38,251 nucleotides of DNA from Dehalococcoidia bacterium. GTDB taxonomy: Bacteria > Chloroflexota > Dehalococcoidia > SHYB01 > SHYL01. Both the position numbers and the translations under genes were made by a program. Numbering within the stretch: the first letter of the stretch is position 1; every line of letters begins with the position of its first letter. The DNA lies in the NCBI GenBank assembly GCA_009692825.1, contig SHYL01000007.1, positions 1-38,251 of the forward strand. Reading direction: 5' to 3'. This document shows, in pieces, positions 1-38,251 of the stretch. The notes under the pieces are model-generated. The model saw only the letters and a list, made by a program, of their open reading frames with translations. It was not told the origin of the DNA and ran no database searches.

Positions 1-1
1 A

Positions 2-483
2 GACAAAAAGATCAAACTACTTTATGTAGAAAACCTCCACGCAAAAATTTACATAAATGATTCTTCCACAATCATCAGCTCTATGAATCTCCTGAGTCCT
101 CCAGCAAAAATTCCATTGAGATAGCTTTCAGAGTTCTAGACAAGCAACATGAAAAAGAAATCAAAGACTACGTCTTCCTAACCTTAGTAAAACTAGCTAA
201 AAGTCCTAATGATTTGATTAGCTCTCATTCGGTTAATCACCCTCCTGTCAATTACGCAGTAAAACCCAAATTGAATACCAGTGCATTAGGAGTTTGTATT
301 CGCTGGGGAGAGCAGATTAAGTTAGACCCAAGCAAAACCTTCTGTAGAAGTTGTTACGATTCCTGGGCTCAATATGAAAATGAAGATTAAGAAGAAGAAT
401 TCTGCCATATTTGCGGCAAAAGAGCCGACGTCTCTTTTGCCAAGCCGCTCTGTCGCTCGTGCTACATTGTTTCTACCAAGTAG
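2..483 (+). pseudogene. Decayed phospholipase-D-like nuclease with C-terminal zinc ribbons (3' part, cut by window edge)
   Basis: Two reading frames join into one recognisable protein. Positions 2-124 encode a PLD second half-site: LHAKIYIND followed by SSMNL, matching the HxK...N core. From 82 a shifted frame continues with YESPESSSKNSIEIAF and runs to a zinc-ribbon tail with FCRSCY, then FCHICGK and PLCRSCY, ending at TAG 481-483. There are three lesions: a frameshift near 79-90, a TAA at 388-390 where relatives usually have Tyr, and Trp (TGG 304-306) where the first zinc knuckle should read CIRC. The family assignment comes from recalled relatives of the layout PLD domain plus two Cys4 knuckles. 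The 5' half lies outside the window. Sequencing error could explain one lesion but hardly all three. Confident on family, fairly confident on inactivation. Confidence 0.72.
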
Positions 484-498
484 TCTTAGCTGAAATAA

Positions 499-525
499 AA
501 AAGGCGCGTCTTAGACCCGCCTTTT
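499..525. terminator. Bidirectional intrinsic terminator between PLD remnant and fumarase
   Basis: The stem AAAAGGCG/CGCCTTTT continues past one C-C mismatch into GTC/GAC around a TTA loop. The A run on the left and T run on the right give a U tract in either direction. It lies 15 bp after the PLD remnant and 14 bp after the fumarase stop on the other strand, so it can serve both converging units. Confidence 0.8.
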
Positions 526-539
526 ACTCGCAATATTTC

Positions 540-1961
540 TCAACCACCGCCGCCAGCGCCTTTGGCTCCCGGCTCAGTCATCTTGGCAGGATTCAATATC
601 TCCACCAGCTCCTGGTCTGTGAGCTTCGTTTTCTCTTTGGCTACTTCCTTGATCGTCTTACCGTTCTTAGAGGCGGTCTTGGCAATATCCGCCGCAATAT
701 CGTAGCCAACCACCGGGGCAAGCGCCGTAGCCATCATCAGGCCTCGCTCGACCATATCCGGGCCTTTGGTCGTAGCGGTTATGCCCTTCACGCACTGCTC
801 GCTGAAGTTGGCGGATGCAGCGCCAAGCAAACTTACCGACTGAAGCAGGTTATAAGTGCCTACAGGCCACATCATATTCAATTCGAAGTAGCTGCCCTGG
901 CCCGCAACGCCTACAGTTACGTCATTGCCAATCACCTGGGCGCATGCCTGAATCAACGCTTCCGCTATAACAGGGTTCACTTTGCCCGGCATAATCGAGC
1001 TTCCTGGCTGTACCTCTGGAAGGTTCAACTCGCCGATGCCAGCGCGTGGGCCTGAACCCATCCAGCGTATGTCATTGGCGACTTTCATAAGACTTACGCT
1101 TACGGTCCTGAGTCGACCGCTGGCGTCAACCATGGCATCCATGGTTGCCTGCGCCTGGAAATGGTGCTTTGTCTCCTTGATGTCGGCGCCAAGAACCTGG
1201 CTCATCACCTTGCAGACGCGGCTTGAAAATTCTGCGTGAGTGTTTATTCCTGTGCCAACGGCAGTCCCGCCGAGCGCTACGTCTGAAAGCTGGGCGATCG
1301 CCTCCTTAGAGCGCGATATGGAAAGTTCAACCTGGCTTGCGAAGCCTTCGAATTCCTGTCCAAGCCTTATCGGTGTAGCGTCCTGAAGGTGAGTGCGGCC
1401 TGTCTTAACTATCGGCCAGAATTCCTTCGCTTTCATCTTCAATGAAGCGTGGAGGCCATCGAGAGCCGGGAGCAGCTCCTTTTTGATGGCGGTGACAGCC
1501 GCAAGGTGCGAAGCAGTCGGTATAACATCGTTTGAAGACTGGCCCATGTTCACATGGTCGTTGGGGTGAACAAGCTTCTGTCCCAGCTTACCGCCAAGTA
1601 TCTCAGTGGCCCTGTTAGCTATGATTTCGTTGGCATTCATATTAGTAGAAGTGCCGGAGCCGGTCTGATAAATATCCACTACGAAATGTGAATCGAACTT
1701 GCCGTCCATCACTTCCTGAGCAGCTTTAACGACAGCGTCGCAAATCTTCTTATCGAGCAAACCCAGATCCATGTTTACCTTTGCCGCGGATTGCTTGATG
1801 AGGGCTAGCGCATAAATAAAGCTGCGTGGATACCGTGCCGTGCTTATTGGGAAATTCAGTACCGCCCGCTGTGTAGAGGCGCCGTAATAGGCATCCGCCG
1901 GCACCTGCATAGGGCCCATGCTGTCTGATTCCGTTCTGGTCTTAATCTCATGGTTATTCAT
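540..1961 (-). CDS. fumC: Class II fumarate hydratase
   Basis: Cytosolic TCA-cycle enzyme converting fumarate to L-malate without an iron-sulfur cluster; homotetramer in the family. At 473 aa it has normal length. Visible signatures are TGSGTSTNMN (100-109), HPNDHVNMGQSSND (132-145), GRTHLQDATP with the catalytic His at 191, GGTAVGTGIN (231-240) and the superfamily loop GSSIMPGKVNP (320-330) carrying the mobile catalytic Ser. Fumarase is favoured over aspartase by the HLQDATPIRLGQE and GGTAVGTGIN context. A GTG at 1967 is in frame but overlaps the AAAGGAG ribosome site. The ATG at 1961, 5 nt after that site, is therefore chosen. The last residues are a short Gly tail. The gene stands alone and diverges from the kinase gene. 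Confidence 0.95.
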   Translation of the reverse strand: MNNHEIKTRTESDSMGPMQVPADAYYGASTQRAVLNFPISTARYPRSFIYALALIKQSAAKVNMDLGLLDKKICDAVVKAAQEVMDGKFDSHFVVDIYQTGSGTSTNMNANEIIANRATEILGGKLGQKLVHPNDHVNMGQSSNDVIPTASHLAAVTAIKKELLPALDGLHASLKMKAKEFWPIVKTGRTHLQDATPIRLGQEFEGFASQVELSISRSKEAIAQLSDVALGGTAVGTGINTHAEFSSRVCKVMSQVLGADIKETKHHFQAQATMDAMVDASGRLRTVSVSLMKVANDIRWMGSGPRAGIGELNLPEVQPGSSIMPGKVNPVIAEALIQACAQVIGNDVTVGVAGQGSYFELNMMWPVGTYNLLQSVSLLGAASANFSEQCVKGITATTKGPDMVERGLMMATALAPVVGYDIAADIAKTASKNGKTIKEVAKEKTKLTDQELVEILNPAKMTEPGAKGAGGGG

Positions 1962-2005
1962 GGTCACTCCTTTAAATCACGGATGCAATAAAAGAAATTT
2001 ACTTA

Positions 2006-2014
2006 TGTTATATT
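2006..2014 (+). promoter_or_regulatory. Candidate extended -10 for the kinase-propeller gene
   Basis: TGT followed by TATATT forms an extended -10 (TGn-TATATT), about 66 bp before the ATG at 2081. No convincing -35 is present, as is common for extended -10 promoters. It overlaps the leader of the divergent fumC transcript. Confidence 0.35.
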
Positions 2015-2045
2015 TACGGGCAGCAGAGCCGTCTTAAGCCATACG

Positions 2046-2051
2046 ATTATA
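2046..2051 (-). promoter_or_regulatory. Candidate -10 box for fumC
   Basis: On the minus strand the hexamer is an exact TATAAT, about 85 bp before the fumC ATG. No good -35 hexamer is visible at 16-18 bp, so this rests on the -10 alone. It lies only 30 bp from the start of the divergent kinase gene. Confidence 0.35.
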
Positions 2052-2080
2052 TCCAAACCTTCTACAAAGATTAGGCCTTC

Positions 2081-4297
2081 ATGAGTTCTCCTACCACTAA
2101 ATTTATAGGGCGTTTTCAAATCGTTGATGCTTTTGTATCGACAAGCCTTGCTTCTTCATATAAAGCTCTCGATCCAAAAACAAACGAATATGTAACTCTC
2201 AAGGTGCTCCGCCCTCACTTTTTTGAAGACAACGCTACTGCGGACAAATTCAAACAGACATTGCTTTCGTATGCACAGGTTGGGCATGACAACATAGCGA
2301 AAATTTTCGAGGTTGGTCAAGAGGGCAACGAGTTATGGGTATCCAGGGCTAACGTACCGTTTGATTCCCTGCGCCACCTCAAACTGCCGGCCGCAAAGGC
2401 AGAAGTAACAAGAATCATAGGACAAGTAGCAAATACCCTTGATTATTTGCATAGCCTCGAGAGAGTTCACGGCGATATCAAGCTCAGTAACATCTTCTTT
2501 GACGGGTCTAAGGTAGTCGTCACAGACCACGGCATGATAGCTGCAATCGAGCACCTGCCTCCGCTCATAAAAGCAACGTTGAACACACCACAGCCCGTAT
2601 TTGCGGCTCCTGAATTTACACAGCGCGGCAAGCTAGGCGTAGCCTCAGACATTTATGCCTGTGGAGTGCTCGCGTTCAATCTATTGACGGGCGAGCCCCC
2701 GTATTACGCAACAGATTCATCTTCGATGCTCGCCAAACAGCTGACGAAAGATCCCCAGAGACCTTCTGAGCTGGCGCCGTGGCTGACGTTTGCCGTCGAC
2801 GAAGTCATACTCAGCGCGATAAGTATAGAACCTAGCAGGCGGCAGAAAAGCGCCGGAGCGTTTGCAGAAGAACTCCGTAACGCCCTAGAAACCGTTACAT
2901 GGCCGAGCCCAGTTTTGTTAACTGCGACAGAGCACGTATCACAATCCCATACGCCTGCTGCAACCCTGGCAATGGCCTCGGCTGAACTAGCAGGCGGCTC
3001 AGTAACTACCCGGAATATTCTGATCCGTCTCAAAAGGATAAATAGGAAGAAGCTGATACGGAACAGTCTTATTACTATAGCTTCCTTAACGATATTAGTC
3101 GGAGTCTGGCTTCTATATGACATAGTCGGCTTGCCCAAATCCGCTGTCCATCCTTCTACCACGATAACGGCGGCATATTCGAAGGGAGAATGGCCCAGCT
3201 TCCTTGGCGGCCCTACTCACACAGGTTTTATCCCAGAAGCGACGGCCCCTATTAAGGGAAAGGTTAAATGGAGCTTTGTCACCGGCGACAAACTTTCAGC
3301 TGAGCCAATCATCGCTAACGGAACAGTCTTTCTCGCAACGACTGATAAAAGAGTCGTAGCGCTTGACCCTAAGGATGGCAGCGTCAAATGGGAATATAAG
3401 AAGGGGACAGGGCCGATCGATTCCACCCCTTCAGTGGCTGACGGCAAGGTATATTTCGGCCTCCGCGATGGAAGAATAATCGTCCTTAATGCGAACGACG
3501 GAACCACAGCCTGGGTATACCAAACTGACGGGTACATATTTACTCCTCCAACAGTCGATAAAGGAGTCCTTTATATTGGAAGCGGCGATAACAATCTTTA
3601 CGCACTTGACGCAGCGACAGGAAAAAAGCTGTGGACATTCAATAGCGGTAGCTCAATCGCCGGGGCAGCGACTGTAAATAATGGAATAGTGGCGATTTCG
3701 TCGTGGGACGGAGCCATGTACCTTCTGGACGCAGATACAGGCAAGAAACGACTCAGGTATGTGCTGCCAGCCATATCATCCGGCTCGCTTCTGATAGTCG
3801 GAGACACCGTTTATTCCGGAAGCGCACGAAGCAGAAGGAACACACTCTATTCAATTGATTTGCAAGTGAGTGAGATCCGTACAGAGCGATGGGTGCGCAG
3901 ATTTCTTATTCAACTATCAGTGTGGGGACTGGTAGACTATCCCGCCATAAAAGGCACCCGCTGGGCGGTTCGTCTCTCTGAACCAACAACCTGGCTTACG
4001 GCAGCCGATGACAAAATCTACGGGCTCAGTCAACAGGGGACTTTATTTACCTGGGACGCCGCAACGGGCAAGGAATTAAGCAAGAAAAAACTCGCAGACC
4101 GGGCGGATTCCTTACCCTTGGTGGTAGGCAACACAGTTTATGCAGCAACCTGGTTTGGAGACCTGTATGCTTTTGACAGGACATCAGGGAACCAGGTTAT
4201 GAAAATGCAGTTAAACGAATCCATAACAGTCCCTCCAGCATTCGCAGGAGATACCTTATATATAGCGGCTGGCAACACACTCTATGCGATCGAATAA
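2081..4297 (+). CDS. Membrane-anchored Ser/Thr-kinase-like protein with extracytoplasmic PQQ-type beta-propeller
   Basis: A 738-aa predicted receptor. Residues 10-270 form a kinase-like domain: VTLKVL with the ATP-binding Lys at 41, HGD in place of HRD (130-132, Asp132 kept), Asn137, DHG in place of DFG (149-151), APE (176-178) and DIYACGVLAFNLLTG. The Gly-rich loop has lost the GxGxxG glycines and no clear helix-C Glu is seen, so activity is uncertain. One hydrophobic helix spans about 328-348, after a Lys/Arg-rich stretch that implies an N-in orientation. Residues 370-738 hold PQQ/BamB-like blades with repeated LYALDAATGKKLW-type motifs. By analogy with PknD-type proteins, the propeller would sense or scaffold outside and the kinase domain would signal inside. 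It stands alone, with no phosphatase or substrate gene beside it. Domain calls are firm; function is inferred. Confidence 0.88.
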   Translation: MSSPTTKFIGRFQIVDAFVSTSLASSYKALDPKTNEYVTLKVLRPHFFEDNATADKFKQTLLSYAQVGHDNIAKIFEVGQEGNELWVSRANVPFDSLRHLKLPAAKAEVTRIIGQVANTLDYLHSLERVHGDIKLSNIFFDGSKVVVTDHGMIAAIEHLPPLIKATLNTPQPVFAAPEFTQRGKLGVASDIYACGVLAFNLLTGEPPYYATDSSSMLAKQLTKDPQRPSELAPWLTFAVDEVILSAISIEPSRRQKSAGAFAEELRNALETVTWPSPVLLTATEHVSQSHTPAATLAMASAELAGGSVTTRNILIRLKRINRKKLIRNSLITIASLTILVGVWLLYDIVGLPKSAVHPSTTITAAYSKGEWPSFLGGPTHTGFIPEATAPIKGKVKWSFVTGDKLSAEPIIANGTVFLATTDKRVVALDPKDGSVKWEYKKGTGPIDSTPSVADGKVYFGLRDGRIIVLNANDGTTAWVYQTDGYIFTPPTVDKGVLYIGSGDNNLYALDAATGKKLWTFNSGSSIAGAATVNNGIVAISSWDGAMYLLDADTGKKRLRYVLPAISSGSLLIVGDTVYSGSARSRRNTLYSIDLQVSEIRTERWVRRFLIQLSVWGLVDYPAIKGTRWAVRLSEPTTWLTAADDKIYGLSQQGTLFTWDAATGKELSKKKLADRADSLPLVVGNTVYAATWFGDLYAFDRTSGNQVMKMQLNESITVPPAFAGDTLYIAAGNTLYAIE

Positions 4298-4314
4298 CAG
4301 ATAAGAATGTAACC

Positions 4315-4343
4315 TTGACACATTTACACCCCATTGGTAAACT
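4315..4343 (+). promoter_or_regulatory. Main sigma-70-type promoter of the ribosomal protein cluster
   Basis: TTGACA (4315-4320), a 17-bp spacer and TAAACT (4338-4343) form a near-consensus housekeeping promoter. It leaves a leader of about 65 nt before rpsL and begins 18 bp after the upstream gene ends. It is the strongest promoter-like match I saw in the window, as expected for ribosomal genes. Confidence 0.8.
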
Positions 4344-4416
4344 TTCCAAGCGTTTGTTTCACCAGGCCATACCTTTGTCCTATTTTTAATCCCTGGAGCG
4401 ATCAAACAATATAAGT

Positions 4417-4884
4417 ATGCCAACAATTAACCAATTAATCCGCAAAGGGCGGACAAAAACATTCAGAAAGGGCAAGGCGCCTGCTCTTAACTTCGGAGTG
4501 AATAACCTGAAGAATAAGAAGGTGACCCACGTCAACTCACCGCAGAAACGCGGTGTTTGCACAGTCGTGAGAACGATGACGCCCAAGAAGCCGAATTCAG
4601 CTCTGCGAAAGATCGCTAGGGTCCGGCTCACCAACGGAATAGAGGTCACGGCCTACATTCCCGGTGAAGGCCACACACTGCAGGAACATTCCGTAGTGTT
4701 GATCAGGGGCGGCCGCGTTCCTGACTTGCCCGGTGTTCGATATCACATAGTAAGAGGCACACTCGACTCAACCGGCGTGCAGAACCGCAAGCAGGGTCGC
4801 AGCAGGTATGGGGCCAAGAGAGGTAAAGGCGCTGGCGGCGCTGCACCGGCAGCCGCAAAGGCTCCAGCCGCAGCAGCAACATGA
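4417..4884 (+). CDS. rpsL: 30S ribosomal protein S12
   Basis: Decoding-centre protein of the small subunit. At 155 aa it exceeds the usual 124-140. It has the 14-residue insertion of the long S12 type before SPQKRGVC and a C-terminal Gly/Ala/Pro tail ([18 protein letters not shown]). The [11 protein letters not shown] loop is intact. The second decoding loop reads [13 protein letters not shown]. Pro102 stands where E. coli has Lys88, a residue whose changes affect streptomycin response and decoding accuracy; the neighbouring Asp is kept. It is the first gene of the cluster, followed by a 111-nt gap before rpsG. Confidence 0.97.
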
Positions 4885-4995
4885 TCTCCTAAAACTCAAG
4901 CACGTTTCTTAGGGGGTCCTCACTCCATCGCTAGTAACGATGCTCCACGAAACTAAAGACGGAATCCTTTTGTCCTAAAAGAAAGAGCGCACAAG
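4885..4995 (+). promoter_or_regulatory. rpsL-rpsG intercistronic region with hairpin, possible S7 feedback site
   Basis: This is the longest gap in the cluster (111 nt). It holds CATCG (4926-4930) and CGATG (4938-4942) around a 7-nt loop, enclosed by GTTTC (4904-4908) and GAAAC (4949-4953). In E. coli, S7 represses its own translation by binding the rpsL-rpsG spacer, so a similar role is plausible. The pairing is short and no homology to the E. coli site was established. Confidence 0.35.
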
Positions 4996-5466
4996 ATGTC
5001 AAGGAAAAGAACAGCTGAAAAGAGACCTCTCCCACCTGATGCTAGGTATCAGAATGCTGACCTGTCCAGATTCATCAATAAGGTCATGCTCAACGGAAAG
5101 AAATCCGTAGCTGAGGGCATCGTTTATGACGCGATGGTCAAGATTGAGACTGAGACGAAGAAAAACCCGATGGACACTTTCGACCTTGCGATCAAAAACA
5201 GCACGCCGATGCTCCAGGTCAAGCCCCGCCGCGTAGGTGGAGCGACATATCAGATTCCGGTAGAGATTCCACCCAACAGGCGCCTTTCACTGTCCATGCG
5301 CTGGCTGATAAATGCAGCCCGCGACCGGAAGGGCAAGCCAATGGCTGAAAAGCTGGCTTCAGAGTTGATAGATGCTTCAAGAGGACAAGGCTCGGCAGTT
5401 AAAAGAAAAGAAGATCTACACAAAATGGCTGAGGCAAACAAGGCCTTCGTTCATTTCAGATATTAA
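4996..5466 (+). CDS. rpsG: 30S ribosomal protein S7
   Basis: Primary 16S rRNA-binding protein of the 30S head that helps form the mRNA exit channel. The 156 aa match the usual length, starting MSRKR and including the conserved [24 protein letters not shown] and [11 protein letters not shown] segments. It ends AFVHFRY, the normal bacterial terminus. It lies between the rpsL spacer, a possible autoregulatory target, and fusA, 23 nt away. Nothing unusual was seen in the protein. Confidence 0.97.
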
Positions 5467-5489
5467 TAGCACCAAGGAATCACTTAGCA

Positions 5490-7580
5490 ATGGAACTACC
5501 ACTAGACAAAGTAAGAAATATCGGCTTCATAGCCCACATAGACGCTGGCAAGACCACCGTCAGCGAACGCGTGCTTTTTTATACAGGCCGCACGCATAAG
5601 ATTGGCGACGTAGATGACGGCAATACCGTGATGGACTGGATGGACCAGGAAAAAGAACGCGGTATCACAATCACGTCCGCCGCAATCACAACCGAGTGGA
5701 AAAACTACCGTATCAACGTTATTGACACGCCTGGCCACGTCGACTTTACGGCAGAAGTAGAGCGAAGCCTGAGAGTACTTGATGGCGGCGTAGTTGTATT
5801 TGACGCAGTGGCAGGTGTCCAGCCTCAGTCAGAAACAGTGTGGCGCCAGGCTGATAAGTATGGCGTACCCCGTATTTGCTTTGTGAATAAGATGGACCGC
5901 ACCGGCGCGGATTTCGCCAGGACCGTCAAAACGATAGTCGACAGATTAGGCGCACGCCCCGTTCCTATCCAGATACCGATAGGCGCCGAGTCAGCGCTCG
6001 AAGGTGTAGTCGACCTCATGGAGCAAAAGGCTTACCTCTTCAAGCTGAAAGAAAACAGTAAAGAGACGACGATGGTAGAAGCTCCCATACCGGACTCAGT
6101 CAAGAAAATGGCTAAGGAATACCGCGAGACGATGATTGAGCGCATAGCCGAGACTGATGACAAGCTCTCCGGCGATTTCCTCGAAGGCAAGGCTATCTCA
6201 AACGCAGATTTGAAAGCGGCTTTGAGGAGAGCCTGCATATCTAACATCCTGGTTCCTGTTGTCTGCGGAAGTGCCCTGAAGAATGTAGCCGTTCAGCCAA
6301 TGCTGGACGCAGTACTTGATTATCTTCCATCCCCATTAGACGTGCGCGACGTCAAAGGCATTGATGTTAAAACCGGAGGGGTAGCAGAACGAAAGCCAAA
6401 GTTAGACGAACCCTTTGCAGCCCTGGCCTTCAAAGTAGTTACGGACCCCTTTGTAGGCAGACTGGTGTTCTTCAGGGTCTACTCTGGAGTCATCAAGGCT
6501 GGTTCCCAGGTTTCTAATTCGACAAAAGACATAAAAGAGCGCGTTGGCCGTTTACTGCAGATGCACGCTAACCGCCGTGAGGAGATTACTGAGATTTCGG
6601 CCGGCCATATTGCTGCCGCAGTTGGACTCAAGAATACATTCACTGGCGATACCCTTTGCGATTTGAACAACGAGATAATCCTCGAATCGATCAAGTTCCC
6701 AGAACCTGTACTGGCAGTCGCGATTGAGCCAAAGACTCAGGCTGACCAGGAGAAGTTATCTTACGCTCTCACAAAGCTTTCTGATGAAGATCCAACCTTC
6801 ATTGTTAAGCAGGACTCTGAGACTAATCAGACCATAATCGCCGGTATGGGTGAGCTGCACCTAGAAGTACTCGTCGAGCGCATGCGCCGCGAGTTCAAAG
6901 TGGAAGCGAACGTAGGCGCACCTCAAGTCGCTTACCGAGAAGCTATCACAGGAACCGCAAAAGCCCAGGGCAAGTTCGTCAGGCAGACAGGCGGCCACGG
7001 CCAGTACGGTGACGTATGGTTGGAAGTACGGCCTGGGGAAAAGGGTTCTGGCGTGATATTTGAGAACAAGGTCGTCGGCGGCACGGTTCCCAAAGAGTTC
7101 GTCTCACCTATTGAGAAGGGTGTGAAGGAAGCAGCACAAAACGGTGTCATAGCAGGTTACCCGTTGGTAGACATCAAGGTAATCCTATATGATGGCAGCT
7201 CACACCCGGTGGACTCCAGTGAAATGGCGTTTAAGATGGCAGGCTCCATCGCCCTTAAAGAGGCAGTAAGAAGAGCCAAACCTGTAATACTTGAGCCGAT
7301 AATGCTGATGGAAGTCGTAACACCGGGCAATTTCATGGGCGATATAATGGGCGATATCAACTCGAGGAGAGGGAAAATCCTAAACCTTGAGGGTCTGAAC
7401 GACACACAGATAATCAAGGCCCACGTGCCATTGTCTGAGCTATTCGGCTATGCCACCGCCATGAGAAGCATGACGCAGGGCAGGGCAACACATTCGATTG
7501 AGTTCAGTCACTACGAGCCGGTACCACATTCGATAGCAGAGAAGATAACAACCGCGAAAGGCGTAGCAGTCAATGGCTAA
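5490..7580 (+). CDS. fusA: Translation elongation factor G
   Basis: GTPase that drives ribosomal translocation and, with RRF, recycling. The 696 aa are standard. The GTP site has AHIDAGKT (15-22), DTPGH (79-83) and NKMD (133-136), and the switch I region contains the RGITI segment. Domains II-V follow, with GMGELHLEV and the domain [11 protein letters not shown] region. In many bacteria tuf comes next; here the stop overlaps the rpsJ start by 8 nt and no EF-Tu gene is present in the window. The context favours the canonical translocase over a specialised paralogue. Confidence 0.97.
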
Positions 7581-7881
7581 ACAAAAGATAAGAATAAGGC
7601 TGAAAGCAGCCGATTATAGGATCCTGGACCAGTCCGCTGTGCAGATCGTGGAAGCAGCTGAGAGGACAGGCGCACAGGTCGTTGGACCAGTGCCGATGCC
7701 AACGCGCGTAAGGCGATGGATCGTCAACCGCGGCGCGAACATCGATAAAGACTCACGTGAGCACTTCGAGATAAGGACTCACAAGCGCCTGATAGATATT
7801 TTGGACCCTACTTCGAAAACTATTGATTCTCTTACCAGGCTCCAGCTGCCAAACGGCGTCGATATTGAGATAAAGATTTAG
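7573..7881 (+). CDS. rpsJ: 30S ribosomal protein S10
   Basis: Small-subunit head protein that also acts as NusE in antitermination. The 102 aa are standard, with [29 protein letters not shown] and ending [10 protein letters not shown]. The ATG lies inside the end of fusA in another frame with an 8-nt overlap, suggesting translational coupling. It is the first gene of the S10 section, but no separate S10 leader exists here because the gene directly abuts fusA. Confidence 0.97.
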
Positions 7882-7889
7882 GTGTAGCG

Positions 7890-8636
7890 ATGGGCGTTAA
7901 CGGAATAATCGGTAAAAAAATAGGCATGAGCCAGGTCTTCAAGGATGATGGGTCTCTTATCCCAGTCACCGTGATTGAGGCCGGACCTTGTACGATCACT
8001 CAGATCAAGACCAAGGAAAATGACGGCTACGATGCCGTCCAGCTTGGCTTTGAGGAAACTAAGGGTTTAAGCAAGCCTGAAGTCCGCCATCTTGCCGCGT
8101 CTAAAACGGGCCAGCTCCGCCATCTGCGTGAGTTCAATTTCAAACCGGACGACCAGATTCAGCTCGGGAATAAAGTGGACGTCACTATATTCAAAGAAGG
8201 CGAGCAGGTAGATATCACTGGTACATCCCGCGGTCTTGGATTCGCGGGTGTAGTGAAGAGACATCACTTCGCCGGCGGCCCGAAGACGCACGGCGCTTCC
8301 GACCGCACACGCGCGCCAGGATCTATCGGTTCCACTACCACACCAGGGCGCGTACTTAAGGGTCTCCGTATGGCAGGTCATATGGGTGACGAGACCATAA
8401 CAACCAGAAACCTTGAAATCATTGGGGCTGACCAGGCACACAACGCTCTCCTAATCAGAGGTGCTGTGCCAGGCGCCAAGAATGCGATCCTGGTTATTAG
8501 AATGGCACGTCAGCCACACCGCAAACATGTTCGACAGGTTGTTAAGGCAGAGGTCACGTCAAAGGGACCCGCAAGAGCGACTGCGACGGTGAAACCAGCC
8601 CCTGCGAAAGCTCCTGCGGCTCCGGCCAAGAAGTAG
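7890..8636 (+). CDS. rplC: 50S ribosomal protein L3
   Basis: Early-assembly 23S rRNA-binding protein reaching toward the peptidyl-transferase centre. Core motifs include GIIGKKIGMSQVF at the N terminus, FAGVVKRHHFAGGPKTHG and the loop RAPGSIGSTTTPGRVLKGLRMAGHMG. The 248 aa are longer than the common 205-215 because of a C-terminal tail rich in Ala, Pro and Lys (about residues 225-248). That tail resembles those on S12, S19, L13 and the N terminus of L5 here. It starts 8 nt after rpsJ. Confidence 0.96.
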   Translation: MGVNGIIGKKIGMSQVFKDDGSLIPVTVIEAGPCTITQIKTKENDGYDAVQLGFEETKGLSKPEVRHLAASKTGQLRHLREFNFKPDDQIQLGNKVDVTIFKEGEQVDITGTSRGLGFAGVVKRHHFAGGPKTHGASDRTRAPGSIGSTTTPGRVLKGLRMAGHMGDETITTRNLEIIGADQAHNALLIRGAVPGAKNAILVIRMARQPHRKHVRQVVKAEVTSKGPARATATVKPAPAKAPAAPAKK

Positions 8637-8640
8637 AGAT

Positions 8641-9267
8641 ATGCAAATACAGGTAAAAAATATTTCAGGCAATATAGTCGAGACCATAGAGATCGCCGAT
8701 TCACTGTTCAGGTCAGAGGTCAACAAGCCTTTGCTGCACCAGGCGCTCCTTCGCGAGCTTGCCGGTCAGCGCAAGGGCACCAATGATACAAAGACCCGCG
8801 CAGAGGTGTCCGGCGGCGGTAAGAAGCCCAGACCTCAGAAGGGAAGCGGCCGCTCAAGACAGGGCAGCACAAGATCTCCTCTATGGGTTAAAGGTGGAAT
8901 AGCACACGGTCCTCACCCACGCTCTTACACGCAGAAGATGCCCAGAAAGATGTGGCGCATAGCCCTGAGCGGCGCGCTCTCATCCAAGATTTCAGACGAG
9001 CAGCTGATAGTTGTAGACAAGTTTGACTTCACTACACCTAAAACAAAGCCAATGGCAGAAGCATTGTCTCAGCTTGGCGCAAATAGGTCCGCCCTGATAG
9101 TGACCGGGAAAGTGGACGCCACTCTTTCCAAGTCGCTGGACAATCTTCCAAGAGTAAAGACGGTTCCCGCAATGAACATGAAGCTTCATGACATCATCAG
9201 GCACAACAGAGTTCTCATGACTGTGGATGCGGTAAGAGAAGCCGAACGCATCTGGGCTAAGGAATAA
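8641..9267 (+). CDS. rplD: 50S ribosomal protein L4
   Basis: Large-subunit protein whose extended loop lines the exit tunnel beside L22. In some bacteria it also represses its own operon. The 208 aa are normal, with the tunnel-loop segment TRAEVSGGGKKPRPQKGSG and GGIAHGPHPRSY. It starts 4 nt after rplC. No L4-binding S10 leader is visible upstream, so feedback of the E. coli type cannot be claimed. Confidence 0.95.
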   Translation: MQIQVKNISGNIVETIEIADSLFRSEVNKPLLHQALLRELAGQRKGTNDTKTRAEVSGGGKKPRPQKGSGRSRQGSTRSPLWVKGGIAHGPHPRSYTQKMPRKMWRIALSGALSSKISDEQLIVVDKFDFTTPKTKPMAEALSQLGANRSALIVTGKVDATLSKSLDNLPRVKTVPAMNMKLHDIIRHNRVLMTVDAVREAERIWAKE

Positions 9268-9270
9268 GTA

Positions 9271-9561
9271 ATGGCAAAATCAATACCTTCAGTATTAAAA
9301 AGGCCAATGGTGACTGAGAAGAGCACCACCCTGGGCGAGACCAATAGATATGTATTTGAAGTAGCTGATGACGCTACCAAGCCAGACGTGAAGCAGGCCG
9401 TACAGGCTGCCTTCAATGTGACAGTGCTCGACGTAAACATGATAAGAACGCATACCAAACCGAAGAGGTTTGGTCAGAAGCTGGTCATACGCCCAAGAAC
9501 AAAGAAAGCCATTATCAGGCTAAAAGATGGCGACAAGATACAGCTGTTTGAGAATCTGTAA
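9271..9561 (+). CDS. rplW: 50S ribosomal protein L23
   Basis: Protein at the tunnel exit that docks trigger factor and SRP. The 96 aa are standard, beginning with a short lead into [11 protein letters not shown] and including [20 protein letters not shown]; the tail is [16 protein letters not shown]. It follows rplD by 3 nt and precedes rplB by 11 nt, the conventional S10 order. No anomaly was seen. Confidence 0.96.
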
Positions 9562-9572
9562 CAGGTACAAAT

Positions 9573-10400
9573 ATGCCAGTTAAACAATTTAAACCAACAT
9601 CGCCTTCCGTACGCGGCATGAGTGTTTCCTCCTTTGAGGAAATCACTAAGTCGAAGCCGGAAAAGAGCCTTATATCACACCGTAAAGTATTCGCAGGCAG
9701 GAACAACCGCGGCAAGATAACCGTACGCCATCACGGCGGCGGCGAGCAGCGGGCTCTCCGTCTTGTCGACTTCAAACGATACGATAAGGCTAACGTCCCA
9801 GGACGTGTGCTGGCAATCGAATATGATCCAAACCGCTCGTCACGTCTCGCCCTGATACAGTACGCGGACGGCGACAAGAGATATATTCTGGCACCAGTCA
9901 CAATGAAAGTCGGAGACAGCGTTGTTGCCGGACCTGAAGTTGAAGCGCGTGACGGAAACGCCATGCCGCTCAAAGCCATCCCTCCGGGCTCTCCCATACA
10001 CTGCATTGAGCTTCAGCGCGGCAAGGGAGCGCAGATAGTCAGAAGCGCAGGCACCGCTGCTCAGCTGCTCGCCAAAGAAGGCAGATGGTGCACGGTGAGA
10101 CTGCCGTCAGGTGAAATGCGCCGCGTAGACATTGAGTGCTATGCCACGATAGGTCAGCTTGGCAATCCTGAGCATAAGACCATCAAACTCGGTAAAGCCG
10201 GCAAGAGCCGTCACCTGGGCATAAGGCCGCATGTCAGAGGCAAAGCCATGACACCCAGAGACCATCCGCACGGCGGTGGTGAAGGCAAGAACCCCATCGG
10301 ACATCCAGGTCCGTTGACTCCATGGGCTCAGCCTTCCCGCGGATACAGGACTCGAAGAAATAAGCGAACCAATAAATTTATCATTAAGAGAAGAGGCTAG
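9573..10400 (+). CDS. rplB: 50S ribosomal protein L2
   Basis: Highly conserved 23S rRNA-binding protein needed for subunit joining and peptidyl-transferase activity. The 275 aa are standard, starting [12 protein letters not shown], with [17 protein letters not shown] and the C-terminal [20 protein letters not shown], which carries the essential His of the family. It ends KFIIKRRG. It lies 11 nt after rplW and 2 nt before the GTG of rpsS. Confidence 0.97.
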
Positions 10401-10402
10401 AG

Positions 10403-10732
10403 GTGTCACGCTCTACCAAAAAAGGCCCGTTTGTAGACCTTAAATTACAGAAGAAAGTGGACGCTGTCGTGAAAAGCGGTCAGCGCACCATCATCAAAAC
10501 ATGGGCAAGGAGCTCTACTGTCACACCCCAGATGGTCAGTCTGACAATTGCGGTGTATGACGGCAGGCGTCATGTTCCTGTCTTTATTTCTGAAGAGATG
10601 GTAGGGCACAGACTGGGCGAGTTTGCCCTGACAAGGATGTTTAGATCTCACGGCAGCAAGGCTGCGGCCGAAGCTGCGGCAGCCGGCGCTTCTTCCGGAC
10701 CAGCACCCGCTCGGGCCCCGGCAAAGGAATAA
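10403..10732 (+). CDS. rpsS: 30S ribosomal protein S19 with Ala/Pro-rich tail
   Basis: Head protein that forms a complex with S13 and contacts the large subunit. It starts at GTG, since [12 protein letters not shown] is the canonical beginning. The core (to about residue 85) includes [13 protein letters not shown] and [19 protein letters not shown]. The 109 aa exceed the usual 90-95 because of a tail composed mostly of Ala, Gly, Ser and Pro (about residues 86-109). It begins 2 nt after rplB. Confidence 0.96.
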
Positions 10733-10736
10733 TTAG

Positions 10737-11081
10737 ATGCAAGTTAAAGCAAGCGTTAAAAATGTCGGCGTGCCTTCCAAGAAGCTGCGCCTCATAGCGG
10801 ATACTGTACGCGGCAAGCATGTAGGGGATGCCGTAAACATCCTGACCTTCCTTGCCTCACCATCCGCCAGGCACGTCCTAAAGGTGGTCAAGTCGGCAGC
10901 TGCGAATGCTGAAAAGAACCACCAGCTGCTTGCAACAGACCTCAAAGTGCTCAGAATCATGGTTGACGAAGGGCCGACAACCAAGCGAATACGAGCGAGA
11001 GCCAAAGGCAGAGCGTCCCGTATTTTGAAACGCAGTAGCCATATAACAGTGATAGTGGAGGACAGCGCCGTTGGGACATAA
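10737..11081 (+). CDS. rplV: 50S ribosomal protein L22
   Basis: Large-subunit protein whose beta-hairpin lines the exit tunnel opposite L4. The 114 aa are standard, with [28 protein letters not shown] and the hairpin region [24 protein letters not shown]. Its last 11 nt overlap the TTG start of rpsC, consistent with coupled translation. No insertion is seen in the hairpin. Confidence 0.96.
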
Positions 11082-11781
11082 AGTACATCCTGTAGGCTTC
11101 AGGCTTGGAGTAACGAGCGGCTGGTCAGCCAAATGGTTTGCGGCCAAACCCAAGACATACCGCGAGCATGTGCTCGAAGATATGAAGATCAGAAAAGCAA
11201 TCGCGACTAAGTATGCCGATGCTGCTGTCTCACGCGTTGAAATTGAGAGAAGCGCAAACGAGGTTGTCGTAACTGTTCATACGGCGCGCCCAGGAATCGT
11301 AATTGGTAAGGGTGGCCAGCGAGTTGAAGAGCTGAGACAGCTCCTGGAGAAGCAGATCTCCGGCAAAAAGGTCCGCTTGAACATACAGGAGATTCGCCAG
11401 GCTGAATTGGACCCTTACCTGGTAGCTCGCAATATATCTGACCAGCTTGAGAAAAGGGTCTCCTACCGCAGAGCAATGAAACAGGCGGTTAGCAGGACGA
11501 TGCAGTCAGGTGCAAAGGGCATCAAGATACAGGTGTCCGGAAGACTCGGAGGCGCTGAAATAGCCCGCACAGAAAAAGAGTCTCAGGGCACAGTGCCATT
11601 ACACACAATTAGAGCAGACATAGGATTTGCAATCGCAGAGGCTCACACACAGATGGGTCACATTGGCGTAAAAGTTTGGATTTATAAAGGCGAAACGCTT
11701 AACGAGAAGGCTGAGGCACTGAGGACAATGCAGAACCAGCCCGCTGCTCCAGCGACGCCAGAGGTGAGTGTCACGCAATGA
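11071..11781 (+). CDS. rpsC: 30S ribosomal protein S3 (TTG start)
   Basis: Head protein at the mRNA entry site with helicase-like contacts. The start is TTG at 11071, fixed by the canonical [13 protein letters not shown] beginning. The KH domain has the GXXG-like [12 protein letters not shown], and the C-terminal domain has [13 protein letters not shown] and [16 protein letters not shown]. The 236 aa end in a short Pro/Ala/Val tail (residues about 224-236). It overlaps rplV by 11 nt and rplP by 4 nt (ATGA), indicating tight coupling. Confidence 0.96.
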
Positions 11782-12212
11782 TGCAGCCTAAGACAGTAAA
11801 GTACCGCAAAGCTCATAGAGGCAAGCGCCGCGGAATGGCAATGCGCGGCAACAGCCTTTCATTTGGCGAGTTCGGACTCAAGGCAATGGAAAATGCATGG
11901 ATAACCAGCCGCCAGATCGAAGCTGCAAGACGTGCCATGACACACGAGGTCAAGCGCGGCGGCCAGATTTGGATCAGGATATTTCCTGATAAGCCCGTTA
12001 CCATCAAGCCTGCCGAAACACGTCAGGGCGGTGGTAAAGGTGGCGTAGACCACTGGGTTGCAGTAGTAAAACGCGGCCGGGTGATGTTCGAGATCGCTGG
12101 TGTAACCATGGAAGACGCGAAAGAAGCCATGAGGCTTGCGTCCGACAAGCTGCCGATTGAGACGAAGTTTATACAACTTAATGCTTGGGAAGCAGGGAGC
12201 ACAGGAGTCTAA
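11778..12212 (+). CDS. rplP: 50S ribosomal protein L16
   Basis: Protein near the A-site tRNA elbow and the L7/L12 base. The 144 aa are standard: [17 protein letters not shown] (compare the usual MLQPK), [27 protein letters not shown] and RMGGGKG-like [16 protein letters not shown]. Two adjacent ATGs are possible; the first (11778) gives the normal MxQPK start and the 4-nt ATGA overlap with rpsC. It ends 1 nt before rpmC. Confidence 0.96.
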
Positions 12213-12213
12213 T

Positions 12214-12420
12214 ATGCCGAGCAAAGTTGCGGAACTCAGAGGGCTTTCACTGCAGGATTTACAGGTAGAGCTGTCCAACACTGAAAAGGAACTCTTTAAC
12301 CTCCAAGTGCGATGGAGCACTCGCCAGCTGCCGAGCAGGGGCGAAATTACAAAGGCGCAGAAGAAGATCGCCAGACTAAAAACAGTGGCCCGAGAGGCCC
12401 AGATAGCAAGGGTGCGTTAA
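12214..12420 (+). CDS. rpmC: 50S ribosomal protein L29
   Basis: Small tunnel-exit protein of 68 aa. The start is set at ATG 12214, giving MPSKVAELRGLSLQDLQ; an upstream in-frame ATG lies inside rplP and is not credible. The conserved motif KELFNLQVRWSTRQL is followed by a helical KAQKKIARLKTVAREAQ segment. It begins 1 nt after rplP and its stop shares an A with the rpsQ start (TAATG). Confidence 0.95.
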   Translation: MPSKVAELRGLSLQDLQVELSNTEKELFNLQVRWSTRQLPSRGEITKAQKKIARLKTVAREAQIARVR

Positions 12421-12788
12421 TGGCAACGGAAGCAGAAGTCGTACATAAAATTCGGGTGGGCCGCGTAATAAGCGATAAGATGCAAAAAACGCGAATAGTA
12501 GCCATTAAGTGGAAGCAGCACCATCCTAAATATAAGAGACTCGTATCAAAAGAGACCAGGTTCAAGGTTCACGATGAGAAAAACGAGAGCAAATTGGGTG
12601 ACCTCGTCAGGATAATCGAAGGCAGACCGCTTTCCAAGGAAAAACACTGGAGGGTTGCTGAGATACTTGAGCGCGGCATGGTAGCAAACATTAAGCCTGT
12701 TGAAATTGAAGAAAGCACACTGGTAGAGCTTTCGACCAAGCAGCGACCTGAAATCAAGAAGGAAGAACCGAAAGACGCGACTCAGTAA
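12420..12788 (+). CDS. rpsQ: 30S ribosomal protein S17
   Basis: Primary 16S rRNA-binding OB-fold protein. The start at 12420 overlaps the rpmC stop by 1 nt; an earlier in-frame ATG is inside rpmC. The core reads RVGRVISDKMQKTRIVAI, KRLVSKETRFKVHDE and GDLVRIIEGRPLSKEKHW. The 122 aa exceed the usual 80-90 owing to an acidic/basic C-terminal extension from about residue 85, ending KKEEPKDATQ. rplN follows after 34 nt. Confidence 0.95.
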   Translation: MATEAEVVHKIRVGRVISDKMQKTRIVAIKWKQHHPKYKRLVSKETRFKVHDEKNESKLGDLVRIIEGRPLSKEKHWRVAEILERGMVANIKPVEIEESTLVELSTKQRPEIKKEEPKDATQ

Positions 12789-12822
12789 GGTCTAATTCAG
12801 ATATTTGAAGTGGTAATAAAAA

Positions 12823-13191
12823 ATGATTCAAACCTATACAAGATTAAAAGTAGCCGATAATTCCGGCGCAAAAACTATCATGTGCATAAATGTGCCGGGC
12901 GGCTCTGGTAAGAGATATGCGCGCATCGGCGACATAATTGTTGCGAGCGTGAAGGAAGCCACTCCTGGGGCAGCCGTAAAGCAGGGCAACGTCGTTAAAG
13001 CGGTAGTAGTGCGAACCACAAGGTCTACCAGACGTAGCGACGGCTCATATATCCGCTTTGACGATAACGCAGCGGTTCTTCTGACCGATGCGACCAATCC
13101 TAAAGGCACTCGTATTTTTGGCCCCGTAGCCAGAGAGCTTCGTGAGAAAAACTTCATGAAGATAATCTCACTTGCCCCTGAGGTGCTGTAA
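12823..13191 (+). CDS. rplN: 50S ribosomal protein L14
   Basis: Interface protein that contacts 16S rRNA in bridge B8 and binds the silencing factor RsfS in the family. The 122 aa match exactly: [50 protein letters not shown] and [20 protein letters not shown]. It starts the spc-like section, with a 34-nt gap before it and rplX 3 nt after it. Confidence 0.97.
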
Positions 13192-13194
13192 GCG

Positions 13195-13506
13195 ATGCAT
13201 ATACATAAAAACGACCTCGTAAAAGTAATCACAGGCCGAGATTCAGGTAAGAAGGGCAAGGTCCTTCGTGTTATTCCAAGCGCCGGCAGGGTGCAGGTGG
13301 AAGGCATAAATATCGTAAAGCGTTCATTCAAAGCGAGGCCAGGTGTCAGGCAGGCAGGAATCGTTTCTATGCCAGCCATGATGAACATCTCCAAGGTGCA
13401 GCTGGTCTGCCCAAGCTGCAACAAGCCGATGCGTGTTACATATCAAATTAATAATGGTGTTAAGGTAAGGATCTGTAGGTTATGCAAAGCGACGATAAGC
13501 CAGTAA
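13195..13506 (+). CDS. rplX: 50S ribosomal protein L24 (zinc-knuckle type)
   Basis: Assembly initiator protein with an N-terminal KOW motif (KNDLVKVITGRDSGKKGKV). The 103 aa carry two Cys pairs at the C-terminal end, C72-x2-C75 and C94-x2-C97, a probable zinc site seen in several non-proteobacterial L24 proteins. The last 25 nt overlap the long L5 reading frame in another phase, so the second Cys pair is encoded in and just before DNA shared with rplE. Confidence 0.95.
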   Translation: MHIHKNDLVKVITGRDSGKKGKVLRVIPSAGRVQVEGINIVKRSFKARPGVRQAGIVSMPAMMNISKVQLVCPSCNKPMRVTYQINNGVKVRICRLCKATISQ

Positions 13507-14345
13507 AACCCAGAAGGCCAAAAACAGAAAAAGTAGAAGAGCTTAAGACGCAGGGAACACCCGCGTCTGGCGAAGCCGCGGCCAAGCCAACCAGAGCTCC
13601 CCGACAGTCCAAAGCTGCCGGCGAAGCACCTGCTGCTAAAGCTGATGCTCCCACAGCTGCCCCCACAAGAACGCCACGTGCAGGCGGACGGCCTGCCGCG
13701 TCAGCTGCACCCGCAGCCCCGCCTGCGGCTAAACAGCCGTTACTCCCGCCGCCACCGGCCAGGCTCAGGGAGAAGTATCTTAAGACCATCGTTCCGACAC
13801 TGATGAAGGACCTTGGCTTCCAGAACACAATGCAGGTTCCGAAGCTGGAAAAGATCGTCATAAACGTGGGTATCGGCCGCGAGGTAACTTCCTCGGAAAA
13901 TTCGGCCAAAATCGTTGACGCAGCACTCAAAGACATCACTGCGATTGCCGGCCAGAAGCCGATAATTAAGATGTCCAAGAAAGCGATCGCGTCCTTTAAG
14001 CTGAGGAAGGGTCAGCCTGTTGGCATCATGGTCACACTCCGAGGCGCCAGGATGTACGAATTTTTCGACAAGCTGGTCAATGTAACGCTTCCCCGTATAC
14101 GAGACTTTCAGGGCTCCCCCATAGCAAGCTTTGACGGGCGCGGAGCTTATCAGCTTGGTATGCGTGAACAGACGTTATTCCCTGAAATCGAATACACATC
14201 TGTGGACAGGGTTCGAGGGCTGCAGATAAATATCGTCACGACCGCAGATTCCAAAGAGAACACCAAGAAACTTCTCGAGTCACTGGGTATGCCGTTCGCC
14301 AAGGAAGGCGCTCAGTCGAGACCTAGATTTGCAATTCGAGCGTAA
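13482..14345 (+). CDS. rplE: 50S ribosomal protein L5 with ~92-residue N-terminal extension
   Basis: Central-protuberance protein that binds 5S rRNA. Residues from about 93 form a normal L5: [34 protein letters not shown] and [20 protein letters not shown]. Residues 1-92 are an added low-complexity stretch rich in Ala, Pro, Lys and Arg, giving 287 aa against the usual ~180. No ATG, GTG or TTG lies between codon 1 and the L5 core. AAGGA (13467-13471) sits 10 nt before the ATG, so the long form is the best reading. It overlaps rplX by 25 nt. Core identity is certain; the role of the extension is unknown. Confidence 0.93.
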
Positions 14346-14377
14346 ATGAAGGTTCAATTAATGGGGATGATTATCTA

Positions 14378-14572
14378 ATGGCAAAGGTCAGCAAGATTGA
14401 AAAATGGAAGCGCCAGGCTATTAAGCCTAAATTTAAAGTCCAAGCGCATAACCGCTGCAACCTTTGCGGCAGACCGCGCGGCTACATCAGGCAGTTCGGC
14501 CTGTGCCGAATCTGTTTCAGAGAACGAGCTTTAAGAGGCGAACTACCGGGCGTACAAAAGGCAAGCTGGTAA
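14378..14572 (+). CDS. rpsZ: 30S ribosomal protein S14, zinc-binding type
   Basis: Short, Cys4 form of S14 (64 aa), in contrast to the ~100-aa zinc-free form. Zinc ligands are C27, C30, C43 and C46 ([12 protein letters not shown]...GLCRICFRE), and it ends LPGVQKASW as in the family. Zinc-free paralogues often replace this form when zinc is scarce; none is present here. It lies 32 nt after rplE, within the spc order. Confidence 0.96.
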
Positions 14573-14628
14573 GAATCGAATTATCAAGTCCCTTCAAGAC
14601 TAGTGAAAAGTAAGGAAAGACACAGGAT

Positions 14629-15030
14629 ATGAGCACCGACCCAATAGCAGACATGTTAACCAGGATCAGGAATGCTTCGATGGTCAAGCACGACAGCATA
14701 ACTGTGCCTGCATCAAAGACAAAAATAGCCATAGCTCAAATCCTCAAAAATGAAGGGTTTACCAGAGGCTTCGAATTGCTCAAGGGAAAGACTCCACAGC
14801 ACAAAAATCTGAAGATTCAACTTATGTACAAAGAGAAAAAGGCTCCTGTTATAAACGGACTTCGCCGTGTCAGCAGGCCGGGCCTCAGAACATACTCAGG
14901 TAAGTCCGAAATTCCGAGAGTATTCGGCGGACTCGGAACCGCAATCTTATCTACTCCGAAAGGTGTAATGACCGGACAGCAGGCCTGGCGAAGCAACGTC
15001 GGCGGCGAAGTTATCTGTTTCGTCTGGTAA
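14629..15030 (+). CDS. rpsH: 30S ribosomal protein S8
   Basis: Central-domain 16S rRNA-binding protein and, in E. coli, the spc-operon repressor. The 133 aa are normal, starting STDPIADMLTRIRNAS and ending with STPKGVMTGQQAWRSNVGGEVICFVW, shown here only as family-typical segments. It is 56 nt after S14 and 12 nt before rplF. No S8-like target hairpin was identified around rplE. Confidence 0.96.
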   Translation: MSTDPIADMLTRIRNASMVKHDSITVPASKTKIAIAQILKNEGFTRGFELLKGKTPQHKNLKIQLMYKEKKAPVINGLRRVSRPGLRTYSGKSEIPRVFGGLGTAILSTPKGVMTGQQAWRSNVGGEVICFVW

Positions 15031-15042
15031 AGGTATTAAATA

Positions 15043-15591
15043 ATGTCAAGAGTCGGCAATAAACCAATAGCAATTCCGAAAGGCGTACAGGTAACTGTAA
15101 GCGGTTCATCTGTGACCACGAAGGGTCCCAAGGGCCAGCTCACACAGACCTTTAATCCTGTGATCACGATCACACAAAAAGAGGGTACAGTTATCGTCGC
15201 AAGGACGGACGAAGAACGTCTGTCCAGGTCCTTACACGGCCTGACGAGAACTCTTATCTACAACATGCTCGAGGGCGTTGAGAAGGGGTACCAGAAAAGC
15301 CTTGAAATAGTGGGCGTCGGATACCGTGCTTCCAAGCAGGGAGACAGACTGGTCCTCCAGGTAGGCACATCGAAGCCTATGGATATTGCGCCCCCACAGA
15401 ATATACAGTTCGACGTAGAAGGTCAAAACAGAGTCCACATCAGAGGCATAGATAAGCAGCTTGTCGGCCAAACGGCCGCTGCGATCAGATCGAAGCGACC
15501 ACCCGATAGGTACAAGGGCAAGGGCATCCGGTACGTCGGAGAAGTCGTCAAGCTTAAACCTGGAAAGGCTGCTGCCAAGAAGAAGGCATAG
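15043..15591 (+). CDS. rplF: 50S ribosomal protein L6
   Basis: Protein near the sarcin-ricin loop and the factor-binding site. The 182 aa are standard: [17 protein letters not shown] at the start, the duplicated alpha/beta domains, and the signature [20 protein letters not shown] near the end. The tail [11 protein letters not shown] is slightly extended and basic. It precedes rplR by 2 nt. Confidence 0.96.
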
Positions 15592-15593
15592 TT

Positions 15594-15959
15594 ATGAGTA
15601 ACACAACTTCGATACAGTTGCGTCAAGTTAGACATGAAAGGCTCCGCAAGACGGTCACCGGGACCACAGAGCGGCCCAGGCTTTCCGTTTATCGCAGCTT
15701 AAACAACATTTACACGCAAATCATCGATGATTCCAAGGGCACAACCCTAGCATCAGCGTCATCTTTGGATAAAGATATCAAACCTCAGATCGCCGGAAAG
15801 AAAAAGGCGGAAGAGGCAGGTATCATCGGAAACGCTATCGCTAAGAAAGCTCTGGCACAGGGCATCAAACAGGTAGTATTCGACCGCGGCGGCTATATGT
15901 ATCACGGAAGAGTGAAAAGCCTAGCGGAAGCAGCCCGAAAGGCAGGTATACAGTTTTGA
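15594..15959 (+). CDS. rplR: 50S ribosomal protein L18
   Basis: 5S rRNA-binding protein of the central protuberance, partner of L5. The 121 aa are standard, with [29 protein letters not shown] and the C-terminal [22 protein letters not shown]. Its TGA overlaps the TTG start of rpsE (TTGA), a 4-nt coupling. Confidence 0.96.
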
Positions 15960-16594
15960 CAACAAGACAAGGTGGCGGGCGCCAGGGCGGAGCCGGCGGC
16001 AGACGGGACAACCCGCGCTCACAGGAAGAACATAGCGCCATTGAGAAGGTTGTTCATATTCGCCGTGTCGCCAAAGTAATAAAAGGCGGCAAACATTTCA
16101 GATTCAATGCGGTAACTGTTGTCGGAGACGACAACGGCAAAGTAGGCATTGGCTACGGTAAGGGCGCCGAAGTCCCTGATGCTGTACGCAAGGCCAATTT
16201 ATCAGCACGCAAGCATATGTTTCTGGTACCGTTGCGCGGCAGGACCGTGCCCCAGATGGTGATTGCAAAGTTCGGAGCCTCAAAGGTACTAATTAAACCG
16301 GCCGCCCCTGGTACAGGAATCATTGCAGGCGGCTCTGTAAGAGCAGTACTCGAAGCCGCTGGTATACGCGACGTTTTAACAAAGTCGCTCGGGAGCCCGA
16401 ACCCGATCAACGTAGTTAAAGCCACATTTATCGCCCTACAGAATATGCACGACCCGAAAAAAGAGGTAGCGCTGCGCAGAGCGCGCGCTGAGGAAGCCGC
16501 AAAATTGCCGACTCCTCCACCTCCAAGAGTTCCAATGCCGCCGCAGGCACAGCGTCCGAGACCGCCAAGAGAGGCAGACCATGGGCAAGCTTAA
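15956..16594 (+). CDS. rpsE: 30S ribosomal protein S5 (TTG start, Pro-rich tail)
   Basis: Protein at the mRNA entry channel affecting decoding accuracy. The TTG at 15956 overlaps the rplR stop by 4 nt. The N terminus is Gly/Arg-rich ([15 protein letters not shown]); the core has [39 protein letters not shown] and the C-terminal [12 protein letters not shown]. The 212 aa include a tail of about 30 residues dominated by Pro and Arg. The last 14 nt overlap rpmD. Confidence 0.95.
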
Positions 16595-16760
16595 GATAAC
16601 CTACAAGAAAAGCGCGAACGGCCAGAGATCTGTGCACAGGAGAACTGTCACCGCTCTCGGACTCAGGCATCTTAATCAAACAGTCGAATTGGAAGATTCG
16701 CCGTCCGTCCGCGGAATGGTCGAGTCTGTTAAACACATGGTCAAAGTGGAAAGAGCATAG
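16581..16760 (+). CDS. rpmD: 50S ribosomal protein L30
   Basis: A 59-aa gene between rpsE and rplO. The translation begins [15 protein letters not shown] and contains [15 protein letters not shown] followed by [15 protein letters not shown], the standard L30 pattern. The ATG at 16581 lies inside the end of rpsE with a 14-nt overlap and the TAG is 5 nt before rplO. Position and motif agree, so identification is secure despite the small size. Confidence 0.95.
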
Positions 16761-16765
16761 CTTTT

Positions 16766-17209
16766 ATGAAGATGCATGATTTAAAGCCGTCTCCAGGCGC
16801 AAAAAAAGACCGTATCCGGTACGGCAGAGGACTTGGCAGCGGCAAAGGTGAGTTTTCAGGCAGAGGCCGCAAAGGTCAGAAGGCACGCGCAGGCGGTAGG
16901 GTAAGACCGGGATTTGAAGGCGGTCAGCTGCCTCTTATCAAGCGCTTGCCAGCTAAACATGGGTTTACCAATCCTTTCAAGAAAGAGTTCCAGCTCGTTA
17001 ACGTCGGTTTGCTTTCGGAAAGATTCCAGGCAGGAGCCATAATTTCAGAGGCTGTACTCCAGGCGAATGGGATAGTCAGAAAGAATATACCCGTGAAGGT
17101 GCTCGGCACTGGTGATATCAATAAGGCGCTCACTGTGAACGCAAGCGCCTTCTCAGACAGCGCAAGGGCCAAGATAGAGGCAGCCGGCGGTAAGGCGGTT
17201 AAGGCTTAA
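16766..17209 (+). CDS. rplO: 50S ribosomal protein L15
   Basis: Late-assembly 23S rRNA-binding protein. The 147 aa are standard: MKMHDLKPSPGAKKDRIRYG, GSGKGEFSGRGRKGQKARAG, FEGGQLPLIKRLPAKHGF and the C-terminal SDSARAKIEAAGGKAV. It lies directly before secY (3 nt), the conserved end of the spc section. Confidence 0.96.
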   Translation: MKMHDLKPSPGAKKDRIRYGRGLGSGKGEFSGRGRKGQKARAGGRVRPGFEGGQLPLIKRLPAKHGFTNPFKKEFQLVNVGLLSERFQAGAIISEAVLQANGIVRKNIPVKVLGTGDINKALTVNASAFSDSARAKIEAAGGKAVKA

Positions 17210-17212
17210 GGC

Positions 17213-18544
17213 ATGACCACCGCCGCAAAACGCCAGCAGCACGCCGCGCCAAAACTGCTACAGGCAGTCATGGACGCATTACGACAGCCAGATCTCAGGA
17301 ACAAACTCCTGTTTACTCTGGCTCTACTTATTGTTTTCAGATTCCTGGCTCACGTGCCAACGCCTGGAGTAGATAAAGGAGCCCTGGATCGGATCCTGAA
17401 CGATAGCCCTATATTCGGTTTCTTCGATCTGTTCAGCGGCGGTTCATTCAAGCGGCTAAGCATCGCCTCCATGGGAGTATATCCATACATTACGGCATCA
17501 ATCGCCGTCCAGCTTATGACCCCTATCATTCCGGCCTTCAGATCTATGGCAGAAGAGGGAGAGCAGGGAAGACAGAGGATAAACCAGATCACTCACTGGC
17601 TCACCGTTCCATTGGCAATACTGCAGGGCTTTGGTCAGCTGGTCCTGCTTGAGCGCAGTGGAGTTATCGCCAATGTGGGTTTTGGATCAGGCGAGCTTTT
17701 ACCGACTGCTGTAATGGTATTGTCCATGACAGCAGCCACTATGTTCCTTGTTTGGCTTGGTGAGCTAATCACCGAGCACGGCATAGGCAACGGTCTCTCG
17801 ATCATTATCTTCGGAGGCATCGTTGCTGGAATGCCTTCGCTCATCCAGGGAACATTCCTCAATCTCAACAACTTCTCAGGACTGATGCTCTTCTTGGTAG
17901 TCGCTCTGGCGATCGTATTCTTGATAGTCGTATTCACAGAGGCCACTAGGCGCGTGCCGGTAGAATACGGCCGTACGCTGTTCCGTGGCGGGCGAATGTA
18001 CAGACAAGGCGGCAACACATTCATTCCCCTTCGGGTAAATTCGGCAGGAATGATACCTCTGATATTTGCAATCTCCATAGTTATACTCCCTGGAGTATTC
18101 GCATCTTACTTATCAACCAATACTGGATGGTCTGGCTCAGCGGCACGGTTTATTGCTGACCTTTTCAATTCCACAGGCTACTTCTACTGGGCTCTATTCT
18201 TCTTCCTCACAGTAGCGTTTTCATTTTTCTACACGCTGGTCATATTCACACAGCAGAAGCTGGCTGAGAACCTTCAGAAAAACGGCGGGTTTATTCCCGG
18301 ACTCAGGCCGGGCAAGCCAACGGACGATTATCTGACACGCGTAATTCTGAGAATCACATGGGGTGGGGCCCTATTCCTTGGCCTGGTTGCAGTCACACCA
18401 TTCTTCATTGAAAAGATAACGGGTGTTACTGGCCTGCTTCTGAGCAGCACCAGCGTATTGATCGTGGTCGGCGTAGTGCTTGATACGATGAGGCAGCTTG
18501 AGGCCCAGCTGCTCATGAGGGATTACGAAGGGTTCCTGAAATAA
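17213..18544 (+). CDS. secY: Protein translocase subunit SecY
   Basis: Central pore subunit of the SecYEG translocon in the cytoplasmic membrane. The 443 aa contain about ten hydrophobic segments. Family motifs include RFLAHVPTPGVD, SIASMGVYPYITASI in the TM2 region, VEYGRTLFRGGRMYRQGG and FIPGLRPGKPTDDYL in the cytosolic loops. SecE and SecG are not in the window. Its TAA shares one base with the adk ATG (TAATG), so the two are coupled. Confidence 0.97.
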   Translation: MTTAAKRQQHAAPKLLQAVMDALRQPDLRNKLLFTLALLIVFRFLAHVPTPGVDKGALDRILNDSPIFGFFDLFSGGSFKRLSIASMGVYPYITASIAVQLMTPIIPAFRSMAEEGEQGRQRINQITHWLTVPLAILQGFGQLVLLERSGVIANVGFGSGELLPTAVMVLSMTAATMFLVWLGELITEHGIGNGLSIIIFGGIVAGMPSLIQGTFLNLNNFSGLMLFLVVALAIVFLIVVFTEATRRVPVEYGRTLFRGGRMYRQGGNTFIPLRVNSAGMIPLIFAISIVILPGVFASYLSTNTGWSGSAARFIADLFNSTGYFYWALFFFLTVAFSFFYTLVIFTQQKLAENLQKNGGFIPGLRPGKPTDDYLTRVILRITWGGALFLGLVAVTPFFIEKITGVTGLLLSSTSVLIVVGVVLDTMRQLEAQLLMRDYEGFLK

Positions 18545-19206
18545 TGAACCTGATTTTACTCGGCCCTCCTGGAGCCGGCAAAGGTACTCAGGCTATAAAC
18601 CTGGCGAAAAAGCTCGGGGCGGCGCACATTGCCACCGGCGATATGTTCAGGCAGGCGATAGCCAACGGGACACCGATAGGGAAAAAGGCGAAGGAATATA
18701 TGGACAAGGGTGTCCTGGTTCCTGACGAAGTCACCATTCAGATGCTCCTGGAACGGCTCGGACAGCCCGACAGCAAAAATGGGTTTATCCTGGATGGGTT
18801 CCCAAGAAATATTTCACAGGCAGAAGCTCTGGATAAGGCACTTAGTGACAGAAATAGTACAATAGATGCGGCTCTTCTTATCGACGTAAAAGATAGTGAG
18901 CTGATAGGGCGTCTAACAGGCAGGTGGGTTTGCCGTACTTGCCAGACGCCGTACAACGTAAAAAGTCCCCAGCCGAAAGTACAAGGAAAATGCGACCGTT
19001 GTGGTGGAGAGCTTTATCAGCGTGAAGATGACAAAGAAGCGGTTATAGAGAACCGCTTAAAAGTGTATAGGGAACAGAGCTTGCCGCTTATCGAATATTA
19101 TTCCAAACGCGGCAGGCTTAAACGTGTCAGCGGAGAACAGGCCATTGGAAACGTTGAAAAGGATTTACTAGAGGCGTCTAAGGCCACAGCGGGAAGAGTC
19201 AAGTGA
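18544..19206 (+). CDS. adk: Adenylate kinase, zinc-lid type
   Basis: Cytosolic enzyme interconverting ATP + AMP and 2 ADP. The 220 aa have the P-loop GPPGAGKGTQ (8-17), the AMP-site TGDMFR and DGFPRN, and a long lid with a Cys4 zinc site (C130, C133, C150, C153), as in Gram-positives and many Chloroflexota. The position between secY and map is conserved. It overlaps secY by 1 nt and map by 4 nt (GTGA). Confidence 0.97.
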   Translation: MNLILLGPPGAGKGTQAINLAKKLGAAHIATGDMFRQAIANGTPIGKKAKEYMDKGVLVPDEVTIQMLLERLGQPDSKNGFILDGFPRNISQAEALDKALSDRNSTIDAALLIDVKDSELIGRLTGRWVCRTCQTPYNVKSPQPKVQGKCDRCGGELYQREDDKEAVIENRLKVYREQSLPLIEYYSKRGRLKRVSGEQAIGNVEKDLLEASKATAGRVK

Positions 19207-19973
19207 GCGTAACGATACAGCCAACAGGCATAGTTATTAAATCGGCTGAAGAAATAGCCTCGATGCGCCGCGCCGGACAGGTTGTGGCGAAGATGATTGA
19301 AGCTGTCTCGAAAGAGATTAAGCCTGGCGTGACAACTGCTGACCTGGACGCAATCGCGTATCAGATGTGCAAATCGCTGGGTGCCAAGCCTGGATTTAAG
19401 GGTTATCACGGCTACCCTGCCACAATATGCACTTCAGTAAATAACGAAATCGTTCACGGGATCCCTGGCAAGAAAGTACTTAAAGAAGGCGATATCATCA
19501 GCATAGACGTGGGTGCGATTGTAGACGGCTTCAACGGTGATGCCGCACGAACCCTGCCGGTTGGAAAAGTTTCAGCAATGGCGGAGAAGCTTATAAAAGT
19601 AACCAGGGAATCGCTCGACGAGGGGATAAAGCAGGCAAGAGCCAAGAACCGTATGGGCGACATCGGCGCTGCGATACAGAAACATGCCGAATCTAACGGC
19701 TTCTCGATTGTGCGCGAATATGTAGGTCATGGGATCGGCCGACTTCTTCATGAGGAGCCTGCGGTTCCGAATTACGGTGAAGCAGGCAAAGGAATGATCC
19801 TTCCAAAGAATCTTCCGCTGGCAATAGAGCCAATGGTTAACGTCGGATCCTGGGAAACTCGAGTACTTGAAGATAAATGGACAGTGGTCACCAAAGACGG
19901 AAGCCTTTCTGCACATTTTGAAGATACTCTTGTAATAACTGACGGTCAGCCTGAGATTTTAACCAGGCTATAG
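19203..19973 (+). CDS. map: Type I methionine aminopeptidase
   Basis: Removes the initiator Met from nascent proteins. The 256 aa begin at GTG in a GTGA overlap with adk. All five expected metal ligands are visible at D102, D113, H176, E209 and E240, and His85 matches the family substrate-site His. Motifs are [20 protein letters not shown] and [14 protein letters not shown]. It lacks an N-terminal zinc-finger extension, fitting a plain bacterial MetAP1. infA follows after 16 nt. Confidence 0.97.
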
Positions 19974-19989
19974 AAAGCAACAGAAATAT

Positions 19990-20235
19990 ATGGTTCAGAA
20001 GGAACAGGGAACTACAAAATCCAAAAAAGAGGCGATCGAGGTCGAGGGAAAGGTCGCAGAGTCTCTGCCAAATGCCATGTTCAAGGTAGAACTGGCTAAC
20101 GGCCACAGGGTTCTTGCCCACATATCAGGGAAAATAAGGGTGAATTTCATAAAGATAATCACTGGCGACAGAGTGCTCGTAGAGCTTTCGCCTTACGACC
20201 TTACCAGAGGCCGGATTACATACAGATTTAAGTAG
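19990..20235 (+). CDS. infA: Translation initiation factor IF-1
   Basis: Single OB-fold factor that occupies the 30S A site during initiation. The 81 aa exceed the usual 72 by a Lys/Gln-rich N-terminal extension of about nine residues ([13 protein letters not shown]). The core shows [33 protein letters not shown] and [13 protein letters not shown]. No later Met or GTG suits a shorter start, so the extension is accepted. rpmJ follows after 23 nt. Confidence 0.95.
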
Positions 20236-20258
20236 TACTGGACGGAAACGGATAAGAG

Positions 20259-20372
20259 ATGAAAGTAAAAGCTTCAGTAAAAAAGAGATGTGAAAAGTGC
20301 CAGGTTATACGGCGTCATGGCGTCGTGATGATAATCTGCGAAAACAAAAAGCATAAGCAGAGACAGGGCTAG
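20259..20372 (+). CDS. rpmJ: 50S ribosomal protein L36
   Basis: A 37-aa zinc-ribbon protein. The sequence begins [14 protein letters not shown] and has zinc ligands C11, C14, C27 and H32, as in the zinc-binding L36 form, ending KHKQRQG. It lies in the standard place between infA and rpsM. The AGGAGG that serves rpsM overlaps its stop codon. Confidence 0.95.
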
Positions 20373-20380
20373 GAGGTTCT

Positions 20381-20764
20381 ATGGCACGTATAGCTGGAAC
20401 AGAGGTCCCGAATAAGAAGCGCATCGAAGTTGCGCTTGGATATATTCACGGCATTGGCCCAACACTTGCAAAAAAGGTGGCCGAGCAGGCGGGTATAAAC
20501 GGCAATCCTCGAATCGAGGACTTGACAGAACAGGAACTAACCCGCATCCGAGAGATTATCGACAAACAGTACCGCGTAGAGGCTGACCTGCGACGCGAGA
20601 ACAGTCTCAACATCCGCCGTCTCGTTGAAATTGGCTCATACCGCGGAATGAGACACAGGAAAGGTCTTCCTGCAAGAGGACAGCGTACCAAGACAAATGC
20701 CAGAACAAGAAAAGGCGCACGCAAGACAGTCGCGGGCCGCAAGCGCGCAGCTGCTAAGAAGTAA
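20381..20764 (+). CDS. rpsM: 30S ribosomal protein S13
   Basis: Head protein contacting P-site tRNA and forming bridges with L5. The 127 aa have [32 protein letters not shown] and [20 protein letters not shown], with a basic tail ending RKRAAAKK. A strong AGGAGG stands just before the ATG. It starts the alpha-like section. Confidence 0.97.
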
Positions 20765-20773
20765 AAGGAGCTT

Positions 20774-21205
20774 ATGACTACTGCACAAACACCGCCTAAT
20801 GCAGCTGCCGGCCCAACGCCCGGGCCTGCCAAGGGTAGAAAAAGAAGAGAGCGCAGGTCCGTTACACACGGAAAGGCTTTCATTCAATCTACATTTAACA
20901 ATACAACTATCACTCTGACCGACACCACGGGTGCCGTGCTTTCATGGTCTACCGCGGGCGCAATGCAATTCAAAGGTTCCCGCAAGGGCACCGCTTTCGC
21001 AGCGCAGCGTGCTGCTGAAGAGGCCGCGAAACGCAGCATGGATCACGGACTGAGACAGGTAGAAGTGCTGGTCAAAGGCACCGGAACTGGCCGAGAGGCC
21101 GCCATCCGCGCGCTACAGGCCACAGGTTTGAGTGTTACGAGCATAAGGGATGTCACGCCGGCTCCGCACAACGGCTGCAGGCCTCCCAAGCGAAGGAGGG
21201 TTTAG
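20774..21205 (+). CDS. rpsK: 30S ribosomal protein S11
   Basis: Platform protein forming part of the mRNA exit. The core includes [37 protein letters not shown] and [19 protein letters not shown]. The 143 aa exceed the usual ~129 because of an Ala/Pro/Gly N terminus ([20 protein letters not shown]). An AAGGAG lies upstream of the ATG. rpsD starts 6 nt after its stop. Confidence 0.96.
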
Positions 21206-21211
21206 CTCAGA

Positions 21212-21838
21212 ATGGGACGTTATAACGGACCGGTATGCAGGCTTTGCCGCAGAGCCGGAGAAAAATTATTTCTTAAAGGCGAAAAATGCTTCAGCCCCAA
21301 ATGTGCTGTGGACAAACGCCCAACACCCCCAGGCCAGGTAGTCGGCAGGCGCAAGAGGCTTTCCGAGCGAGGAATCCAGCTGCGTGAAAAGCAGAAGGCG
21401 CGCTGGACGTACGGCCTTCTCGAGAGACAAATGGTTAAGTACTACCAGGAGGCTAAGATGAAACCTGGTATGACTGGCAAAACTCTTTTACAGAGGCTTG
21501 AGCTTCGCCTGGACAACACTTTCTACAGACTCGGTCTTGCCGACTCACGCGCACAGGCAAGAGAGCTGATAGTTCAGGGACATATAACTGTAAATGGCCA
21601 GAAGATGGACATCCCGTCTGCCAGAGTAAACATAGGCGATGTGATCGGCTTCGTGGAAAGCTTCAAAAAGAGCGGCTTCTACAAGGAGCGCATCAAAGAC
21701 CTGCAGAGGAAGCCTATACCAGGCTGGCTATCACTTGACACCACCGCAGTCACCGGCAAGGTAATCGCTGAGCCGCAGATAAGCGATATGGACACCAAGA
21801 TTGAAGACCGCTTAATAGTCGAGTACTACTCAAGATAA
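21212..21838 (+). CDS. rpsD: 30S ribosomal protein S4, zinc-binding type
   Basis: Primary 16S rRNA-binding protein and, in E. coli, the alpha-operon repressor. The N terminus holds a Cys4 zinc site (C9, C12, C26, C31; GPVCRLCRRAG...CFSPKCAVD), the zinc form of S4. The S4 RNA-binding domain follows with LELRLDNTFYRLG and AQARELIVQGHITVNGQKM. The 208 aa are normal. rpoA begins 32 nt later with its own ribosome site. Confidence 0.96.
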   Translation: MGRYNGPVCRLCRRAGEKLFLKGEKCFSPKCAVDKRPTPPGQVVGRRKRLSERGIQLREKQKARWTYGLLERQMVKYYQEAKMKPGMTGKTLLQRLELRLDNTFYRLGLADSRAQARELIVQGHITVNGQKMDIPSARVNIGDVIGFVESFKKSGFYKERIKDLQRKPIPGWLSLDTTAVTGKVIAEPQISDMDTKIEDRLIVEYYSR

Positions 21839-21870
21839 AGATTTCGCTGAACATTCGGGAGGCGTCTTAA

Positions 21871-22941
21871 TTGACCACATTACCAGCAGTATTGAAAACA
21901 AAAATCGAAGAGGTCGAAACATTAGGCAACTATGGAAAGTTCATAGCTGAGCCGTTAGAGCCTGGGTTTGGCGTTACGCTAGGCAACGCTCTAAGGCGCG
22001 TTTTATTAAGCTCCCTGCCTGGAGCGGCTATAACCTGGCTAAAGATAGATGGTGTGCAGCATGAATATTCAACGATTCCTCACATGAAAGAGGATGTCAT
22101 TGAATTCGTGCTCAATGTTAAATCTATCAGATTGCGCAGCCATACCGATAAACCAGGCACTCTTAGGCTTGAAGTAACCGGCGAAGGCAAGATCACAGCT
22201 AGCGATATCATGGCCAACCCCAATTTCGAAATCGTTAATCCGGAACTTCACCTGGCAACGTTGAATTCCAGGCAGGCAAAACTGTTCATGGACTTCAATG
22301 TAGAGCGCGGCAAGGGATACCAGCCGGCCGGTCGTATGGACGGTCTATCTATCGGTACGCTGCCGGTAGACGCGATCTTCACCCCGGTCCTTAAGGTTAA
22401 TTACAATGTGGAGCACACGCGCGTCGAGCAGATGACCAACTACGACAAGCTAGTGCTTGAAGTCTGGACTGATGACAGCATCACACCACTGGACGCCGTC
22501 CGTCAGGCTGCCCAGCTGCTCGTGGACCAGTTCTTCCTGTTCTGCACCATCGGCAAGACTATAGACGCAGGTGAGCAAAAACAGCCGCTGGCATATTCAG
22601 TGCCCGCAGAGCAGTACAACACACCTATTGAGAAGCTAAATCTATCGCCAAGAACACTCAACTGCCTGAAGAGAAGCAATATCAACAAGGTGGGCGAGGT
22701 GCTCGAGCGCAGCAAAGAAGAGCTTTTGAATATTCGCAATTTCGGTGAGAAATCTCTAACTGAGCTCTATGACAAGCTGACATCAACGGGATTCATATCC
22801 GCTGAGATGAGATCAGCAATGATGGGCGATAAGGAAGAATCTGAAGCGGATCAGAAAGCTAAGGCTGCAAAGTCCACCCTAAGCTTCTCCGATCTCAAGA
22901 GGGTGCTGCCAGTCGATAGGAATAACGACGAGGACAAATAG
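21871..22941 (+). CDS. rpoA: DNA-directed RNA polymerase alpha subunit (TTG start)
   Basis: Scaffold of RNA polymerase assembly and target of activators. The N-terminal domain has GKFIAEPLEPGFGVTLGNAL and RRVLLSSLPGAAI; the C-terminal domain has EKLNLSPRTLNCLKRS and IRNFGEKSLTELYDKL, the DNA-binding helices. The 356 aa include a charged C-terminal tail of about 45 residues after the last helix, longer than usual. The start is TTG, with GGGAGG (21857-21862) 8 nt upstream. It completes the alpha gene order. Confidence 0.96.
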   Translation: MTTLPAVLKTKIEEVETLGNYGKFIAEPLEPGFGVTLGNALRRVLLSSLPGAAITWLKIDGVQHEYSTIPHMKEDVIEFVLNVKSIRLRSHTDKPGTLRLEVTGEGKITASDIMANPNFEIVNPELHLATLNSRQAKLFMDFNVERGKGYQPAGRMDGLSIGTLPVDAIFTPVLKVNYNVEHTRVEQMTNYDKLVLEVWTDDSITPLDAVRQAAQLLVDQFFLFCTIGKTIDAGEQKQPLAYSVPAEQYNTPIEKLNLSPRTLNCLKRSNINKVGEVLERSKEELLNIRNFGEKSLTELYDKLTSTGFISAEMRSAMMGDKEESEADQKAKAAKSTLSFSDLKRVLPVDRNNDEDK

Positions 22942-22971
22942 CAGTACTGATTTTGATATAAGGAGTTAGCA

Positions 22972-23325
22972 ATGCCAAAACACGGATATTCAGGAAGACA
23001 TTTTGGACGCAAGACAGGCGTCCGCTTAGCCATGTATCGCAACCTGGTAACAAACCTGTTGAAACATGACAAGATGGTGACCACCGAAGCTAAGGCCAAA
23101 GAAATAAAGCCGATGGCTGAGAAGATGATAACGCTCGCTAAGAAAGGCGATCTGAGCAGCCGTCGCGCCGCACTGGCTTTCATAACTGAGGAAAGCACCG
23201 TACGGAAGCTTTTCTCAGAAGTAGGCCCCAAGTATGCGCAGCGCACGGGCGGCTACACTCGCACTACCAGACTTGGCCCTCGCATCGGGGACGGCGCTGA
23301 GATGGTCAAGATTGAGCTCGCCTAA
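22972..23325 (+). CDS. rplQ: 50S ribosomal protein L17
   Basis: Protein near the tunnel exit. The 117 aa show [37 protein letters not shown] and the C-terminal [25 protein letters not shown] precedes the ATG by 7 nt. Its end probably overlaps the truA start. Confidence 0.97.
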
Positions 23326-24133
23326 GAACTTAAAAAGGGTTAAGGAGGATTCTCAACTAAATACTGCCAGGCGCAAGATAGCCATTGTGCTGGAATATGA
23401 GGGAACCCGCTATAAAGGGTCCCAGTCCCAGCCAAATCGTCCAACTATTCAGGGTAGTCTGAACGATGCGCTTAAGAAACTCACCGGCGAAAGCATCAAA
23501 ACAATCTCGGCCGGAAGAACTGATACCGGAGTCCATGCAAAAGGACAGGTGCTCTCATTCGAGACATCAACCGCGATTCAGCCTGAGTCATTCACAAGCG
23601 CATTGAATCATCTCCTACCGGATGATATACGAGTTATAACAGCGCAAGAAATGCCGCCCAGCTTTGATGCCAGGCACAGTGCATCAAGACGCGTGTACGA
23701 ATACGTGGTGTGGAATACGCCTCAGGCAAGCGCTTTTCGAAGCGCGTTCGTATATCACGTACCTAGGCCTCTGGATATTGAAGCGATGACAAATGCCGCT
23801 GATGCCCTTGTGGGCAAGCACGATTTCAAGGCATTCTCTGGATCGCTCGATAAGCACGAACGGACTACGGTAAGAACGATAAACGCGTTCAATGTCAAAA
23901 GAGTTGGGCACAGAGTGATATTCACTGTGGAGGCAAATGCATTTCTGCCACACCAGGTCAGGAGAATGGTCGGTGAGCTTCTGGCTGTAGGATCTGGCAA
24001 CAAGACCCTTGGCAATATTGAGAATCTGCTTAGAACAGGCAGGTTAGGCTCTGCCCAGCGGTCAGTACCACCAAGCGGACTTTATCTGGCTAAGGTAAAA
24101 TACAACGGCTTCAAAATTAGAGAAAAAGTGTAA
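23312..24133 (+). CDS. truA: tRNA pseudouridine(38-40) synthase TruA (start uncertain)
   Basis: Modifies uridines in the anticodon stem-loop of tRNAs. The core starts near [17 protein letters not shown] and has the catalytic-Asp motif [21 protein letters not shown] and the C-terminal [17 protein letters not shown]. The start is unclear. A strong AAGGAGG (23342-23348) has no ATG, GTG or TTG at a normal distance in frame. I chose TTG 23312, giving 273 aa and a 14-nt overlap with rplQ. ATG 23234 would bury 92 nt in rplQ, and GTG near 23388 would trim conserved sequence. Identity is firm. Confidence 0.9.
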
Positions 24134-24136
24134 AAA

Positions 24137-24670
24137 ATGAATACAACAGTTAAAAGTTATACTCCAAAACCTGCTGATGTCACCAGGCACTGGCATCTGA
24201 TAGATGCCAAAGACCAGACTCTGGGTAGGCTCGCTACCCAGGTTTCCGTATTGCTGAGAGGCAAGCATAAGGCGATTTTTTCGCCCCATTTCGTAACCGG
24301 CGATACAGTAGTGGTTATCAATGCAAAAGATATAAGAGTAACCGGCAATAAAATGCAGGCGAAGATGTATCGCTCTCACTCACAGCACCCCGGAGGCTTC
24401 AAGGAGCGCACGTTCGCAGAGTTGAACGCTGAGCACCCTGACCGAGTCATCATTCACGCGGTGAAGGGCATGCTTCCCGCTAAATCTATCCGTGACCAGA
24501 TGCTCGGTATGCTTCACGTCTACGCTGGACCTGACCATCCGCATGCGGCGCAAATCAACGCCAGCGAAGCGGGCCATCCCGTGCCGGCAGTCCCTGCGAA
24601 ATCCACAACCCCCAGGGTCAAGAAGACTCGAGCAACCGCCAAGCCAGCCCCAGAAAAGAAGGAAGGTTAA
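24137..24670 (+). CDS. rplM: 50S ribosomal protein L13 with basic C-terminal tail
   Basis: Early-assembly 23S rRNA-binding protein. The core reads RHWHLIDAKDQTLGRLATQV, GDTVVVINAKDIRVTGNK and the family KGMLPAKSIRDQMLGMLHVY. The 177 aa exceed the usual ~145 because of a tail from about residue 145 rich in Ala, Pro, Thr and Lys, ending KPAPEKKEG. It pairs with rpsI, the standard L13-S9 couple, 3 nt downstream. Confidence 0.96.
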   Translation: MNTTVKSYTPKPADVTRHWHLIDAKDQTLGRLATQVSVLLRGKHKAIFSPHFVTGDTVVVINAKDIRVTGNKMQAKMYRSHSQHPGGFKERTFAELNAEHPDRVIIHAVKGMLPAKSIRDQMLGMLHVYAGPDHPHAAQINASEAGHPVPAVPAKSTTPRVKKTRATAKPAPEKKEG

Positions 24671-24673
24671 CCT

Positions 24674-25072
24674 TTGACCACGAGCAAGGATTTTTATCTC
24701 GGAATAGGCAGGCGTAAAAGTGCCGTAGCACGCGCCAAGCTATCCGCAGGATCAGGGAACATCATCGTTAATGGAAAGCCACTAAAAGAGGCTTTCACCA
24801 TTGAGTCCCTGCAGATCATGGTGCAGGAACCCTTCAAAGCGATGGAGGGTGCGCCTAAATACAACGTAATGATCAAGGTTGAAGGCGGTGGAATCACTGG
24901 CCAGGCTGGAGCCATAAGGCACGCCATCGCCAGGGCGCTCGTCTCGATGGATGAGAAGCTCAGGCCTGTAATGCGCAAAGCAGGACTCCTTACCAGAGAC
25001 CCGCGCGTAAAAGAGCGAAAGAAGTACGGACTCAAGAGAGCCCGCAAAGCACCTCAGTACACAAAGCGTTAG
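24674..25072 (+). CDS. rpsI: 30S ribosomal protein S9 (TTG start)
   Basis: Head protein whose C-terminal tail touches P-site tRNA. The start is TTG at 24674; the protein reads FYLGIGRRKSAVARAKLSAG, GGGITGQAGAIRHAIARAL and ends with the canonical KRARKAPQYTKR tail. The 132 aa are standard. It is the last gene of the cluster, followed 22 nt later by an intrinsic terminator. Confidence 0.97.
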   Translation: MTTSKDFYLGIGRRKSAVARAKLSAGSGNIIVNGKPLKEAFTIESLQIMVQEPFKAMEGAPKYNVMIKVEGGGITGQAGAIRHAIARALVSMDEKLRPVMRKAGLLTRDPRVKERKKYGLKRARKAPQYTKR

Positions 25073-25093
25073 CCGCTTCTCTTCATATGAATC

Positions 25094-25123
25094 AAAAAGA
25101 CCCCCGATATTCGGAGGTCTTTT
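25094..25123. terminator. Intrinsic terminator ending the ribosomal cluster
   Basis: The arms AAAAGACC (25095-25102) and GGTCTTTT (25116-25123) enclose CCGA/TCGG with one mismatch and a short TAT loop. A T run on the right and an A run on the left make it usable in both directions. It can therefore also end the possible minus-strand small gene at 25153-25362. Confidence 0.85.
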
Positions 25124-25152
25124 CATTTACACGAATATTTTGCGCTCAAATC

Positions 25153-25362
25153 TTAGCTGTATTCGGTGTGCGCAGGCCTTTTAATTGCATTTGCCTGCGT
25201 CGCGCAAAAAAGGATGTGATGGTACTCTCTAACCGTAAAGAGAGGAACAATCTGACTGTAAGGATGCCTCAAAGTATTGCTGCAATAAGCATCGCTGTGT
25301 TCGCTGAGCTGAAATTTATCTTCGCACCATAAACATATGAGTCCATCGTTTGGTGTCGTCAT
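25153..25362 (-). CDS. Possible small Cys/His-rich protein, unknown
   Basis: A 69-aa frame, not recognised. It carries C10, C13, H22, C27 and H33 (CLWCEDKF...SEHSDAYC), which could form a small zinc site. A GGGGTGG lies 4 nt before the ATG. It ends 30 bp from the bidirectional terminator, and codon choice looks ordinary. These points favour a real gene. Against it are its small size and lack of a recognised family. On the plus strand the same DNA has only a weak 81-aa frame that runs through the terminator. Confidence 0.4.
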   Translation of the reverse strand: MTTPNDGLICLWCEDKFQLSEHSDAYCSNTLRHPYSQIVPLFTVREYHHILFCATQANAIKRPAHTEYS

Positions 25363-25565
25363 GGTTCCACCCCGCCTGTTAAATCTCTACCTACTACAAA
25401 TTTAGAGCTGATTCCGCATCGACACACCATTCGAATAGGTAGCTTTAAGGTAGTGGAGGACCTTCAGATAGTACAAGAGTAGGTTAGGCGCAGATGATTA
25501 ATCAGTGACTAAACTGGTTAAAAATAGACGTAGAAAGAGTTACGCCTCAAAGCTTAAGAAATAAG
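25363..25565. other. Intergenic stretch with weak hairpin after the eno operon
   Basis: No gene was seen. AGCTTA (25551-25556) and TAAGCT (25562-25567) form a 6-bp stem with a 5-nt loop. It overlaps the stop of the small membrane protein and could mark the 3' end of the minus-strand operon, but it has no good U tract. Confidence 0.3.
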
Positions 25566-27175
<1,610 letters not shown>

Positions 27176-27191
27176 TTAACTGTTGTATATC

Positions 27192-29111
27192 TCATTGCTT
27201 TATGCTGAAGCTGAATTCTGCTTTTTCTGTTGTCACCCTTGTAGAACCGGAAACCACAAGCACAGAATCCACATAGCCATCCAAAGCGATATTTGCTGTA
27301 ATCTGTCCGCCATTTTCACTGTTAAGAGTCATCTTTTCTACTTTAAGCGGTAACCCTTGTTTATCCCGGTGGATAAGCTGAACTATAAAGTTCTGTTTGA
27401 CAACATTTGATGTCTTCACAAAACCTTCAGCGGCCCATAGGCTTTCACTTTCAACGGAGTCAACAAAGCTAATTTCTGGAATTGAAATATCGTCTATAGC
27501 AAAGCCATTAGTGCTTACAGCTTCATCGCTAATATACTCAAAACGAACGAGCACTTTCCCGCCGGCATAAGCATTCAAATTGGCAGTTTCGTTAACCCAC
27601 TTCGGGGTATCTGACCCTCCGCTTTTGCCTGTATACCCATGACCATAGTTTGAATCAAGCGCGCTTTCTGATGTTGTGCTTGTCGCTTTAACGATGTCCC
27701 ATGTGCGGCCCACATCTTTGGAGACCTCCAGATATGAAAAGTCGAAATCCTTCTCTATTTCATACCATACCCAGTAGTTCAGGGTTGCCTTCTGGACATT
27801 AGTGAGATCAAATTCACGCGTGAGCTTCGAATCTATCCCATCGCCCCGATTGCCCCACCAGAAATTAGAGCCGCTGTGGGCGTCCGTAGGCAGAAGCCTT
27901 ACGGTATCGGCGCCATCGAATGTTATTTTGAAATCAGAATCGGGCTTTATCTGAAAGTAACGCGCTCCATATTGGGAAACTTGCTGGTTATCTTTTTTGT
28001 CAGGCACATTAACTTTCACAAGCGGGCCTCTGACACGTTGTAAATAATTTGGATAGCCATATTTGCCGGCAACCCCTGAATTGACCAGGTTAGCAATCGT
28101 CCAGTCCGCGAAAACAGCTTCGAAGTTCGTATTGAACTTGCTAAGGTAAGTATCGACTTGCTCCACGCCGGATTTTTCAATCTTGAAGAACTCTTTTATG
28201 CCCTCGTAACCGCCGTACCTAGCAAACATGTATTTCATAAAGAGGAAAGATGCCCCGTAGTGCGGCGGCGTTCTGGGTACTTCATCGTCCCACGCGTTCA
28301 GCTGGACATCAGCGTTTGGAAAATATGTATTTACGAGTGTGGGAGGATATCCAGCCAGGTCGGAAGAAAGCTCGGAAAGGCCTTCATTTACCCAAACTTC
28401 AGAGAATGGATTCGCGATAAACTCCACAGCGTGCTGGAGCTCATGGGCAAGGGTACTCAGATATTCCCTGCTGCCCACACGTAACTGTCCAGAGTTAATA
28501 TATATGGTCTCGTGCTGGTTGCTTAAGTTGTTGACTACTTTAGGATACTCATCGAGCCCACTGAAATAGCCAGCAACCTGTGGAATATTCGCATGGACTA
28601 TATACAAGTGCGGGTCCCCATCTACACCCGGATTCCAGAAATCTCCAAAATACTTTCTGACCGACGGAAGTATCACGCTCTCAAAATTCTGAGCAGCTTT
28701 TTCGACGTCTTCCTGCGGAGTACTGTCTTTTTGATCGAACCAGAAGTAAGCATTGGCAGTTTTATACCTAAGCGTTGCCGTCACTGTAAAAGGCTTGTTT
28801 TTATCAAGGTCCACAAGCTGGATATTAATCTGCGTTCCCAGCGGTATATCCGTTTGCCCCATTATGACCGTTCTTGGAATCGGAGCGTCAGATTTAAGCC
28901 TCAAGCGCTGTGTTATTTCAAACAAATCTCTCTGCGGGGCGACAGGTACTACCTGGCGGACATCCGGGATCGAAGTAGCCGTAGCAGTGGGAACGACAGT
29001 TTGTGTGCCGGATGGAGTGTTTACAATTGTGGGTGTTGATACTGGTTTAGGAGCTGTGCACGCCTGAAGAGCAGAGATAGCAAATATTAGAAGAAATACA
29101 ACGCGTTTCAA
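27192..29111 (-). CDS. Secreted lipoprotein zinc metallopeptidase (gluzincin-like) with immune-inhibitor-A-like C-terminal domain
   Basis: 639 aa. A type II signal peptide ends ALQA-C18, followed by a Thr/Pro/Ser-rich linker (about 20-55), so the protein is likely tethered outside the membrane. LAHELQHAVEF gives zinc ligands H223 and H227 with catalytic E224; VNEGLSE supplies a probable third ligand, E243, in a gluzincin arrangement. The C-terminal half has DFDFSYLEVSKDVGRTW and FAIDDISIPE, like the domain after the peptidase in M6 immune inhibitor A proteins. Substrate is unknown. It overlaps pth by 4 nt and precedes eno, an odd place for an exoenzyme. Class is confident, exact family less so. 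Confidence 0.82.
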   Translation of the reverse strand: MKRVVFLLIFAISALQACTAPKPVSTPTIVNTPSGTQTVVPTATATSIPDVRQVVPVAPQRDLFEITQRLRLKSDAPIPRTVIMGQTDIPLGTQINIQLVDLDKNKPFTVTATLRYKTANAYFWFDQKDSTPQEDVEKAAQNFESVILPSVRKYFGDFWNPGVDGDPHLYIVHANIPQVAGYFSGLDEYPKVVNNLSNQHETIYINSGQLRVGSREYLSTLAHELQHAVEFIANPFSEVWVNEGLSELSSDLAGYPPTLVNTYFPNADVQLNAWDDEVPRTPPHYGASFLFMKYMFARYGGYEGIKEFFKIEKSGVEQVDTYLSKFNTNFEAVFADWTIANLVNSGVAGKYGYPNYLQRVRGPLVKVNVPDKKDNQQVSQYGARYFQIKPDSDFKITFDGADTVRLLPTDAHSGSNFWWGNRGDGIDSKLTREFDLTNVQKATLNYWVWYEIEKDFDFSYLEVSKDVGRTWDIVKATSTTSESALDSNYGHGYTGKSGGSDTPKWVNETANLNAYAGGKVLVRFEYISDEAVSTNGFAIDDISIPEISFVDSVESESLWAAEGFVKTSNVVKQNFIVQLIHRDKQGLPLKVEKMTLNSENGGQITANIALDGYVDSVLVVSGSTRVTTEKAEFSFSIKQ

Positions 29112-29674
29112 TTGAATTTATTCATGGCTGAGTTAGTTCCGTCTTTAAGCATCACTTCAATTACATTTCTGACGTTTTCGACGGCGTTTTTAATCGCAGG
29201 CTCTTCATCCTTTGTGAAATCGCCAAGCACATGACCGATGGTGTTGTTGCCGGCCGCCTCAGGCCTTCCTATGCCGACTCTTACACGCACGAAATTTTCG
29301 CTGCTGATATGCTCGATTATGGAACGGATGCCGTTGTGACCTCCGGCGCTTCCCTTTTCTCTTATGCGTAGCTTACCCAGCGGTAGGTCCATATCGTCAT
29401 AGACTACGACGAGTCCTGCAATCGGGATGTGAAAAAACTTTACGATCGGCGCCACAGCCTCGCCGCTGTTGTTCATGAGTGTACGGGGTTTCATCAGCAT
29501 CGCTTGCTTATCGGCAATGACGCACGTGGCTAATTCGTATTTGGATTTATGGTCAAACTTAGCGTCGTTGGCTTTCGCGAGGGCATCAAGACACCGAAAC
29601 CCAATATTGTGGCGGCTGCGGGCATATTTTTCGCCCGGGTTTCCCAGCCCAACGATAAGTACACTTGGCGGCAA
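29108..29674 (-). CDS. pth: Peptidyl-tRNA hydrolase
   Basis: Frees tRNA from prematurely released peptidyl-tRNA. The 188 aa have the bacterial Pth pattern: LIVGLGNPGEKYARSRHNIG with catalytic His22, PRTLMNNSGEAV, VVYDDMDLPLGKLRIR and SAGGHNGIRSII. The start is TTG at 29674, 3 nt after the stop of the upstream membrane protein gene. It overlaps the lipoprotein gene by 4 nt, so the two are probably co-translated. Confidence 0.96.
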   Translation of the reverse strand: MPPSVLIVGLGNPGEKYARSRHNIGFRCLDALAKANDAKFDHKSKYELATCVIADKQAMLMKPRTLMNNSGEAVAPIVKFFHIPIAGLVVVYDDMDLPLGKLRIREKGSAGGHNGIRSIIEHISSENFVRVRVGIGRPEAAGNNTIGHVLGDFTKDEEPAIKNAVENVRNVIEVMLKDGTNSAMNKFN

Positions 29675-29677
29675 GGG

Positions 29678-32457
<2,780 letters not shown>

Positions 32458-32488
32458 TCTGGACTAGCCTTGCCCCTGGGAAAGGATT

Positions 32489-32494
32489 TATAAT
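32489..32494 (+). promoter_or_regulatory. Candidate -10 box of the DtxR-family gene
   Basis: An exact TATAAT lies 15 nt before the ATG at 32510, implying a leader of about 9 nt that would include GAGG. No good -35 hexamer is seen at 16-18 bp. Confidence 0.45.
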
Positions 32495-32509
32495 CTACCT
32501 GAGGTCCCA

Positions 32510-33187
32510 ATGCAGTCCAGCTCTACTGAAAAAACCACTCCCGTTATCGAAGATTATCTCCAGACTATCTATTCGCTTCACGCCGAAGGCGCTTCCGTCA
32601 TAGGCGCGCGTCTCGCAGAAGCGATGCACGTCTCAGCGCCAAGCGTAACAGCCGTGATTCACAGGATGGCGGGCGAAGGCTACATAAAGCTGAACGAGCA
32701 CAAAGAGATATTCCTTACTGAGAAGGGCAACTCAGCTGCCGAGATTATGGTCCGCAGGCACAGGCTGGCTGAGCGCATGCTAACAGACTTGCTTGGAATG
32801 AGTTGGGCAGACGTCCACGAAGAGGCACACAGGTTCGAGCACGCCATATCAAATCTTGTAGAGCAGCGACTGATGGAAGTCCTGAACTCCCCTGCGACAT
32901 GCCCTCACGGCAGCCCGATACCAGGCAGCAGGCCAACCATGCCTCAGCCCGGTATCCCTCTCGACCGACTGAAGCCGGGCGACACTGCGAAACTCCAACG
33001 GGTCACTGAAAAGGTAGAAGTTAATAGAGCTCTTTTAATTTATCTGGGAGATAACAAGGTCAAGCCCGGAGCTACTATAAAAGTAGTCAGCATATCTCCA
33101 TGGGACTCCAATATGGTTATTACTTGCGAGGGCAAAGACGTACCCATTGACCTTGATACAGCGGCACAAATGTTGATGGAACGGTAA
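32510..33187 (+). CDS. DtxR/MntR-family metal-dependent repressor
   Basis: 225-aa metalloregulator. It has an N-terminal winged helix (VIGARLAEAMHVSAPSVTAV as recognition region), a dimer/metal domain and a C-terminal SH3/FeoA-like domain (about 150-225). By alignment from memory to DtxR, the ancillary-site ligands H84, E88 and H103 are kept. At the primary site Met10 is Asp15 (as in MntR Asp8), Cys102 is His107, and Glu105/His106 are E110/H111. The set is closer to MntR than to DtxR, hinting at manganese or mixed sensing. No transporter gene adjoins it, so targets are unknown. pyrD follows after 26 nt. Confidence 0.9.
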   Translation: MQSSSTEKTTPVIEDYLQTIYSLHAEGASVIGARLAEAMHVSAPSVTAVIHRMAGEGYIKLNEHKEIFLTEKGNSAAEIMVRRHRLAERMLTDLLGMSWADVHEEAHRFEHAISNLVEQRLMEVLNSPATCPHGSPIPGSRPTMPQPGIPLDRLKPGDTAKLQRVTEKVEVNRALLIYLGDNKVKPGATIKVVSISPWDSNMVITCEGKDVPIDLDTAAQMLMER

Positions 33188-33213
33188 TCAGCACCAATTG
33201 AATTTACTTTCGA

Positions 33214-34293
33214 ATGAACCTGTATAAGCTTCTCTGCAGGCCTCTGCTTTTTCTGCTTTCCCCAGAATCTTCCCATCATCTAGCAATTACTGCGTTAAAA
33301 TTCGCTGGCTTGCCGCTTATCTCAACATTTGTCTCGTCAGCCTACCGCAGAAAGAGCGATGCTCTACAAGTAAAAACCATGGGACTCAATTTCAGCAATC
33401 CGGTAGGCCTTGCGGCCGGGTTCGATAAGAATGCAGTCGCCGCCGCCGGTGCGGAATCTATTGGATTCGGATACGTAGAGATCGGGACTGTAACGCCTTT
33501 GCCGCAGCCGGGGAATTCAGGAAAACGTCTGTTCAGACTCAAGCCCAGTATGGCATTACAAAACAGGCTCGGATTTCCAAATGTGGGCATGAAAGCGGTA
33601 AAGCAAAACATCAGGAGATTCAGACGGAACGGATATCTAATCGGCATAAGCATCGGCAAAGGCGTGTCTACGCCTCTAGATAAATCGACTGATGATTACA
33701 TCGCGTGCCTCGATGAGCTTTATGTCGACGCCGATTATTTCGCTGTAAACGTAAGCTCTCCAAATACGTCCGGCCTGCGCGACCTACAACATAAGGCTTA
33801 CCTGCTATCGCTCTGCAAAACGCTTATTGCCCGCTCTCAGGAATTGGCGCAGTCCCACTCTATTGCAGCCAGACCTCTGCTGATCAAAATATCGCCTGAT
33901 CTGAGTAACAGCGAAATGGACGACGTTTTGGAGGTTGCTATAAGCACAGGCATCGCAGGGATAATCGCAACCAACACCACCACTTCGAACGTAGAGACTT
34001 TCGGAGCGGTACCAGGTATGGGCGGAGTAAGCGGCAGACCGCTGAGTAAAAGGTCGACTGACCTTGTAAGATATATATCTCAAAAGATGAGTAAACGCCT
34101 CACAATAATCGCGGCTGGCGGGATATTTACCCCGGATGACGCGCTTGAAAAACTTGAGGCTGGCGCAGACCTGTTGCAAATCTATACAGGTCTCGTTTAT
34201 GAGGGACCTTCGCTTGCTTCGAAAATCAATCGTGAGCTGTTGAAATCTGGAAGATTTGCTACATCATCAAAACTTGCCGCTAAATCTGGATAG
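33214..34293 (+). CDS. pyrD: Dihydroorotate dehydrogenase, class 2 (quinone-linked)
   Basis: Oxidises dihydroorotate to orotate in pyrimidine synthesis, passing electrons to membrane quinones. The 359 aa have the amphipathic N-terminal helices of class 2 (MNLYKLLCRPLLFLLSPE), NPVGLAAGFDKN, the NVSSPNTSGLRDLQ loop with the class 2 catalytic Ser (181-182), LIKISPDL and AAGGIFTPDDA for FMN phosphate. Class 1 enzymes lack this N-terminal helix pair and use Cys. A quinone-based respiratory chain is implied. argS follows after 16 nt. Confidence 0.96.
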   Translation: MNLYKLLCRPLLFLLSPESSHHLAITALKFAGLPLISTFVSSAYRRKSDALQVKTMGLNFSNPVGLAAGFDKNAVAAAGAESIGFGYVEIGTVTPLPQPGNSGKRLFRLKPSMALQNRLGFPNVGMKAVKQNIRRFRRNGYLIGISIGKGVSTPLDKSTDDYIACLDELYVDADYFAVNVSSPNTSGLRDLQHKAYLLSLCKTLIARSQELAQSHSIAARPLLIKISPDLSNSEMDDVLEVAISTGIAGIIATNTTTSNVETFGAVPGMGGVSGRPLSKRSTDLVRYISQKMSKRLTIIAAGGIFTPDDALEKLEAGADLLQIYTGLVYEGPSLASKINRELLKSGRFATSSKLAAKSG

Positions 34294-34309
34294 AAGGTAT
34301 ATCAATCTC

Positions 34310-35974
34310 ATGAGTCTTGCGAAAGAAAAAATTTCAAATATGCTGGCCGCTGCGGTAGAAAAGGCCCAGCGAGACGGCATTCTTCCGCAGGTACCCATCC
34401 CTGAATACTTAATCGAAAAACCCCAAAATCCGCTGCACGGGGACTATGCCTGCACCCTTCCCCTTAAGCTGGCCAGGATTGCGAAGATGAACCCTCTGCA
34501 GATCGCCCAGAAGCTGGTGGACATGATCACACCAACTGACGAGATAGAGTCCGTGACTGCCGCCGCGCCTGGGTTTCTGAACTTCACGCTTAGAGCCGAA
34601 TGGCTTCAAAAGCGGGTACCTTTAATCATTAAAGGTGGAAGTCATTTTGGAGACACCGATACTGGTAAGGCGCAGAAAGTACAGATTGAATTCGTCAGCG
34701 TAAACCCGACCGGCCCGATGCACGTTGGACACGGACGCGGAGGCATCATAGGAAGCACTCTGGCAAACGTTCTATCAGCAGCTGGTTTCCATGTTAAGAA
34801 GGAATATTATGTCAATGATGCTGGCAATCAGATAGATCTATTTAATAAATCCCTTTATGCCAGGTACAAGCAGGCTCTCGGACTTGACGAGCCTATGCCG
34901 GCCGATGGGTACATGGGCGAATACATGAAGGATCTTGGCAAGAAATTCGCTGACGAGTTTGGAGACAAATTCGAAAAGATACAGCTTGCCGATGGACAGA
35001 AACAGCTTGGAGCCATTGGCCAGGAGCGCATGATTACCTGGATCAAAGAGGATCTGGCACAAGCGAATGTGTCCTATGACAACTGGTTCAGTGAAAACGA
35101 TCTTTACAAGAAGGGCTCCTACCGTAAAGCGATAACTCTCCTAAAGGAGCAGGGCTATGTTACGGAAAAAGAAGGCGCCCAGTGGTTTGCATCTACCATC
35201 CTAGGAGAGGATAAGGACAACGTTCTTGTGAGAAGTACAGGAGCCCCAACCTACTTCGCCTCAGATGTCGCTTACCACTACAACAAGTTCGTCGAGAGAG
35301 GATTTGATCGTGTAATCGACATATGGGGGGCCGATCACAGGGGCCATATCAATCGTAAGAAAATGGCAACGTATGCCATGGGTATCGACCCAAACAGGCT
35401 CCAAATCCTAATATACCAGCTAGTCACCCTTAAGCGAGGGGATGAAGTAATCCGCATATCCAAGCGCACAGGTAACATAATTACGCTACGTGAGATTATC
35501 GATGAGGTTGGGCCTGATGCGGTCCGCTTCTTTTTCCTCCAACGCTCTGCGGACAGCCAGATGGAGTTCGACCTGGAGCTGGCGAAGAAGCAATCTTCAG
35601 AAAATCCTGTTTTCTACATTCAATATGCCCATGCGCGCATCGTCAGCATTTTGCGAAGCGCAGCAGAGAGAGGCATAACATGGGAAAACGGAGATGTCTC
35701 AAAGCTTACTGATAAAGCAGAACTTGCCTTCATACGCAAGATGATTCAACTTGAAGAGGTGGTAGAAAATGCAGCATTAGCAATGGAGCCTCATCATCTT
35801 CCGCATTATGCAATGGGGCTGGCAAACTCCTTCACGCAGTTTTATGAACACTGCCGGGTGCTCACCCCAGATTCAGAATTAACGTACGCCAGGTTGAAAC
35901 TGGTCGAGGCTGGTCGGATTGCACTTTCTCGCACTTTAACACTCATGGGAATGTCAACTCCAGAAAAAATGTAA
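34310..35974 (+). CDS. argS: Arginyl-tRNA synthetase
   Basis: Class Ia synthetase charging tRNA-Arg. The start at ATG 34310 has GAAGGT upstream and gives MSLAKEKISNML; an earlier in-frame ATG lies inside pyrD. The 554 aa contain the N-terminal Add-1 domain, VNPTGPMHVGHGRGG with the HIGH-type HVGH at 138-141, WGADHRGH and the KMSKS-like ISKRTGN. The C-terminal anticodon-binding domain follows and ends LTLMGMSTPEKM. No terminator is obvious after it. Confidence 0.97.
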   Translation: MSLAKEKISNMLAAAVEKAQRDGILPQVPIPEYLIEKPQNPLHGDYACTLPLKLARIAKMNPLQIAQKLVDMITPTDEIESVTAAAPGFLNFTLRAEWLQKRVPLIIKGGSHFGDTDTGKAQKVQIEFVSVNPTGPMHVGHGRGGIIGSTLANVLSAAGFHVKKEYYVNDAGNQIDLFNKSLYARYKQALGLDEPMPADGYMGEYMKDLGKKFADEFGDKFEKIQLADGQKQLGAIGQERMITWIKEDLAQANVSYDNWFSENDLYKKGSYRKAITLLKEQGYVTEKEGAQWFASTILGEDKDNVLVRSTGAPTYFASDVAYHYNKFVERGFDRVIDIWGADHRGHINRKKMATYAMGIDPNRLQILIYQLVTLKRGDEVIRISKRTGNIITLREIIDEVGPDAVRFFFLQRSADSQMEFDLELAKKQSSENPVFYIQYAHARIVSILRSAAERGITWENGDVSKLTDKAELAFIRKMIQLEEVVENAALAMEPHHLPHYAMGLANSFTQFYEHCRVLTPDSELTYARLKLVEAGRIALSRTLTLMGMSTPEKM

Positions 35975-36035
35975 TTGATATAGCACACAAATATGAGCAA
36001 ATAACATAAAAATCACGAATCCGCGCGATAACCGC

Positions 36036-36065
36036 TTGACGTACTCGCTACAAAGATGATTCAAT
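36036..36065 (+). promoter_or_regulatory. Candidate promoter of the solute-binding lipoprotein gene
   Basis: TTGACG (36036-36041) is followed after 18 bp by TTCAAT (36060-36065), a fair but imperfect match. It lies 31 bp before the ATG, and GGAGGA precedes that ATG. Confidence 0.35.
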
Positions 36066-36096
36066 ATATACGTGCAAAATGACTGGAGGATAAGTT

Positions 36097-37887
36097 ATGT
36101 TAAATAAGTTTTGGCCAGCACTTCTGGCCATTTCCGCTACAAGCATGCTGCTTATAGCATGTGGCAGCGGAAAAGATGAAACGCCAACAGCGGCGGTTCC
36201 TACGACCGTTAAGGCAACATCAGTTGTTCCAACGACAGCACCCAGCTCCGCAGCAGTGGCTACATTAGCCGCTACTCAGCCGACTGGCTCGACAGGAACT
36301 ATTCTGGATAAAGCGTTATTCGTTTCTCCCATTGAGAATGATAACCCACGCTACGGAGGCACTTTCCGATGGCCAACAAACCAGGGCGCTGGAAATCTTG
36401 ATCCGAAACTGAATAACTCGACAACAATTTCGCGATTCTGGCGCTACACGTATGAAAAGCTGGTAGCGTGGTACCCAAACCCAAATGACCCACTTTCTCA
36501 CCTTCAGCCGCAACTTGCTGAGAAGTGGAGTGCCTCAGCTGACCTCAAGACATACACATTTAGTCTTCGTAAGGGCGTCAAATGGCATAACATAGCACCT
36601 GTGAACGGGCGTGAAGTTGTTGCTGATGACGCAGTTTTCAGCTTCAACAGATACCGTGAAAAGGATGCCGCTGCCTATCCAAACTGGATTCAGGTAGATT
36701 CAGTAGAAGCTACGGACAAATACACTGTAGTTATTAAGTTGAAGGACTCGAACGCCTTTGCCCCGAACGAACTATTCGGCGCTCTTGAGGCAGTAGTTCC
36801 GCCGGAACTTGTCAAAGCCTCTTCAAGTGGGTTCATAGGTACGGACATGATTGGCACAGGACCATACATTCTTAAGTCGTACATATTCCGGCAAGGTGCG
36901 GACTATATACGCAATCCTGAATACTGGCAAAAGGACACGAAAGGTAATCCATTACCATACGCAGACGCCATCAAAGCCGTGTACATTGGAGACCCTGCAA
37001 CAGTTCAAGCCGCGTTCAGAACAGGTCAGCTTGACTACGCAGACTCAATCACACCTGAACAGATTATCCAGCTCGGGAAACAGACACCGGATATACGCGT
37101 TTACTCTAACGGCGTGTTGGGAGCAAACGGCGTAGCCTTCACAAGCAAAAACAAGCCCTGGGATGACGTAAGAGTAAGAAGAGCATTTAATATGGCTCTT
37201 GATAAGACCAAGTTCATGAACGCTCAGGGAACACCCGGCATAGAGTGGAATATCGTAGGTCCTATTCCATGGAACCTCATAGAGGACAGAAAAGCAACGC
37301 TTGCGGACCTTGGTCAATACTATAAGTACAATCCACAGGAGGCTAAGAGGCTTCTGATAGAAGCTGGTTTCCCTGACGGCAAGATTAAAGTCGCATCGCC
37401 ACTGGTCTTCATAAACCCAAGTGGCTTACAAGCTGCTCAGGTCATGCAGGAATTCTGGAAGAATGAGGGCTTAGAAGTCCCCATTCAGGGAATGTCCCTT
37501 GCTGAGTTCGCCTTGCCGTACTACGCAAGGAAATTCACAGACCTGGCCTACACATTCCAGAATACCGGCGAATCCAGCCTCAACTGGTATGCGCAGAACA
37601 AGTTCAATCCTGAAGGCTCAGAAAATACTTCGTGGATAAACGATCCTGAAATAAATAAGCGCATAAAAGCGCTAAAGACAACAACAGACCCAGTTAAGCT
37701 GAAAGAATACGCAAGATTCTTCTGGGACTTTGAGACAAGCAATTCGTACACCATCTGGGTTCCCCAGTTGCCAGGTTATTCCATAACAACAAGCAAAGTT
37801 AGGAATCACACGGTCAGAAGCAATCATCAGTTCATAGGGATGACTATCCTGCCTTGGTTGACAGACGCACCCAGAACCGCCCCATAA
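36097..37887 (+). CDS. ABC transporter family 5 solute-binding lipoprotein (peptide/nickel/opine class)
   Basis: 596-aa substrate receptor. The signal peptide ends LLIAC with lipidated C22, followed by a Thr/Pro/Ala/Ser linker to about residue 70. The SBP_bac_5 fold shows YEKLVAWYPNPNDPL, LAEKWSASADLKTYTFSLRKGVKWH, VVADDAVFSFNRY and GTGPYILKSY, and NPQEAKRLLIEAGFPDGK near the middle. Substrate cannot be told from sequence; di- or oligopeptides are common for the family. No permease or ATPase gene follows: a strong terminator stands 14 bp after the stop, so partners must lie elsewhere. Confidence 0.92.
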   Translation: MLNKFWPALLAISATSMLLIACGSGKDETPTAAVPTTVKATSVVPTTAPSSAAVATLAATQPTGSTGTILDKALFVSPIENDNPRYGGTFRWPTNQGAGNLDPKLNNSTTISRFWRYTYEKLVAWYPNPNDPLSHLQPQLAEKWSASADLKTYTFSLRKGVKWHNIAPVNGREVVADDAVFSFNRYREKDAAAYPNWIQVDSVEATDKYTVVIKLKDSNAFAPNELFGALEAVVPPELVKASSSGFIGTDMIGTGPYILKSYIFRQGADYIRNPEYWQKDTKGNPLPYADAIKAVYIGDPATVQAAFRTGQLDYADSITPEQIIQLGKQTPDIRVYSNGVLGANGVAFTSKNKPWDDVRVRRAFNMALDKTKFMNAQGTPGIEWNIVGPIPWNLIEDRKATLADLGQYYKYNPQEAKRLLIEAGFPDGKIKVASPLVFINPSGLQAAQVMQEFWKNEGLEVPIQGMSLAEFALPYYARKFTDLAYTFQNTGESSLNWYAQNKFNPEGSENTSWINDPEINKRIKALKTTTDPVKLKEYARFFWDFETSNSYTIWVPQLPGYSITTSKVRNHTVRSNHQFIGMTILPWLTDAPRTAP

Positions 37888-37900
37888 AAACGAACAAGTA

Positions 37901-37937
37901 ATAGAAAATGGGAGCCATTATGGCTCCCATTTTCTAT
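37901..37937. terminator. Perfect 17-bp hairpin terminator
   Basis: ATAGAAAATGGGAGCCA pairs perfectly with its complement around a TTA loop (37918-37920). The stem ends in a T-rich arm on the plus strand and an A-rich one on the other side, so it could work both ways. It begins 14 bp after the lipoprotein gene. Confidence 0.88.
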
Positions 37938-37998
37938 TAAACTCTCGAATGTAGAACTCCACCGGGAAAATTACTCCGTAATATTCGGTATGGAAGCA

Positions 37999-38087
37999 TA
38001 AAGGCCTGCCCACCCCGACTTCTGTGTGTGAGACTAATCACCCAAAAGCCACGACTGGAGGAACAGTTTGCGATGGGCAGGCCTTTA
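37999..38087. repeat. Inverted repeat with 14-bp arms and 61-bp interior
   Basis: TAAAGGCCTGCCCA (37999-38012) and TGGGCAGGCCTTTA (38074-38087) are perfect complements. A degenerate direct copy of the right arm follows: GATGGGCAGGCC (38072-38083) against GATGGGTAGGTC (38092-38103). Another CTGCCCCACCCC block lies near 38157. No long gene occupies 37938-38251, the last 314 bp of the window. A 48-codon minus-strand frame (ATG 38184 to TGA 38038) spans part of it but has no ribosome site. The element could be a structured RNA or a small repeated element; neither is shown. Confidence 0.6.
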
Positions 38088-38185
38088 CTGTGATGGGTAG
38101 GTCTGCTTTAAACACACTTCCACCTTCCAGTACGCAGTCGCCTTCAGCCTGCGCACTGCCCCACCCCATACCCTGAAGTTCCATT

Positions 38186-38227
38186 ACGATAGTTCAACGA
38201 AACGATGATTGTCAAGTTTTTTGACAA
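38186..38227 (-). promoter_or_regulatory. Palindromic promoter/operator-like site
   Basis: TTGTCAA (38209-38215) and TTGACAA (38221-38227) form a 7-bp inverted repeat with a 5-bp centre, so each strand carries a TTGACA. On the minus strand TTGACA is followed after 18 bp by TATCGT (38186-38191), which would direct transcription into the inverted-repeat region. A repressor could bind the palindrome. On the plus strand the candidate -10 would lie at the window edge. Confidence 0.4.
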
Positions 38228-38251
38228 CAAATACGCGTTGAATAAGTTATT

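Follow-up and report, generated by a model that had tools for sequence, protein, structure and literature searches.

The gene at positions 2081 to 4297 of the window (the whole 38,251-nucleotide stretch of contig SHYL01000007.1 analyzed here, from the Dehalococcoidia genome that we call G000) probably encodes a single-pass envelope receptor that has a degenerate kinase fold, functions like a pseudokinase and comes from a lineage-specific family; we put the probability of this reading at roughly 0.62. The original prediction had offered two roles for the protein, a pseudokinase-type scaffold or an atypical active kinase. That pair of options holds, and comparison with relatives shifts the balance towards a pseudokinase-like role. 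In the mechanism that we favor, the propeller with its conserved aromatic insertion, the part kept throughout the family, would presumably bind a ligand or a component of the envelope. The kinase fold, made non-canonical in most members, would presumably be a docking or nucleotide-sensing platform that answers the propeller, for instance via dimerization, and signals non-catalytically.

Architecture and kinase motifs of the window protein

The gene is present as an open frame with an ATG start, and its features are as follows.

2081–4297, + strand: whole gene, 738 amino acids; kinase-like domain, transmembrane helix and BamB/PQQ-type propeller
2102–2890, + strand: kinase-like domain, residues about 8–270 (Pfam PF00069, AlphaFold2, PknB/PknA matches)
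2135–2155, + strand: Gly-rich loop position, residues 19–25 VSTSLAS, glycine-free (alignment)
2201–2203, + strand: beta-3 Lys41, kept (alignment)
2258–2260, + strand: Thr60 in the helix-C Glu position (alignment)
2468–2476, + strand: HGD, residues 130–132, at the HRD position, Asp132 kept (alignment)
2489–2491, + strand: Asn137, kept (alignment)
2525–2533, + strand: DHG, residues 149–151, at the DFG position, Asp149 kept (alignment)
2606–2614, + strand: APE motif, residues 176–178; the Glu178 position is Glu in 16/16 family members
3071–3127, + strand: transmembrane helix, residues 331–349, with a positive N-side (hydropathy, charge)
3242–4294, + strand: BamB/PQQ-type propeller, residues 388–738, about 8 blades (moderate-confidence model)
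3863–3964, + strand: propeller insertion, residues 595–628, with an amphipathic helix at 603–614 (alignment, model)

Pfam Pkinase (PF00069) spans residues 24–223 and scores 90 bits (cut-off 31.7), and PQQ_2 reaches 133.7 bits in the C-terminal half (cut-off 27.6). The top hydropathy window coincides with residues 331–349 (2.07) and is preceded by a net charge of +7 and followed by one of +1, so that by the positive-inside rule the kinase would be cytoplasmic and the propeller extracytoplasmic. The PQQ_2 score and this charge bias agree with the earlier proposal that the kinase-like half is tethered to a PQQ/BamB-like propeller outside the cell. A chance or mistranslated reading frame is ruled out by the agreement of Pfam, AlphaFold2 and full-length relatives.

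The motif assignments made from the letters alone were borne out in alignments. Lys41, Asp132, Asn137 and Asp149 fall at the catalytic positions in an alignment of the protein to 20 kinases from the class, and their placement was repeated with 31 kinases from viral contigs. The Gly-rich loop glycines are missing, as had been claimed, and HGD and DHG stand where HRD and DFG are expected. The helix-C Glu, earlier described as unclear, can now be placed: its column, 90% conserved in the 31 viral-contig kinases, is occupied by Thr60, and the residue just before it is Gln.

How the protein is classed depends on the rule applied. With a score above the curated cut-off and two lobes in its predicted fold, it counts as a Hanks-type kinase fold, and it falls outside the canonical active Hanks set (Gly loop, Lys, Glu, HxD, Asn, DFG). 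Under a strict rule, in which loss of the beta-3 Lys, the HRD Asp or the DFG Asp defines a pseudokinase, the protein keeps all three residues and is not one. A broad rule, as worded in the available part of PMC7586955, asks that one or more conserved canonical residues be missing, and this describes the window protein, where other residues have taken the place of the Gly loop glycines, the helix-C Glu and the DFG Phe. We would expect weak or no phosphotransfer from this copy because these three elements are gone despite the retention of Lys41, Asp132, Asn137 and Asp149. Those same four residues and the predicted intact fold can also be taken to indicate an atypical but active kinase, in which HGD (a non-RD motif), DHG and the Ser/Thr-rich loop would still be competent for phosphotransfer and the propeller would serve as ligand sensor. 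We regard this as a tentative alternative that is somewhat unlikely to be correct, given Thr60 and the glycine-free loop and, among relatives, the frequent absence of the catalytic Asp described below.

An AlphaFold2 model of residues 1–290 (mean pLDDT 93.1, pTM 0.90) has PknB and PknA as its best PDB matches (Foldseek TMq about 0.70–0.81; Z about 30). Structure prediction had been proposed as a check on the kinase assignment, and the adverse outcome, no kinase fold, did not occur; an intact fold is predicted. The alignment used for the model consists of the 31 kinase rows from viral contigs, and because these are mostly canonical kinases, the fold is safe in the model and fine detail of the pocket is not. 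The propeller model is of moderate confidence (pLDDT 68.4), being built on 3 sequences (a 7-row alignment with PQQ-dehydrogenase-like rows dropped before folding). It matches BamB and designed PQQ propellers and shows about 8 blades by strand count, with an inserted helix at 603–614. We give no weight to a match with the PERK luminal domain (5v1d, E 1.7e-9), which covers a query stretch of about 80 residues. The insertion consists of an aromatic amphipathic helix followed by roughly WG..P.PP..G..W, a pattern that is recognizable, with substitutions, through an alignment of 33 homologues with and without the kinase. This aromatic amphipathic element (3863–3964) is a possible membrane- or partner-binding element.

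Erosion of catalytic residues across the family

A profile (A1) made from 12 fused proteins was run on 393 genomes of the same class, with at most 2 candidates scored per genome. At least 16 relatives, the window protein included, match nearly the full length of the model (kinase, transmembrane helix and propeller) in 14 genomes; 12 of these full-length members are rows of the profile itself and 4 are new. The matched frame is free of internal stops in the 16 fused proteins, and the matches of G019 and G269 pass over stops upstream of their open frame. A direct scan of contigs with the window protein matched 8 loci in the propeller half, one of them back to residue 292.

Catalytic residues are eroded throughout this family. 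The beta-3 Lys is kept in 11 of the 16 kinases and missing in 5, the helix-C Glu is kept in 4 and missing in 12, and the DFG Asp is kept in 10 and missing in 6; the catalytic-loop Asn is kept in 10/16. The HRD Asp survives in 7 members and is missing in 9, where it is replaced by Asn (5), Gly (3) or Ser (1). Only one member keeps the second Gly of the loop; 15 lack it, 12 members having Ser or Thr there, and the window protein and G082 are the only ones in which the loop is entirely without glycine. Five members (G003, G067, G082, G007b and G047b) have a Glu one residue before the helix-C column, and a register shift could restore the helix-C Glu in them. In comparison, Lys, helix-C Glu, HxD, Asn, DxG and the second Gly are each kept in 20/20 control kinases, which were hand-picked, not drawn at random, from higher-ranked non-family matches to the profile. 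Structural positions of the family are retained: the APE Glu and the position of Arg254 (the subdomain XI Arg) are conserved in 16/16, and Asp190 in 15/16, with Glu in G076.

Within its family the window protein is among the less eroded members in catalytic residues and among the more eroded in the Gly loop. It is one of five members (G000, G003, G047a, G321 and G346) in which Lys, Asp, Asn and Asp occur together, and among these G321 is the only one that also has the helix-C Glu; its DFG is kept as well. Part of the family, for example G321, could thus be active on the strength of its residues, a point in favor of an active kinase in the window as well, and the loss of the catalytic Asp in 9/16 members weighs on the other side.

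We examined HGD and DHG by aligning the relatives. HGD occurs in 5/16 members and DHG in the window protein only (1/16), and the idea that the two motifs form a conserved signature of the family must be given up; the catalytic residues have therefore been lost differently in separate lineages. The outcome named in advance as evidence for random drift in this one copy, orthologs with canonical motifs, did not occur either, since the relatives are mostly non-canonical. The variety of losses also bears on the idea that the chemistry has been switched instead of lost, for instance to AMPylation or glutamylation as for SelO and SidJ. Such changes are described among bacterial pseudokinases in the available part of PMC12599244; nevertheless, the residues lost here vary by lineage and leave no common replacement motif, and we consider a switch very improbable.

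Outside the class, 400 genomes of the phylum were searched at E <= 1e-90. Seven matched, namely G000, G022 (also of the class) and five with kinase-PQQ proteins, all from one other family; the profile aligns with their kinase and with the propeller up to about position 573–608. The first two loop glycines, Lys, Glu, Asn and DFG are found in 5/5 of these proteins, and HRD in 3/5. HRH takes its place in the other 2/5 (loci L221 and L222), where loop, Lys, Glu and DFG are otherwise canonical.

Selection and repeated loss of the kinase domain

The kinase domain might be a vestige that has no function in this copy and is heading for deletion, only the transmembrane helix and the propeller mattering. 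Selection was estimated by the Nei-Gojobori method in three same-genus pairs of relatives, as a close relative did not turn up for G000 itself. In G010/G068, where Arg replaces the beta-3 Lys and NAG replaces DFG, dN/dS is 0.049/0.617 (0.08) for the kinase and 0.145/1.013 (0.14) for the propeller. The corresponding values are 0.187/1.066 (0.18) and 0.134/1.018 (0.13) in G007b/G047b, which have HGG for HRD, and 0.18/0.966 (0.19) and 0.133/0.816 (0.16) in G007a/G047a. Purifying selection thus continues to act on kinase domains of relatives that are predicted to be dead, and the kinase is more constrained than the propeller only in G010/G068, being slightly less so in the other two pairs. The low ratio in G010/G068, the retained structural residues and the frames without internal stops all count against a vestige.

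Three observations are more favorable to that idea: kinase-less forms are common, kinase presence has changed several times on the propeller tree, and the window copy has a long branch. The first two, like the repeated loss of the HxD Asp, also count for the pseudokinase-like reading. The C-terminal half alone (transmembrane helix and propeller) is found in many class genomes by profile search, and no kinase reading frame lies beside any of the 17 kinase-less loci, a subset of all such matches, that we inspected (A1 profile, E <= 1e-5, flanks up to about 1.5 kb, shorter for some loci, and with essentially no upstream DNA for G141). A CxxC-CxxC zinc ribbon ahead of the transmembrane helix is present in 12/17 kinase-less and 7/16 kinase-bearing proteins; it is absent from the window protein. 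In a propeller tree with 33 proteins the presence of the kinase requires 7 changes, at least 3 of which are forced by well-supported branches. In the kinase tree, one branch with modest support (83/87) separates the 16 family kinases from the 20 controls, and loss of the HxD Asp takes 4 changes. Several branches of this tree are long, and the window copy is one of two that were flagged, with a length of 1.81. Taking both sides together, we judge decay without function to be improbable. The simplest account is a single fusion, after which catalysis decayed and the kinase domain was lost, each more than once; the order of these changes is inferred.

Chromosomal setting, possible partners and known systems

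The gene lies 113 bp from fumC and 119 bp from rpsL, and its place between fumC and a ribosomal promoter had been called unusual. The gaps are as stated and a promoter-like site is present at 4315–4343, between the gene and rpsL; the promoter itself is less certain, as such sites are not in excess in the region (2 found, 3.3 expected from shuffled sequence). The location is indeed unusual, as neither a family gene nor fumC was found at any of 19 rpsL loci of other relatives (flanks up to 1.5 kb; 20 other genomes with a match, G007 yielding no locus), which also disposes of the fumC-rpsL placement as a conserved arrangement. A look for repeats that could account for the position gave two direct-repeat families within the propeller half of the gene and no inverted repeats, and so offered no explanation. 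At the contig edge (1–483), frame 2 reads NLHAKIYIND, which we take to be PLD-like, and frame 1 continues with cysteine pairs and an in-frame TAA; this stretch resembles the remains of a broken gene, or an error at the edge of the assembly.

The commonest locus of the family is elsewhere. Family genes adjoin holA, ychF or hemW in 14/33 cases (9/16 kinase-bearing and 5/17 kinase-less). The order holA, family gene, ychF is seen in G010, G068, G121, G146, G321 and G346, the last two of which have hemW further on; holA and hemW are the neighbors in G003 and G381, and ychF is the sole such neighbor within the flanks examined in G006, G019, G022, G058, G076 and G082. The YchF C-terminal domain is present in 4/4 ychF products tested, and PF06071 has one match each in 16/18 genomes, G006 and G121 having none but carrying a partial ychF beside the family gene. 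In G000 itself, holA, ychF and hemW are on another contig (C10; locus L125, C10:44000–58000, at 5039–8453) without a family gene, and about 40 bp separate holA and ychF where six relatives carry one; holA and ychF are similarly adjacent in G033. The window gene therefore sits away from the family's commonest locus.

The window gene is the only Pkinase match in G000, and PP2C_2, FHA and SpoIIE have no match there. The lack of a partner tells against an active kinase, although in a genome that is 75.7% complete such absences are weak evidence. The family gene is likewise the only Pkinase match in G006 (54% complete), G010, G321 and G346. Across the 14 family genomes, PP2C_2 occurs in 5, FHA in 5 and SpoIIE in 10, with strong SpoIIE-type matches in G010, G068 and G321; absence of Ser/Thr phosphatases from these genomes is thus rejected as a general rule. 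The three strong SpoIIE-type matches count against the pseudokinase-like reading.

Kinase-TM-propeller receptors and kinase-PQQ proteins have already been described, as PknD and AfsK (PMC3601408 and PMC1262709, in the portions available). PknD of Mycobacterium tuberculosis shares the plan of a kinase, one transmembrane helix and an extracellular beta-propeller, but its propeller is a six-bladed NHL propeller and its kinase is activated by dimerization, whereas the window protein has a BamB/PQQ propeller and a degenerate kinase (PMC3601408, PMC1262709, likewise in part). No NHL family was found in it (Pfam, E up to 1), only PQQ/BamB-type repeats, and we do not class it as PknD-type. AfsK of Streptomyces has an N-terminal kinase and C-terminal PQQ repeats, as here (PMC1262709, same portion), but at 107 bits against a cut-off of 1300 (NF053615) the window protein is not a member. 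The StkP/PknB-type Hanks kinases are the nearest solved kinase domains, StkP being first by sequence and PknB/PknA by fold; the window protein differs in its degenerate motifs, in having no detected PASTA domain and in scoring 140 bits against 450 for PknB_PASTA_kin. With BamB and designed PQQ-type propellers it shares propeller fold and repeats, but it scores 142 bits against 285 for BamB (TIGR03300) and differs by its membrane anchor, kinase fusion and conserved insertion.

A parallel in design is ActPs1, an actinobacterial pseudokinase family in which many members have PQQ_2 C-terminal to the kinase (O'Boyle et al. 2025, PMC12599244, available part). A degenerate Ser/Thr kinase domain and a C-terminal PQQ_2 are common to both, but all three catalytic residues are substituted in ActPs1, and in the window protein Lys, HxD Asp and DxG Asp remain in place. 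The available part of that account mentions none of three features of the present family, namely its zinc ribbon, its propeller insertion and its holA-ychF position, and neither 'Chloroflex' nor 'propeller' appears in the main text. YukC/EssB, as described in the same part, is likewise a membrane-anchored bacterial pseudokinase scaffold, with a different partner, type VII secretion (PMC12599244). Literature searches combining pseudokinase with Dehalococcoidia or Chloroflexi did not bring up this family among the matches listed, and a search on PDB entries named 'membrane associated protein kinase with beta-propeller' gave nothing useful.

A further proposal, quite unlikely in our estimate, goes beyond the pseudokinase-like receptor that we prefer. 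These proteins may form a lineage-wide class of phosphotransfer-free envelope receptors in which propeller, transmembrane helix and pseudokinase act on the often-adjacent YchF, not on another kinase, and which in some genomes would be the only kinase-like protein; the kinase module would then be a replaceable docking unit that was lost several times, the receptor core being kept. YchF has been linked to translation and stress control (PMC8779481, available part). The pseudokinase-like reading that we prefer gains from G010, which is 90% complete and whose only Pkinase match is a predicted-dead copy (beta-3 Arg, NAG for DFG; locus L072, 9103–11433). Such a genome stands out, since discussions of pseudokinases often cast them as regulators of kinases that are active. 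More generally, one gene family, often at one locus, offers a natural series from G321 with all five catalytic residues, through the partly eroded window copy and predicted-dead relatives, to kinase-less forms. With such a series one can study the role that a kinase domain plays in bacteria once catalysis is lost.
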